Positions 1-64,000 of a stretch of DNA of 64,000 nucleotides are shown piece after piece. The stretch comes from Stachybotrys elegans (Eukaryota > Ascomycota > Sordariomycetes > Hypocreales > Stachybotryaceae), in contig JAGPNK010000011.1 of assembly GCA_020746835.1 (NCBI GenBank), forward strand, positions 620,001-684,000, in the 5' to 3' direction. The translations under genes and the position numbers were made by a program. Each line of letters begins with the position of its first letter. Within the stretch, counting starts at the first letter, position 1. Under the pieces are notes generated by a model that saw nothing but the letters and a program-made list of their open reading frames with translations, was not told where the DNA came from and did no database searches.

Positions 1-138
1 AATAGGCGATGTCAGAGTGAAGGCAATACGTCGTTTACTTTGTGGTAGAGTGATAAAAAGTGTGTGGAACGGAGGCATCAATTTCTATCAATCACGGTCA
101 ACATCTACGAAGTCCGAGAGCAGAAGACGCTATCCACC

Positions 139-1291
139 ATGACTACTGGAACTAAAGAGCATGAATATGTCCTCGGCAGAGACTATCTATCTTCTGCGAG
201 GTAACACTATCCGTTCTTCAGCAATGGCAAGCTGCTAACGCATTATCCAGACTGAACCTTCAGCATGTTCGTAGTTTCGCCACAGCAAGACTTCAGGCTA
301 CTGACTCTGATGCCAGTATCTGTGGGTCGAGGAGCTGGGCTACCACGTCCATCCGTCAATCCCTCTGAAGCCTGGCGCAAAGGTCGCCGATGTAGCAACG
401 GGAACAGGGTGAGATGGTTCTCTTGAGGATTGGAAATTGCCTGTTGGCCGTGTTTACTGACGGGGCGCATGAAAGTGTTTGGATGATCGATCTCGCTCAC
501 CGTCACCCTGATGTTTCGTTTCACGGGTTTGACGTTGACCTAGCGCAAGCGCCTCCCCCAGAATGGCTCCCGGCCAATGCGAAGCTGGATGTCATGGACC
601 TGCTGAAGCCCATCTCCGATGAGTTTGCTGGACAGTTTGAGTTTGTTCAACCTGCCGTCCGGTGTTTCTTGATAATATGCTAATTGCATCAGCGTGGTTC
701 ACACCCGTCTTCTCATGTGTGTGATTAGCGAGAACCCAGCTCCGATTCTTGAAAACCTCATGAAGCTCCTGAGTAAGCGGACAATACTTGTTCATCCGTT
801 GCTTGTCTAACAATCACAGAGCCCGGCGGCTACCTCCAGTGGGGTGAGATGGATCATCCCACGCACCGATTCGAAAAGTCGAAGCCCGAGCACTCTATCG
901 AGTGGCTCCAGCAGGCCGGAGAATTCCCCAGCACTCTCAGAACGGAAGACACGCGAATGGACGCCCGGTATGTTATCTTTCAATCATCATAATAACAACC
1001 ACAGGAGCTGACAATTGCGTCAGATGGGTCTCCCAACTTGCCGAGTATTACAAAAAGGGCGGGCTGGAGGTTGTCGCCGATGAGCACAAGTACCGCGGCT
1101 CATCCCATCTCGCCTTCTACTGCGACCCTGCATTCATGGTATGGGAAGAGTGGAGGTCGAAAATGGCACCCAAAGATGCGGCCAAGTATGGAGAGATCCT
1201 CACCAATGCCAAGAAGGAGGTGCAGGATGCAAAGCGAGGCGTCTCCATCAACATGGAAATTCGAACTGTCGTTGGCCGGAAGCCAGAGTAA
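139..1291 (+). CDS. UMTA-type SAM-dependent methyltransferase
   Basis: Predicted 276-aa fungal methyltransferase of the UMTA/LaeA-like class, transferring a methyl group from SAM; substrate unknown. I join seven exons: 139-200, 251-266, 317-408, 476-640, 693-772, 820-967 and 1024-1291. All introns are 47-67 nt with GT..AG ends, and the sum is exactly in frame. Exon 2 is only 16 nt. The start reads MTTGTKEHEYVLGRDY, typical of the family. Motif I is VADVATGTGVW (SAM-binding glycine loop), followed by FHGFDVDLAQAP, the acidic motif II region. QFDVVHTRLL and LLKPGGYLQWGE are the usual later core motifs. The C-terminus (VVGRKPE) is complete. No single reading frame covers it, so naive ORF calling breaks the gene. 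Confidence in the family is high; substrate and pathway are unknown, and no PKS or NRPS lies nearby. Confidence 0.9.
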
Positions 1292-1720
1292 CAGGTCTCC
1301 AAGCCACATGGGCAAGCTATATTAGCAGGGCATTATCGTCGCGGACCAGGGCATGGTGGTCTTTTAGCTGTATCTGGTAGCTGCAGAATCTGCCGCTTAG
1401 CTCTTGAATATTGTAAATGGCTTTGCTCCGCTATGCCCTTGCTTGGACCTCATGGGTTTGCTCGGCAGCGCACGAACCAAAGCTTCGGCCTGTGCCTATT
1501 GGGGGACGGAAGGGGTTCAGCGCCTTGCAAACGGGGCTAACGTTATGGAAATGTCGAAGGATTGCTCGAAGGATTGCTCAAAGGATTTGAGCAAGTTATC
1601 AGAGCATCCGAGGGGTATCGGCAATAAACAGTAAGCAAATTATCGGGTTAATATCCGAGGTGAATCGGCGATAACACAGCAACAATACCGGCATAGTTAT
1701 ATAAGAAATGGAGACTACCT
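1292..1720. other. Intergenic region with a short 12-bp tandem repeat
   Basis: No gene is supported here. At about 1553-1590 a 12-bp unit (GCTCGAAGGATT and close variants) is repeated roughly three times. The stretch serves as the 3' flank of the methyltransferase and the promoter side of the tannase gene; a possible TATA-like run TATATAAG lies near 1698. Confidence 0.5.
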
Positions 1721-3460
1721 ATGGGTAATGGTCTCTGTTCTATAGTAATTGGCTCTCTCATTCATCAAGCTCCGAGTATCGCCATCCAACCGCCCTCAAT
1801 GGCAAGCTGTCTCTGTTCCCCAAGCGCCATCGCGGCCCCCGAACTCCCAGGCATAACCGTCTTGGCAGTCTCCGCGATCCCGGTATCAGGCTACGAAATC
1901 CCCCAGACTCAAGTCCCCAACCACGGCACATTTCCCCCAGGAACCATCGACTTTTGCAACGTGACGGTAACCTATTCCCATCCGCAGATCGAGGACCAGG
2001 CCATTGTCGAGGTATGGCTGCCCCCGAAGGAGGCGTGGAACGAGCGAATCTTGGCCGTCGGGGGCGGCGGCTTCATCACGGGCCGCTTGAGATACGACCA
2101 AATGGCGGGCATCGTCAATGAGAACTTTGCGACGTATACCACGGATGCGGGACTTGCCAGCCCGCTTAACCCGGTGAGCTGGGCGCTCGATGATTCGGGA
2201 AAGATTGACGAGGATATGATTGAGTACTGGGGGCACACCTCGCTGGGCGACATGGTGGGTTTCTCACTCAGAGGTGCCTCCTCCGTCTTTTCTGACCGTG
2301 ATATCTAGACCGCCATCGGCAAGAGCATTGTGAACAGCTTCTACGGCAAATCCCCCAGCTACTCCTACTACACGGGCTGTTCCATGGGAGGACTGCAGGG
2401 ATACGCCCTCGCGCAGAGATACCCGGGTGACTACGACGGCATCGCGGCGGCAGCACCCGCCATCCGGCTGCACGAGATCTTCATGTCCTGGGTATGGCCA
2501 CAGCTCATGATGAACCTGGCAGGCGAGTACCCTTACGGCTGCGAGGTCGACTCCCTGACGGCCATCGCCGTGGCGGCCTGCGACGCAACGGATGACGTGG
2601 AGGACGGCATCATCACCAGCCCGGACGCCTGCGAAGCCTTCAACCCCTTTGACCACGTCGGCGCTGCGGCTATCCGGTGCAGCGATCCGGACAACACGCC
2701 CATCAGCAAGGCCGCGGCGTACGTCGCCAACGTCACCTGGACGGGCATCGTCGACGAGGCAAGCGAGCCCGTGTTCTTCGCGCAGCATCCCGGTACAGAC
2801 CTCACTGGCATTACGACGCCTGCCGGCATCGCGGCAACGACGTGCAAGGACGTCGGCGAGGAGTGTGGCGGCGCGCCGCTCCCCTTTGGGCCACTGTGGC
2901 TTCAGGTCTTTGGGCTCGAAGACCCCAGCTTTCCGTTTGAGGACTTGACGCTGGAGCTGTTCTACTCGGTGCTTCGGGGACGAAAGGCCCTTTTTGATCA
3001 GTACGTCGGCTCCACCGATCACGATCTGAGCGCGTTCCGGGAGGCCGGCGGCAAGATGATTACGTTCCATGGACTTGTAAGTTTGCGGTCAAACCGCCTG
3101 CCCAGAGATTGAAGAAGATCGCTAACACCAAGTCGCCAGGCCGACCAGACGATCCCCGCGGGCCTGGTGCGCGACTACTACGAGCAGGTCCTGGCGCTCG
3201 ACGGCGACTCTGCCGACTACTTCCGCTACTTCGAGGTGCCTGCGATGGGACACTGCGAGGGCCTCGCCCACCCAAACTCGACGTTTGACGCGCTGAGGAA
3301 CTGGGTCGAGAATGGCGTCGCGCCCGCGTCCTTGCCGTTCAACGTCGTCGCTACCGGCGGCGAGCTCAATGGCAGAATCGCGTGTCCGTATCCTCAGATC
3401 GCCGAGTTTCTGCCTGGGTGTGGTGATGCGACTTCTGCTGAGTGTTTTGCTTGTCGATGA
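1721..3460 (+). CDS. Tannase / feruloyl esterase family protein
   Basis: Predicted secreted serine esterase of about 540 aa that cleaves phenolic (galloyl or feruloyl) esters. Exons are 1721-2254, 2309-3076 and 3140-3460; the introns have GTGGGT..TAG and GTAAGT..CAG ends and the join is in frame. The catalytic signature is visible: YTGCSMGGLQGY carries the nucleophile Ser next to a Cys, ADQTIPAG supplies the Asp, and GHCEG supplies the His next to a second Cys. This is the CS-D-HC arrangement known from the tannase family. The body also has the expected LAVGGGGF segment and repeated Cys residues. The N-terminus is uncertain: the chosen Met gives only a weakly hydrophobic leader, and an internal Met at 1798 is an alternative. 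It is convergent with the GH43-like gene about 100 bp away, so both could be plant-biomass functions. Confidence 0.88.
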
Positions 3461-3563
3461 GGCAATTGGGGTGAAGACGGTGTTGCGGAAAAGTGATTCT
3501 CAATCGTATGGCAGATAGATCTCTCAATTCGACCCGGCAGCTTTGTGTCAACCACGGCCTGTT

Positions 3564-5303
3564 TTATTTATATACTACTCGCTTGCGGGTGACGGTAGAC
3601 CAACTGCCATCGACGCGTAATCGTTGATATGCCACTTCGTGGGCCTTGTTGCTAAACTGAACCGCGAACCAGCCTCCCTCCAATTCCTTGACGGATGTCG
3701 CGGTCTCGCCGTCTGGGTGAGCGACGACTCGATTGGACGCCTCGACCAGGTCAAATGCCGCGCCGGGCTTCGAGGTTACGCGTACCTTGACCTGCTCCTC
3801 GTCGTATTCGACATCCATGTGCAAGGGCGCAGTGTGCCGCGGCACGGGCTGGTCCAACGGCGTGAGGTGCATGGAAATGGCATTGTAAGACCCAATCGCA
3901 CCAGGCGACTCGTCAAGCGTCATGCGCGTCGTGTAGATGGAACGCGCGCTTGTCGTATCGTTGCGCCCGTGGTGGATGTAGAACAGCTCGCAGCCCTCGG
4001 GCGTGTGGAGCGTGATTTCCTGCGCACCCATCACGTACTTCTTGTCTCGCGGCGGCGAGGCGACGACGCTGCCGTGGCCAGTTGAGTAGATGGGGATCTC
4101 GGCATCGGGAGCCTGCGACAGGACGGGGTTCTGCGCCGACTTGCGAAACGGTCCCAGGGGTGAGTCTGCCGTGGCGAAGCCAACGCCGTAGTTGGATGCC
4201 TCGTAGTTGTTGGCGCTGTAGAGCAGGAGGTAGGTGGCCTTGCCATCTTTGGCTGTTCGCTTCAGCAGGGTGCTGCCTTCGGACCATCGGCGGTCCTTTC
4301 GCGCCCCGTTGTACTCTGCGTAGTCGTTGACGTGGTAGTTTTCCCATTCCTGGGGGTCCTCTCCGTACGAGATGACAGTGTGCCAGCCGTCCTTGCGCGG
4401 GGGGTGGCCGAGCTCGCCGGTGCCGTTGTATGAAGTGATGTTGCAGGGCAGCAGTGTCGCATCTTTGGCGTGGACGTCCCGCTCCGATGCAATGATCTCT
4501 GGCATGGTGGAAGCGGTGGGATCGTCCCACCAGGCTCGGTCCATCTCGACGACGATGATGTTGGACTCTTCAATGTACTTTCCGAGACGGGTGTCCCAGA
4601 TCCAATTGCGGTAGGCATTGCGGGAAAGGTAAAGATAGATGCGGTCGTCGTCGTCAAAGAAGATGTTGACGTCGATGGTGGGGATATAGGTGCCCTTGGG
4701 CGCAGTGTGGCCCTCCTCGAGGGTCTGGGGCGGCAGCATCTGGGCTTGGTCCATGATGAGGTTGACGTCGTGGTAGTCCGGGTCGAAGGGGTAGTAATCG
4801 ATGGGGCGCGACTCGATCTCGTGAAAGGGCCCCGTGGGGGATCGCGAGACGGCGACGCCAATCTTGGACGGCTCTTCAAAGCGCGAGTATCGGAAGTAGT
4901 CCTTTGCCAGGTCCTCGCGCAGGCGCCCGGCGAAGAAGAAGAAGTACCAGCCCGTCTTGTCGTTGTAGTACGTCTCGGGCGCCCAGTACCAGTCCCGTGC
5001 CCAGCAGGCCTGGCCGCCGTCGACGCGGTTCATGTCAGCATCGTAGCAAGCCTTCAATACCCCGCCAGGGTGGCGATGCCAGGTGGACAGGTCGGGGCTG
5101 CTGTAGATGGCAAAGTTGTAGCCATCGTCGGCGCCCTCGGTGGAATAGGCGTAGTAGAGGCCGCTGGGGGAGTCGTAGAGCACGTAAGGGTCGGCGCCGG
5201 GGTGACGAGCCGAGTTGAAGAACTGAGGGAACTGGGGCTTGGGCGGTGCGGCCATGGCAGGAGACGCCAGCGCGGCGCCGACGAGGAGGCTGGGGAACCG
5301 CAT
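3564..5303 (-). CDS. Secreted glycoside hydrolase family 43-like protein
   Basis: Single-exon 579-aa protein with a clear signal peptide (MRFPSLLVGAALASPAMA). The mature N-terminus reads HPGADPYVLYDSPSGLYYAY, with an Asp in the position of the GH43 general base at the start of a five-bladed beta-propeller. Repeated blade-like segments follow: FAIYSSPDLSTWHRH, WYWAPETYYND, DVNIFFDDDDRIYLYLS, HAKDATLLP and GHGSVVASPP. Proteins of this type hydrolyse arabinan, xylan side chains or related hemicellulose; the exact substrate cannot be read from sequence. The start is fixed by the signal peptide. The C-terminal ~110 residues form a separate beta-rich tail. The long ORF antisense to its 5' half is a codon-bias shadow. 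Family confidence is good, subfamily open. Confidence 0.85.
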   Translation of the reverse strand: MRFPSLLVGAALASPAMAAPPKPQFPQFFNSARHPGADPYVLYDSPSGLYYAYSTEGADDGYNFAIYSSPDLSTWHRHPGGVLKACYDADMNRVDGGQACWARDWYWAPETYYNDKTGWYFFFFAGRLREDLAKDYFRYSRFEEPSKIGVAVSRSPTGPFHEIESRPIDYYPFDPDYHDVNLIMDQAQMLPPQTLEEGHTAPKGTYIPTIDVNIFFDDDDRIYLYLSRNAYRNWIWDTRLGKYIEESNIIVVEMDRAWWDDPTASTMPEIIASERDVHAKDATLLPCNITSYNGTGELGHPPRKDGWHTVISYGEDPQEWENYHVNDYAEYNGARKDRRWSEGSTLLKRTAKDGKATYLLLYSANNYEASNYGVGFATADSPLGPFRKSAQNPVLSQAPDAEIPIYSTGHGSVVASPPRDKKYVMGAQEITLHTPEGCELFYIHHGRNDTTSARSIYTTRMTLDESPGAIGSYNAISMHLTPLDQPVPRHTAPLHMDVEYDEEQVKVRVTSKPGAAFDLVEASNRVVAHPDGETATSVKELEGGWFAVQFSNKAHEVAYQRLRVDGSWSTVTRKRVVYK

Positions 5304-6000
5304 TCTGTGTCAGCACGAGCAAGACTCCCAGACGGACAGGCAGATAGCAGAGGGGAGGGAACGGTCCACGCAGAGAGGATGGCGGCTGTCGCCTTTATAG
5401 CTACCTTTGGCTGCTCGTTTGTCGGCAATCGCGTTTCCCCTCTTTCGGCTCGTCAATCTCTGTCTCTCCGCATCTCCGCTAGGCGGCCATTCGCAAGTCG
5501 CCAGAGTCCCCGCAGCTGGCCTGGGGGAAGCTATGACGCGTTGTACGAGGGCCCTAGGTATGGGAAAGAGTGCAGTCGACTGCGATGGTGAGCCAGGATG
5601 CTGAGGGTGAAGTGGGAAGAAATGGGTCACCGGTGGAAAATACACCGAGCGCCTGTAGGCTCCACTGTGATTGCTCAATGGCAGGCGATCCGGGGCCCCG
5701 CATTCTGATCCAGGGTAGGCGAATAAATCCGGATGGGCACGAGATGAATTACACAAATTATTATTTTACTTCGTTACTCGGCAGGAGAAAGATGAGACAA
5801 GTTATGTCCTTAATCATTCTGGTACGTCGTCAGTCAATGCAATGGCCGCTATAAATTAAGTAAATTGACTGTCCCGGCAGAATCAGCCCAGCAATAACCG
5901 CATTTGAATTGGATGCGGCAGTTCCATCAACTAGTTCCTTTCCTTGTTCATTGCTTCTTGTTTTTGGCATAAAAAAAGTTTGCAGCTAGAAGAAGAACAA
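5304..6000. other. Intergenic region between GH43-like and PEBP genes
   Basis: About 700 bp without a supported gene. It contains the promoter of the minus-strand GH43-like gene (next to 5303) and the 3' flank of the minus-strand PEBP gene (from 6000 down). No repeats or RNA genes recognised. Confidence 0.5.
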
Positions 6001-6849
6001 TTAGCTCGATCGATATGCGTCAAAGACAAGCTTCATACCAACAGGCCACAGCCCATTCTCGTCTGCCCAGTCCCTCACGCCGTGGCCCTCCCCAAAGCCC
6101 CAGTGCTGCCTGTCTGCGGGCTTGGACAGATGCAATCGGTCCGCCGTGCCGTTTCGGGGAACAAAGACGAGGAACACGTAGCGGTGCTTGCCCGTCTTGG
6201 GCGGCGGGCCGGGCGCCTTGTAGGGCATAATGTCCTCGAGCCCGCCAAGTCGAATCTCGGAGCACGAGTCGCTGTCAGAGGGCGACAGAGGCAGGCCGGC
6301 AGCGATGAAGTGGCACATCTCTGCCCATTTGGGGTCGTCGCGCGAGGGAGCATCCGGGTCCGTCAATGTGATGACGAATGTCATGTTAGATCGGCAGTGC
6401 GAGGACGCGTCTGCGTGGCCTGGTCGCAGGGAAAAGTCTGGCTGGTCTTGGACCTTTTTCACCTTGAGCGTGTTTCCAAGAGATGCCTCGGCCTTGTCCC
6501 ACTCCACATCGAGAGCAAGTGAAGGCTGGAAATCATCAATGACTAGTTACGGGTCAGCCCATACCCTCTCCTTGTTCAGCACATGTTTGTTGTCGCGCCG
6601 GCTCACCCGTGGGGATAATTTCTGCGTCTACCAAGCTAAGCAACCGCGTCTCTAGTCAGCCCATGACCCATAATCGTTGTTGGATGGCACCTACGCATCA
6701 TGGACGTTTTTCGGAATGTACGCTGCCTGGCCAATGTTGGATTGATCACTGGGAGTCAGGACGAGCTGCTCTGGATGCTGAGCCCAAGCGGAACCGACGA
6801 AGGAAAGGGCGGCGAGCAAGGCCCCATTGAGTTGAGAAAAGGGCGACAT
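6001..6849 (-). CDS. Secreted phosphatidylethanolamine-binding protein (PEBP)
   Basis: Predicted 241-aa PEBP-fold protein, probably secreted. I join three exons on the minus strand: 6849-6695, 6635-6607 and 6542-6001; the middle exon is only 29 nt, and the total is in frame. The start gives a signal peptide (MSPFSQLNGALLAALSFVGSAWAQ). The diagnostic PEBP ligand-pocket motif TLTDPDAPSRDDPKW is followed by EMCHFIAAG, and GKHRYVFLVFVP matches the second conserved block. PEBP proteins bind phospholipid head groups or act as protease/kinase inhibitors; in fungi, secreted forms are often of unknown role. The first exon has a strong ADxxIPT-like continuation (VDAEIIPT) across the junctions, which supports the splicing. 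No neighbour suggests a pathway. Confidence 0.85.
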
Positions 6850-7150
6850 GATGGCGGTCAAGTATTGTGAGTCACTTAATTCTGTCGCCTGAGAATTAGC
6901 GCTGCAGTCGCCTTGGTGTAGTGATGAGAATAATGCATGCCTCGTGCTGGCATGTATCATAAAAGCTAATACCCCGCCTCTACCGACGTTCAGTGACATC
7001 ACTGTGATGCGTGTAAAGGAAGCAGCCTGCCACTGACTGTGTCCAATAGAAATAGACCATTGAAGCTCTTCCATCGCAGAAAAGTAAATACACAGGCTGC
7101 GACTGACAAGAATTTGTATAAGGAACCAGGGAACCCCTCCTATACACTAC
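6850..7150. other. Short intergenic region
   Basis: About 300 bp upstream of the PEBP start and downstream of the epoxide hydrolase stop. No gene or repeat recognised. Confidence 0.45.
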
Positions 7151-8326
7151 CTATGAACCTCCTGATTGCACCTCCAACGAGCCCAGAAACGCCAGCAACT
7201 CCTCAACAACCGCGTCGGGCTGCTCCTGCTGCACCCAATGACCAGCGCCCTCAATCATCTTGCAGCCTCTGAACATGCCCTTCTCGACCACCTCCGGGTC
7301 GTCGTAGGCCTCCAGGGCGCCCGGCTGCTGGAAGTTTCCCCAGTCCTGGCGACCGCTGATGAAGACGCAGGGAACCTCAATCTTGCGACCGGCAAAGAGA
7401 AACATGTCCTTTGCCGACTGGACAGTCGAGCTCGTCTGCGCCCGGTACCAATTGAGGGCACCCATGAACCCAGTGCGCCTCCATTCCTCGCAGTACACTG
7501 ACAGCTCGTCCTCGGACAGCCATCGCTCTGTCTTGCGAGCGTCTTCCCCTTGCATGTTGTCCGACACAGTCTCCGGCATTGACTTATACCTCTGCATGAT
7601 GTAGTACTCGGGCATTACAGCAAGCTTCTCCGCACTCCACCCTTCCAAAGGCCGAGGGTCGTTGCGGTCCCAATCTGCCGATTTTATGTGGAAATAGCCT
7701 CGAAGATACGCTGCCAGGCCCTGCGGTGGGTTGTCCCAGTCATTAGCGGCCGCGGAAGCTGAGCTGTACCATTTGTAGTGCTTCCGGGGAGGATCCAACC
7801 GTGCCAGCTCAGACTGGATGTCAAGCCTTTTCACGGATGGTGCCTCTCCCACCTGCGGCTTTGCCGGTGGGTGATGGGGATGGCTCATCTGAACCGTCGA
7901 CTGGAACATGTCCGGGCGCATCAAGGCTGCCATGGCCGAGCCCACGGCCCCAAAATCATGCCCGACAATGCTGTGCGCCTTTGCGTAGCCAAGCCTATAG
8001 ACGAGGCACACGAGATCGCGGACCAGATTGGTAAAGACGTAGTCGTCGAGGTCGACCTCGTCAAACGCCTGCCGAGGCCAGCCCGTCGTGCGACCGTAGC
8101 CGCGCTGATCTACAGCGACACAGTAGAAGCCGTGGCGCGCGATGGCGGGCAGGATTTTTCTCCACGAGTATGCAATCTCGGGGAAGCCGTGGGCAAAGAT
8201 GATCAAGGGGTTTCCGCGCTCTCCGGATTGGAGGACGTGGAAGTTGAGGCCGCACGATGAAGTGCAGTCCACCCAGTCCTCGGAGACGCCCTCTGGAAGC
8301 GGCAGAGGGGGGAGGGTTTCTGACAT
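7151..8326 (-). CDS. Epoxide hydrolase-like alpha/beta hydrolase
   Basis: Single-exon 391-aa alpha/beta hydrolase of the soluble epoxide hydrolase type, which opens epoxides to diols. The oxyanion-hole motif HGFPEIAYSW is at residues ~45-55. The nucleophile elbow GHDFGA carries the Asp that separates this group from serine hydrolases. AVDQRGYGRT precedes it, as in the family. A cap region with YYIMQRY supplies a candidate ring-opening Tyr, and GRQDWG gives the acid. The catalytic His lies in GAGHWVQQEQPD near the C-terminus. No signal peptide, so probably cytosolic. The start Met is the only sensible one because the frame closes upstream. Not clustered with obvious secondary-metabolite genes, so detoxification is as likely as biosynthesis. 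Confidence 0.9.
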   Translation of the reverse strand: MSETLPPLPLPEGVSEDWVDCTSSCGLNFHVLQSGERGNPLIIFAHGFPEIAYSWRKILPAIARHGFYCVAVDQRGYGRTTGWPRQAFDEVDLDDYVFTNLVRDLVCLVYRLGYAKAHSIVGHDFGAVGSAMAALMRPDMFQSTVQMSHPHHPPAKPQVGEAPSVKRLDIQSELARLDPPRKHYKWYSSASAAANDWDNPPQGLAAYLRGYFHIKSADWDRNDPRPLEGWSAEKLAVMPEYYIMQRYKSMPETVSDNMQGEDARKTERWLSEDELSVYCEEWRRTGFMGALNWYRAQTSSTVQSAKDMFLFAGRKIEVPCVFISGRQDWGNFQQPGALEAYDDPEVVEKGMFRGCKMIEGAGHWVQQEQPDAVVEELLAFLGSLEVQSGGS

Positions 8327-8625
8327 GATGTACGCGGGAAGCAGATGTGGGTTACGAGGTCAAGAGTCCCCAATGCTATGCGCAGTGTTACATGAATGGC
8401 AAAGTACAGAGGGGTGGACAGCTGCTGATTTATCTCCAACGAAGCCCGGCAAAATACACAACCGCTATCTGCATGCGGCAGAATGGAAGCCGATGCAGGC
8501 CGAGGCACCAGTCTTATCCCGATGCTCAAAGGTTATCCAGCCACAATGATCATGTCAATGTCTAGCCACAAAAACCGAGCGATAATTATGTACTAATTAA
8601 CCATGAAAGGAGAGACATGGTGAGA
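8327..8625. other. Short intergenic region
   Basis: About 300 bp upstream of the epoxide hydrolase and downstream of the large membrane protein. No gene recognised. Confidence 0.45.
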
Positions 8626-11600
8626 TTAGACATCCTCCCACTGGTGTACGATATGCCGCTCTCCCACCGTCTGCTTCATCGTCACAACCAAGTCGTCCGT
8701 CACCGACAGAAACTTGAGGTACGCCGCCATGGCCACGCAGTACCTCCTGTAGCCATCATCCCTCACGAGTGCCTTGGAGAAAATCGGCCGAGCGTGCTGC
8801 TCCTGTAGATTGTCAAAGAAGCGCCGCACCAAGGACGTTGGCAGTCTCTCTGGCAGCGGGGAGCCCGTAAGGAGAGCTTGCGCCACAATATTCAAGACTG
8901 CCATTGCGTCGCCAATCATTTTGTCATCGAGAAGACCAAACTGATGCGCAAGGCGGTCCTGGAGATGATGAGGCAGAGAGGCCGACAAGTCCAACAGCCT
9001 CCTCAATGCGTGGTTGATGCCTGAGAGGTGGCCCTGGATCTGTCGCAGCGAGGCCTGGTCAAATGGGCTGCCCGATATCTCGTACCGTAGCAATGCTAGC
9101 ATTCCGTCAACAGAGGCTAACGACTCTGACACCCCGATGGAGATTTCCTCTGCAACGGCCCCGAGGGGGCTATGCGATCCCCTTCTCCCCCAATGCGACA
9201 AGAGAAGGGCGTAGTGGTCGCAAAGCGTATTGGCCGTGTTGGAAAGCGTCTTGGAGATGTGCCTGGTCGCCGAGGGAGGCCGAGGGAATATCTGAGCTAC
9301 AGTGGCGGCAGCAAAGCCGATTAGCACGAGCACAAGACGTTTCCAGAATGCCTCGTAGCCCCTTCCGGGAAGGCCATACTGTGCGATGTGCGCATCGTCG
9401 TAGCTGTATCCAATCACGAGGCACGATGTAGCTGCTCCCAAGATGCTGGCAGTGAGATAGGCCGGCGGCAGATATATACGCAGCCAGACGAGGATGAGAA
9501 TCATGGGCGCAACGCTCGCGGCCAGGCCATATGGGTTTCCCGGGCCGCTCCCTGACCCGATATACCACGCCAGCATCGCCAACACACCTCCAATCAGTGT
9601 CCCAAGCAGGCGCGTGAGGATGGAAAAGGTGAAGTCGGCCAAGTAGATGACCACGCACATCTGCGCCGTGATGACGGCCCAGATGCCCTTTTCCCGGTAG
9701 AAGAAGCCTGCCGAGTGTGGAATCACAGCCGGAATGCCCGTCGCGATGGTGACGACCACCATGCGGATCGCAAACATGCCGGCAGTGTCAAAGAGCCACC
9801 CGACGGTTCCAAGGACAGCCATGCTGAACCAGCTTCGGCGAGGGCGCGCCTGCGTATACCCTCTGCTGACGCGGAGCCGGTGGTACGCTTCCTTGGAGTC
9901 TTCTTCCAGTGACACGGGGTCCTTGGTGTCGATGTCGTCCGGGTTGTTCTCCGAGTCAGAGAAGGTCCCGGAGCTGGGGACAGACAGCCTATTGGTGAAT
10001 AACCACGACAGCGCATACTGCAAGCGACAAGGAACCCATATGCGGTACTCGTTGCGGCTCCTCATGAGCCGCAGAATCGACGAGAGAAGCTTGTCGACCC
10101 CATCTGCCATGACCAGGATCCGCTCCTCAATGACCATGCACAGCATGATGCCGCGCATCAACGGAGGGTGGTCCTCGGCGAGAATGAGATTGCCGTCGCG
10201 GTTAAACATGGCGGCATATGCCTCCAGCACGCCCTCTGTGGTGTCGGCGACGCATGTTTCCCTGCACGCGCGCAGTGCGGTCACGGTCGATTGCAGCTCC
10301 GACGTGAGCTGGTCAAATCGGTGCTGCGGCGGGTTCCTGATCCATCGCGACGAGTTTACGGTATGGATGCATGTGACGGACAACTTGATGGACTGCGAAC
10401 ACACGGCCAGAAGCTCGGCGGTGGTTTGCCTGAGCGACGACATGGCTTCTTCGTGCATGACGGCCTCCTCGGCATTCTGCAGGGCATCCATGACGCGAGC
10501 AGCCTCCATCATCTCTCGACGGCCCTGGACATGACGTTCCGGCTTCTCCGTTCGCGCATCCTCGGCCGGGGGCGCTTCTGCTTCTCCAACGCCCATGCTC
10601 AGCTTCTTCGCCTTCTCCATCGACCTCACCCACGACATGTGCACATCGAGCATGGCCAGGCTCGCCATCATCATCTCGCGAATCGGGGCATGGAGAGCCT
10701 TTACGTCCTCGGCGCCCCAGCGGCCCCGCGAGATGTCGAGCGGCAAGAACCCAATGGCCTGCTGCGCTCCTTTGTATATCCCAAGAATATTGCCCCGGAT
10801 CGCTAGAAGCTCCGCCGGGGATGTGTCTTGGTGGTTCAGGAACCGCCGGGTTGTATTCAGGGAGGTTTCCATGGTGGATATTAGCTTGCACATGCTGTCG
10901 AGCACCGTGTAGGATGTGGATTGGGGGAAAAAGAGGAGGCAGCAAGCAGTGCCCAACGCGACTCCGATGGCTCCGGGCTTGACCAGCGTCGTTGCCAGAC
11001 TGGCATTGTAACTCGGAAGGCCTGGGCCGTAGAGGAGGAACAAATCCATCACAATGGTGCCGAAAAGCTGCGTCAGCGCCAGCTTCTGGTTCTTGGTTCG
11101 TAGCCGCGCAAGAACATAGATGAAGGCGCAGCCCATGACCCAGAAGACGGCCGTGATAGACGCATCGAGCATGAACCCGTCATGAACGAGTATCTGAGCC
11201 TCCCACGCCACTGGCCTGCCGCTCTTCCGGGCATTCGCAGCAGCCTGCTCCCCCAGAGACCGCACCATCCTAGCCGTCTCGGAGCCTGGCCTCGCTGCGA
11301 GGCCAGCCTTCATGGTAAGCAGGCCCCAAGCCCAGGCCAGGCACATGCCCAGCAGCAGAGAGCACGCTGCGAGGAGGTAGATGAGGAGGATGCCAGCCGG
11401 TGGCACTGCGAATAGCACAATGGCCGCGAAGAAGGTCGCCTGTCCGATGTCGACGAGGGCGGGCTGGATGAAGATGAGGAGAAAGCTGACCCAGACGGCG
11501 ACCCAGCAGCGGAAGACGATTTTCAAGTCGTGCTTGTTGAAGTGATCCAGCCATGCGGGCAGCTTCCAATTCCTGGAACGCGTCCCTCTCGGGCCAGGGC

Positions 11601-11640
11601 TCGACTCGCCTGATCCAAGGCTCTGGTTCCTCGCATGCAT
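8626..11640 (-). CDS. FUSC / aromatic acid exporter-like membrane protein (BRE4-type)
   Basis: Single-exon 1004-aa polytopic membrane protein. It has two transmembrane blocks: an N-terminal block (about residues 45-115, then 165-240) rich in segments such as VAVWVSFLLIFIQPALV, and a second block (about residues 630-800) with FAIRMVVVTIATGIPAV and LGTLIGGVLAMLAW. Between and after these lie long cytosolic helical parts. This layout matches the fungal family carrying the ER-transporter-like 6TM N-terminal domain, a DUF2421-type domain and the fusaric-acid-resistance/aromatic-acid-exporter core, for example yeast BRE4-like proteins. The role in fungi is not well defined; solute export is the usual proposal. 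A short Ser/Gly/Pro-rich cytosolic head precedes the first helix. Confidence 0.82.
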   Translation of the reverse strand: MHARNQSLGSGESSPGPRGTRSRNWKLPAWLDHFNKHDLKIVFRCWVAVWVSFLLIFIQPALVDIGQATFFAAIVLFAVPPAGILLIYLLAACSLLLGMCLAWAWGLLTMKAGLAARPGSETARMVRSLGEQAAANARKSGRPVAWEAQILVHDGFMLDASITAVFWVMGCAFIYVLARLRTKNQKLALTQLFGTIVMDLFLLYGPGLPSYNASLATTLVKPGAIGVALGTACCLLFFPQSTSYTVLDSMCKLISTMETSLNTTRRFLNHQDTSPAELLAIRGNILGIYKGAQQAIGFLPLDISRGRWGAEDVKALHAPIREMMMASLAMLDVHMSWVRSMEKAKKLSMGVGEAEAPPAEDARTEKPERHVQGRREMMEAARVMDALQNAEEAVMHEEAMSSLRQTTAELLAVCSQSIKLSVTCIHTVNSSRWIRNPPQHRFDQLTSELQSTVTALRACRETCVADTTEGVLEAYAAMFNRDGNLILAEDHPPLMRGIMLCMVIEERILVMADGVDKLLSSILRLMRSRNEYRIWVPCRLQYALSWLFTNRLSVPSSGTFSDSENNPDDIDTKDPVSLEEDSKEAYHRLRVSRGYTQARPRRSWFSMAVLGTVGWLFDTAGMFAIRMVVVTIATGIPAVIPHSAGFFYREKGIWAVITAQMCVVIYLADFTFSILTRLLGTLIGGVLAMLAWYIGSGSGPGNPYGLAASVAPMILILVWLRIYLPPAYLTASILGAATSCLVIGYSYDDAHIAQYGLPGRGYEAFWKRLVLVLIGFAAATVAQIFPRPPSATRHISKTLSNTANTLCDHYALLLSHWGRRGSHSPLGAVAEEISIGVSESLASVDGMLALLRYEISGSPFDQASLRQIQGHLSGINHALRRLLDLSASLPHHLQDRLAHQFGLLDDKMIGDAMAVLNIVAQALLTGSPLPERLPTSLVRRFFDNLQEQHARPIFSKALVRDDGYRRYCVAMAAYLKFLSVTDDLVVTMKQTVGERHIVHQWEDV

Positions 11641-12188
11641 GTTGGGGTGCTGTGTTGTTGCAGAAGGCGAGTTCCTGAGTCGTCCATTTCTCCACGAGGA
11701 GAGCTATACGGGCCTGCGAACCCAGGAATGAGGTCAGTGGTGCCTCCGCATTGCTGCTAGTCAGCGTTCTTAGCCTCATCTTCGTCCCCCAAGGCAAGCC
11801 ACTTGCATAGCTTGGGGATGTCTAGCTGCTCCGGGGTTTCCGATCAGACGAGAGCCTTGTCGATCATCCGCCAGGACGTGCAAAGCACTTTTTTACCCAG
11901 GGGTAAATGTAATATTTTACAATATTATTGTTCTGGTATCGTCTTTATCGTCAGAGGGGGCTCTTCGAAGTCGCTGGCCTGTATCCTATTGGGGCTCACG
12001 AACGGGAAATCCCACATCCACACATTTTACAACATTTTACAACATTTTACTCAGTCTGCCAAGATTGAGTCACTAATTACTCGCTGGGGCACAGCGTCGG
12101 GAGTAAAACTATGAGTCGCAAGACATCATTTTCCAAAGTCAAGTACTGGCTATAGGATGGACAGTAATTCCCAACCTGGAACAGTCGA
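11641..12188. other. Intergenic region with dispersed repeat copy A and ATTTTACA repeats
   Basis: No gene supported. It contains one minus-oriented copy of the ~80-bp dispersed repeat (11937-12017), followed at about 12021-12050 by three tandem copies of a 10-bp ACATTTTACA unit. A related TTTTACAATATT motif lies on the other side of the copy (about 11905-11930). Confidence 0.6.
11937..12017 (-). repeat. Dispersed ~80-bp repeat, copy A
   Basis: Reverse complement begins ATGTGGGATTTCCCGTTCGT and ends near GATAAAGACGATA. It matches copies at 15171-15252 (+), 22610-22667 (+, partial) and 55444-55520 (+). It differs from copy B by a few substitutions and a one-base gap. Confidence 0.85.
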
Positions 12189-14604
12189 TTAGTCGCTGGT
12201 ATGATCCTCCGTCTGCTCATCTTCGCCCTCTGTACTTTCCTCCTCGACTGCCTCTTCCTGCTCATCTCCCCCGTCGACGCCTCCGTCCCCTTCCGCCCCA
12301 TGCTGCCCGAAAATCCCTACTATCATCTCCAAGTCTCGCTCTTGCTCACCACCTCCTAGTATAGTATTATGCAAGTACCAGAAAGGCAATAGTATACTGT
12401 TTCCAACTGGTTGGCTGTCAGAACTGCTGGTGCTGCAGGTCGACGAGCTATCGTCATCTTCATTATCTGATGCTTCGACACAGATCTTTCTGTTCGGCAT
12501 AGCACTCTGGCTCGGAGACTGCGTAGATTGATCATCATGAATCGAAACAGACTCTATCCACTGGGCCACTGCTTCCTCCTTCTTCTTCTTAAGGCGCAGC
12601 CCTTTATTATCCATCGGCCTCTTCGCGGACAAAGGCGCCATTTTCTGGAAAAAGTCTTCCTCGGGCATATCAAAGTCAATGCTGCTGTCGCTGCTTTCGT
12701 CTTCGTCTTCCTCTTCAGTATCCTCAGAGTCACTGTCCGAATCGTTAAGGTGAATTTTTTTAAATGCGGGACGGAGCCTAATCACCAAGTCGGCAGTATG
12801 GTAAATAGGGGTTTGAGCGTAATCATGGTCAAAGAACTGTGGCAGGATATTTTCGGCGAGGAGATCGCGCCACTTCGGAAGTGGTGGATCTGGGTGCAGT
12901 ATCGTTTCCTGCTCTGCAAACCAATCCACGAAGCTCTTTTTGGAAAGGCGAAACCTGGAAAGCTCTTGTTCGACATCCCACATGGACGGCCCGGTATTGA
13001 AGGAGCACTCGACGATATCACACCGTTGATTAGCGAGATCCAATATGGCCTCCGGAAATCCATCAAAGTAATCTGCCAGGCATTAGCGGTTGGTGAGTTC
13101 ATAAACTCACGAATTTCTGTAACTTTCTCCTGGCTTAGGGTTGTTGACTTACAGCAAGGGGCGCGTCGCTCCTGAAACCAATCCCTTTCCTCTGGTGCCG
13201 TCTTGTCCAAAATTCTTGTATATGCTTCCTGCCAGACAGCGCCGCGCTGGACACGAGTGCGAAATATCTCTGAGCATTGGTCCGAGACGGGTCCTCCGTC
13301 CAGAACCAGCTTAAAGGAACCAGGAGGCATACCCGAATCTTTCAATTCAAGGGCCTCCATAATCCACAAGCCTAGGCGATGGGTGGCAAGATGAGATGGT
13401 AAACCTGGGGGTAAAGGTTGGTCATCCCGATAATAATTCCTCGGACGTCTGGTCGGGGTGCCATCCAAATTGGGAGTATCGAGCCACTGTCTCTCGTGTG
13501 AAAAGAAGAGGCTGGGGCTCTCATCATTAATAGTCTGAAAGACGGTCCTCCAAATATCCACTCGACGCTCGATGCGGAGCTGTGGGTTGAGTTGACAAAG
13601 TGGAATGAACCCAAGCCCATGGCATTCAGGTCGGGCAACGGATACCGCATTCTCATGCAATACAATTCTTCGTAGGTACTGATGTAGTTCCCATGGGAAG
13701 ACTTTGAAGAAGGAAAGCGCTGCCGCCGCCGCTGAAAATCGATATTTCCCTTCGGTAAATTGGTTTCGCAAAAGTTTGTCAACGTGATGTGGCATTTCCC
13801 AGTACTCACGCGTCAACCTTCTGAAAACCGCGCGCTCCCCTACGTACATCCTGCGCATGAGCTTAAATGCCTCCGGCGGTGCGCCGGGGTGAAGCCAGGG
13901 AGTAACTAGTGCCGTGCTGATCGAAAGATTGCGAGGGTGGACGCAGAGGATGAGGGACTGGCGGAAGATCTTTTGTACAGTCTCTTGCTTGACACACGTA
14001 TCAACGAGGTGAGCAAGCGCCCTGTACTTGTATGATGGAGGCAGGCCGAGGTCATGTGCGAATTTGCTGTCGTTGATTCTCTCCTCGCACTTCAACGCCA
14101 CTCGGAGGTAGGGTTCCATTTTAGGGTAATCGCATAGGGCACTCTTCAAAGTGACTTCGTCCAATAAAGGAATGGAGAATTCCTGACGATTGAACTCCTC
14201 GTCCCACATTTCGGTTTCGGGGAATTCAGTTACATCTGGCGATGGATACTGAAGTATGTTGACAAGGATCTTGGTCTGGAGGTCGAAGCATTGTTGGAAG
14301 ACAGCGGCGTCGACACGGAATTCGTCGGATTGTCGGCCGTGAAAGAGATGAAGTTGAGGGATAGCGCGCAGCCCCGAGTCTCGTCGGCAATTTGCTTGCA
14401 GGTGAGCCGCAGGGACTGGTCAATGGGAACCCTGTTGCCATCGATGGGATTTGCCTCGAGCTTCTTGGTGGTGAAATTGAATCGATATCCGTTTTCGAGG
14501 ATAAAGTAGTAGGCATAAATTTGGTCGCGGACCTCGCGAGGGAGATTTAGCACGTGCATGATGACAGGTTGAGAAAGTGCGTGTGGGAAAGAGATGATTG
14601 CCAA
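12189..14604 (-). pseudogene. Fungal-specific LPREVRDxIY-type hypothetical protein, one frameshift
   Basis: Minus-strand gene of roughly 770 codons with a probable single frameshift. The N-terminus carries HVLNLPREVRDQIYAYYFI then LTCKQIADETRG, a pattern seen in a large family of fungal proteins with an F-box/2EXR-like head. Frame 1 runs from 14604 to about 14345; the coding signal then continues one frame over as SDEFRVDAAVFQQCFDLQTK into MWDEEFNRQEFSIPLLDE and onward. No plausible intron lies at the switch. One further intron fits at 13152-13073 (GTAAGT..GGCAG), joining RAPC to YYFDGFPEAILDLANQ in frame. The C-terminus is highly acidic (Asp/Glu/Ser runs). Function unknown. Either the gene is freshly inactivated or the base call near 14345 is wrong. 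Confidence 0.7.
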
Positions 14605-15413
14605 GGAGAAGCTGAATGGGAGGCAGGGGTGTTTATATCTTCATCCTCGGTCCGCATAGAGTTGCCGGGAAAAGCTTATTTACTGGGCGTACGGATTACT
14701 GCCGAGTGAGTCAGACGGCGACTCCACAATAAATCGGCCTGGAACAAGTCATGAAAAAGCTTACGAGAAAAAAACCCCCCCAAAAGAAAGAAAGAAAGAA
14801 AGAAAAAACCCCAGAATTCTGACCAATCCCTTCAGCTGCTTCTATTTCATGTTCTGCCTATTGTGTATTGACCTGCACCGATATGACCTTCCGCCGTCTG
14901 TTGCGCCTCCAGTTTTTGGCAGCACGTACACCGCCGTTCGTATCAGTCCAGTGCAAGAGAAAAGGGGGTGAGAGTACTTACAAAACAGTAGTGCCCATCA
15001 TCCGAGGACTGATGGGCGAGACAGTAAAAGACAATAAAGACAGTAGGTAGAATAGCCAAGCATAAAAATGCAATGGGACGGTAAAAAAACAATAGGTGTT
15101 GCGACCACGCATCAAAAAATGCGTGATGGCAGAGCAAGAAGTCTTGGAAATTGCCTGAGCCTGGCATATAATGTGGGATTTCCCGTTCGTGTGCCCCAAT
15201 GGGATACAGACCAGTGACTTCGAGGAGGCCCCCTCTGACGATAAAGACGATATCAGATCAATAGATAACAATTGGTTAGAAAATCTATAGGAGTAGCAAT
15301 CTCAGTGGCTGATCAGAAGCAAGGGGGGACTTCATACACACTCGATTGAGAAAAGCTTGACGCTAGATCAGCTCAGCATCTGACAGAAGAACAAGCAAAG
15401 AAACTTGACATAC
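14605..15413. other. Accessory spacer with (AAAG)n microsatellite
   Basis: No confident gene. An AAAG microsatellite lies at 14782-14806. On the minus strand 14980-15270 is an open stretch reading MPGSGNFQDFLLCHHAFF... and FLCLAILPTVFIVFY, ending at a GTAAGT donor near 14983. It may be a 3' exon of the array gene described at 15414-16669, but I cannot connect them with certainty. Confidence 0.45.
15171..15252 (+). repeat. Dispersed ~80-bp repeat, copy B
   Basis: Most complete copy: starts ATGTGGGATTTCCCGTTCGT and passes through GCCCCAATGGGATACAGACC to GACGATAAAGACGATA. On the minus strand it reads open as LLEVTGLYPIGAHEREIPH. Confidence 0.88.
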
Positions 15414-16311
15414 CTTGTGGCTGCGGCGGATGTCAAAGTTTTCCAGCCACCTGTCATTCTGGAATTTAACTCTCAAATCTTCCCCACTTACATACCGCAA
15501 TTGCCTAGAAGATGCCGCCGTGGCGTCGGGCGCCTGCTTAGCTACGTCAGCATGCTTTTGCTATGTCGCAGCATTGCCTAGTGCGTACAACATACGGGAA
15601 GGCTTCTGCCTGGTGACTCGATCAGAGCTGCTGCCTTTCTGCATTGGCACACAACGCACAGAGATGGCTTCCGCCGGAGGGTCCATCTTCTCAAGTCAGC
15701 CTTGTTTCCTTTTACAAGGAGTACCGTAGTACATACACGTACGATGTGGCTTCGGCGAGTGATGCAGTCGGGCCTGCTGCCTTGGAGAGTCAGCCACCGA
15801 CTCTCTGGTCAGGTACCATGTAGCATACACAACATACGATGAGGCTTTGGCGAGTGACGCAGTCAGGTCTGCCGCCTAAGTGAGTCAGCCCTCCACCCTT
15901 TGATCAAGTATGTACTGCATAGTACACGCAACGTACGAGACGGCTTGTTCCGGGGGGCTTGATCGAGACTGCTGTCTTCACCAGTAAGCAATGTGTTTCG
16001 TAGAGGCATCAAATGACCTACCGATGATGCGATATCAAGGTTTTCGATGACTGCCTGTCTTGGTCAGTCTTTGTCTCATACTGTAGAGGTGTGGTAGGGA
16101 GCACAAAATGGCTTCCGGTGACTGGATCTGCCGCTGGCTTGCTGAGTGAGTCAGTTCCTTGCAAGCCGTATATGCGAGAGGCTTACATGGCTTCGGCGGG
16201 TGACTGGATTAAAGTTGCTGCTGCCTTCCTACATGAGTGAGTTCTCTTTGAGCGGTATGAAGGCATCGGATAGCGTACGCGAGAAAAATTTGTCGAGAGT
16301 CGTCGGGTTTC
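15414..16311 (-). repeat. Tandem array of ~100-bp exon-intron-like units
   Basis: At least eleven diverged units, each a 27-38 nt exon-like block bounded on the minus strand by acceptor and donor sites. Exon blocks are at 15414-15450, 15496-15533, 15596-15630, 15660-15686, 15743-15776, 15838-15868, 15937-15971, 16022-16054, 16105-16133, 16187-16217 and 16279-16311. Donors include GTATGT, GTACGT, GTAGGT and GTAAGC; acceptors are mostly GGCAG or GACAG, preceded by a GGCTGAC branch-like motif. The best-conserved block core on the minus strand is ATCACTCGCCGAAGCCACAT. Block lengths are often not multiples of three, so successive copies would be read in different frames. Confidence 0.65.
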
Positions 16312-16669
16312 CTGCCTGGCTAGCTCTGTCAGCCATTGGCGAATATGCGCATTGTGTACCACTTCCTTCAGGATGCAGGCAAGATAGCCGAAGGAATTGA
16401 CTTACCAATCTAGGTTCTCATCAGTATCCCAATTTAACCTTACTCAGAATATAAGGTGCTACCTGTTGGGGCTTCGATGTCTATAAGATACGCTCTCTGC
16501 TTCTCTCGTTCTGTCAGCGGGAACTTGCTACTGTAGACAATTATACGTACCCCTCCAGGACAGAACGATCTCATCATCAACCACAACCTCTACTGTCAGC
16601 GTAGGGTTAGCTATAGGATCAGATTACAATCAAGGGAGGTGATTTACATTACCTTTCTCACATCTCGAC
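15414..16669 (-). CDS. Putative gene with many micro-exons (ends unresolved)
   Basis: I infer a minus-strand gene running through the tandem array. At its upstream side three exons join well: 16669-16653 (17 nt), 16610-16551 (60 nt) and 16510-16463 (48 nt), with introns of 42 and 40 nt. Together they read SRCEKANPTLTVEVVVDDE, then IVLSWREREKQRAYLIDIEA, a convincing coding signal. They feed into the array block at 16311-16279 (KPDDSRQIFL), either through a tiny exon near 16407-16410 or another unresolved junction. Within the array two splice chains keep an open frame for many blocks, so the exact protein is unresolved. One chain meets TAG in block 15533-15496; the other meets TAA in block 16217-16187. 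No family recognised. It could be a decayed gene, and no true start codon has been identified. Confidence 0.4.
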
Positions 16670-18411
16670 CTTGAAGGTAAGGATCAGCCAATAGGACTAT
16701 CAGACCAAATGGACTAACCAAGCCAACAAGACCTACTTAAGCCAGCAATTAGCTCAAAGCCCTTTGTCAAGGTTCATGGTACCACATCACACCTGCCACT
16801 TCTACCTAGCCAAGAAGCTGGTGATTAGCCTTGCAGGACCAAATGAGAATAAGGTAGGCATACCAAGACCAAACCAGCCGCACCCACCCACCCACACACA
16901 CACACACACACAACCACACGTCTACTTGAATCCGTTAGCTGTATTGTATGATAGAAAGGTTTCAGTTCGCTGCCATGATTGAATGATTCAGCCATAATCA
17001 ACAAACATACCAAAATGGCTCGCTCCGCTACTTATAGTGTCAGCGTTTTCATGTCCAATGAAAAGTTTAGCATGGATTATCACTTGCCCTCAAAGGTACG
17101 AAGACCCCAGTCCAGACCTTGCTGAGGCGGTCAGCCAACGGATCAGCAAAAGTTTGGCTTTCCAGCATGAGGCTCACCAACCGACACATTGCTAACTCTG
17201 CTATGTATGAGTGTTAGATTGCTAATCTGTATTTTTGAGAATGGAACATTACTCTGCTAGCCCAAGCTGTCGAAGACGACAGATGGCCTGCAAGACCAAA
17301 AACAGCAGGCCAAGGAATGGATTAAGGCTCGCCCAGAGCCAAAGAACAAAATAATCCAAGAAAAAATGCGCGATCAAGTTCAAGAACTTGATAAGATTAT
17401 AGAAATCTGTCGGAAAGGAGGAAAACTTGATAATAAGGCACAAAGACGGCTCTCTCGTGCCAAGAAATAGCTCGGCTAGATATCTTAAAAACAGGAAAGA
17501 GACATATCACATAGACCATTTTATATACAAGACAAAGAATCTAAAGAGTGTCTAGCTAGTCCTAGCACAGTTTGTATGTCACCACATCTTGCCATTCATG
17601 GTGACTCCACAAAAAACCGAAACCTGGCAAATATGTGGCATGCGTAAGCCTATGATCAAGGTATGGGACAGAATGTCTCAGACATGCATCATTACACGCG
17701 CAAGGGCGATTCAAGGGCCTGTTCAACTGGTAACTTGAAGCATGTTGTGTCACACATACACATATGCATGGATAGCAACTCCTTCTCCTGCTTGGCAGCA
17801 GTGCCTGACACTCCGACTACCCCTATTCCCCTCATAACTGAGACATTGTCCGTGAGACCAATGAGCTAGATCCTTGTTGGCGTTTTGCAGACATGGTCGA
17901 GTTTGAACCCCTGGTGACCGGCTTGGTTTCTGCCGAATGCAAACGTTAGTTTGGCAATCCTGCCCAGCGTCTATTTCTGTGAACAGGGAAATTCGAGTTC
18001 AAGCTATGGAGATGGAGCTTGCAAGAATACTCTTACTTCGTCGGTGCTAGAATTTGACTAAGATAATGGGCTGTGCTTAAGAGGAGGAACCGGTATTCGA
18101 GTCTGTCGTGGCCGATCTCTCAGAACAGACATAACAAGGCTGTATTAACCATGAGGTAACACACGCATAATTCTAGAAAAAAGGCTAACAAGAAACATGA
18201 AGATATGTATGCCAATGTAAGTGATATCAGAAGTTACTGCTTTCCATTCCGCCGGAATGGAGGATCAGCACTTCCCACGCGTGTACCTGACATGCAATCT
18301 GATCCTGAAGTACAAATAATGAATCTACCCATTCTCTCCCCCTTTTGCATGTGGCAGAATCTCGTAGATGTCACGTCGTCTCCTAATTGCCTCCCTGGAT
18401 CTGGGATTGTC
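16670..18411. other. Accessory region with (CA)n microsatellite and relic coding fragments
   Basis: No complete gene. A CA microsatellite occupies 16892-16912. A plus-strand coding relic lies at about 17264-17470 (separate entry). Around 17098-17190 two plus-strand frames stay open (for example EDPSPDLAEAVSQRISKSLA), suggesting an old exon. The remainder up to the LINE 3' end shows nothing I recognise. Confidence 0.45.
17264..17470 (+). pseudogene. Relic of a basic coiled-coil C-terminus, possibly transposase
   Basis: After a CTCTGCTAG acceptor-like site the plus strand reads PKLSKTTDGLQDQKQQAKEW, then NKIIQEKMRDQVQELDKIIE, then CRKGGKLDNKAQRRLSRAKK and a stop. The Lys/Arg/Gln-rich helical composition resembles C-terminal tails of fungal DDE transposases, but this is recognition by style, not by catalytic motif. 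Upstream exons could not be assembled. Confidence 0.35.
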
Positions 18412-21400
18412 TCAACGTGGTCCTTTGTCTGTCCGCGCTCGTTTGGCGGGACGCCCAGCATGGCTATTGACATATTCAGAGAACTGCGGAATGCCAAACT
18501 GCTTCAGAGCAAAGCCTGCGATTACCGAAAGAAAAGCAGACATCCATTCGAGCAGTCCCTCGACTGAGTCAAGGTCGAAGGGTTTTGGACCATCCCTACC
18601 CCTTTTCTTCTCGGCATGCATGCTCCTCCACTCGGTTATCGCTCGGCGATATTGAACCATCCTCGAATCTTTGCAGTGAATGAACAAGTGCTCAGCCGTA
18701 TGGGGGCCGTTGAGGCACTTTGGGCAACGATCGGAACCCGCTAGCTTAATGCTGTGGAGGTATGAGTTGAGTCCGATCTTCCCCGTCCGACATTGCAGCA
18801 GGATGGTGCTCTCGATACGGCTGAGTCCGTCGTAGAGACGTAGTTGTTTCCCGTTTGCCCTGTCCATGTATGCCAGCGTTTGTCGACTACCGGACCGCCG
18901 TGTGCTTCGATACGCCTCCCATTGCTTCGCAGCCGCCTTCTTTTCCATGTTTCTGACATGGCGCGATAGCTTCGTCTTGCGCCGCAGGGCATTATTCGAA
19001 GCCGCAGTGGCTCTCGCCTTGGACTGGGAGTGTTGAGATGCGGCAGGAGATGTGTGGGCGGCTTGACTCTGCCTCGGATGAACAGCCGCTCCCTTCAACA
19101 AATCCTCCACTTGAAGATCCCGTTGATGGAGGGGATGCTTGCCAAGCTTCGCGTTGCTGAGAGCCTTTTTGCGCTCTTCAAAAAGCCTAGTCCAACGAGG
19201 GGTGTGGGATACAACAGCCTGATGCAGGAGAGCTCTGGACCTGAGCAAGTCGGAAATGGGGGGGATGCCGAGCTCCCGTAGCAGAACCGCGACCGACGTT
19301 CCGGTCATTGCCCCGGATATATGGAGCAAACACTTGTACTGGACGCTGTTGAGCCTATCCTGCTCCTTCTTGGGAAAGGTACCCTGCATGCGTTTCCCGT
19401 CGATGTACCATGCTGGACACGCATATGTGAAAATGGACTGTATGTATGACATGTACAGATTGACCATGAAGCGCAGCTTGGGGCCCCAGGTGGGGGCCGA
19501 GATGTTCCTAATGCGGTTCATGGCACGTTCCACCTTGGAAATGATCTGGTCGACGTGGCCAGCCCACGAGAGCTTGCTATCGACGACGACACCGAGAATC
19601 GTCATCTCCTGCTTCAAGACATTCTCCGGCAGCCCCTCAATCTTGGGTATCAAGGAAGATACTTGGCTGGCCGCGGGGCCGTTGTTCCTCTGGCCGCGTT
19701 TGCAGAAATGCATGAGCTTGAACTTTTCGGGACCAAAGGTGACGCCATTTTCCACAGCCCATTCCATCAGCTTCGCATAGATCTTCTCAAGAATCTTGCA
19801 GTTCTTCTCCCACGAGCCGGATCGTGCCATGATGTAGATGTCGTCGACAAAGGCTACCAGTCGATACTCTCCGTTGCGAATTGCGGTGGCAAATTCTGTC
19901 ATTGGTGCGGAGAAGAGCAGGAAGAGAATATGGGAAAAGACGCTGCCCTGCGGCACTCCTTGATTCTCATAGCCAAACTGAGGTTCGTGGCCAGGAATAC
20001 AGAGTTCGGTCCGCCTGCAGCAAAGGAAGGACCAGACAAACCCAACGAGATAGTCAGGGAGCCCCTTGTCAATCATGGTCTGCAGGAGGCTCTCTCGTAA
20101 GACGTGGGGGAATGCGCCAGACATGTCAAGGGCCAGGATAGAGACGCACTTGTACTTGGCATGCCTCCATCCCGTCATAACAAAGTCGATGATGGACTGC
20201 AGGGCCATGGTAGTGGATGTTTTCTGGATGCCGCCAAACTGGTGAAAGGGGATGTATTGACCGCAAGTTGGCGCCTCGATGTATTTTATAATTCTGTGGC
20301 ACACGATCCTCTCCAGCAGCTTGCCGAGAGTCGGGAGGAGAGCGATGGGTCGATATGACTTGGGGATGGTCGGATCCTTGCCCGCCTTGTGGAACAGAAC
20401 GGTGCGAGACTTTTTGAACAGTTTAGGATGGTACGCGAGCTTGAGACAGGCATTGAAAATGGGCTCCAAGTAGGGTGCTATGAGCTTCGACGTCATCTGC
20501 AGGAGCTCGTTGGCAATGCCGTCCAACCCTGGGGCCTTCTTCGTGGGGAGCGACTTGATGGCAGCGGCGATCTCGTCGACGGAGGTTCTGCAGGCGCCGT
20601 CGAGCTCGAAGGTGTCGGGCAGGTGCTTAGGCCGTTCTGGATTCCTCTCTTGGCTGGGGCTCCAATTGCCATCACCATAGATGGCGTCCATGTACATCTT
20701 GAACATGGTTGCGCTATCCGACACGTTCCCCTCGTCGGATTTGAAATGCTCTGTCCTTGACCACGTCGCTGGCTGCTCTCGCCGTTGGACGTTTCTTCCC
20801 CATCGATGGACCTTGTCCATATTTGTTGCCGTCGAAGAAACTGCTTCCCGATACTTTCGCTTGCGGTCCGCCGGAGTCTCGCCTGCGGGTGACGGCCGCG
20901 CTCGGGGTCGGAAAGGATCCACAGAAGGGACGAAGCTCGGCATGCCCTCCTTGAGGATGTCCACCAGCTTCACACGTGCAGCATCGATCTCGCCCTTTGT
21001 CGTAGGCTGTGGGAGGCTGCCTTGGCGCAATTTGTGCTTCACAAATTTGGTCAAGCCTTGGACGTTGGCTGACTTCCACAGGTAACGCGCACCGACCTGA
21101 AGCAGGGTGGGCAGGGGCAGGATGGTCTCTCAGGGTCGATGATCGGACCGGAAACCGGGGTGGTTGATGACTCTCCACTTTGGGCCGCCGTCGTTTATGG
21201 CGTTACTGACAAAGGCCAGGTCTATGGTTGATGACTGCTTCTCTGCATCTGTCGATCGTGTGAAGGTGATGGCGCCCGGCGTGGTTACCAACGCCATACC
21301 ACGTGTTTTCAAGCTTCTAGCCAGATATTTGGCGTCCTTGTCACTCTCAGAGCCGAATTTGGGGTTCCAGAGCTTGTGCGACAGGTTGAAATCGCCAAGT

Positions 21401-21942
21401 ACGATGTCACTCTCTGACGAAAAGCAGTGCTCGACAAACTTCTTCATGGAGAAGACGCCATCCTCGGCGTTTGTATTCCGATAGACGTTGTGTATATAGA
21501 CCGTTGTGTATGCCAGCGTGAGTTTGAGTGTGATTACCATGCCGTTGGACCAGGGATGCTCCACGATCTCGTATAGATCTTCCGGGATTGCCTTTCTCAC
21601 CAAGAAAGCGACGAGGTGAGGCCTTCGTTTGCCGGCTGCCGTTGAGGAAGCGAGGTCGACTGATGCTGAGGTGGTATCCACGTATTTTTTGCAGCGTCTC
21701 CCCAATGTGCGACCATAGACGGTATGCATGTGGTGATCTTTAGCTTCGAGTGGTTTTCCAGTCGGAGGGTACCAAAGATGGTACTCGGTAAGATTCCCGG
21801 TTCGCAAGAACTGGAGATTGGACGGGGCATCCTGTATGGCTATCACATCTGGAAAATAAGATTGCTTTCCGACAATGCCTGACAGCGCGTTAGTTCGCTT
21901 TTCGCATCCCTTGAGGTTGCACTGGAGAGTTTTCAGCTCCAC
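18412..21942 (-). mobile_element. LINE (non-LTR retrotransposon) ORF2: endonuclease plus reverse transcriptase, one in-frame stop
   Basis: A single minus-strand frame spans endonuclease and reverse transcriptase, broken only by TGA at 21132-21130. The N-terminal part (21942-21133, 270 aa) is an apurinic-like endonuclease: IAIQDAP, TLAYTTVYIHNVYRN, IVLGDFNLSHKLWN, STIDLAFVSN and the terminal SDHRP. After the stop the same frame continues (TILPLPTLLQVGARYLWK) into an 880-codon ORF starting at 21054. This contains the RT fingers/palm: KKAPGLDGIANELL, YRPIALLPTLGKLLERIV, LALDMSGAFPHV, QGVPQGSVFSHILF and the catalytic FVDD (about residue 402). A CPKC-x7-H-x4-C zinc knuckle follows near the C-terminus. 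I see no RNase H domain. An ORF1 tail (NQDDSENPDTENGS) survives at about 21980-22110 on the same strand, so the copy is 5' truncated. Confidence 0.92.
21130..21132 (-). other. In-frame TGA stop splitting LINE ORF2
   Basis: Directly follows the endonuclease motif SDHRP and is in frame with the downstream reverse transcriptase. A CGA-to-TGA transition is the simplest origin, in keeping with RIP-type or deamination mutation. Confidence 0.85.
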
Positions 21943-22156
21943 CCCATTGGTCTATGGATTGTTAGTTCCAACAATCTCTTAGTTTACGCGTCGCCAAACA
22001 TAACAGGATTTTTTCGAAATCAACCTCGAAGGTTCCGCTGCCGTTTTCCGTATCTGGGTTTTCCGAGTCGTCTTGGTTGGTCAGTTCCTGGCTGGCTTTT
22101 TGACTCCAATCATGAGCATACCATTATCTGGATTCAGGACAGCATCTCCATCTAGA

Positions 22157-22164
22157 ATAGACGA
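22157..22164 (+). repeat. Left target-site duplication of the MITE
   Basis: ATAGACGA, identical to 22509-22516. Confidence 0.9.
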
Positions 22165-22508
22165 CAGACCTGTGAAAAAGTCATATTCATTTGAATATAT
22201 TGAATATTGAATAATTGAATATTGAATATATGACTTTTGAATATGAATATAAATACCTTAACTATATAAAGTCATATTTGACTTTGAATATAAATATTCA
22301 AATTTAAATATGAATATTGACTTTATATAGTTAAGGTATTCAAGTTTGAATATCTATATTCATATTCATATTCAATATTCAAATATTCAAATATTCAAAT
22401 ATTCAAATATTCAAATATTCAAATATTCAATATTCAATATTCAAATTTGAATATTTTAAAATTGAATACCTATATTCAAAAAAGTCAGTTGACTTTTTAA
22501 CAGGTCTG
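22165..22508. mobile_element. hAT-type MITE with 8-bp target duplication
   Basis: 344-bp non-coding AT-rich element. It starts CAGACCTGTGAAAAAGTCA and ends with the near-perfect inverse (AACAGGTCTG; reverse complement CAGACCTGTTAAAAAGTCA, one mismatch in 19). Perfect 8-bp direct repeats ATAGACGA flank it at 22157-22164 and 22509-22516. An 8-bp duplication with CAG-starting termini fits the hAT superfamily. The interior is a large imperfect palindrome: ATACCTTAACTATATAAAGT near 22253 is mirrored by ACTTTATATAGTTAAGGTAT near 22320. Runs of ATTCAAAT repeats also occur inside. No transposase is encoded, so it must have been moved in trans. Confidence 0.9.
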
Positions 22509-22516
22509 ATAGACGA
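22509..22516 (+). repeat. Right target-site duplication of the MITE
   Basis: ATAGACGA, identical to 22157-22164. Confidence 0.9.
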
Positions 22517-22609
22517 TAAATAACCATCTAGACTTGGAGATGTGTGGGAATCAGGGTTCTTCATGGTCACCAATGGACCATGGATCCGCCTAGAATCAAG
22601 GATTGGTGG

Positions 22610-22667
22610 ATGTATGGTTTTCTGTTCGTGTGCCCCAATGGAACACAGACCAGCAACTTCAAGGATT
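22610..22667 (+). repeat. Dispersed ~80-bp repeat, partial copy C
   Basis: Contains TGTTCGTGTGCCCCAATGGA and ACACAGACCAGCAACTTCAA, matching the first two thirds of copy B with transitions; the right end is missing. Confidence 0.75.
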
Positions 22668-23625
22668 GAATTGGTGGATTGACCAGAAAAAGAGACATGT
22701 CAGGATTCCTCATCGGATAGAGATCAGTCGCCATGAGTAGGGCCCCTCGGAGTACGTGATATGAGTATACCAGGTCGGTAGGTTTGGTGTGATCATCATA
22801 GAACCCCTACATGAGAGAGAGCATCCTCAGAGTCACCGATCTCGCATAGAATCGGGAACTCGCAATCCGGATGGATGACATGATCGGGTACTGCCGTAGA
22901 ACTTCTACCCTTCTACGGAGTACTGGCGTGGCTATGTCTGATATCTACGTTTCAAACTTACAGTCCTCTCGTGTGTCACCTACATCTCCTTGAAGTCACT
23001 GCTCTCTATTGCATTTATTGCATTGGGCCACAGGATCTGCACCTGGCTTGGACATAGGATGAGGAAATCCCTGCATAACTTCTACGCTGATACGGAGTAT
23101 GGGGTATCGGCTAGCACTCTTGTTACCCCTTATGTCAACCCTTGGATATTACTTGTATCGACCTGGAACGCACTCCGGAGTGAAAGGGGACCAGCCGAAA
23201 GATCATAACCCTAGTGCGCAATCATGCTTCCTTACATTGCTATTCCAAAAGGCCTAACCATGTCCCAGAAATTTCATCTGCTATCCGAAACATCGGCAAA
23301 GAAGCGCATTGAAAGTCGCTCTTCGTCTGAAGATAACGCTGTTAGACAGGGTTGGGCTTTGACGCGTTCGGACACTTCCTGATGACAACGGTGTGCATTC
23401 AAACATAACAATCAACTCAAAACAAAATACACAATGTCGCCCTGGGTGAGGAAACACGTCGATGGCAAGGAGAAGCCGTCGGCGAGCTGCTATAGCATGG
23501 CGATGTAGATGTGACAAAGCTACCTGCTGAGCCCTCCTGTGCAGCTCTTTCTATCTTCTCCATTTTCAATTCAATCTTCTTTCCAAAACCTGCTCTTTAC
23601 AGTCCCCTGGAATATATTCTAAGCT

Positions 23626-24820
23626 ATGACATCCTTCAGCAAAGCGGCCGGGGTTAGGTTGCCTGTTAGAGGTGGAAAGTCAAGCACTCCTGCCCCCGAA
23701 CGCCCGTCACGACCGCTCCACGATGGCAACGGCAGGCCAGTCATGGAGTCAGAGCTCGATAATATGACTGATCATATTGAGCCAACCGTTGCCTCGCCTA
23801 TTACACCCTCTCAGCATACCGGTGGTAACTTCGTCGAGAACCATCTTCTGCCCAGGAGTCCTCCTCCACCCGGCTTCTGACTACACAAAGGGGATGGCAG
23901 TGGATCGGCCTTAACTCTACCGACCTGGAAAGTGACCATTTGTTCAGCGTTTCTTCGGCAATCTGCGATCAAGACAACTTCAAGGCCAAATTTTTCACGC
24001 AGGGCATCGCCCTATTCCTACCTCGACGTTTGGCCGACAATTGGGTCAAGACCAAATTGGTTAGCGTTGCCCAAGACTTCGTGCCCCAGGCCTCTCTTCC
24101 AGGCAGGTTTCTATCATGTCCGGTAGGTAGTTGGACACTTCTCTGGCCGTCTTGAGACTAACGGTGCCGATAAGCTTTCTTCCCCAATCTCCCATTCCCC
24201 AGTTCTGCCATAACTGTTGCAAAGTCGGGCACAAAGCAAAGAACTGTTATTGGCCTCGGGTGTGTGGCAAATGCAGTGAGGCTCATTTGACAAAGGACTG
24301 TAGCATCGATCCTTCTCAGAAGGAGTTACTGAAGTGCCCCAACTGTGGCATGAAGGGCCATGCAAACTTTCAATTGGCTTGCCAGGATCCGCAGGCGAGA
24401 ATGGAGCGCCTGAGGATTTATCAACTCATGACCGTACCCCTTGGATTGTGGCCAGAGTCTGGCTCACGGAAAAGACAACACAACGACGACTCTGAGACCA
24501 CAAACTTGGCCAAAAAGAAGAAAGTACTGGTAATCGACAAGTCTGCCTTTTATCACATTATTAACCACCATCTTCAGATTGAACCCAGGCCAAAGAGTCG
24601 GCCGGCACCTGCGACTACGTCAACCAAAGCACGCAAACAGGTTGATTCCCCTGGCGGGGAGACGGCTAAGGGCCAGGAGAATGGAAAGAGAAGGTCTCCC
24701 CGGAACAAAGGCCGCGTTTCCAGTGGCGAGGGCTCGATCTTGGACGATTCCCCTCGCTCATCGCAGCTGTCAGCAAGCTCTATGGAAGAGGACACCGGTT
24801 CCATCCACGTTGCTATGTAA
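23626..24820 (+). pseudogene. Gag-like ORF1 relic with three CCHC-type zinc knuckles
   Basis: Plus-strand retrotransposon ORF1 (nucleic-acid-binding gag-like protein) broken over three frames: 23626-23880, about 23890-24155 and about 24131-24820. The middle part reads WQWIGLNSTDLESDHLFSVS and later VAQDFVPQASLPGRF, typical of fungal LINE ORF1. The last part has three knuckles, CHNCCKVGHKAKNC, CGKCSEAHLTKDC and CPNCGMKGHANFQLAC, followed by a basic, low-complexity tail. The frames overlap at DTSLAVLRLTVPISFLP, showing small indels rather than introns. It lies opposite in orientation to the LINE ORF2 at 18-22 kb, so it belongs to another copy or to an inverted segment. Confidence 0.8.
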
Positions 24821-25613
24821 CCGCCACGATTTAGGTCACAGCACTGTTGCCAGCGTCAAGAAATAAGCGGTAGTTTAGTGCAATATGGTATTTGAGGGTC
24901 GTATGTAGGGCTAAGGGTAGATGTTAGATGAATATCTCATTTTGATGCGTATTATCTCCATAACTCAAGATGGTGATACCAGACTGAAATCCAGGCTCGA
25001 TAGCAGTTGTAAAGTGATCAGATCCGTATAGAGATCTCCACGCCGTGTAGCTCTCTATCACGAACGCCTGCAAATTTGCTGCTCTTTCACTAACACTGCT
25101 CTGTATGAAGCGTCTACCGCATCGTACGATTGAAGCTGTAACCGATGTAGGGCTTGTTGATGCCAGATGCTCGTGTTCGGCTGGATGGCCATGTCGAGAC
25201 AACCCCTTGATCTCGGCTGCGAGTCCCTGGCTTCAAAGGCCATGAAACCGAGACGCATGAATCAGAGCTGAGATTGAAATTGCCTAGGATAGACGAACAG
25301 GAGCGTTTGAACTACGATCCTGCAACTTCCAGGACGTGATCCTGGAGCGCAGCTTTGATAGTCACGTGAACAGGGGTTTCGGAGAGCCCCGATAGATGGG
25401 TTGAACGAGGATAAATAGAGCAGCATTCTCCTCGTTGTTGTCTCTCTGTTGTCATCACCTCACTACTTTTCTCCATTGAACATTCTCATCAGCACTTCCA
25501 ACCCACCTCACTACCTTTTCCCCATTGAACATTCTCATCAGCACTTTCCAACCCTTTTCCAAACTTCTTTCCAAGTCGAGTCCAGCTTCCAGAAAGCCCA
25601 AAGCCCGCCCAAA
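24821..25613. other. Intergenic region with a 48-50 bp direct duplication
   Basis: No supported gene. Just before the next gene a segment with CCATTGAACATTCTCATCAG occurs twice in tandem (25456-25503 and 25504-25553), apparently within its 5' untranslated leader. Confidence 0.6.
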
Positions 25614-26060
25614 ATGAGCCATATCCCCACGGACATTTTGATTAACATCGCCATCTTCCTGCGGGACATTGGCCCATGGATTGAGCACGAGGTTCAAAGG
25701 CTGGATATCACCTTGCCGCCTTCGACTACGACACAATCTCCTCCATCCATCTCATCCTCTGCTTCGCTCACCTCGGCCACTACATCGCCCGCTTCGCCGG
25801 CCTCGCCCACTTCGTCGGCCTCGCCCACTTCGTCCACCTTGTCCGCCTCTTCGGTCCAGCATTACAACGCTTGCTGTCACTGCCAAACCGCCGGGTGGCG
25901 TTCGGACGCTGCCGCTCGCATCAACTACGGCCCGGGACGATTGTCTGTGCCGGCTGCTTTATCAGACGCAGGCACGATACACTTGAGGATCCCTGCTACT
26001 GTGGATGTGCGGAAACCCAACGGGTCATGACTCTTGGTGCTGGATCGCAAAGAGCTCGTC
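25614..26060 (+). pseudogene. Small F-box-like, Ser/Pro-rich, Cys-rich protein with probable frameshift
   Basis: From ATG 25614 the frame gives MSHIPTDILINIAIFLRDIG, an F-box-like head, then a Ser/Pro/Ala/Thr-rich tract with repeated SPTSSASPTSS units, then HYNACCHCQTAGWRSDAAAR. The frame continues to a stop at 26030 but loses its Cys pattern. One frame over, the coding signal resumes as GTIVCAGCFIRRRHDTLEDP followed by CYCGCAETQ, ending at about 26064. The paired CxxC motifs in the two frames suggest one zinc-binding domain interrupted by a single-base indel near 25930. I do not recognise the family. Confidence 0.5.
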
Positions 26061-26064
26061 GATA

Positions 26065-26822
26065 GCCGGGGCATAGTGGATACTGGTGTACTGTAGGAAG
26101 TCAAGACTGTTGACATGACGTGTCGCCGCGGGACGTTGGGCATCATGAAGAACAGGTTGTCGCCATCGCTGGAGTCAATTTTACGATAGCTGGGCTATCC
26201 AATCGGTGATGGAATGGAATCGCGTGGGGTTGATTTTTCATTTGCTATACACGGTATCTAGATGAATGCGTCAACCTTCTTTTTATATACTGCACAGTCT
26301 CTCCATTCGTCGTGCGTGGACCATCTGCAATCATCAACTTCAACAAGGGCTTCCGGGTAGTGAGCCCACGGTCTTAATAAAAGACGATCCCGTAAAACTC
26401 CTGTCTCAACCAAGACAGTATGATAAGTCCTTATAAGCTCTACTATATTTGGCATCGCACCCATCCCTATCACACACATTGGGTACTCGGTGTGCAAGAA
26501 ATCCTGATCCAGGATCCAGCTCAACGCAGTTGAGCAACCTCTCTCTTACATGACAGACGGCATGAAACCAATATACGACAATCAATAGAGGACCACCTCG
26601 AAGATGCCCTGTAGCGCTGCACACGCGTTCTGTCTTAGTCAAGCTCTGATGCAAATGGAATTTGTCTTCCTCGCCAAATCTGGCGACACTTCTAACGTCT
26701 AGTCTCACATCTGAAGGTAGCGCTAGCTTGTGACAGTGCTTGCAGTCACTTGTGGCTCGGTCACTCGGCTACCCTGCACGGCGGCCTGACAATAGTCTCG
26801 TTGTTTCCCTCTGGCAATCTAC
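26065..26822. other. Intergenic region
   Basis: No supported gene. A ~30-bp segment (26684-26712, GCGACACTTCTAACGTCTAG...) resembles 40501-40532. Confidence 0.45.
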
Positions 26823-29072
26823 CTAGGAGATACTATCGGTGCTCTCCGAGTAGAGCAGCAGCCTCGCAGCGGATTCGCGCCCATTCGGAACGGTCCCGAG
26901 CAGGGCGGTCGGCTCCTTGTTATCAACCAATCTGGTATAGGTGCCCTTGTCAATTAGTAGCCGTACGACGGCTCCCTGGCTCCTAGTGTTCCCAGTCTGG
27001 CCGTATGCCGGGTCGGCAGGGAGGTCGTCAGGCTTGAGTAACTGCCACCAACGCTTCGGCTCCAACGGCTTGGATCTCTGGTCCCGGTAATCAAGACGGA
27101 GCCGCTGGAACAACCCGGCCGTCACTTTGAACCCCACCGGCCAATCCGCCAAGTCGTCTGCTTCCCCCTCGGCAGGGATGGCCATGGCGGGCTGGGGACT
27201 ATCATCCTTCCCCATCTCCCAGTATTGGTTACCGTGTACCTTGAGCGGCCGGCTCCTTCTATCCACCTGCCACATTCCGACACCTTGGTGCTGGGGATTG
27301 GGGTCCACAGGGATGAGGTGCCGCGTGTATTTGTCGAGGAAGTGGCGCAAGTCCGTGGAGAGAGTGGGGAGTTCCCTTCGCAGCTGCTCCTTGTCCACAA
27401 AGCTGTCAAACTTAGCGTCCTGGACCTTGTTGAACTGCAGAGCGGGGCCGACCAGCAAGGCCCCAGGGATGGTGATGATTCTCGGGGCATGCATCCCCCC
27501 TGGTTCGCCCGACTTCGCAAGTATGGGCCACGCGGTGAAGCCGCATCTCGCGAGCCCCGTCAAGATGCGGATCGTCAACATGTCTTCGGCCTTGTCCAGA
27601 AGGCTTTGCTTCTCTGGCTTTCTGCTCTCCGCGTCGAGAGTCTTCTTGATATCGTCGATGGTCGGTGCACTATCGAGGAGCGTCTTGCAGTAGTGGGCAA
27701 GGGACGCCTCGCGGCCTGGCGTGCAGCGCCGACGGTCGGGGTGAAGTATGTCGAAAATATCGAGCACCGACGTGTTGGCGGTGAGCGACGAATCCCTGGC
27801 CAACAAGTCCTCGTAGTGGAGGCGCAGCAGGTCAGACTGGTAATGAGAACCGTCTTTAGCCGTCCTGTGCCTGAGCCTCTGCGCCAGGTTTAGGCTGCTC
27901 ACCAGCTGGACTGCCAAGTTATATGCCTCATCACCCAGTGGCGCCTCAGAGTCTCCTCTTTTGCCACTTCCTTCCTCACAGAGCCGGTCCAGGATGACAT
28001 AGGGAAGAAGGTGGTCAAGCTCGAGGCCGGTCGTCCCTTGGAGTACGGCCAGAGTCTTCCAGGCTGACTCGGCCAGAGACATGAAGCAGTCGCGCTTATT
28101 CTTCTTGCTCTTGATCAAGACATCCCAGACAAATTCCAGGTCTACCCATGCGGCTGGAGTGCTCCAGTTCTTTCCTATGTAGAACTGGTGCAGCCAGCTG
28201 CGCAGCTCCTTGAGAGCAGTGACGTACGGCCACTCATCTTTTGGCGAGTTGAAGCTGCGAAGACCAATCTCGCTCGCAATCGCGAGGCCATTCAGTATGT
28301 CCAAAAGTCCCGCCTCGTCTTTGGTCACCTTGCGTCCTTTAGTCTTATAAGTGATGTCATGCTCGACTTCGGACCAGGCATGCATGATGACGGTGCCGAC
28401 CTGGATCTCAACAGTTGCCACGTCCCAGATCAGGGCTGCGTCTCCCAAGTCCCGCGGCTGCAGCCGCTTGGGCACCTTGACAACCAGATGCAAGGCGTTG
28501 TACCCAGAGAACTGCTTTTCGTGCCCATCGAGGTCGAGGTTGTTCTGTGGCTTGCCCTCGAGCCACGCTTTGTGTCGCTTGAGCAGCCTCTTCGGATCGT
28601 TCAAGCCCCCCATCTTCTTGGTTTCCTTAGCTTCGACGTACCCAGCTTCACCGAGCACTTCCAGCACCCCGCCCTTGTCGTTGGGGAAGTAGAGTATGAT
28701 GCGTGCGCCGAGCATGTCGTGAAAAGCCTTCTCAAGCTCGTCCGGGGTTCCAAAGTGGGCTGAATCGGACACGCCCTTGCCGTATCCTAAGTGTTTCTCG
28801 AAGGCGCTCACCCCTCCATTTTTCTTCATCATCTCCGCTAGGGCTTTATGGGTGCTGAACCGGTCTTCCTGTCGGCGCGCTGCAGTGCCGGTGATGGACC
28901 CCCAAGTCTTTACCCGAGCCGCGATGGGGATGTGCTGGATGCGTTTCTGGGCCAAGACATGGCCCAAGTCTTGGGCGACGACATCCAAGCATCGCTGCCA
29001 CTCGGGGAGCTTGGAGAAGTAGATTGGCCCAAACTTTGCGAGGAGCTCATCCAGAGTGGGATTGCCAGCCAT
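26823..29072 (-). CDS. RelA/SpoT-domain protein with degenerate ankyrin tail
   Basis: Single-exon 749-aa protein starting at Met 29072 (MAGNPTLDELLAKFGPIYFS); an upstream in-frame Met at 29129 would add 19 residues. The N-terminal ~250 residues carry the RelA/SpoT nucleotidyltransferase pattern: RVKTWGSI (~53-60), DMLGARIILYFPND (~119-132), KQFSGYNALHLVVKVP (~186-201) and VEIQVGTVIMHAWSEVEHD (~221-239) then YK. These match the D-x2-G-x-R, Y-x3-H and EIQ-x-x-T..E-x2-H elements of (p)ppGpp synthetases, although R of EIQIRT is G here. A long middle region has no motif I recognise. The last ~50 residues (VVRLLIDKGTYTRLVDNKEP) resemble decayed ankyrin repeats. Such domains in fungi are little studied; the product could be an alarmone, a modified RNA, or none. 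Confidence 0.88.
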   Translation of the reverse strand: MAGNPTLDELLAKFGPIYFSKLPEWQRCLDVVAQDLGHVLAQKRIQHIPIAARVKTWGSITGTAARRQEDRFSTHKALAEMMKKNGGVSAFEKHLGYGKGVSDSAHFGTPDELEKAFHDMLGARIILYFPNDKGGVLEVLGEAGYVEAKETKKMGGLNDPKRLLKRHKAWLEGKPQNNLDLDGHEKQFSGYNALHLVVKVPKRLQPRDLGDAALIWDVATVEIQVGTVIMHAWSEVEHDITYKTKGRKVTKDEAGLLDILNGLAIASEIGLRSFNSPKDEWPYVTALKELRSWLHQFYIGKNWSTPAAWVDLEFVWDVLIKSKKNKRDCFMSLAESAWKTLAVLQGTTGLELDHLLPYVILDRLCEEGSGKRGDSEAPLGDEAYNLAVQLVSSLNLAQRLRHRTAKDGSHYQSDLLRLHYEDLLARDSSLTANTSVLDIFDILHPDRRRCTPGREASLAHYCKTLLDSAPTIDDIKKTLDAESRKPEKQSLLDKAEDMLTIRILTGLARCGFTAWPILAKSGEPGGMHAPRIITIPGALLVGPALQFNKVQDAKFDSFVDKEQLRRELPTLSTDLRHFLDKYTRHLIPVDPNPQHQGVGMWQVDRRSRPLKVHGNQYWEMGKDDSPQPAMAIPAEGEADDLADWPVGFKVTAGLFQRLRLDYRDQRSKPLEPKRWWQLLKPDDLPADPAYGQTGNTRSQGAVVRLLIDKGTYTRLVDNKEPTALLGTVPNGRESAARLLLYSESTDSIS

Positions 29073-30337
29073 TCGGGCGGCGATTTGGGTGTAATGGGTG
29101 TGTGTAGTTGTGAAGTAAACAAAGGACACTCAGCGCTCACTCAGCCTTCGTGGTGTGATACGGGACGGGGGCATTTCAAATTTTAAAGCCCAGGGCCCTT
29201 CCAATATCGTGAAGCTGTTGTACAAACCCCTTTTGGTCTACACATTCAGCGGGTAGGGACATTGTCACACGGCTTAGCCTTAGCCTGAATACGTGTCAAC
29301 CTGCTTACCAACTTGCTGCGTGATTTTATGCAATCTGAAATCTCCAGCAGCGTTTTGGCTCAGCCGCAGTTGTGATTCGCGGTTTGGCGAGCAGGGCGAG
29401 CAGGAAAAAGGCGAACTGCATCTTCTGGGACGCGGACGCCTTACCGTCGACCCTCTTCAGCCGCCCTCGGCCCATTTTGCATTTTGCACACCGAGGCCGA
29501 AGCTGCAAGGTTGATTTTTCATGTCAGCTGAGCCCACCTCTATGCCGAGTGGCAGGAAGTTGGGTCCAAGGGTCAACGCTGCAATGCAGCGTTAAACCTT
29601 AAACTCATACGCCCTCTGAAGGCCTAGAAAAGCAACTTGTTCTAGGCTTGTAGCTTGTCAGACCAACAGCAGGCTGAGAGGTCGGCATTTGTTATCGAGC
29701 CACTTACACGATGCCACGCGCACCGCCCCATATGTGTCGACCCAATGCTGTGTGGTAGGGGCAGAAAGGAAGGGGTGACTCGAGAGTTGTTGAGGCTGTG
29801 ATATAGGCAGGGGACAGCCCTGAAGAGCTGACGCCCTCGGACGGTGCCGACGAATCACATGCACTCCTCATCAACCATTATCCAGTTTCGGTGATAGGAC
29901 CCCTCCCTACACGGCACCCTTCCCTGAGGCTCATCCCTTCCTGCGCAGTTGCAATGAGTTTGGGCTGTATTTTGTTTCCCGCGAGAAGCGCCTCAGTGCT
30001 TCCACCCACCAAAGAACAAGGCTGTTGGCATGCGGGGTTTTCGTCATCTGCAGGGTTCGGCCTTCGGGGACGGCCTTGGATGAGGCTTGGAAACCAGTAC
30101 TTGCAGAGGGTCCATGTGACGGAACTATCGGTCACTTGGAAAGGAGGCTCCGCGGCAGTTTTGGAAAAGAGGATCGAGGCCTTCAGCGGCATTTGCTAGT
30201 CTTCCGATATCTCGAGTCTTGACAAAATAACCATCCACTCCCAACGTGCGATATCAGTACATATCTCTCCATCTTGCATCTCCAAAGCTTGTTCTCTAAC
30301 CTCCACCAAACCAGCACCCGTCTACACAACCCGGAAA
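29073..30337. other. Intergenic region, divergent promoters
   Basis: About 1.26 kb between the RelA/SpoT gene and the coiled-coil gene, which point away from each other, so both promoters lie here. Short ORFs around 29.9-30.2 kb look like chance. Confidence 0.5.
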
Positions 30338-32236
30338 ATGTATGCAATAGCCGTCCGGCAGAGGCATGTGCGCCAACAGCGAATGCGAAGGGATGGGTTG
30401 ATAGATTGGTGGCTCGAGGCTTCTGGCCCCTATTCGGGCGAGGTTGTCGATGACGCCAGGGGGGAAGAGATCATGCAGCATCTTGCAGAAAATCCCACGG
30501 GCCAACAAGACGGTGCCGAAGACTACAGCGAAGCCCCAAATCGCCCCTCATTCGACTCGTACATTCCGTTTGACGTGCAAGATAGTGGCGGAAGGTCATA
30601 CAGGTACCAATTCGGTCAACGAGCAGTCGGCGCCGGTCCCTCTCCAATTCGGATTCGACCTGGCGGTACAACGCCTAGGAAGGCTATACCGGTGATTACA
30701 GATCTCTCGGCTCAACTTGGAGATGCGCAGAAGGTTATCGAGGCACAACAAGACCGCTTGGATGCCACGACCAGAGAATGCGAGATCCATGACCAACGAA
30801 CCGCTTTGATTGAGTCGGAGCTGAAAAATGTCCAGGATGAAAGCCAGAGGCAGAAGGAGGGTTTGCATATGAAGCCAGGGTTAGCTGAGTATTTGTGGAA
30901 GAACCTGAGCCAGCAGGCGGAGGCCAAGGGTCTAGACAAACCGAAGACGGCAGCTGGGCGTCTCCAAGATAAAATTACCCTTCTCATGGAATGTGCCGAC
31001 ATGGAGGCGGCGCTACGGCAGGAGGCACTCGAGAGGCATGACGCCGCCGCCACAGTTCTCCCCAAGAAAGTTGCCCAACTGGTGGAGGAGCTTAAGAAAC
31101 AGGAGGCCACCACCGCGAGCCTCTACAATCACGTCACCCAACTGCGCTTGGACCTTGGGGCTGCTGAGGAGGAAAGGTTACAGCTGATGGAAGAACTCAA
31201 GAGAGCAGCGACAGCGACAGAGAATTCTCGCAGGCAGATGTCCCGGGGCGTTAAATCAACCCCCAGCGAGGCTGGTATGGAGGTATCACAACTGCAGAAG
31301 AAGCTTCAGCAGCAGGATGCCGCCAATATAAGTCTGCACACACAAATCGCCCCACTTCTGGAGGAGCTTGAGAAGCAGGAGGCCACCACCGCACGCCTTT
31401 ACAAACAGGTCGCCCACCTACAGTTGGACCATGGAGGTGCTAGGGGGGAAAGGCTGCGACTTGAGGAAGAACTCAACGGAGCGGAGGTGGCGATGGAAAA
31501 TTTCCGCCAGCAGATTTCCATGCTTACAGCACTGCAAAGTGAAACAAAGCAAGCTCTGCAACGGGAGGCGGCTGTCGCGAATGGTATCCAGGACAAATTT
31601 ATCCAGCGCAAAGAACAGGCATTACAAAGGCAGGAGGAGCTCAAGAGACGGGAGGAGCTCAAGAGGCAGGACACTGCCACCGCAAGTCTCGGCAAGCAAA
31701 TCGCCCAACTCGAGGAGCTTGAGAGGGAGGAAGCCATCACTGCAAGTCTCAACAAGGACATCGCTGAACTATTGGAGGAGTTCGAGGCTTCACAGGCAGC
31801 GTTGGAGGATCTGTGCGGGCTGGTTTCTCAGCTTGAAACGCTGCAGAATGCATCTGAGGAAGCCCTAAACGAGGAGGAGGCATTCGCCAACCATCTCGGT
31901 CAAAAGATTGCACAGCTTGATGAGCTCGATGGCGCTGCGGAAGGGGCAATGAGACAGCGAACAGAGATGGAAAAGCAGAATGCAGACGCTGCTGCTCGTC
32001 AAAGACAGGCTAACCAGCTGGCTTCTTCCCTGCCAGGCGCCATGTATGGGAAAAAGACGCTGCAGGAGAGAGCAGCGGAGCTCACGGCCCAGCTGGCAAA
32101 CAAAGGAGTCGATGACCGCACCCACTATGTTATAGTGGACATGAAGGTTGTCCCGGTGGAGGCTGGCTATCTCAACAGCCGAGCGATGAAAGGCAGCGGC
32201 CAACGTGTATTCAACATGGATGTTCACGTGCTGTAG
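30338..32236 (+). CDS. Large coiled-coil protein with internal repeats
   Basis: Single-exon 632-aa protein. The first ~115 residues are non-helical and Arg/Pro/Gly-rich. From about residue 120 to 590 it is nearly continuous Glu/Gln/Leu/Ala-rich heptad sequence. Degenerate internal repeats are visible: VEELKKQEATTASLYNHVTQ and LEELEKQEATTARLYKQVAH are two copies, followed by a shorter TASLGKQIAQLEELEREEAI. No catalytic domain or membrane segment. The last ~45 residues (THYVIVDMKVVPVEAGY) may form a small beta structure. Function unknown; a scaffold or filament role is possible. It is divergent from the RelA/SpoT gene. Confidence 0.75.
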   Translation: MYAIAVRQRHVRQQRMRRDGLIDWWLEASGPYSGEVVDDARGEEIMQHLAENPTGQQDGAEDYSEAPNRPSFDSYIPFDVQDSGGRSYRYQFGQRAVGAGPSPIRIRPGGTTPRKAIPVITDLSAQLGDAQKVIEAQQDRLDATTRECEIHDQRTALIESELKNVQDESQRQKEGLHMKPGLAEYLWKNLSQQAEAKGLDKPKTAAGRLQDKITLLMECADMEAALRQEALERHDAAATVLPKKVAQLVEELKKQEATTASLYNHVTQLRLDLGAAEEERLQLMEELKRAATATENSRRQMSRGVKSTPSEAGMEVSQLQKKLQQQDAANISLHTQIAPLLEELEKQEATTARLYKQVAHLQLDHGGARGERLRLEEELNGAEVAMENFRQQISMLTALQSETKQALQREAAVANGIQDKFIQRKEQALQRQEELKRREELKRQDTATASLGKQIAQLEELEREEAITASLNKDIAELLEEFEASQAALEDLCGLVSQLETLQNASEEALNEEEAFANHLGQKIAQLDELDGAAEGAMRQRTEMEKQNADAAARQRQANQLASSLPGAMYGKKTLQERAAELTAQLANKGVDDRTHYVIVDMKVVPVEAGYLNSRAMKGSGQRVFNMDVHVL

Positions 32237-32942
32237 GTCGAGGACCCCAACAGCTAGCAGTACAGGAAATTGAGCGACGCAATGGGACGAACTCTAGTGT
32301 ACCTCGAAGAAGAGTGAGAAGTTAGAAGGAGGTGGTCAAGGATGGAATGTTGGTTGGGTTTAAGATTGACGTGGGGTTCTACCTGTCGAGGCGGCATTTG
32401 GGGGCTGACTCTTGTCTGCTTAACAGTACGGTTCGCCCAGAAAGACAGCCTCTCTAACGCCCAGCAAGGGCACTGTCAATCTTTAGCCTATTCGTAAGCC
32501 CTGTCATTGAATCATCCTTAGTATGCAAACACGCAGCCTAGACCCGTGTCGCACCCATGCCTACACCCCCATCCCGGGACATGGTATCTTCCTAGCACTG
32601 GTTGATACAGTGAGTGATTGCGGGGACATGTCGTGAAAGAATGCTCCGACAGCCTCACATATGGAAAGTTGGGCGTCCTCGAATCATCCATCTTCACTAT
32701 ACACCTTCCCGATATCGTTACAGCAGTATAATACGTGGCAGTGGGTACCTGTGTTTAGATCTAGCATGATGTCGCTCACGCACCTATGTGCTGCGGCGTG
32801 GCCCAATGGATGTAGTTGGCGGCTCATAATGTTCTCTCCTAGCTATAGGTATGTGGCTACTCGGTACCTAGTGGTTCATGTTGTCTCTCTGTTGAGTAGA
32901 CTAGCAGCCAGTCACAGGTCAACTTATTCCTCCCTGTCCTGG
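32237..32942. other. Intergenic region (convergent 3' ends)
   Basis: No supported gene between the convergent coiled-coil and membrane/coiled-coil genes. Confidence 0.5.
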
Positions 32943-34564
32943 TCAAGGATCTGGGAGATGCGTGTCCCTAGCGAACTGGACCATTGTTGCCTGCACATCC
33001 TCCCTCTTGTCGACCGCCTGCTCAAACTGTTGCTGGCACGCCTGCAAGGCCTCGTTGAGCTCGCGAATCGCAGGCTCTGCGCCCTTGACACCGCCCAGCG
33101 CGGCGGCAGCCTTCGCTCCGACTGCGGATTGGCGCACCCTGCTAGCATGCTCGGCCGCCTTCCTCGCCGCCTCGGCCGCGGCTACGACGTCGGCCTCGAT
33201 TTTCTCGAGCGCCACCACCGCGCCGTTGGCTGCCTCGGTTTGAATCTCCCTCCCCTTGCGGGCATTGTCGCTGGCCAGCTGAAAATGCTTGACCTCGCCC
33301 AAGCTCCAGGCGCTGTCAAGCCAGACGTCGTGGGCGGCGCGGGCGTCGCGAACCACATTGGCCACGAGCATGTGCGCCGTGTTCTCGAGCCTCTCCGCGG
33401 CTCCCAGCTCGGCCCGCGCCTGGCCCGAAAGGGCTGCCGCCTGGATGCAGGCTTTGTCGACTGTGCTGGTGACCCGGGCGACCTCCTCGGCGTGCTGTTC
33501 CCGCACGAGGAGCCAGCCGAGATGGGTATTGCGGGCGTTGTCTCTTGCCTTTTTCTCTGCCGTCTCCGCGCCGCCCGATGCTCTTATGGCGGCCTCGAGC
33601 TTGGCCTGGGTGGCCTTGACCTGGTCCTCCAAGCCCTCCATCCGGCCCTCTCCGGCCGCCGTTTTGACTTGGACGGCCGCGTGCTGGATCTCGTGCAGGA
33701 GCTGGAGCGATTTTTGGGCAGCGTTGGACGCCTCGACCGCATTCTCCGCGACCACCTCTGCTGCGGTAGTGGTCGTCTCGACTCCCCTGGAGAGCGTGGC
33801 GCCCTGTACTGACCGCGTAGTTGGGCCTGAGCCTGTGTCGGAGTCAGACGTTGACAACTTGACGCGGACCAGGTAGGCTGCCGAGCATCCGCCGTACAAG
33901 TCATCAGCCCGTAGATTCTGATCCAGGCGGTGCATGTGCTCCCTGGCCTTATCGGCGTCCGACAGGGCTTTGTCGACGGCTGCCTGCGCGTTGGAGCAGC
34001 ATTCGTCGATGTCGTTGCTGAGTTGGTTGATATTCCGACGGTGCTCCTCGAGTACAAACTGCCAAGCGGCTGGCACGATGCACATGAAAAACCCGGTGCG
34101 GAACCAGGGGAGCAGCGCCAGCGTGAGGACGGGCAATGACGCCCAACCCATCATCCTGGTGCCAATGTGGGAAGCAAAGGGGAAAACCTTCTCGGTGAGG
34201 TCTTGGTGGTGGTAGTAGGCATAGCGCAGTGGTCCCGCGGGGTTGGTGGCAGAAACCAGCAGCGAGCCAAAGATGAGGCTCACGGACAAGAGCAGCTGCA
34301 GGTAGGGATCGAAGAGAAACCCGTACCCGGTCGCCGACGGCACAGAGAGGGCAGAGAGCGCCAGGAGGGCATCTGGCACAACTAGGTAAGATTGGCTGCA
34401 CACCATTGCAAGGGCCTCCTCCTTCCGGGCTTGCACCTACATTGGGGTGGCTTCAGGCTGGACAGATTGACGATCCACGGGCTGGACTCGGTATCATCGC
34501 GACTTGTGCTAGCCGGTCCCTGCCCATGTGGCTCGGCTTCGGGCTTCTGAGGAGACTCTTCCAT
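32943..34564 (-). CDS. Membrane-anchored Ala-rich coiled-coil protein
   Basis: Predicted 520-aa protein from two exons, 34564-34441 and 34381-32943, separated by a 59-nt intron (GTAGGT..CTAG); the join gives KPPQ-FVPDALLAL in frame. The start MEESPQKPEAEPHGQG begins a charged, Pro-rich head of about 35 residues. Three hydrophobic segments follow: VPDALLALSALSV, PYLQLLLSVSLIFGSLLVSA and WASLPVLTLALLPWF/FFMCIVPAAW. The remaining ~350 residues are Ala/Glu/Lys/Gln-rich coiled coil. No enzyme motif. Its coiled-coil character parallels that of the convergent neighbour. Function unknown. Confidence 0.75.
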
Positions 34565-34722
34565 TTTGGAAAGACCCCTAGATAAGAAAATTCGAACAAG
34601 TGTACTAGATACAAAATAGGAAAGGAGGGAGTTGCGTGAAGTTCCTCTAGGGGAACAGGACATAGGCGAATACTCTCGGTCATGAATAAATAATCCCTCC
34701 AGCAGCCTTCCCGTCGACGGAA

Positions 34723-34736
34723 GGGGGGGGGGGGGG
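34723..34736 (+). repeat. Poly-G tract (14 G)
   Basis: Uninterrupted G run upstream of the membrane/coiled-coil gene; prone to length error in sequencing. Confidence 0.8.
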
Positions 34737-34784
34737 CGTGAGCTGGCACACACGGCAGTTCTGTTTTATCAGCTCTCGCAAACC

Positions 34785-35543
34785 CTATGGATGTGTATAA
34801 GTGGGCGCCCTAGGTGCCTGAGCATGCCAGAGACTGAAGGCTGTCAAGATGACCTCCCACTGGGCCTGCGTGGTAAACTCTAAATCCAGCCCACGCACTT
34901 TCTTGTGCCTGACCTCGTGCTCGGTGGCCCAGACATAGCCAGCGTGTTCCTCGGGGTCAACGACGACGTCGGCCGTGCGCTCCTGGGGCACCCCGGCGAC
35001 GAAGTAAAACTTGCAGACGAGCTTCCCTCGCCTCGTGTGGAAGAACTGCCCGCCCAGGGCCTCGAGTCATTGATCCATTAACCCACCACCCTGGACCACC
35101 TCTACATCAGAGACAGAGCCGACGCGCACCAGCGGCCCTAGGGTGATGGGTTGCAGGCCCGCCTCCTCAAACAGCTCGCGTGCGCACGAGTGCAGAATGC
35201 TAACGTCGTCATCGTCGCACCCACCTCCAGGAGTCTCCCATCGGAGCGGCATCGAGTCATGTGCGGCTCGCTGGACTAGCAGCACTCGGGGTGGCGTTGC
35301 CGTTGCAGCATGTTGGGCAGCAGCGCTAGTGGAGGCTTCGTCGTCGTCGTCGTCGTCGGGGAGTGGTCTATCGAAGACGATTGCGCCCGTCGCAAGAAAG
35401 GCTGGCGCAGGCAGCCGTAAGGCAGAGGCAGAGGCAGGGGATGGGAAGTGCCGCTCTAGGAAGACGGGCGGGGGCACGGAGAAGGCATCGACTGATGGGT
35501 GCGCCTTGAATACGAAAGCGGGGTGCTCAGTGGTGCTGGCCAT
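34785..35543 (-). CDS. Nudix hydrolase (NUDIX box with substituted residue)
   Basis: Two-exon protein (35543-35106 and 35045-34785; 60-nt intron GTAGAG..GGCAG, in frame), about 232 aa. The Nudix box lies in WETPGGGCDDDDVSILHSCA followed by RELFEEAGL, so the essential REUxEExGU half is intact. The upstream Glu of Gx5E appears to be Val here. A poly-Asp run (encoded by GTC repeats near 35340-35357) sits in a surface loop. Exon 2 gives FFHTRRGKLVCKFYFVAG and WEVILTAF. Nudix enzymes hydrolyse nucleoside diphosphates linked to another moiety, including NAD(H), ADP-ribose, caps or (p)ppGpp; the substrate here is unknown. It lies between the coiled-coil membrane gene and the HET gene. Confidence 0.82.
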
Positions 35544-35758
35544 GGCGAGCTGAGAGCGTAAGATTGGCAGAGGGATATTTTGCTGTTTGATGACGGTCGC
35601 ATGATGTTTTCTTGAGGGGAGGGAGTGGAGTTGGGGGTTGATATAGCCGGGGGGTGGCGAATAATTGCATATATAGACCTGTCAAGCTAAGCCCTGTGGG
35701 GTTCCAAGGCGGGGCTGCCCGCACCAAATATTTCAGGGTCTATCAGGGTCTTATCAGA

Positions 35759-37966
35759 TCAGACTAGAACAAACTCCTCCTCCGCCACCTCATTCCTCCC
35801 CACCTGGCCGACAGCCTCCCCATCCATCAGCCCGTGCACGTAGCACTCTCCCACGAGCAGGAATCTGCCCTGGTCCAGGGGCCGCAGGCAGAAGCACATC
35901 TTGCCCCCCCAGAGCACGCAGATGCGGTCGCCTTTTGCCAGCACCTTGGGCCCCAGCACGAAATAACCCTTGGCCGTCCGCGCCAAAACACGCCCGCTCG
36001 ACGCGCCGTTGGCCGACCGCGGCCAGTCGTCATCGCTCCCCCCCACGCGTTCCGACGACGCTAGCCGCTGCAGCTCGGGGCTCACGGCCTCGGCGTCGCC
36101 CGCCGCTGCCATGGTGTGTGTTAGGTAGGCGGCACCCTCAGCCAGCCATTTGCTGTCGGAACAGGACCGGTAGAAGTTCTCGCGTGATTCTTGCTCGCGC
36201 TGTCCTGACGAGTCTGGGGTAGAGCCGCTGGCCGAAGCAAGCCGCCTATCGAATTCCCTCAGCGCCGTTGCCACGCCGCCATTGCTGAGTGTCTGCATGT
36301 ACGCCAGGACGGCTGGACAGTGCCCATCGCCAGATGGCGCTGCCTCCTGGGCTTCATCATCTTGCCGATACACCGGACGCAGAGAGAACAGCCCAAATAG
36401 TATGCGCCAAAATTGTGTAATCAACGTCTGTTTTCCCGGTTTAACCATGTAGAGGGCCCTTGACAGACGCGAAGAGAATAGCCCGGATAGCGTGCGCCAA
36501 AGTCGTCCAATGAGGCTCTGCTTACCCAGTTCAACCTTGTAGAGGGCCTTGGGTTTCAGCGCTGCCTCCTTTGCTTCATTATTTTGCCGATACAGCGGCC
36601 GCAGAGAGAACAGATGGCCGCCGCCATCTCCTCCGTACCCACACACTGTGCGCCACAGGTGTTCTATGAGGGTCTGCTTGCCCGGTTCGGGGTCGTGGAA
36701 GGCCTTGGGTTCCAGCGGCTCCGAGGCATCTGTGATGACATCGATGGCGACACCCTTGATGCGGAGCGAGTTCCCGTCGACAACAAAGGACGGCTTCGAG
36801 AAGCTGCCTGTGCCGCAGGCGCGGTGGGGTGAAGTCGGCTCCGAGAGGATGTACGACGTGTAGGTGCGCCAGTCGGGAACCCACGACGGCATGTAGTGGC
36901 GGTCGCCTGCCGCATCCCTCCGCGCGCGCCAGTCGGCAAGCGAGGATGCAAGCTCATGGTGCTGGACCGCTGCGAGGGCGATGAGCCCGGAGTCGCCACC
37001 ACCACTCTCCATGGTACGAACGGCTACATCTCTGTACACGTTGGGGAGCGTGCCAGTTTCGGGGTCGTAGTTTGCCTTGAGTCCCCGCAGCCCCTCGCCC
37101 GAGTAATGTCCCAAGAAGGCGAAGACACGGTCTCGCGGGTCAGTCGCCTTGACATGGCGTGCCCGGTGTAGCTCGTAGATGAAGCTCAGCCGGTTGGCGT
37201 GCCGGGTGGCAACATTGGGCGGCACGAAGCGCTGAAAGACAAACTTGACCTTGGGCGTCTCAATGTTGAAACGGCGGCGTAGGTAGTGGAACTCTGTCAG
37301 CTTGTCGCACACACTATACAGCGTGTCCCAGTCCATTGACGCATCCCCCCAGAGAAGCGTCGCCGGCGCCTCGGTTCCAATCTCCTGTATGATCCACACC
37401 CTCTCGAACCATGGCAGCTGCGTCAGTGCCTTCACCGACGCCCAGTCCTCTTCACGTCGCAGGATCAACTTATCCCTCGCGTGGTCGACCCTGAACTGAG
37501 CGCGTCGGCCGGCATCCTTGAACGTCTCCGACAGCGATCTGACAAAGGAGAAGGCCGCGTGGGCTTCGTGCCCCATATCCGGGCCAAGCCACACGAGAAC
37601 ACTGGTTGCGTGCTTGTATATGGCGTTCATGAACTGAACCTGACTTCCTCTTTCCGCCGTATCATGTTGGTTGATGCAGATTTGGTCAACCCACACGCGC
37701 CGGTCCCTGTCGGGCATGCGAATACGGCGCAGCCCGTGGTCAAGACTAGCCGTGATGCTCAATCTCTTTCCATCGCAAATGAAGGTGCGGTCGAATTTGG
37801 ACGAGCCCCAGACATAAGACAGGGGCTCATAGGCCTCGTGGGCTGCGTCGTCCATGTTGAACTCGGTGAGGTAGCCACTCAGGGGATCGTCGGGGAGCCC
37901 GGCCGACAAGGTCAACATCCTCACCGCGTTGTCATTCTGAATCGGCTGGTACTGGTACAGCTCCAT
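35759..37966 (-). CDS. HET-domain (heterokaryon incompatibility) protein with internal repeats
   Basis: Single-exon 735-aa protein with an N-terminal HET domain. Diagnostic blocks are YEPLSYVWGSSKFDRTFICD (~46-65), LDHGLRRIRMPDRDRRVWVDQICINQHD and FMNAIYKHATSVLVWLGPD, followed by WFERVWIIQEIGTE. HET domains trigger fungal programmed cell death in non-self recognition; several are thought to act like TIR-type NAD-consuming modules. Between about residues 415 and 545 a ~40-residue unit is repeated about three times, with cores KAFHDPEPGKQTLIEHLWRT, KALYKVELGKQSLIGRLWRT and ALYMVKPGKQTLITQFWRIL; two copies also share SLRPxYRQxxEAxEAA. The C-terminus (GYFVLGPKVLAKGDRICVLW) is the usual HET tail. 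The gene is flanked by two Nudix genes. Confidence 0.92.
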   Translation of the reverse strand: MELYQYQPIQNDNAVRMLTLSAGLPDDPLSGYLTEFNMDDAAHEAYEPLSYVWGSSKFDRTFICDGKRLSITASLDHGLRRIRMPDRDRRVWVDQICINQHDTAERGSQVQFMNAIYKHATSVLVWLGPDMGHEAHAAFSFVRSLSETFKDAGRRAQFRVDHARDKLILRREEDWASVKALTQLPWFERVWIIQEIGTEAPATLLWGDASMDWDTLYSVCDKLTEFHYLRRRFNIETPKVKFVFQRFVPPNVATRHANRLSFIYELHRARHVKATDPRDRVFAFLGHYSGEGLRGLKANYDPETGTLPNVYRDVAVRTMESGGGDSGLIALAAVQHHELASSLADWRARRDAAGDRHYMPSWVPDWRTYTSYILSEPTSPHRACGTGSFSKPSFVVDGNSLRIKGVAIDVITDASEPLEPKAFHDPEPGKQTLIEHLWRTVCGYGGDGGGHLFSLRPLYRQNNEAKEAALKPKALYKVELGKQSLIGRLWRTLSGLFSSRLSRALYMVKPGKQTLITQFWRILFGLFSLRPVYRQDDEAQEAAPSGDGHCPAVLAYMQTLSNGGVATALREFDRRLASASGSTPDSSGQREQESRENFYRSCSDSKWLAEGAAYLTHTMAAAGDAEAVSPELQRLASSERVGGSDDDWPRSANGASSGRVLARTAKGYFVLGPKVLAKGDRICVLWGGKMCFCLRPLDQGRFLLVGECYVHGLMDGEAVGQVGRNEVAEEEFVLV
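36330..36720 (-). repeat. Three degenerate ~35-45-aa coding repeats in HET gene
   Basis: Repeat cores share PGKQTLI/LGKQSLI and LWRT/FWRI. At the DNA level the copies contain GGTCTGCTTGCCCGG, GGCTCTGCTTACCCAG and CGTCTGTTTTCCCGG on the plus strand. Confidence 0.75.
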
Positions 37967-38671
37967 GATGATTGTCCGAGTAGTGTCGCAAATGTGAAAA
38001 ACTAGAGAACTCTCTTTCGGTGTTGAGGGATAACTGGGGGCTTCATAAGTAGAAGAGAAGAGACGAGGCCAGCCTTGCCAGCCTTGCGAGGAGCTGACGA
38101 GTGAACCCGGTCAAAAGGGTGTGTTGATGTCGGGCGTAGAACATGTCAGCACCCTCCACGGCATCCTGCTAGCGCTTTTCATTGGGCATCTATTAGAGGC
38201 AGCCAAGGAGGGGGCAAGTGGTTGCCTGAATGGTGCATAGATAGGCGCCAAAGAGCTCTCGCGGACTGGGCCGGCGGTGTTGTTAACCCGGTGTTGCGAG
38301 GAGATTTGGTACCCAGAGACACTTGAAGACTCGACCAAGAATGGGCTCCCCAGGGGTACCGTCAAGTAACGAGTCCCTGTCGTTTTGGCAGCCGCCTGGG
38401 GTGTAATTGGTGGTGTGATGCCAGGGGTTTCTATTGGCAGCGGGTTTCAGCTCTGCTGCAGTCATCTGCCGGGGCTGCACAACAGCAAGCATCAGCGCCC
38501 ATGCCATTAAGGAGGGAGGTGCCAGCTCATTTTACCGTCCCTCAGCTGTTCCGTGCCCGCCGGATCACCCAATGCCAGAGCCCTATGATGGCCATTTTCA
38601 GATTCCAACTGGCACACCACTTCGCTCTCCTGCTCACACAGCCTCGCCATCGCGCCAGGGGAGTCTTTACA
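37967..38671. other. Intergenic region (divergent HET / Nudix promoters)
   Basis: About 700 bp between divergent genes; no gene recognised. Confidence 0.5.
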
Positions 38672-39340
38672 ATGGCCGCTCAGCCATCAGTGCAGGCTAT
38701 GCGTCCTGGACCGATGCCCACCATCCCGGACTTGGTTTTCCCGCCCAATCTTGACCGTTTCAACAGCCCAGCACGAGAGTACATCCTGCGTCACAACAAA
38801 CCCTGGGATGGCATCGCCGTGGGTGCCTTGGTATTCTCCCCAGAGCCCAAAGTGCTGGTAATCCAACGCGCCAAGAGCGACTCGCTTCCCGAGAAGTGGG
38901 AAATCCCCAGCGGCGTCGTATCCAACGACCCAGCCAAGGATTCTACCATCATCTCGGCTGTGGCACGGGAGATCTGGGAAGAGACAGGCCTGTTTGCCCG
39001 AGGGCTAGCCAGACTTGTTACCGCGCCTGCCGTGATCGGCTCTCCCGAGTCGGCAGCGCAGCTTCAGACAGAAGCTGATGGGTTCGTCTTCAGCAACAGC
39101 ACCAGGACCAAGGTGTTTTGCCGATACGTTTTTGACGTGGATGTTGGGGACATGGTCCCAGGCGAGCAGCACATCAAGCTCAATCCCTGCGAACACCAGG
39201 ATTTCTTGTGGGCCTCAGAGGAGGAAATACGAGATGGGATTGTTGGCAAGGAGAAGCTGGAGATTGACTTCACGAGTGAACACCTGCGGAGGCTGATTTT
39301 GGAAGGTTTCCGATTGAGGAGGAACTCTTGCGGTCTCTAA
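38672..39340 (+). CDS. Nudix hydrolase
   Basis: Single-exon protein of 222 aa using Met 38672 (MAAQPSVQAMRPGPMP). An in-frame Met at 38501 would add 57 residues lacking coding character, so I prefer the shorter start. The fold begins IAVGALVFSPEPKVLVIQRA. The Nudix box is in WEIPSGVVSNDPAKDSTIIS then AVAREIWEETGL, with the REUxEExGU half intact. A C-terminal LWASEEE-like strand-helix (DFLWASEEEIRDGI) is typical. Possible substrates are dinucleotides or dinucleotide-like metabolites. This is the second Nudix gene within 4 kb, on the other side of the HET gene; the two are only distantly similar. Confidence 0.85.
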   Translation: MAAQPSVQAMRPGPMPTIPDLVFPPNLDRFNSPAREYILRHNKPWDGIAVGALVFSPEPKVLVIQRAKSDSLPEKWEIPSGVVSNDPAKDSTIISAVAREIWEETGLFARGLARLVTAPAVIGSPESAAQLQTEADGFVFSNSTRTKVFCRYVFDVDVGDMVPGEQHIKLNPCEHQDFLWASEEEIRDGIVGKEKLEIDFTSEHLRRLILEGFRLRRNSCGL

Positions 39341-40707
39341 CCCGCAGCACGGTATATATATATATTTACAGAGTCAGTTGCGCCCAGGGATACGCAGGAG
39401 AAGGTGTAGTTTTTATACCAAAAACCAGATCATAGTCACATCAAGCTCACCGAGAGAGAGGTCAACGCTCAGTTTCTAGCGAATACCCGCGGAGAGATAG
39501 CGGGGGCTCAAAGCGGACCTCACCGGTGGAGGACTATCACACGGCAGGCCACGGGGTGTGCCCAATACATGATGGCAGGAATACTGGACCAAATAGCACT
39601 TACAGTTTAGGAGAGAAATATAAACATTAATAATGGTGATGAAAAGAGTGTGCAGTCCGAGGTAGAAGCAGTAGAGAGCAAACAAACAGTAGGGCAAAGC
39701 AGCCATGAACAGTAAGGGAAAACAACGAGGCCATTGTCAAGCGTACAGTATAGCCGACTGGCCAAGCCACCTCATTTGCTTGTCTATTTCTAGATTGTAG
39801 TCTTTGTATTATCTACTGATAAAGATTAGTAAAGAGAATCAAGAGGCCGTCATAGAACTAGGTATACATACTAATTTTTCTTATAAGCTGGCTACTCCTC
39901 TATGTCTGTGTATTTATCTAACTTGTTGATTCTCGTACCCAACTACAGCATACAGAGTTCTATCCGCCTGTGCGAAGGAAGAACCAGACAAACCCAACGA
40001 GACAGTCAGGGAGCCCCTTGTCAACCATGTCTGCAGGAGGCTCGAGGTAGATCTTGTTTATGTCCCGACCACGCTTAATGGCTCTGTGGGGCCGGCCTTT
40101 GGTTGCGCTGGCGACCTATACATTGTGGTTCAACCAGCACGGATATATCTACATACAGACCCAACACAGAATTCAAATTTGACTGTCCTTTCCAAACATT
40201 ATGGCTGTCGTGGTCAATTGATGACAGACCTGTGCCTTGGTAGGGTAGTTCACTAGCCCGATGGGTACATGATCTCTTGGCTTCTCTTCTCTTCCTGTCT
40301 GCGTGCGACAGTTCTGTCCGAAAATGCTGGGGGATAGACCTGTGCTTTGGATTTTATTTTATTTTATTTATTCACTCTTCTTTTGTGCATTGATGGACAG
40401 CTGGTTGTGCTTCTTGCCCCACACCAGCATCCAACCTCCAGCATCAAGACAGCAAATGAGAATGCCACATGCTTTATCTGAGTCAATTGAATGGAATCTG
40501 ACCGACACTTCTGACGTCCGAGTCTCACATCTGCTACCAGCTCGGTGCCGGCCAATATGCCCAGCCGAGACATGATGGATAGGGGTCAAATACAGGGTCT
40601 GCCACCAGCCCTCTTCTCATAAATTCGCCGATGCTCCCTCCCTCCTTTCACTCTCACAGCAATTCACACGCCCAAAACAACAAGATAATAATAAAACAAG
40701 ATAAAAA
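39341..40707. other. Repeat-bearing intergenic region
   Basis: No supported gene. Contains a TA run near 39355, a LINE fragment (39950-40043), two copies of AGACCTGTGCYTTGG (40226-40240, 40336-40350), an ATTTT microsatellite (40351-40370) and a ~30-bp segment similar to 26684-26712. Confidence 0.6.
39950..40043 (+). mobile_element. Fragment of the LINE reverse transcriptase region
   Basis: About 94 bp matching the plus strand at 19996-20094 inside LINE ORF2, for example ACCAGACAAACCCAACGAGA and CAGTCAGGGAGCCCCTTGTC. Differences are mostly single substitutions plus a small gap. Confidence 0.85.
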
Positions 40708-41856
40708 ATGACAAACCTCACCAAGTTCACCGAGCGGGACATTCCCGACCTCAGCGGCTACGTCGCCATTGTCACAGGAGGTACGTCAACGCATGCCATC
40801 AATCCGTCCCCGAGCGTCGGCTGACCTTTATCCAGGAAACAGTGGCATCGGCTACGAGACGGCCAACCAGCTCGCCCTGCACAATGCCCGCGTCTACATT
40901 GCCAGCCGCTCGCAAGCCCGCGTGCAAGAGGCCATTGACACCATGGCCAAGGCTGCCAACAAGACGCTCGACGTGCGCTTCCTGCAGCTGGATCTGCAGG
41001 ACCTAAAGTCGGTCAAGCAGGCCGCCGCCGACTTCACATCCAAGGAGCCCAAGCTGGATATCCTGATTAACAATGCCGGCGTAAGCTCCACATTCATGGC
41101 ATCTACGTGCTGCCCATGTACTGATGCAGAATCAGGTCATGACGGTGCCGTACAAATTGACCGGCGACGGCTTCGAGACTCAGTGGCAGGTCAACTACCT
41201 CGCGCCGCACATCTTCACCACCAGCCTCATGCCGTCTCTTCTCTCAGCCGCGTCGGCTGCAAATGACAAGACCCGCGTCCGCGTCGTCAACCTCTCGAGT
41301 GACCTGGCTGTCGTCGCTCCGGGAGGACCGCGCAAGATCCAGGAGGACGTCAACATGACCAGCGCAAAGGGCGTCTTTGAGTTGATGTGAGTGGGCGAAC
41401 CCAACCATGAGGACAATATTCTAACGCACACCAGGCACCGCTACGCCCACTCCAAGCAGGCCAGCATCCGCGATGCCGCAGAGATCAACAAGCGCTACTC
41501 TGCCCAAGGTATGTCCTCGAGACTATCACAACCACGGCAGCTAACCCCTCGCAGGCGTCACGGCCTACTCTGTCCACCCAGGCATCGTCAACACCAACCT
41601 CCAGAACCACGACAACACCTGGCTGGGCTTCATCGTCCGCAACCTGCTCAAGGTCGTTGCCCGCACCACGCCGCTCCAGGGCTCCTACAACAGCCTCTTT
41701 GCCGCCACGAGCCCCGCCGCCCCGGCCCACGCCCAGGGCAAGTTCCTCATGCCCGTGGCAAAGATTGACTCGCGCGCAAGCACCTGGCTCGAGGAGGACA
41801 AGGACAACGCCGACCTCTGGGAGAAGAGCGAGGCCAAGTCCAAGGAGATTGCATAG
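40708..41856 (+). CDS. Short-chain dehydrogenase/reductase
   Basis: Predicted 314-aa Rossmann-fold oxidoreductase from five exons: 40708-40780, 40836-41080, 41136-41386, 41435-41508 and 41555-41856; the sum is in frame. An acceptor six bases upstream (exon 3 from 41130) is possible and would add two residues. The NAD(P)-binding TGGNSGIG crosses the first junction. LDILINNAG is the classical second motif, and the catalytic Tyr-Lys pair is YAHSK just after the fourth junction, with VVNLSS supplying the Ser. VHPGIVNTNL is the typical post-active-site motif. Related fungal enzymes resemble retinol dehydrogenase/light-inducible oxidoreductase types. Substrate unknown. No signal peptide. Confidence 0.9.
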
Positions 41857-42219
41857 CGTGGAGATTTTGCAACAATGTTTCGCATACCCAAATGTAGACG
41901 CCAATGAGGGCACAAAATTTCTTTCATAATCGTAATCTTGCGCCTTGCGATAGAACCACCAATGCACTCCAAATCAGTCCTATTTCCGTGTCCGCAAATG
42001 AGGTTGCATGATCTACCATTTATTTACCGGATTGGCACAGGGCCAGATTCTATACCTCCCGCTCCTGATGATTGATGGAAACACGGTGACCCAGAGGCCT
42101 ATTCCAACCCGAGACAGACAGTCGCATCTACCGTCCGCCTGTAGCAGGCCAAACTCTGAAAGCTGCTTCATATACGCCACAAATAATCCAGCAAATCCGG
42201 TATAACTTCATAAAGAATC
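41857..42219. other. Short intergenic region
   Basis: About 360 bp between the SDR stop and the pectate lyase start; no gene recognised. Confidence 0.45.
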
Positions 42220-43291
42220 ATGAAGCTGTCTGCATTGCTCTGCAACCTCGCCTTGGCGGCGATGGTCTCGGCTGCCTGTGATGACGTTGCCGATGGCTTC
42301 GCTTCCCTCAACGGCGGAACCGCCGGCGGTCGTGGCGGCACCGAGGTTACCGTCACGACTCTCAATGATCTACAACGGTATGCTGCAGCAGAGGGACCTT
42401 GTGATCAAAGTGAGAGACACCATCACTGTGTCGCCAGCCGGAGAAGAGCTCCGAGTGTCTAGCAACAAGACCATCATCGGCCTAGGGTCCAATGCAGCCA
42501 TCTCCATGGGTGGCTTCGGCATACACGGCGTGAAGAATGTCATTATACGAAATTTGAGAATCAGTGCGTCGTTCCAGACTGCAACATGGAGTTCAGACTA
42601 ATGACTTTGCAGCAAACCCTGGCGACCCGGATACGTCTGACCACGATGGCATCCAAGCAGACACATCATCCAACATCTGGATAGACCATTGTAAGTGCTC
42701 AATACCACTCTAATCCGTCCCCAATAATTAATACCTGAAGGCCACTTTGAGTCTGGTGGAGACGGCCTCGTCGATCTGAGGAAGGACACGACATTCTGGA
42801 CCGTCTCCAACACCATCTTCCGGAACCACGACAAAGCCTTTGGCATCGGTGCGTCCACCGCCGAATATTTAAAACTGGATACTGACCTTCCAGGCTGGAC
42901 GAATAATGTCGTTGCGCAGGGCACCATCCACCACAGCTTGTTCGACCGCACGAATCAGCGCAACCCCTCCGCCGACAACCTCCTCCACGCACACATGTAC
43001 AACAACTACATGACGGGCGTAACGAGTTACGGCCACTACGTCCGCGGCTCTACGAATGCGCGCATAGAGAATGTATACTTCCACAATACGAGCAACCCCG
43101 TTACGGTGGATGCCGAGGGCACTGTCACATGTCGAGGCAATATCTACAATGGCACGACGGGTGATAGCGTTGAGAATCAGGGCACGTCATTCGACCCGAC
43201 AAAGTACTATCACTACACACTCGATCCAACGGAGGATGTCCCGTCGATTGTACAAGCGAATGCCGGTCCTAAAGCCAGCGTTTGCAGCTAA
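42220..43291 (+). pseudogene. Secreted pectate lyase (PL1-like) with a one-base frameshift
   Basis: Polysaccharide lyase of the right-handed beta-helix type that cleaves polygalacturonate. Exons: 42220-42563, 42613-42690, 42741-42848 and 42894-43291, all with good splice sites. The start gives a signal peptide (MKLSALLCNLALAAMVSA). Family blocks are GFASLNGGTAGGRGG, SSNKTIIGLGSNAAI, GVKNVIIRNLRI, SDHDGIQADTSSNIWIDHCH (the Ca-binding region) and DGLVDLRKDTTFWTVSN. Within exon 1 the frame changes at 42397-42400: CAAEGP-type sequence ends in CCTT, and the following VIKVRDTITVSPAGEELRV lies one frame over. One extra T explains it and no intron can. So the gene is either inactivated or carries a base-call error. 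Confidence 0.82.
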
Positions 43292-43349
43292 ACATGCTCC
43301 CAACCTAAATCAAGAATTCTATTCACCCTGTCCACTTATGCATTTCCTG

Positions 43350-44496
43350 CTAAGATGAAGGCTTTGGCTGTCCGAGAATCGTCTCAATAACCTTGTGGTC
43401 ATCGTACGTAGCCACCGCCCGCTCGCACAGCGCAACAACACGCTCCTTGCTCTGCAGACCATCCGGGCAAATCAGCCAGATGGCATTCGTCATAAAGGAA
43501 CGCCGGTACTCAACCATGACCTCCGGGTCGCCGTGCCGATCAAACCTAGGCCCGCCCAGCCGGTGCAGCGTGTCCAGGTAGTGGTCCAGGATCTCCATCT
43601 CGTGGGCCCGGCGGTTCTCTACGCTCAGCATCGCCGTCATGTGGTACACGATGTCGTGGAAGCACGAGCCAAAGTGGAAGGCCGACCAGTCGAGGAACCC
43701 GATGCCGCCCGAGGGGGTGAAGTAGACGTTGCCGATGTGCGTGTCGCCGTGCAGCAGCGTGCGGAACCGCGGGTTTCGCTCCGCATAGTACCGGTCCAGG
43801 GCCTCGTTGCATCGGTCGCCGTCCTTGAGATAGTCGGGCAGAGGGGGTCGCCCGGGCAGGCTAACCACATGGTTCCAAGACGCGCACATGAATTTCATGG
43901 CTGGGTCGTAATTGTTCCATATCCCTGCAGCAGCAGCCCCCGTAAGCACTTCGTCCATCTTGGATGCGGGGAAAGCGTGGTGGAAAGGGACAGATTTCCT
44001 TACATGGATGATCCTCTTGGCTCTGGCCCCAGTACTGCACATGCAGCCCGGCCAGCGACTCTATGCCATTCATGACCATCTCGACGGGGTAGTCCGCCAC
44101 CTCTGGCGCAAAGGTGCAGCCGTCCTTGGTCAGGTCATCCATGATGGCGATGCCCTGCTTTGAGTTGCCGCCTGCCCACCATCCCTTGGGGAACGTCATG
44201 TTTTTGAGCGTGGGGGCGATCCGAGCAAAGAAGTCGGCCTCTCTCTGCGCCAGGCTGACTGTCCACGGCTGAGACTCGATCATCTTGGGGTCAAAGACGC
44301 CCTTGACGCAGACCTGTGTCGGTCTGTCCTGAGTGGCTCCATCCTCGTAGGATAGCGTGTAGAAGAGCTTGCTGGCCGTGCCCCAGATGTTGCGTGTGTT
44401 TTCGATGGACCTGACCTTGTGGCCCAGCTTGTTGCTAAACCACTCGGCTGTCAGGTCAGCAGGCAGCATGGGGAGCTGTTCTTCCGTCTCGGCCAT
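43350..44496 (-). CDS. Aminoglycoside-phosphotransferase/choline-kinase-like protein
   Basis: Predicted 355-aa kinase-fold protein. Exons are 44496-44004 and 43924-43350. The intron is 79 nt (GTAAGG..GCTGCAG), giving EDHPWIWNNYDPAMKF in frame, which removes an apparent frame conflict. The catalytic loop is LLHGDTHIGNVYF, with Asp and Asn in HGD-x4-N, followed by IGFLDWSAFHFG carrying the Mg-binding Asp. The N-terminal lobe has QVCVKGVFD with the ATP-binding Lys and an upstream Glu. Proteins of this group phosphorylate small alcohols or antibiotics; the fungal ecdysteroid-kinase-like forms have unknown substrates. Cytosolic, no leader. Its 3' end is convergent with the pectate lyase. Confidence 0.85.
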
Positions 44497-45371
44497 TGCA
44501 TACAGTTCGAACGAATGTGAGATTTGATAGAAAAAGTAAGAAATGCCAGATAGTCTGCAAGATAGTCGCCACTTTATATAGGTTGCAGGTGAAACGTAAT
44601 ATCATTATGCACGAGTCAATTCGAAGGTCATCCAGGCCCGCAATATCTTACATTCTGCATGAGCGGAAGGCTGACATGCCTATAGAAACATGGTCGAGTG
44701 ATAGAGATGCCGCCGGATCCAGAATACATTCCCATTCAGTGTAGTCATCTCTCAGTCAGCAGCCCCCTGGCCAATGGCGGAAACCAAATTCACCTCGGGG
44801 ATTACGAAGCACCCCCACTGAAGCATGTGCATTGAACAACGAACGTCAGATTTTGGGGTAGGGGTCTTTAAATGGGAGAAGGCACCGCTTAGGCTTTCAA
44901 TAGAGACTTATATAAAGTAGTGGCTGTTCAAAGACTATATATCCTATGTGTTGATGGGATTCCTGTCTTCTACTACCTTGTAGCAATGGCATTTTGGTTA
45001 CTAGCCTGTTGGCATTTACACATAGCTCTGTTCCTGGTCATTATTTTAGCTTGTAGGCATTCCGTGTCAAGCTTTCGTCAAAAGTGCCGCCTATGCTCTA
45101 AAAGATAGCGGAAACGCGTATTGCCAAAGAGGCGTGTAGCTTGATGTCGGCCGGACCGCTGGTATAGATCTTCAGACTTTGAAATAGCTGCGAAATGGTT
45201 GCACGACTTGGATTGGGAGACGGAACAAGTCTAGTTGAACAGGTGAGTCTATTCGCCATTCTTAAACATTTTATCTAGCTTCTTGAGAAGGTTTTAGCAC
45301 TTCATGGCCGAGATAGAGGGCGTTGGGCGTCTTTACTGGGATCAAGATAAGAAATCGAATGGGCGGAAAGT
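44497..45371. other. Intergenic region
   Basis: About 870 bp; no gene recognised. A short ORF around 44.9 kb is not supported. Confidence 0.45.
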
Positions 45372-47091
45372 TTATCCCTTGATTGCATTGTATCTAGCTC
45401 TCCGTGTTGTAATCTGAGTGTCTTTCACCTCAGTGTTACGGTTGTATTGCTTTATCTGGAAAGTCAGAAGAATTTCTGTCTCAGCTTCGTCCAGAAATAG
45501 CATGGTGACATTACCTATCCGAGATTCAAGTTCATTTGAATAAGGGGCATGCTCACACACTTCCCCCAGCCCTGGAGTATAGGGCATCTCATTCACATCG
45601 CGAACGTCTTCTTCAATTGACATTGCCTCCTGCACTGCCCAGGCAATTAGATTGGCATCCCAGAATCCTTCTCTCCCGATTCGCCTCAGAATGTAAAGAG
45701 CCTGCCGGCGAATCTGTGGGTGCCGACACTTCATCCCTGTTATAAAGAGCGGGTTGACAATCCCAAACTCCAGTGAAAAGGGCGTTTCTGCCTTGTGGCT
45801 GCTAGCTGAGAGGATGAGTGAGAAATCCACAATGGTACGAAAATGGTCCAGGTAGGCGTCATACGCAGGCTCCTCTACCCTCGCAGCGATATTTGGAACC
45901 CAGATATTCAGCCAGGCATGTAGAACAAGGACCAGCGCCATCTGTCGGCCGTGCAGGTCAGAATTGGGAGTTGTGTTGAAATGAAGCAAGTGGTCAGCCC
46001 TTGCTCGCCAATTGACAAGATTAGCACTGAAATGGCTGAGTTGCAACTCCAGGATGTCGGCCGGTGGTGGTGACGGGTCAGGTCTGCGGTGAATGTTTAT
46101 TAGTTCCAATCCCTTGTTGGCAAGAAGCAACAGAGAGTGATGTGCTTCGACAACCGATGAGAAAGCAGCATGAGAAGTGCCAGACTGGTAAGTATCGAGG
46201 ACCTGCGAGGTGGTCGCCAATGGTTGGTTGGAACAAAGCTTGATAGCGGGTGCCTCCATTGTGAAACAACACCATTGCATATCTAAATCGACCAGCATAA
46301 GAAGGATTTCATCGTCGGTAGTTTCCACACTCATTGGAAGATGGAGATGTATTTGAGTGGTGCCATCTAGTGACATTTTACCACATCCTGTCCTCAAGCA
46401 TTGGAGCAGAATCCGTCCCTGATCGAGGTGTCTCATAGCGGCTCCGATGCGAAAGGTCCGCAGTTCGATGGCAATAAATATGATGCAAGTGATGAGAACA
46501 ATTCTTAGAGACGGTTTGTGGTCCTGATGCTTTATGTGCAAAACAAGGTATTGTATCGCTTTGTTGTATTGTGTAATGGTGTCATGTCGAATTGCATCTT
46601 GGGACTTTCCTGGCCCTCGCTCACGCCATTGGGTCGATGTGGCCAAAGCCAATGCGGAATGTAGAACCGCGGGTTCAGAGTAACAAGCCGGCAGAACGAC
46701 ATTCTTCCAAAAGTTTGATGACCGAAAGCCTGCCAGCTCGCGAACGGTCCTGGATTTGAAAAGATCGAATGCCACGGACGACGAGTGCTCCAACAAAGGC
46801 ATTCCGTTCAATGGCATAAGCCTTGGCCGGATGTGTACTCCAAGACTGACGGCCCGATCGTGAGGTAGATCAACAATTGGCGAGGCCGGCGTCTTTACCA
46901 CTATCCCATACCCGCTGCAAGGCCGATTGCTTAACTGGCACCTGAGGCAGTATGGCTTTGTCTCATCGCACTTTACCCTTCTCTGCCTGTGACAGGATCA
47001 GCACCAGCTTATCGGCACGTGACGGTATTTCTTACTTGCATGTTCGACATCCTGTCCTACTCTTGCCATAGACCACTCTCGAACGCCTCAT
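45372..47091 (-). CDS. Zn2Cys6 transcription factor
   Basis: Predicted 556-aa nuclear regulator from two exons, 47091-47036 and 46986-45372, with a 49-nt intron (GTAAGA..CACAG). The intron splits the zinc cluster: exon 1 gives MRRSRVVYGKSRTGCRTCK and exon 2 continues QRRVKCDETKPYCLRCQLSN then RPCSGYG. All six Cys are present in the usual binuclear spacing. The rest of exon 2 is the fungal-specific regulatory domain: LLEHSSSVAFDLFKSRTV, FWKNVVLPACYSEPAVLHSA and ALALATSTQW are typical of the DUF3468-type group. A caller that misses the first exon would record a zinc-less regulator. It is divergent from the beta-lactamase-like gene, a possible target. Confidence 0.92.
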
Positions 47092-47520
47092 ATTGGACAA
47101 TATCCAGTGTCGGATATCAGGACAGCCGATTGGTTGCGCTTGTCAAGGAAGAAAATGGGCTTCCAAGTTGAATGAACGCGTGTGTTGAGCGTGGGCAAAA
47201 GGCGCAAGCTCTTCATAGGATGGACCGCAAGTACATAAATCAGGTGGCATGAGCCATCAACCAATAAATACCCCTGCTTTCGCGAGATGAACTATGCCCA
47301 GAAACCCACAGTAAGCATCAACACAGCCAGCCAAGTGGGTAAATTTCACGCTATTCCATTCAGCCAATAGGGACCCTAGCTCTTACGAGGAGACACAGTT
47401 GATCTCATACTGTGACGATGAGCAAACCACGGAACAGCAGTATATATAGTTTGAACCATCCAACATCAATTGATGCTTCCCCGTTCCTCACACCAACTTG
47501 GCTCGACGCTGAACGCCAAT
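47092..47520. promoter_or_regulatory. Divergent promoter between Zn2Cys6 regulator and beta-lactamase-like gene
   Basis: 430-bp shared upstream region. A TATA-like run TATATATAG at 47441-47449 lies about 75 bp before the plus-strand start. Candidate zinc-cluster sites were not resolved by eye. Confidence 0.45.
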
Positions 47521-49379
47521 ATGAAGTCCTTCTTTCGACACTCGGCATTGTTGCTGCTCCTTTGCCGGTGTTCCGTTGCGGCATCCTCTACCAAAGTTTG
47601 TCCTTTGCTTGGGCCCGGATTCCCTGTACCGACCAACCTACCATCAAATGACCGGTTTCAGAAAGCCGTAGCAGAATTCAACCAGTCCTTGGACAATGCG
47701 TTGAAGACTGGAAACACTCCACTGGGGCCCTTCCCCGTCAACTTGACAAGTTTCTCAATTGGGATGTTCAACGTGGCAGATGAAGGCATGATTTACCAGT
47801 ATCATTACACGGACCCTGTTGTTCAAAATAGCACAGTCGGAACGAAAGAGGTCAACGCCAATACAGTGTACCGATTGGCAAGTATATCCAAGATGCTCAC
47901 TGTGTATCTCTTCCTGATTACAGAGGGACTCGAGCATTATCACGACCCTATCACGAACTATATCCCAGAATTGACTACAATTGAAGTTCAGGATGGCGTG
48001 GCTCCAGATTGGAGACACATAACCATCGGTCAACTCGCGAGTCATTTTGCAGGGTTGGGAAGATCATGTAAGTTTCTCCTTCTCCCGAACCAACATATCT
48101 GACCGAGTCTAGATGGTATCACTGATATTGGCTTCCCGTGGTCCAAACCGTCTAGTCTGCCGGACCTTCCAGACGACCAACTTCCTCGATGTAGCTATGT
48201 GGACGCAGACAATATATATGTTACCTGTACCGAGGAGGGTGAGACTCCATAGGCAAAATCTATTATGCTGTTTTGCTAATCTATCACAGACCTCCTAGAG
48301 GGACTCGCTTCAACACCTCCAATCTTCCATACAAGCTCTTCTCCCGGATACTCAGATAAAGGCTTCATCCTCATCAGTATTGCTCTTGCTAGAGCAAGTA
48401 ACTCTACCTGGGAAGACCTTTTCATGACGAGGATAGTCCAAGCTCTTGGCTTAACGGATACCACCTATCAGGTCCCCAGAGGCAATCTTAATGCGGCCAT
48501 TCCTTTGGACGTCTCGACCTCTGGATGGGACTTCGAGTTGGGGCCACTTAGTCCGTAAGTGCTTCCTGCATCATGCTGTTCGTGCTAACGGTTCCGAGTG
48601 CCGGAGGATACTTTTCCAGCACCCATGATATGGCCAAGATTGGCACGGCAATTCTCAACAGCACTCTTCTGTCCGCTGCTGAGACCAGACAGTGGCTAAC
48701 CCCTTCTTCGTTCACCGCCAGCCCCAGAATGGCTGCAGGGGCACCATGGGAAATCTTCCGCACCGAGATTAAGGGTCGCACAGTGGATATGTACTGTAAA
48801 AATGGTGGCCTCCTGGCTTATTCGACCCTTTTCGTGTTGGTTCCCGATTTTCAGCTTGGTTTCAGCATCCTAACGGCATCATCCCTTAATGGAAATGGCG
48901 GGCTTGTCTGGGCTATTTCGGAGATGATTAGCGACACTTTCCTTCCTGCCTTGGAGGACGTGGCTCGAGAGCAGGCCAGGGCCGTATTTGAGGGCACTTA
49001 CTCTAACGGCACTTCCACATTGGAAATTGTTGTTGATGAGCAACCGGGCCTTCGGGTTATGAATTGGACAAATAACGGCGAGGATGTTATGGAACAAATC
49101 ACGGGAATTACCGGAGACGACGTCTACGTCGACTTCCGTCTCCAGCCGAACGGTCTCTACTCAGGCAACACCGTTGGCTTCACTGGTTGGTTTGATGTTA
49201 TGCCAAATCAGCTGGTTGGTGGGCATTTTGACCTGAATTGCCTGAAATGGGGAGGAGTTGATGGGATCACACATGGCAACCTTGGCCTGGGGAGTTTTAC
49301 CTTTCAGGTAGACTCCGTAGCCGGAAGATCTGTTAGTATACGGTCCATGGCATTGCGAAACACTTTGGAAAGGGTTTAA
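47521..49379 (+). CDS. Secreted beta-lactamase-like serine hydrolase
   Basis: Predicted 572-aa protein of the class C beta-lactamase/penicillin-binding-protein fold. Exons are 47521-48067, 48113-48238, 48290-48554 and 48599-49379; the sum is in frame. Met 47521 begins a signal peptide (MKSFFRHSALLLLLCRCSVA); an upstream in-frame Met at 47470 would hide it. The nucleophile motif is YRLASISKMLTVYL (Ser-x-x-Lys). SPGYSDKGF takes the position of the Tyr-x-Asn motif, and AGGYFSSTHDMAKIG is a family block. The last ~150 residues are a beta-rich C-terminal domain. Fungal members are lactonases, esterases or peptidases rather than antibiotic resistance enzymes. Function may relate to the divergent regulator. 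Confidence 0.88.
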
Positions 49380-49455
49380 TATGAAGAAGACAACGCCGCC
49401 ATTGCAAGACGATATTGGACTGCTAACCCAAGACACGTCCTGACAGTCCTAGAAG

Positions 49456-50199
49456 CTATATAGCTAGCAACAGAAGTAGCGCCATAATATACGGGGGTCT
49501 AACGCAAGCATCTTTGAGTGAATGTCCCGAGTTGGAGTTATCGGAGGAGTCGGAGGAGTCGGAGGGGTCGTCGTTAGAATTCGTCGAATTGTCGTCTGGC
49601 TCGTCGCTATCCTGGCCATCGTTGTCTTGGCCATCGTTGTCCTGGCCATCGTCCTCGTTATCGTCGTCCCCGCCCCCGCCCGTGGAGGGGACGCAGGGGT
49701 TACATTCCCCGTACGACCAGCCGCACGTTTGTCCCAAAACACAAGTCCAGGCAAGTCCGCGCTCGGGGTCTCGGGGGCAGTTGTCAATCCCTATGCAGGC
49801 ACCGGATCCGGAGTCGGAGTCCGAATCGGAGTCGGAGTCCTGAAGAAAGTTGTTTGTCAGCGCCACGAGCTCGGAAAGAGACGATAGGGGCAATGCCATT
49901 GGCATGTTGCAGTGGGTAGGGCCGCTTACCGGATCGACTGTGCCGCATCTTGTAGGATCGCTCGTGGGACAGCAGGTCTGATCTGATGTTCCCTCGTTGA
50001 TGCAGGCGTAGCCAAGAGGGCAGCAGCCTGCTCCGCAGCAGCCGCTGATAGGACAGCACCCGTTCACGCCCGGGCAGGCAAAAGTTGTCAGATCGCAGGT
50101 CAGCAAAGGGCCTACATCGGCTGTGCTGGACTGTGCCTGGATGCCCAGCGGCCCAAGACCAAGGAGTGCGAAGAAGATGGGTAGCATGATGCCAAGCAT
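49456..50199 (-). CDS. Cys-rich, Asp/Ser-rich GPI-type surface protein
   Basis: Single ORF using Met 50199, which gives a signal peptide (MLGIMLPIFFALLGLGPLGI); the longer ORF start at 50286 looks non-coding. About 247 aa. The N-terminal part is a dense Cys module: LTCDLTTFACPGVNGCCPIS and GCCGAGCCPLGYACINEG. A second Cys cluster (ACIGIDNCPRDPERGLAWTC) follows. The region between them carries a canonical in-frame intron candidate (GTAAGC at about 49928 to TTTCTTCAG near 49843), which could be removed or retained without breaking the frame. A tail of Asp/Asn/Ser repeats (NDGQDNDGQD) leads to a hydrophobic C-terminus (PPYIMALLLLLAI), consistent with GPI anchoring. Function unknown; adhesin or effector-like. 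Confidence 0.75.
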   Translation of the reverse strand: MLGIMLPIFFALLGLGPLGIQAQSSTADVGPLLTCDLTTFACPGVNGCCPISGCCGAGCCPLGYACINEGTSDQTCCPTSDPTRCGTVDPVSGPTHCNMPMALPLSSLSELVALTNNFLQDSDSDSDSDSGSGACIGIDNCPRDPERGLAWTCVLGQTCGWSYGECNPCVPSTGGGGDDDNEDDGQDNDGQDNDGQDSDEPDDNSTNSNDDPSDSSDSSDNSNSGHSLKDACVRPPYIMALLLLLAI

Positions 50200-53107
50200 C
50201 TCGTACCTGAAGTTGAAAGCACTATAACCGGATGTCCCAGAACGAGGGCCTACAATAAGAGCAAGAACAATAACCTTGTGTGCCAAGAGAAGAAAGACAA
50301 GCTCTTTAGCAGTGGGCCAGCCAAGAAGATCCCGGGCTTATATAGCCTGTACCTTAGTTACCTACATGCTTAGGCGCGCAAGGTCAAACTGGACCGGCAG
50401 GTGTCTGCCGAGTGGCGTGTGATAAAGACATCCCCCATGCCATTCATGGAGCATGGCTAGGCCGCACCTCCATGCAAGTTTTTAATAGTCTCATAGGCAG
50501 ATGGTGGGATAGGTGGATGGGCATTCATAAGGTTAGTTTTCACGTCTTACAAGGGCCTTGTTCATCTTGCTTGCCTTCTAAACGTGTTGCCCGCCCGCCT
50601 GCCTGCTTACCTAGCTAGCTAGCTGAGTAGGTTGCTGGCTGAAGGGCGGAGCGATGAAGGCTGTATGCGGGTTTCAGCAAGAAAGATTTGTTCAGTATGG
50701 GGCAAGTGACTCTGCAAATGCTCCCCCTTCAGTCCGCGAGTCATTAGCGGAGGCTAGATGGCCAGCATGGGGGCCGAATCTAAGCCTCGGGGTCGGGGTG
50801 CAGCGTAGATATGTTCCTAGTAATGAGATTCAGCTCAACAATCACGCGCAGAGAGCTGCAGCTGTGGCTTGGCCCAGAGCTGTCTAGCGTAGCGACTTCT
50901 CTCAGCCTCAGCCAATACTAGGTCAGCCCTTATCTCGAAGGCTGGCAGGCTCCCCTTAATTGGGAATAAGACGCCATTTTAAATGCTGGGAAATACATAC
51001 GGAGTAGTAATCCAGAGTTATGAGAGAAAGAAAACCCAAATCTTTATCTACCTACGAAGGTTACTAGCGGGGGGATACTCCTGGAGTAAGCCACCGAGGC
51101 CCTGCGTAGCCCCGTCCGGGCTGCTTAATATTGGAGGTGTGGCGACTTCGTGTTTCCATGTAATTGGAGATGTTCAGCTTAGGGTTTGGCCAATCAAATA
51201 GGTTGATACAAGCAGTAGTAGACATGCCTGTGAGGGATGTTAAGAAATGCGACGACTGTTTCCCCGCGCTAAATCGGCCAAACCTCTCTCTTGATACCTC
51301 GTGCGCGGGAATGGAAGCGACGCTGACTCTTTTGACAATCCCAGTGAGCTCATGCTGTATTCATCCAACCAACCTTCTAGTTATCTTGGAGATAATGAGA
51401 CAACTGCTTGCACCTTCCCAATGGATAGCTGCAGACGGGAACAATAGCATTGTACTGGCAAAATGAAAAGGTGGTTTCCTATCCGTCCATTATGGATGGA
51501 CTCAAGACATGATCAGGGTAAAAGTAAGTCTCCACACTCATATGTAGTCCACGAGCATGAGCTGGAATATTGCCAACACTAGTAGGCCATCCAAGCCATA
51601 CCTATTGCTCTTAAAAACTGCCTCTGTTAGTCGTTGGCGGTTACCAAGGTTATTATGATTGGCATACCCGATAATATCAAAGGCAACAGACCCAAAGCCT
51701 TCGTCAAACTGGTCAAGCGTCCCAAAACTACGGACGAGACAGAATATTGGTTTGATCAGATGGATAACCATTTGCAGGACAAGTTGACGTAACCGCATTG
51801 GCGTGTTGCCTCGTACCGCCTCGCATGGAGTCTCTTAAAGCATGCCAAGGGCAATGATATACTAGTAGTCTAGGTTATGAGGTTATGCATATAACAAACA
51901 GCTTGGCATTGTTGAGTTCTTGGATGAGACCATTACTTCAATCAGTCCGAGGAAACTGTTCCTATGCAGCACGGCAAGCTATGAGCGAAATTATACAGGA
52001 TCACAAGCACCTAGTCGGCGAAATTGGCGTTAAAATTCAATCCAGCGGCTACAACAGCAGCGGCAGCAATATTGACTGAAACATAGAACCTGCCTTCTCT
52101 CAAAGCAAAGCCATACACAAAGCGGCTGCGCAGGAGGACTATCTCCCTGTACTCTTCAAGCATTAGAAGATAAGTATATCATACGATACTGTTAGAATAA
52201 AGCAATGGATTCAGTGGTCGAGGGCGCAGCTAAAGGACATGTGGCAAGAGTGGCAGTGACCACAGTGGAACTGAAGAATCTATGTATTCAAGAAGTGAAT
52301 GCTGGTAACGGTTACGACGTGGAAAACTCAACACTCTAGCTAGGGGTGATTCGGTATACTCCACTACAAACACTACCATGTTGGACAGTGCTGATAACAA
52401 TATCCTCGACTGTTCAATAGACTGCATCCCACCTGTCCATGACAGTCTCTATATCTTCCACCAATCAAACCAGCTATCCAGTTCATCTTGTAGATAGGAT
52501 AAATATGCATCTTAATCCGAGAATGATGGTTTGAAGCGCCAAGATGGCACGGCGCATGAAAAGCCATATGATTCGCTGTCTTCGGGGGGTAAATTGGTCC
52601 CTCGGTAAATTCTAGTCGTCCTCACAGGCTACAATATTGCAAACACATCAATATTGGTAGCTAAGAATAGTCCAGATATCAATACTGCTACCCCTTGCTA
52701 ATTATAGATTCATTCCCAAATTGCACATTCGTGTTATCAGTGAATGTTACCTGCCTCACTTAGACACCCAGCGTGGGGCCTCTTCTGCATATACGTCGAG
52801 GTTGAAGGCTGACATGCAGCCTGATTGGTAAATTGATCCCACAGATACAGGCAATTCCTGGCTGCTCACTCCGCTATCAAGTAACCACCTCCTGCAGAAG
52901 CGACAAGAACATGTGCAATAAAGTTTCCTAACAGTACCACAGTGATCTCAGCAGAACTTGGCGGGACGCACCTCGCTAAGAGTTACGTGAGCTAAAGGTC
53001 AGGGGCTGACAGCATAGGTAACCTACATAAACCAGCTCGCACCGCTCATCATCAACAGAGATCAAGCTGCAGAAATCGACTCCGGGAATCGACCAATCTT
53101 CGCCGTC
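50200..53107. other. Long gene-poor stretch
   Basis: About 2.9 kb with no supported complete gene. Near 50580-50630 short CCTG and AGCT repeats occur. A plus-strand coding relic lies at about 51661-51792. The rest shows only short random ORFs. Confidence 0.5.
51661..51792 (+). pseudogene. Short coding relic of unknown origin
   Basis: Plus strand reads GIPDNIKGNRPKAFVKLVKR then PKTTDETEYWFDQMDNHLQD and a stop soon after. The composition looks coding and the YWFDQMDNHL segment is reminiscent of retrotransposon gag, but no domain can be named. Confidence 0.3.
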
Positions 53108-55390
53108 ATGGACTCTGTCGGTCCCTCACTTCCCGTCTATCTTGGTGTTTGGACAAACTGGTCCTATGGCACTATCCTGGGAAGTACTCTCACACTGAGA
53201 AGGTCAGATGGAGCTCTCTTGATTGCCTTTACGGCCTTGTTTGTCACCCTGGTGGGCTCTCAGTTATGGAGAATCATCTGCTTCATTCTTCATCACACCC
53301 TCTCCAAAAGCTTTTCGCAAGACGGCCTGTATAACCAGCGACAAGTAGTCCTGCGTAATTCTTCAAGCCCCTTTGGTGGAGCATATCTACTTATCAAGAT
53401 GATGTTTGCCTGGAGGAAGCAGCCTGTCCAGTCATACAAGCGCCTAGTGCCTCTAGCACTCATTACATTGGCCTTGGCTTTCTCACTGGCCGTTACTTCT
53501 GGTTTATCGTCTCGAATATCTTACGGCAGCGAAGTGCTTATCGACAGTTCACACTGCGGCTACATAAGGATCACGACTGGTCATCCCGAGTACTACGCAT
53601 ATGACGGCCGGTTGTTTTCTCGAGCAGCAGAATATGCGGAGCGATGTTATGAGTCAGGTGAAGCATCGAATGAGTGTAGCACATTTCTGCATGCCGCACT
53701 GCCTATAACATCTATTGTCAACGCAACCTGTCCCTTTGAAGACTCAATATGCCTCTCAGACGACTCAAACATCATCTTGGATACAGGGCTTCTTGATAGC
53801 CATGAGCATCTAGGACTGAATTGGCCACAAGACTCAAGATTCCAAGTACAGTATAAATTGCATTGCGCACCCTTGGTCACCGAGGGCTACAGCTCAGACT
53901 ACATCTTCGAAAACACTACCTACCGACGCTATCAGTACGGCACAACGTTAGGCGCGCCGGTTTCAGACTGTAACTGCTCTCTCGCAATTAACAAAGATTC
54001 AATACAAAGCTTGTCCCGAGGGCCCACAGCTCCCTTTCCTGTACCAGCTTCTGAAATCGGGTTAACGTGAGTTATGGAACCTAAATGTTAAAGTGATTGC
54101 TGACAGCTTTTGAGTGCCCACCAGGCCAGATTTTCTGGTCGCAATCTTGCGCAGGACGCATCTCATTTTATACCAATACCAGAGTTGAGCAAACTAGACG
54201 GAGACTTAGACGTGCTTTTTCTTCTACCAAACAACATCAAGTACCTTAATCAGTCAGAAGATTTATGGTATAGGTCCGGCAGAACCTCAGATTATACTGT
54301 GACCTACTCCAGGGAAGAAGGCGGGACCGTGACGCGTCCACTTCATGATCCAGACGAACCCGCTCTGCCAATGGGGTGCTTGATACCGTACCAGATGTGT
54401 AAGAGCGGTAGGTGTACTGGCTTGGTGTCGCGGATGGATGTGGTTGAAAAGCTTCGAGACCAACTTGGCGTCGTCTCAGAGTTCTTGGGGCCTAGACATA
54501 TTTTTGCGCGGTGGCATGGCCCGGCCATACTAGCCTTGAAGCTTGGAAAACAGGCACTCACTTCCCGGTTCGCCATGTCAGGAGGGATCAGGTCATCCCC
54601 CAGGAAGAACGAGTGGCACGATGATGTTTTCCGTTGGTTTTCGAGTACTCTATCGTTCTTGCAGTGGGATCTGGTAAGTACAGCTGGCGGGCCACCAGGC
54701 AATGAAGACGGACGTCTGGATCAATTTCTTGTGTCACCAAAAGCGGATGAGCAGGAGTTCTGCCACAATCAGGTAATGACCACCAACTGCCTAGGTTGAC
54801 AAATTCCTAACCCGTGCTAGAAAATACGAAGCACAGCGTATAATTCCTTTAGCATGTTTTGGCTGTTGCTCATATTTGTTCTGGGATCTCTTATTTTAAT
54901 CATTTCAGCCTCGTTGGAGTTTCTAACAGAACGTATCCGGGCGTGGCTAATGCCCAACTCTCAAGGGTATGCAGGGCTGGAATGGCGCGCCAATCATTCT
55001 TTGCATCTCCAACGCCTTGCCTTGGAAGAGCATGGAGCTAGAATCTGGGAGCGTGGAACCTGGGATGTTCCCATCACCACCAGCGGAAATGTCAGTTTTC
55101 CAGTTCTCAGAGCTGAAGGACGTCTTGGCCTTCCACGTTTAGTGGGCGGTGCAACGCTGGGTCTTGATGAAGAAGTCTGCGAAGCGGGCCCTATCAGCTC
55201 GGTCGTTGAGGTGCCCGACAAGAATACGGCTATTATTACCGAAGTTTCCAGAGCCAATTCGGTGAGTCCTATGACGCTAGAGCATGATAGCACTACGGCT
55301 TTCAGTCATAGGGGTGGAAGATTGAATGGAACTAGACTGCACGGAAGTAGAGAAGATTTGAACAGCACTGCAACCAAAAACGGGAATTAA
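53108..55390 (+). CDS. Large polytopic membrane protein (fungal family of unknown function)
   Basis: Predicted 728-aa protein from three exons: 53108-54066, 54115-54772 and 54821-55390; the sum is in frame. Transmembrane segments occur near the N-terminus (LLIAFTALFVTLVGSQLWRI), at about residue 120 (LVPLALITLALAFSLAV) and near the C-terminus (MFWLLLIFVLGSLILIISAS). Between the second and third lies a large Cys- and N-glycosylation-site-bearing region, probably extracellular or lumenal. The C-terminal ~150 residues are cytosolic, beginning SLEFLTERIRAWL and containing ALEEHGARIWERGTWDVP. Similar fungal proteins occur in multigene families without known function. The second intron acceptor TTTTGAG was chosen because the nearby CAG alternatives break the frame. 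Confidence 0.82.
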
Positions 55391-55968
55391 TACAATGAGA
55401 TATGTCAGAGTATTAATACTAGAAGGATCTAGCTTTTAATGGTATGTGGGATTTCCTGTTCTGCCCCAATGGGATACAGACCAGTGACTTTGAGGAGGCC
55501 CCCTCTGACGATAAAGACATATATCAAGTGTTAAGGGTAAGAAACTTGATAGAAAACGAGTACGAACGGGTTGGTATTGGGATGGTTCAGGAAGGCCATC
55601 TGTCTCAGCTGAGTGCCGATGTTCGTCTTCTGTAAATGACAATACGAGAGGTAATTCATATGTACGTATAGAACTATAACTCGAATGGGGAAAAGGAGGG
55701 GAGGTTCTTGTTGGAAGCATCTTCAAGGTCAGGTCTCTTCTTTGATATGTGTTGGCAACGCATTCCATTGTTTACAGCAGAAATCTTCTGCCGATCGCTA
55801 TTCGAACCATTGTCAGGGCAGGACAAGTAACAAAAGATACAGTACATAAGACGCAAGAACCCGAGAGAAAAGACAGAAACAAGTAAGAATACGGCCCGGC
55901 CGTTTGCGCCAATCTATCCCGATGCAGTTTCAAGTCGTAGAGAAGGGGCTGTCAGATTGAGGCCCGAT
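55391..55968. other. Intergenic region with dispersed repeat copy D
   Basis: No gene supported apart from the repeat copy at 55444-55520. Confidence 0.55.
55444..55520 (+). repeat. Dispersed ~80-bp repeat, copy D
   Basis: Begins ATGTGGGATTTCCTGTTCTG and continues CCCCAATGGGATACAGACCA through GAGGAGGCCCCCTCTGACGA, ending GATAAAGACAT. Nearly identical to copy B except for a 3-base loss after the GTT and a few substitutions, though 40 kb away. Confidence 0.88.
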
Positions 55969-57765
55969 TTAGTAGAGGAGAAACTTTTCCACCCGCTTTC
56001 CCACCGTCATGCTCCAGACGTCCACCTTTCTGTACCACAGGTTGGTGAGGTACAGCGTCACCGACATGAGGATCACATAGCCAATGGCGTAACCCGACAC
56101 GCGGCCAAAGCGCTCAAACAATCTCGGCATGATCCAGAAACCCAGACTGTGCAGGACCGGGCCGTGGACAAGATACAGGGAGAAGCTAATCTTGCCCAGG
56201 TACTGCGCGGGTCCTGACTCGAGGAGCCGACATAGGAGCGGGCTTCGAAGGACACAGGCGAGGAGGATTAGGGCTCCCATGGACTGGTAGAACATCCAGC
56301 CTGACAAGGGGATGTAGTACCGGGGCACCCAGTCCGAGAGAAAGACGAAGCCTGGGGTGAACTCGGCTGCCGCATCGGGGTACGACAGAAAGTACAAGGC
56401 CAGAACAAATGCCGCCCATCGTCCTGCCCTCGCGCGGCGCGACTGGAGCAGGCTTCTGGATGCGGAAGGCGGTGTCATCATGCGGTCGTTTTCCATTGAG
56501 TGTGCGATATCCAGCTCGGACATGAGTGCGCCGCCCATAAAGGTGGCCATATCCCAGCGTCCCAGAGTAAGACTGTAGGCGGAGAGGAATCCGCCGAGAC
56601 CCAGGCGCCACTGGGGCTTGATGGCGGCAGTGCCGAGAAGGAAGATGTAGAGGAACATGGAGCCACGCAGTTCCATGGGGATGGTGAAGGTGTGAGGGTC
56701 GTAGCGCGGGTGGTAGTGACCAAAGTTGAACGGGTTTGCCCACTCTGCATAAGATCTCGTAAAGTTCTGCAGAGCATAGGTGATGTTGTCGTGGATGAAG
56801 GGGTGCTCCTCCCACGAACCACCCAGCTGAACCCAAGTCAACGTTGTCGCATTCGTCATGTTGAGACGCTTGCCTGTGTCCAGAGGAGCCGGGAAGTCGC
56901 CGGTGAGATAGTCAGCGGGGGCGAGGATCTGGACGTGGTTGGTGTCGTTGATCCAGGCCTTTTCGTAAGCGTCGAGTGTCTTGTAGACGGCGGCAGGGCT
57001 GGTCAATTGGGAGGTGACATTGAGGCAGACCTTATCCTCCCAGCCGGTAATGTTCCCCAGGTACGTGGTGCTCTGCAGCTCGAGGTAGCTGGCAATGCCG
57101 GCGCCGCCTTGGACAAGGGTGCCATTAACGCAAGGGCCCCTGGGGTGGACGATGGCAACGCTGCCGTTGATGTACATGGAGTCTGGCCCCTTGTAGACAT
57201 CATCCTCTGAGCGGAAAGCGCCCATCTGAGCCAGCATGGCGACGATGAACATGCTGATGGTGGGGGGCAGATAGAGCCGAAACACGCGGCGCAGGACCGA
57301 CGAAGCCAGCTTCTGGTAGGCGACGTCGATGCGGCGCTCACGGATGGCCCTGATGATGTGGCGGCACAGCACGTAGCCGGAGATGGCGAAGAAGATGGCG
57401 ACCATGGGGCGGCCGCGCTGCAGCAGGCAGAGGATGGGCAGCGAGGTCCAGGACGTGTAGGGCTCGGCGGAGCGGGGAGGGAATGCGCCGTAGCCCAGCA
57501 TGATGTAGGGCGTCCATGGCCAGAAGAAGTGGTAATTGAAGACGAGCAGACACGCGATGCCGCGGAGCCCATCCAGAGACCGCACCTTGTCCCGGGAGGC
57601 GGTGGGCGAGGCCGAGGCGGAAGAGGGCGCTTTATCTTGAAGGCCTCCTCGCTCGGCCGCGTCATTGGCGGTTCTGGGGAGCATCTCCATGACGTTGTCT
57701 GGCGCCCGCGCAGACTGGCCGCCCAGCAATCCGGAGAGCATGTGCGGAGCGGGCGGGTAAGACAA
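55969..57765 (-). CDS. Acyltransferase-3 (OafA/YrhL-like) membrane protein
   Basis: Single-exon 598-aa polytopic membrane protein that likely transfers acyl groups to an acceptor such as a sugar or lipid. After a ~55-residue cytosolic head the signature RSLDGLRGIACLLVFNYHFF supplies the conserved Arg and His. RPMVAIFFAISGYVLCRHII is the second family block, and RRVFRLYLPPTISMF the third (R-x10 fungal variant). A large loop with several N-glycosylation sites lies between helices 4 and 5. The C-terminal half has multiple membrane segments, ending with LGKISFSLYLVHGPVL and a YAIGYVILMSVTLYLTNLWY helix. Acceptor unknown. Confidence 0.9.
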   Translation of the reverse strand: MSYPPAPHMLSGLLGGQSARAPDNVMEMLPRTANDAAERGGLQDKAPSSASASPTASRDKVRSLDGLRGIACLLVFNYHFFWPWTPYIMLGYGAFPPRSAEPYTSWTSLPILCLLQRGRPMVAIFFAISGYVLCRHIIRAIRERRIDVAYQKLASSVLRRVFRLYLPPTISMFIVAMLAQMGAFRSEDDVYKGPDSMYINGSVAIVHPRGPCVNGTLVQGGAGIASYLELQSTTYLGNITGWEDKVCLNVTSQLTSPAAVYKTLDAYEKAWINDTNHVQILAPADYLTGDFPAPLDTGKRLNMTNATTLTWVQLGGSWEEHPFIHDNITYALQNFTRSYAEWANPFNFGHYHPRYDPHTFTIPMELRGSMFLYIFLLGTAAIKPQWRLGLGGFLSAYSLTLGRWDMATFMGGALMSELDIAHSMENDRMMTPPSASRSLLQSRRARAGRWAAFVLALYFLSYPDAAAEFTPGFVFLSDWVPRYYIPLSGWMFYQSMGALILLACVLRSPLLCRLLESGPAQYLGKISFSLYLVHGPVLHSLGFWIMPRLFERFGRVSGYAIGYVILMSVTLYLTNLWYRKVDVWSMTVGKRVEKFLLY

Positions 57766-58192
57766 GCTGTGCGGTGAGACGAAAGGGACGGGCGTTGAGA
57801 CGTGGGCGGATGGATAATGAGACGTCTTGGGCGACGGGCGTGGATGGAATGGCGACAGGCCAGATCAAAATTCCAGGTCGCTTGTCGGCAGAGAAGGCCG
57901 TGCTGGATCGGGGATAGGGGGTAGCTCGTTTGTTACCTAAGCCGGGGTAGGCGCCGCAGCCAATCCCAGCCCGCAGGACGCGAGTCGCTGTGGATGCTGC
58001 TGCATATCACTGAAACAGTCAACCAGGCTGTGCTGAGGGTGGTCTGACACGTGACGATTACATCATACAGGGGTTCACAACTTGCACCTCGAATTTCGCT
58101 CAAACAAGGACCGGCTAAAACGGTTCTCGAAATAACTTTGCATCGATTGATTATTGATTGGCGGCCCCGAAATACCAATTGCGGTGGCGGCG
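57766..58192. other. Intergenic region
   Basis: About 430 bp between the acyltransferase start and the MFS stop; no gene recognised. Confidence 0.45.
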
Positions 58193-59868
58193 CTAGTACA
58201 GGTACCGGAATTCCTTGGCAGGCCTCGAAACATCCTCAGCCGCCTTCTCTGCCGGCTCTCCACCATCGCCAACGCCAACACCCGCGCCCGCGCCCGCGCC
58301 CGCTGCCTCCCTGGCGTCCATTTTAGCATTGAGTCTCTTCAGGTACGTGCGGAGGGTAAATGCGCTGCAGCATGCCAGGCCCAGAATGCCAATCTCGGCG
58401 CCAAATGACTGGACGTACAGAGGCCCGAACCTCGCCGGCCAGATGTAGGAGCCAGGGATGCTTCCGATATTACCCATGGCGTTGACGAGCGCAATGGCAG
58501 CCGCCTTCTTAGCAGCGGGCCGTGGAATCGTGTTGGAGATCCAGGCCAGCATGACGAAGCCAGAAGCGAACCCGGCTGAATCACAAGTTAGTTGGTGCCG
58601 CGAAATGTGAGATGCGTGAGCTGCCACTTACTCGTCATCAGAAACATGGCAAAGTATCGCGGCCCAGTCGTAGAAGTCGTCATGGAAATTATGTACCCAA
58701 CTATGCACAATGCTGCAGGGCCAAAGTAGTGGAAGAAGCGCTCTCCCGTCTTGTCGGCATGCCAGGCGTTGGGCAGCGAGATGACGCAAGCCCACATCCA
58801 CGGAGGCGCCGTGAGCAAGAGGGTCGTTGTCGTGTTGTATCCCAGGGCCTGCGTAATGGTCGGGAAGAAGAATACAAACTAGATCCGGCTGTCAGAATGC
58901 AGGTAAGAGGAATGACGCGCAGGAAGAATTACCGAAAGACCCATAATGGTTGCGTGGTACGTGAGGCCCAGGAGCCAGACCTTGGGATCTGTCAGGGCCA
59001 TCTTGAGCCCTTGGAATGCACCAATATCCTCCGTCTCCTCCGTCTCGCCAAGGTCCAGAGCCAGACGCCTCTGAGCAATGTCTCGCTCACGCTCCGAGAT
59101 CCAAGAGGTGGACTTGGGGTAATCCGGCAGGATGAAGAGCGCGACAATCCCAAAGAAAACTGTAATGGCACCCTCAATGATGAACAGCCATCTCCAGGCA
59201 CGGATCCCCGCGCTGTTCTCCATATTGGAGAGGATTCCGGCGGCAATGAGACCACCAAAACCCTGAGCGGCCAGGTTGCCAAGGTTCAGAAGCGTCACCC
59301 GCAGCTGCATCTCCTTTCGAGTGTACCACCGCGAGAGGAAATAGATGGATCCAGGAAAAAAGGATGCTTCGACGCAGCCGAGGAAGAATCTGCACAGAAT
59401 GGCGCCGGTCGCATCGTGGACGAGGGCCGTCACGGCGGATATGACACCCCACACGACAACGCAGCCACACAGGTACCTGAGGGTTTCAGAGCAGGCTCAT
59501 TGGATGAGTGGCAGGCGAGGGAGAGCTTACCAGCTCGGCCGCGTCAACTTGTTCAGAACCATGTTGGACGGGATCTGCATACTGACGTAGCCGACCAGCA
59601 GAATAGAGATACATGTTTGGTACTCGACGTCGGACAGGTTGAGATCCTCCTCGAGGCCTCGTAGGCGAGCATTGGCAAAATTGTTGCGATCGATGAAGTT
59701 GAGGATGAAGAGGATAATCATGATGGGGAAGATGCGGATGTCCATCTTCCGAACAAGGGCTTTTTCCTCGGCTGGCTCCCACGTCTCCGACATGGTGGGA
59801 GATTGGATTGTGGTGACTTCGACACCGTCCTGGGAAGACCTCGCCTCCTGTTTTTGATCCATGTCCAT
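58193..59868 (-). CDS. MFS permease, allantoate/anion:cation symporter type
   Basis: Predicted 503-aa twelve-helix transporter from four exons: 59868-59531, 59476-58933, 58878-58632 and 58575-58193, with introns of 54-56 nt; the sum is in frame. The first helix reads FPIMIILFILNFIDRNNFAN, with the DRxNxxNA signature of the anion:cation symporter (allantoate permease) family. The second exon has FFLGCVEASFFPGSIYFLS and RWYTRKEMQLRV, also diagnostic. The central loop carries the usual Glu-rich helix. The C-terminal tail has a Gly/Ala-rich run (AGAGAGAGVGVGDGG), encoded by GC-rich repeats near 58270-58310. Substrates of the family include allantoate, nicotinate and other organic anions. Confidence 0.92.
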
Positions 59869-60694
59869 AGTCGACGTAAATCACCTGCGGCCGACGGAGT
59901 TTATGGTGCGACGTCCGGGACAGAGACGGCCCTGTTTGGGACGTAAATACTGTCCTGACTTGGCTTGCCGCAGTTCGAAAGACACTTGTGGGGGTTAGAG
60001 GAACAACTTGCGAGCTCTGAAACTGAGTGGCCACAAAATACCACTGGCTTGGTCTTTTTATACATGGGGAAATTACCAGCCTGAGCATAGATGCAGCAGG
60101 GAATAAGTAACCGACCACAGCGCTGGCCCGGGAATTAACGACCCCTTATCTTCGGCACCCTGACACGGGAGCTATTGGAGCCAAGACTTCCAGCAACCAA
60201 CATTAGCTCTCCATGCCTGCAACACAGCTGCCTGGGTATTCGGCAGTTGACGGACGAGTTTACGATACCTGACCATTACACCAAGCCGTGTTATTTTCTC
60301 GGGTTTGAAGTAACGCCTTTGTTTCTGAACCCAACGCCATCATTTGAAGTCGATAGCCAACTTGGTCGAATAAGCCGTCCCCCATCAAACCCGTCGTAAA
60401 AGGAAAAAGAAGCAATCTTATCTCCGGAGCTCTAGGTTGTATAGCTGCAAGTGTCTTATCTCGGGTGTCGGTGGAGACCGGGCCGAGCTCCGACCCGGAT
60501 ATCTGCAACACGGGGGACACCCGGCTGATGACTGGGCTGCTGACTACGGCTGCTATCCTCCCGTGTGCATTATTTCATGTCAGACTTTCCTTGAAACGAG
60601 CAATGATGAACAAGTAAGCTGATCTTTGTCAACATCAACCAGTCTCAGCACCTGAAACCCCGCCTCCGCCTTTGGAACCACTCATTCCGTTATC
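59869..60694. other. Divergent intergenic region
   Basis: About 825 bp between the divergent MFS and polyol dehydrogenase genes; both promoters lie here. No gene recognised. Confidence 0.5.
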
Positions 60695-61984
60695 ATGACC
60701 ACCAACCGTGCCTGCGTATGGGTTGGCGCGAGAAAAGTCGAGGTCCAAGAGAGACCGATCCCAGCAGTGGGTGAAGGCGATGTGCTCGTGGAAGTAATTT
60801 CGACAGGCATCTGCGGGTCAGACTGCCACAACTGGGAAAGCGACAAGATATCCAAGCAGCTGATCCTGGGCCACGAGTCTGCGGGCATCATCAAGGAGGT
60901 CGGCAAGGGGGTCACCGACCGTGTCATTGGACAGCGAGTTGCGATTGAGCCGGGATTCGCATGCATGACGTGAGCACATTTTCCCCCTTTTTTATCTTAT
61001 GCATCTTGATGGGTATGGCTGCTGATGAGGGAGAAAGTTGCGAGTTTTGCCTGCGGGGCAACCCGAACATCTGCTCCAACCTAAAGTACTGCGGTCTGGA
61101 TCCCACGGATGGGACGCTATGCCAGTATGTCGCGTGCCGGGCGTCGATGACAGTGCCGATTCCGGAGAATATTTCCTGGGAGGAAGCCGGTGCTATTCAG
61201 CCGCTGGCGATTGCGGTGCAGCTGGCCAGGCGAGCGGCCTTGAACTCGCACCATACCCTGGCCATATTGTAGGTCAACAGAACACGCAGGACTTGCAAGA
61301 CGTCTGACTGTGACTTCAGTGGCTGCGGCCCTCTCGGGCTCCTGATATTGGCAGTGGCAAAGGCGTACGGGGTTCGCAAGGTTGTCATGTTCGACATTGA
61401 GCAGTCCCGGGCAGATTTTGCTGTCAAATATGGCGCTCACGCGGGAATCGTACCGCCGCAGCGTGGAGAGTCCCAAGAGCCGCTGGCTTTTGCGCAGGAA
61501 TATGCCACGTCACTGCACAAGGAGCTCGGCGTGGGCAGCGGCTTTGACGTGACGGTGGAAGCCAGCGGCGCCGAAGTCTGCGCACAGATGGCAATCTGTC
61601 TTTTAAAGAATGGCGGCACATGTAAGACGAGTAGTCCGTTATCTGTCGTGAGCAAGGCTGACATTCTGTAGGCATCCAGGCCGGCTTGGGGAAGCCGCTG
61701 ACGTCGGTACCTCTGTTTCTGCTAACGGCTAGAGAGTTGAATATCAAAGGTACGAAGGCCACTGCTCTCAATAGACGTGATATATGTCGTGCTGACGAAT
61801 CTTGGTAGGAACTGTGCGGTACACCCCCGGGTGCTATGCAGACGCGATTGACCTGTTAAGCCGGGGATTGATTGACTTGAAGCCGTTGATCACATCGACA
61901 TATCCGTTGACCAAGTGTGTAGAAGCGTTTGAAGCTCAACACGCACGAAAGGATATCAAGATTGTAATAATGAACCAAGAGTAG
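60695..61984 (+). CDS. Zinc-dependent polyol (sorbitol/xylitol-type) dehydrogenase
   Basis: Predicted 353-aa medium-chain dehydrogenase from five exons: 60695-60969, 61038-61268, 61320-61621, 61672-61749 and 61809-61984; the sum is in frame. Catalytic zinc ligands are in GICGSDCHNWES and GHESAGII. The structural zinc loop is CEFCLRGNPNICSNL, which has fewer Cys than the usual four-ligand lobe, as in several polyol dehydrogenases. The coenzyme site is FGCGPLGLLILAVAKAYG across the third exon start, followed by VVMFDIEQSRADFA with the acidic NAD-selecting residue. Likely oxidises xylitol, sorbitol or L-arabinitol to the ketose. The divergent MFS is of the wrong family for sugar uptake, so no pathway link is claimed. 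Confidence 0.92.
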
Positions 61985-62444
61985 GCAGTAGCAGCATCCA
62001 CAATACACGTTGCGCGTATCAGAGACGGCGCAAAAGGGTCGTTAGCAACAGATTGTTGGGTCGATGCAGTTGCAGGTAGACAGCTAACTATACCTGGGTT
62101 AGTGAACCATGAGACTTAATTTAAACGCATAATTATCTATATCACGTAGAGAACTGTCTGTAATAGACGGCCATGAAAGCCCAACTCACTCGCACCAACT
62201 TATCAAGGTCGCGATACTGGTGTTCTCTTCCCCGAGACCAATACTTGCTCGGAACCTGGTATTCCCCTCTATCCCCGCGTCATTAAAAGTACCTCAAGTG
62301 TACTTCTCCACTCCCCAAAACTGACCAATAGATGGACGATCGCATTACATCTGCCAACACGCGTCCGCGCCATGTGTGGTGTTTTTGGCTCTCGCCTTCC
62401 TTCCTTTCACGCGACATCTCATCCTTTCTTCACACACCAACACC
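61985..62444. other. Intergenic region / promoter of AT-hook gene
   Basis: 460 bp with no gene recognised. Confidence 0.45.
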
Positions 62445-64000
62445 ATGTTTTCGGCCTTTGTGGAAAGCATGCAGCGCAGCCATAGTCGCGAGCAGGACCC
62501 CTCTCCGACCCGAATGGATCAATCACCCTTCGCCGCCTTTGGCCAAGCACCGCCCGCCCCAAACGACGTGGATCGCGACCAGCAGGTCCCTCGCGGCTCT
62601 TCGCCTGACCGCGACGGCGATGTAGACATGCCAGACTCTCCACCCCCTGATGCAGCCGGTCCTGCATCTCCTCCCTATAGTTCTTTTCAGCCTCAGACTG
62701 ACCCCGTCGCTTCTGCACCCTCCATCTTTGGCCCTGCATTCGAATCCTCCTCCAGAGATGTCGATGATGAGCCCGAGCCCCAAGAGAATCCCGACGCGAC
62801 CATCCTATCGCAGGAACTAGGCGAGACGATCCCAGCTACCAAATCTGCCTCGCCCGTCGATGCCGACACGCAAATCGACCAAGAGACGGCGGCGGCAAGT
62901 GAGAGAACGCCTCCTCCCAAGACACCCGCGTCAGGCAAGAAGCGCGGTAGACCTCCGGGTAGCCGCAACGTTGAAAAGACGCCAGCTCACATCCCGAGGG
63001 GCGAGCGGACACAGCCGAAGCGCGCTGCTCGCGACGCGCCAAAGCCCGCGCAGGAGTCGGCGCCCGCGCCAGCCAAGACCGTGCGACGACGTCGCGTGGC
63101 TACCAAGGCCGCCGTCACCAAGCCTGCTGCTACCAAGAGGAGAGGCCGTCCCAAGGCCACGCCCGCCAAGGACGCTGCCACTGCGCCCAAGAAGAGAGGT
63201 CGACCCAAGGCTGACGCGGTCGAGCCTCCAAAGAAGAGGGGTCGTCCCAAGGCTGATGCAGCCGAGGCTCCCAAGAAGAGAGGGCGACCCAAGGCCGACG
63301 CGACGGAAACCCCCAAGAAGAGAGGCCGTCCCAGTACTAAGACGGCCGCCAAAGCGACCACCAAGGCAAGCACCAAGGGAAACACCAGGACCACACTGGC
63401 AAAGGCGGCCAAGCCTCAAGGTGTTGTCAAGCGAGGACGTCCCCCAAAGACGGACCCATCCAAACTGGAGGCCGCTCTCAAGACAGACAAGGCTACCAAG
63501 CCAGCCCCGACTGGGAGAGGACGCGGTCGTGCCGCCAAGCCCGCTCCTGTCGCCGACAAAAAATCCGTCACAACGTCAGGACGCGGCTCCATCAGGACCT
63601 CTGCCACCACCCCTGCGGAATCGACAAAGCCTGCTGGACGCCGCGGGCGACCGGCCACCCAAGCTACCCCCAAAGACACACAAACACCCTCCAAGAGGGG
63701 TCGCCCTGTCAGCAAGCCGGCGCCATCTGCGGAGAAGACTGTCACACCCGGGCGAAGAGGCCGGTCCTCCAAGGCGGGTGGTTCTGATGCCCAGCCTGCT
63801 GCTGAACCTGCCAAGTCGGAAACCCCGGCCCAGACTCCTGGCCGTCGAGGCCGTCCTAAAGCTACTACTACGCCTTCGGTCACCCCGGGTACCCGTTCCG
63901 CCACAAAGCCAACCCCCAGGTCGGCCACGGCTCGCCAGGGCACCAAGTCCGCCGCCACCCCCAAGCCTGTTGAGCCAACCGCTGAAGCTACAACGTCTGG
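62445..64000 (+). CDS. AT-hook DNA-binding protein (3' end outside window)
   Basis: Open from ATG 62445 (MFSAFVESMQRSHSREQDPS) to the end of the window, at least 518 codons with no stop. The first ~150 residues are acidic, Pro/Ser/Asp-rich. From about residue 160 the sequence becomes Lys/Arg/Pro/Ala-rich with about ten AT-hook cores: GRPP in KKRGRPPGSRN, then repeated KKRGRPKAD, KRGRPPK, GRRGRPA, SKRGRPV and GRRGRPK. Four KKRGRP units near 63187-63330 form a regular ~16-residue tandem repeat. AT hooks bind the minor groove of AT-rich DNA, so the protein is probably nuclear and chromatin-associated. The C-terminal domain, which would define its complex, is not in view. Confidence 0.85.
   Translation, partial: MFSAFVESMQRSHSREQDPSPTRMDQSPFAAFGQAPPAPNDVDRDQQVPRGSSPDRDGDVDMPDSPPPDAAGPASPPYSSFQPQTDPVASAPSIFGPAFESSSRDVDDEPEPQENPDATILSQELGETIPATKSASPVDADTQIDQETAAASERTPPPKTPASGKKRGRPPGSRNVEKTPAHIPRGERTQPKRAARDAPKPAQESAPAPAKTVRRRRVATKAAVTKPAATKRRGRPKATPAKDAATAPKKRGRPKADAVEPPKKRGRPKADAAEAPKKRGRPKADATETPKKRGRPSTKTAAKATTKASTKGNTRTTLAKAAKPQGVVKRGRPPKTDPSKLEAALKTDKATKPAPTGRGRGRAAKPAPVADKKSVTTSGRGSIRTSATTPAESTKPAGRRGRPATQATPKDTQTPSKRGRPVSKPAPSAEKTVTPGRRGRSSKAGGSDAQPAAEPAKSETPAQTPGRRGRPKATTTPSVTPGTRSATKPTPRSATARQGTKSAATPKPVEPTAEATTS

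Follow-up and report, generated by a model that had tools for sequence, protein, structure and literature searches.

A micro-exon gene as the very probable intron-bearing source of a SINE-like retroposon family in Stachybotrys elegans

What is the purpose of a gene that is cut into pieces of a few dozen nucleotides each? The question is raised by the minus strand of a 64,000-nucleotide stretch of Stachybotrys elegans DNA (the window; contig JAGPNK010000011.1, positions 620,001–684,000, forward strand) from an assembly of 43,405,109 bases (43.4 Mb) in 61 contigs. A first-pass annotation, made from the letters of the window, had read 16669–15414 (window positions throughout) as an array of tandemly duplicated micro-exons of a protein gene, with a decayed minisatellite as the alternative.

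A genome search with 15414–16669 gave 173 matches, mostly to single blocks, and blocks adjacent in query order were found to abut in the target. At 19 loci outside the window (L006 and L020 being one place) the blocks, mostly 25–50 bp long, keep the window order while the spacers are absent, showing that these dispersed copies are spliced versions of the window gene. They also lengthen the gene in both directions, by a 114-nt last exon (15284–15171) and by upstream exons reaching to about 17487. The last-exon match ends at 15165–15172 in 18 of the 19 loci and at 15229 in L015.

For a closer view, 62 copies were placed on the window by spliced alignment free of any GT–AG requirement, and joints were retained when both flanking blocks were at least 12 nt long and at least 80% identical. 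In a few of the 62 rows (L018, L024), the 5′ part of one copy was used again for a second tail beside it. Of the 245 joints, 192 are compatible with GT–AG introns in the window, where random placement of the same gaps would give 2.5; they represent 49 distinct junctions. The 53 joints that do not fit we put down partly to alignment ambiguity and slips in repeats, to a GC–AG intron after 17088 and to mutation resembling repeat-induced point mutation (RIP). These joints rule out a decayed minisatellite, and the proposal that the minus-strand blocks are bracketed by donor and acceptor sites is borne out. As far as genomic DNA can tell, the micro-exons and introns are real, the proof being the joined blocks of the copies and not splice scoring. 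A branch-like CTGAC motif is present in 8 of the 14 array introns (counted by eye).

The copies point to a gene of about 23 exons that would run on the minus strand from about 17487 to 15171, beyond the limits first drawn (16669 and 15414) at both ends. Most exons have 4–58 nt, the smallest 4 nt. Three copies reaching exon 1 have their 5′ ends at 17486, 17481 and 17477, a spread of at most 10 nt just below a TATA box. The features, as deduced from spliced-copy alignments or, for the units of the array, from joints, are:

17519–17527, minus strand: TATA box TATATAAAA, about 32–42 bp before the 5′ starts of the three longest aligned copies
17253–17487, minus strand: exon 1, its first base deduced from L055, L058 and L066
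17182–17200, minus strand: exon 2, acceptor at 17200 or 17197
17088–17121, minus strand: exon 3, acceptor at 17121 or 17117, followed by the GC–AG intron
17011–17027, minus strand: exon 4, 17 nt, from alignments of L067 and L058
16864–16921, minus strand: exon 5, GT-rich
16793–16805, minus strand: exon 6, 13 nt, optional (L052 and the joint set)
16653–16732, minus strand: exon 7, 80 nt, inner part absent from one copy, L067
16551–16592, minus strand: exon 8, unit 1, the VEVVVDDEIVLSWRE block of the first-pass annotation
16463–16502, minus strand: exon 9, unit 2, acceptors 16502/16499/16496
16406–16409, minus strand: 4-nt micro-exon ATTG with flanks CCTAG and GTAAGT, from copies crossing the region
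16279–16323, minus strand: micro-exon, unit 3, acceptors from 16323 to 16307
16187–16228, minus strand: micro-exon, unit 4, acceptors 16228/16220/16217
16105–16141, minus strand: micro-exon, unit 5, acceptors 16141/16137/16133/16127
16022–16054, minus strand: micro-exon, unit 6, acceptors 16054/16050
15937–15975, minus strand: micro-exon, unit 7, acceptors 15975/15971/15968
15829–15875, minus strand: micro-exon, unit 8, acceptors 15875/15868, donors 15838/15829, skipped in one copy
15737–15776, minus strand: micro-exon, unit 9, acceptors 15776/15773, donors 15743/15737, skipped in some copies
15589–15686, minus strand: exon of up to 98 nt, units 10–11, with 15609–15589 also used alone
15492–15536, minus strand: micro-exon, unit 12, acceptors 15536/15533, donors 15496/15492
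15414–15450, minus strand: micro-exon, unit 13
15338–15362, minus strand: micro-exon, unit 14, acceptors 15362/15355, donors 15342/15338
15171–15284, minus strand: last exon, 114 nt, with the family's common 3′ end ...GGGAAATCCCAC, then AT shared with the target site (from copies)

The splicing recorded in the copies is highly variable. Many acceptors have alternatives 3–14 nt away, some donors likewise, and exons are skipped (15937 to 15773; 15838 to 15686). Additionally, the copies hold 3–14 nt remnants of intron ends that differ from copy to copy and match alternative AGs in the window introns. The 13 copies that span 15937–15284 have 13 distinct patterns (the filter dropped joints in some), and 77 of their 78 pairs show an outright intron conflict, the exception being L011 with L055. 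The 4-nt exon ATTG was present in all eight copies inspected across its region, a part of those spanning it, as well as in L070, and reads ATTA in L058, which carries RIP-like mutations. A 50-nt GT–AG stretch (15659–15610) is kept in 16 of the 62 rows (15 if both L018 rows are counted as one) and spliced out in one copy. Finally, single introns are retained in L014 (16189–16119), L019 (16123–16029) and probably L075 (15355–15171), indicating that these introns existed when the copies arose, as expected of incompletely spliced RNA. The longer copies are thus natural cDNA fossils, from which the splicing noise of one gene, down to a 4-nt exon, can be followed through evolutionary time in DNA without RNA.

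How did the copies spread? The last 30 nt of the final exon have 432 matches in the genome with up to three mismatches (225 on the plus and 207 on the minus strand), and a pattern tolerating C>T and G>A plus one mismatch has 437; both controls, the former with the reversed pattern, gave 0. The copies inspected stop at, or a few bases from, one common 3′ point, and no poly(A) was seen at their 3′ ends. A consecutive sample took in every listed tail from C1 to C4:564,839 other than the window's own, 47 in all. Their median length is 109 bp; 15 copies cross at least one joint, and 19 have a target-site duplication with a score of at least 9. With a score of at least 10, such duplications flank 42 of 102 copies, against 0 of 2000 mispaired flanks; they are 10–19 bp long, most of them 14–16 bp, while the other 60 copies lack a clear one. 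In all 42, the upstream copy of the duplication has AT within its first four letters, adjoining the element's end. The family thus combines a constant 3′ end with variable 5′ truncation, as LINE retroposons do. Given the joined blocks, the common 3′ end, the 5′ truncation and the target-site duplications, we conclude from the genomic record that its spread is LINE-type retroposition (target-primed reverse transcription) of spliced RNA. Sequence matches place short copies in the window as well:

11926–12017, plus strand: short last-exon copy, 91% identical
55444–55526, minus strand: short last-exon copy, 92% identical
22610–22665, minus strand: short old copy of a part of the last exon, 82% identical

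Among individual insertions, L007 (around 1804) has a 19-bp duplication beginning with ATG, by which a start codon would be doubled; the gene start there is presumably that of a glutathione S-transferase gene. L054 (C2:838304–838916) apparently consists of two truncated element copies in tandem, the first without its 3′ part. A stable 3′ hairpin as recognition signal was discarded, since the last exon folds no better than its shuffles (z +1.78).

The window also offers a candidate for the partner enzyme, by linkage:

18412–21942, minus strand: LINE ORFs, endonuclease at 21942–21130 and reverse transcriptase at 21054–18412

This LINE lies 0.9–4.5 kb upstream of the array on the same strand and has one in-frame TGA between endonuclease and reverse transcriptase. 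The best named relatives of its reverse transcriptase ORF are in Trichoderma, Neonectria and Fusarium, the four best being 37–40% identical. A 96-bp piece at 39950–40043 is 91% like its ORF2. Window 17800–19000 has no second match in the genome, and we dropped the idea that the LINE forms a multicopy family. A partner identified by a common tail was likewise sought in vain: the element's 3′ end was found neither in the 3′ regions of six LINEs and the window LINE nor, in sense orientation, in parts of two further LINEs. One of these two regions does hold a 67-nt tail match, which is antisense to the LINE and hence a separate copy rather than the LINE's own end; the second region holds none. The nearness of the window LINE to the array is suggestive of a partnership, nothing more.

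The same nearness (0.9 kb, same strand), together with the small number of reverse transcriptase matches (34 for RVT_1 in 43.4 Mb), could also mean that the adjacent LINE has the array as its 3′ UTR, the copies then being 5′-truncated copies of that LINE. We consider this highly improbable, as 17800–19000 is matched nowhere else, no match found reaches above 17486, and a TATA box sits directly above the common 5′ end; the in-frame TGA of the LINE speaks against it too.

Several other features were seen near this LINE or elsewhere in the window. An ORF at 24131–24820 on the plus strand has several CCHC-like zinc-knuckle motifs (by eye; Pfam zf-CCHC_4 at no better than E 0.011) and is LINE-ORF1-like, but it lies on the strand opposite to the endonuclease and reverse transcriptase ORFs. 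AT-rich tandem repeats (ATATTCAA)n with inverted similarity occupy 22190–22470, beside the LINE and the old tail copy. At 26826–29129 on the minus strand there is a 768-aa ORF with a RelA/SpoT domain (PF04607, E 4e-9), and at 63189–63333 a 42-bp tandem repeat of 3.5 copies whose unit translation reads as an AT-hook-like peptide. Elsewhere in the genome, the LINE copies L077 and L078 are 99% identical and end in telomere-like (CCTAA)n; a third LINE, L079, is 90% identical to them and has another ending.

Does the gene encode a protein? The first-pass annotation had seen clear coding sequence in the joined exons and a meaningful rotation of frames. When isoforms were built in the window's own letters (15 rows, L018 counted twice), the longest ATG ORF was no longer than in dinucleotide shuffles in 14 rows (p≥0.10). 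The fifteenth, the L067 isoform, has a 174-codon ATG ORF with p=0.017 (300 shuffles). This one row is what favours a gene of fast-changing micro-exons that makes protein, as first described or of the schistosome kind, with processed pseudogenes as a by-product. We regard such a gene as very unlikely, because the other rows are at chance length, because the splice patterns change the frame freely, and because 432 tail matches seem to us far too many for a by-product. Frame rotation as a maker of new peptide fares no better: alternative acceptors and donors shift the frame at will, and nearly all of the spanning copies conflict pairwise (77 of 78). Splice variability and the ORF test together led us to set a frame-rotating protein gene aside. 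Exon 1 as the antisense strand of a protein gene was rejected as well; its 69-aa antisense ORF has no Pfam match, and the five genome matches of that ORF are the window and four element copies. The transcript is thus apparently a non-coding RNA, as judged from its ORFs.

Is the window locus the origin of the family or just its most elaborate member? No second intron-bearing locus was found with the array as query (40 scored of 125 candidates) or with the upstream half (all 9 candidates scored). Over the array and last exon, at positions covered by at least four copies, the copy majority (≥70%) has no non-window base at 681 of 682 positions. For exon 1 and the other 5′ exons, window and copy majority disagree at 7 of 227 positions, five of them RIP-type changes in the copies and two the reverse. 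Even the most diverged long copies, L055 (82% identity) and L070 (79%), have many joints in common with the others.

The opposite history would be a gain of introns, in which an intronless dispersed element is ancestral and many introns, in the manner of introners, later invaded the window copy. Introns 3–8, 3–10, 7–8 and 7–9 are indeed alike beyond shuffles. However, units 4, 5, 8 and 9 resemble one another in their exons as well, as in a duplication of exon plus intron, and the copies keep intron ends of varying length that match the window's alternative AG and GT sites. A few loci keep single introns, and the copies bear the marks of reverse transcription. Intron gain seems to us barely conceivable. 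Introners would appear as near-identical introns at unrelated loci; among the candidates scored (40 of 125 for the array query, all 9 for the upstream half), the intron-bearing structure was seen at the window alone.

The array itself was compared unit by unit, with 200 dinucleotide shuffles for each of the 91 pairs among its 14 units. Nine pairs have z>4.5 and join units 3, 4, 5, 7, 8, 9, 10 and 11. The pairs 8–9 (z 17.1) and 7–8 (z 10.1) are strongest, 7–10, 7–9, 4–5, 3–10 and 4–9 are moderate, and 5–10 and 8–11 are marginal. Units 1, 2, 6, 12, 13 and 14 show no unit-level similarity in this test. The view that all blocks are diverged copies of one ~100-bp unit thus applies to eight units and finds no support in the other six of the 14. 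Growth by exon-plus-intron duplication is partly supported by these similarities, units 8–9 and 7–8 being clear duplicates. In the old copy L055 there is one more exon of the unit-8/9 type, a third, which is absent from the present source; units therefore seem to come and go.

We consider it very probable that a non-autonomous, SINE-like retroposon has its intron-bearing source gene at the window locus and works as follows. A promoter with the TATA box would start the RNA near 17487, presumably with Pol II, and the RNA would end near 15171. The spliceosome would join the ~23 exons with a very loose choice of acceptors, donors and exons to be included. A LINE-type endonuclease/reverse transcriptase would recognise the last exon of the mature RNA, which lacks a convincing ORF, and would begin to copy from the terminal ...CCCAC(AT), using a nick beside AT. 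The reverse transcriptase would mostly halt inside the last exon, leaving 5′-truncated, intronless copies flanked by duplications of about 14–16 bp. The Pol II start at the TATA box, the identity of the enzyme, the RNA 3′ end and the absence of a protein product are the parts of this model that we infer. Sources of mobile elements are usually pictured as compact and free of introns, and a retroposon family of hundreds of copies that springs from some 23 micro-exons would be out of the ordinary. The window by itself could not reveal this role.

Substitutions that separate a copy from the source, counted in the direction of the copy as (C>T or G>A):(T>C or A>G), vary with copy length. In the 62 rows, in which many short copies had been picked for tail similarity, the counts are 56:30 below 160 bp (24 rows), 51:38 at 160–260 bp (12 rows), 212:34 at 260–450 bp (11 rows) and 661:124 at 450 bp or more (15 rows). 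By rising length class, the consecutive sample gave 105:72 (40 copies), 34:17 (5) and 71:7 (2), with a search pattern that favours C>T and G>A in the last 30 nt and with most copies fetched only to about 600 bp. An at least threefold RIP-type excess is present in 17 of 26 rows of at least 260 bp and in 5 of 36 shorter rows, for which three events were also needed. The nine long rows below that excess include L044 (367 bp, 0:1) and L067 (735 bp, 2:5); at the other extreme stands L058 with 156:3, where 113 of the 156 changes are at CpA/TpG. The copies therefore carry the length-dependent C>T/G>A excess that marks RIP in duplicated DNA. From these counts, RIP-like mutation appears to have struck many, not all, of the long copies, to have touched the short copies little and to have nearly spared the source.

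Perfect homology over 155 bp is enough for RIP in Neurospora and 220 bp lead to substantial RIP, and interspersed homology can be sensed too (PMC4858203). In 58 of the 62 rows, source and copy have no aligned block as long as 155 bp. The other four rows do, through exon 1 (L055, L058 and L066) or through a block of 192 bp (L075); a further C2 copy outside the 62 rows has 175 bp of exon 1 in common with the source. One may speculate that the micro-exons are a shield. By splitting the source, they would keep the stretches it has in common with most intronless copies at or below about 117 bp, under the length that RIP senses; the source could then flood the genome and itself stay intact while long copies meet destruction. 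Exon-plus-intron duplication and loose splicing would be retained for the longer life that they give the source. We hold this idea tentatively, and as rather doubtful. The numbers agree with it without proving it: a similar picture would come from any intron-rich source of retrocopies, unmutated long copies exist, and the 155-bp threshold is that of Neurospora. The locus allows a direct test of whether splitting by introns lets a mobile sequence evade homology-triggered mutation.

In the literature searched (open-licence papers), we found no intron-bearing source of a SINE-like family. With SINEs such as Mg-SINE the window family has in common that it is short, non-autonomous and present in hundreds of copies, with truncations, target-site duplications and a 3′ end that is fixed. 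It differs in being spliced from a multi-intron source with a TATA box, classical SINEs being Pol III units without introns. Rfam gave no match with E≤1 in 14900–18200 and, at four spliced-copy loci, a sub-threshold miRNA match alone (E 0.15), which led us to reject a known structured RNA; ARAGORN found no tRNA in those four loci or L001. On the basis of these Rfam and ARAGORN searches there is no sign of a Pol III unit of tRNA, 5S or 7SL origin, and because the family is also spliced we do not file it as a SINE. Processed retropseudogenes are similar in being intronless copies of spliced RNA with target-site duplications, and here too exons are joined exactly at source introns (the 192 of 245 joints). 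The window family differs in its lack of poly(A), its hundreds of copies, its apparently non-coding source and in consisting mostly of the last exon alone. The tailless retropseudogenes of mammals, as far as described in the available part of PMC5322556, are a partial parallel. Micro-exon genes also have many very short exons, but no protein product is supported for the window gene. Functional microexons are called previously undescribed in filamentous fungi in the accessible text of a 2024 paper (PMC11121469).

The nearest published case that we found is WEIRD of Magnaporthe grisea, a non-coding fungal RNA in many LINE-made copies, with MINE as the chimeric retroelements; around one chimera there are 14-bp direct repeats (PMC2104539, here and below the available part of its text). 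WEIRD is reported only as a fusion with the MGL LINE, its own source gene was not found, and the words intron, splic- and exon are absent from that text (PMC2104539). Speculatively, the WEIRD source was perhaps missed since a gene in such pieces could escape ordinary similarity searches. In the window family, by comparison, the source is found, it has about 23 exons, and the copies carry the 3′ end of that source itself.
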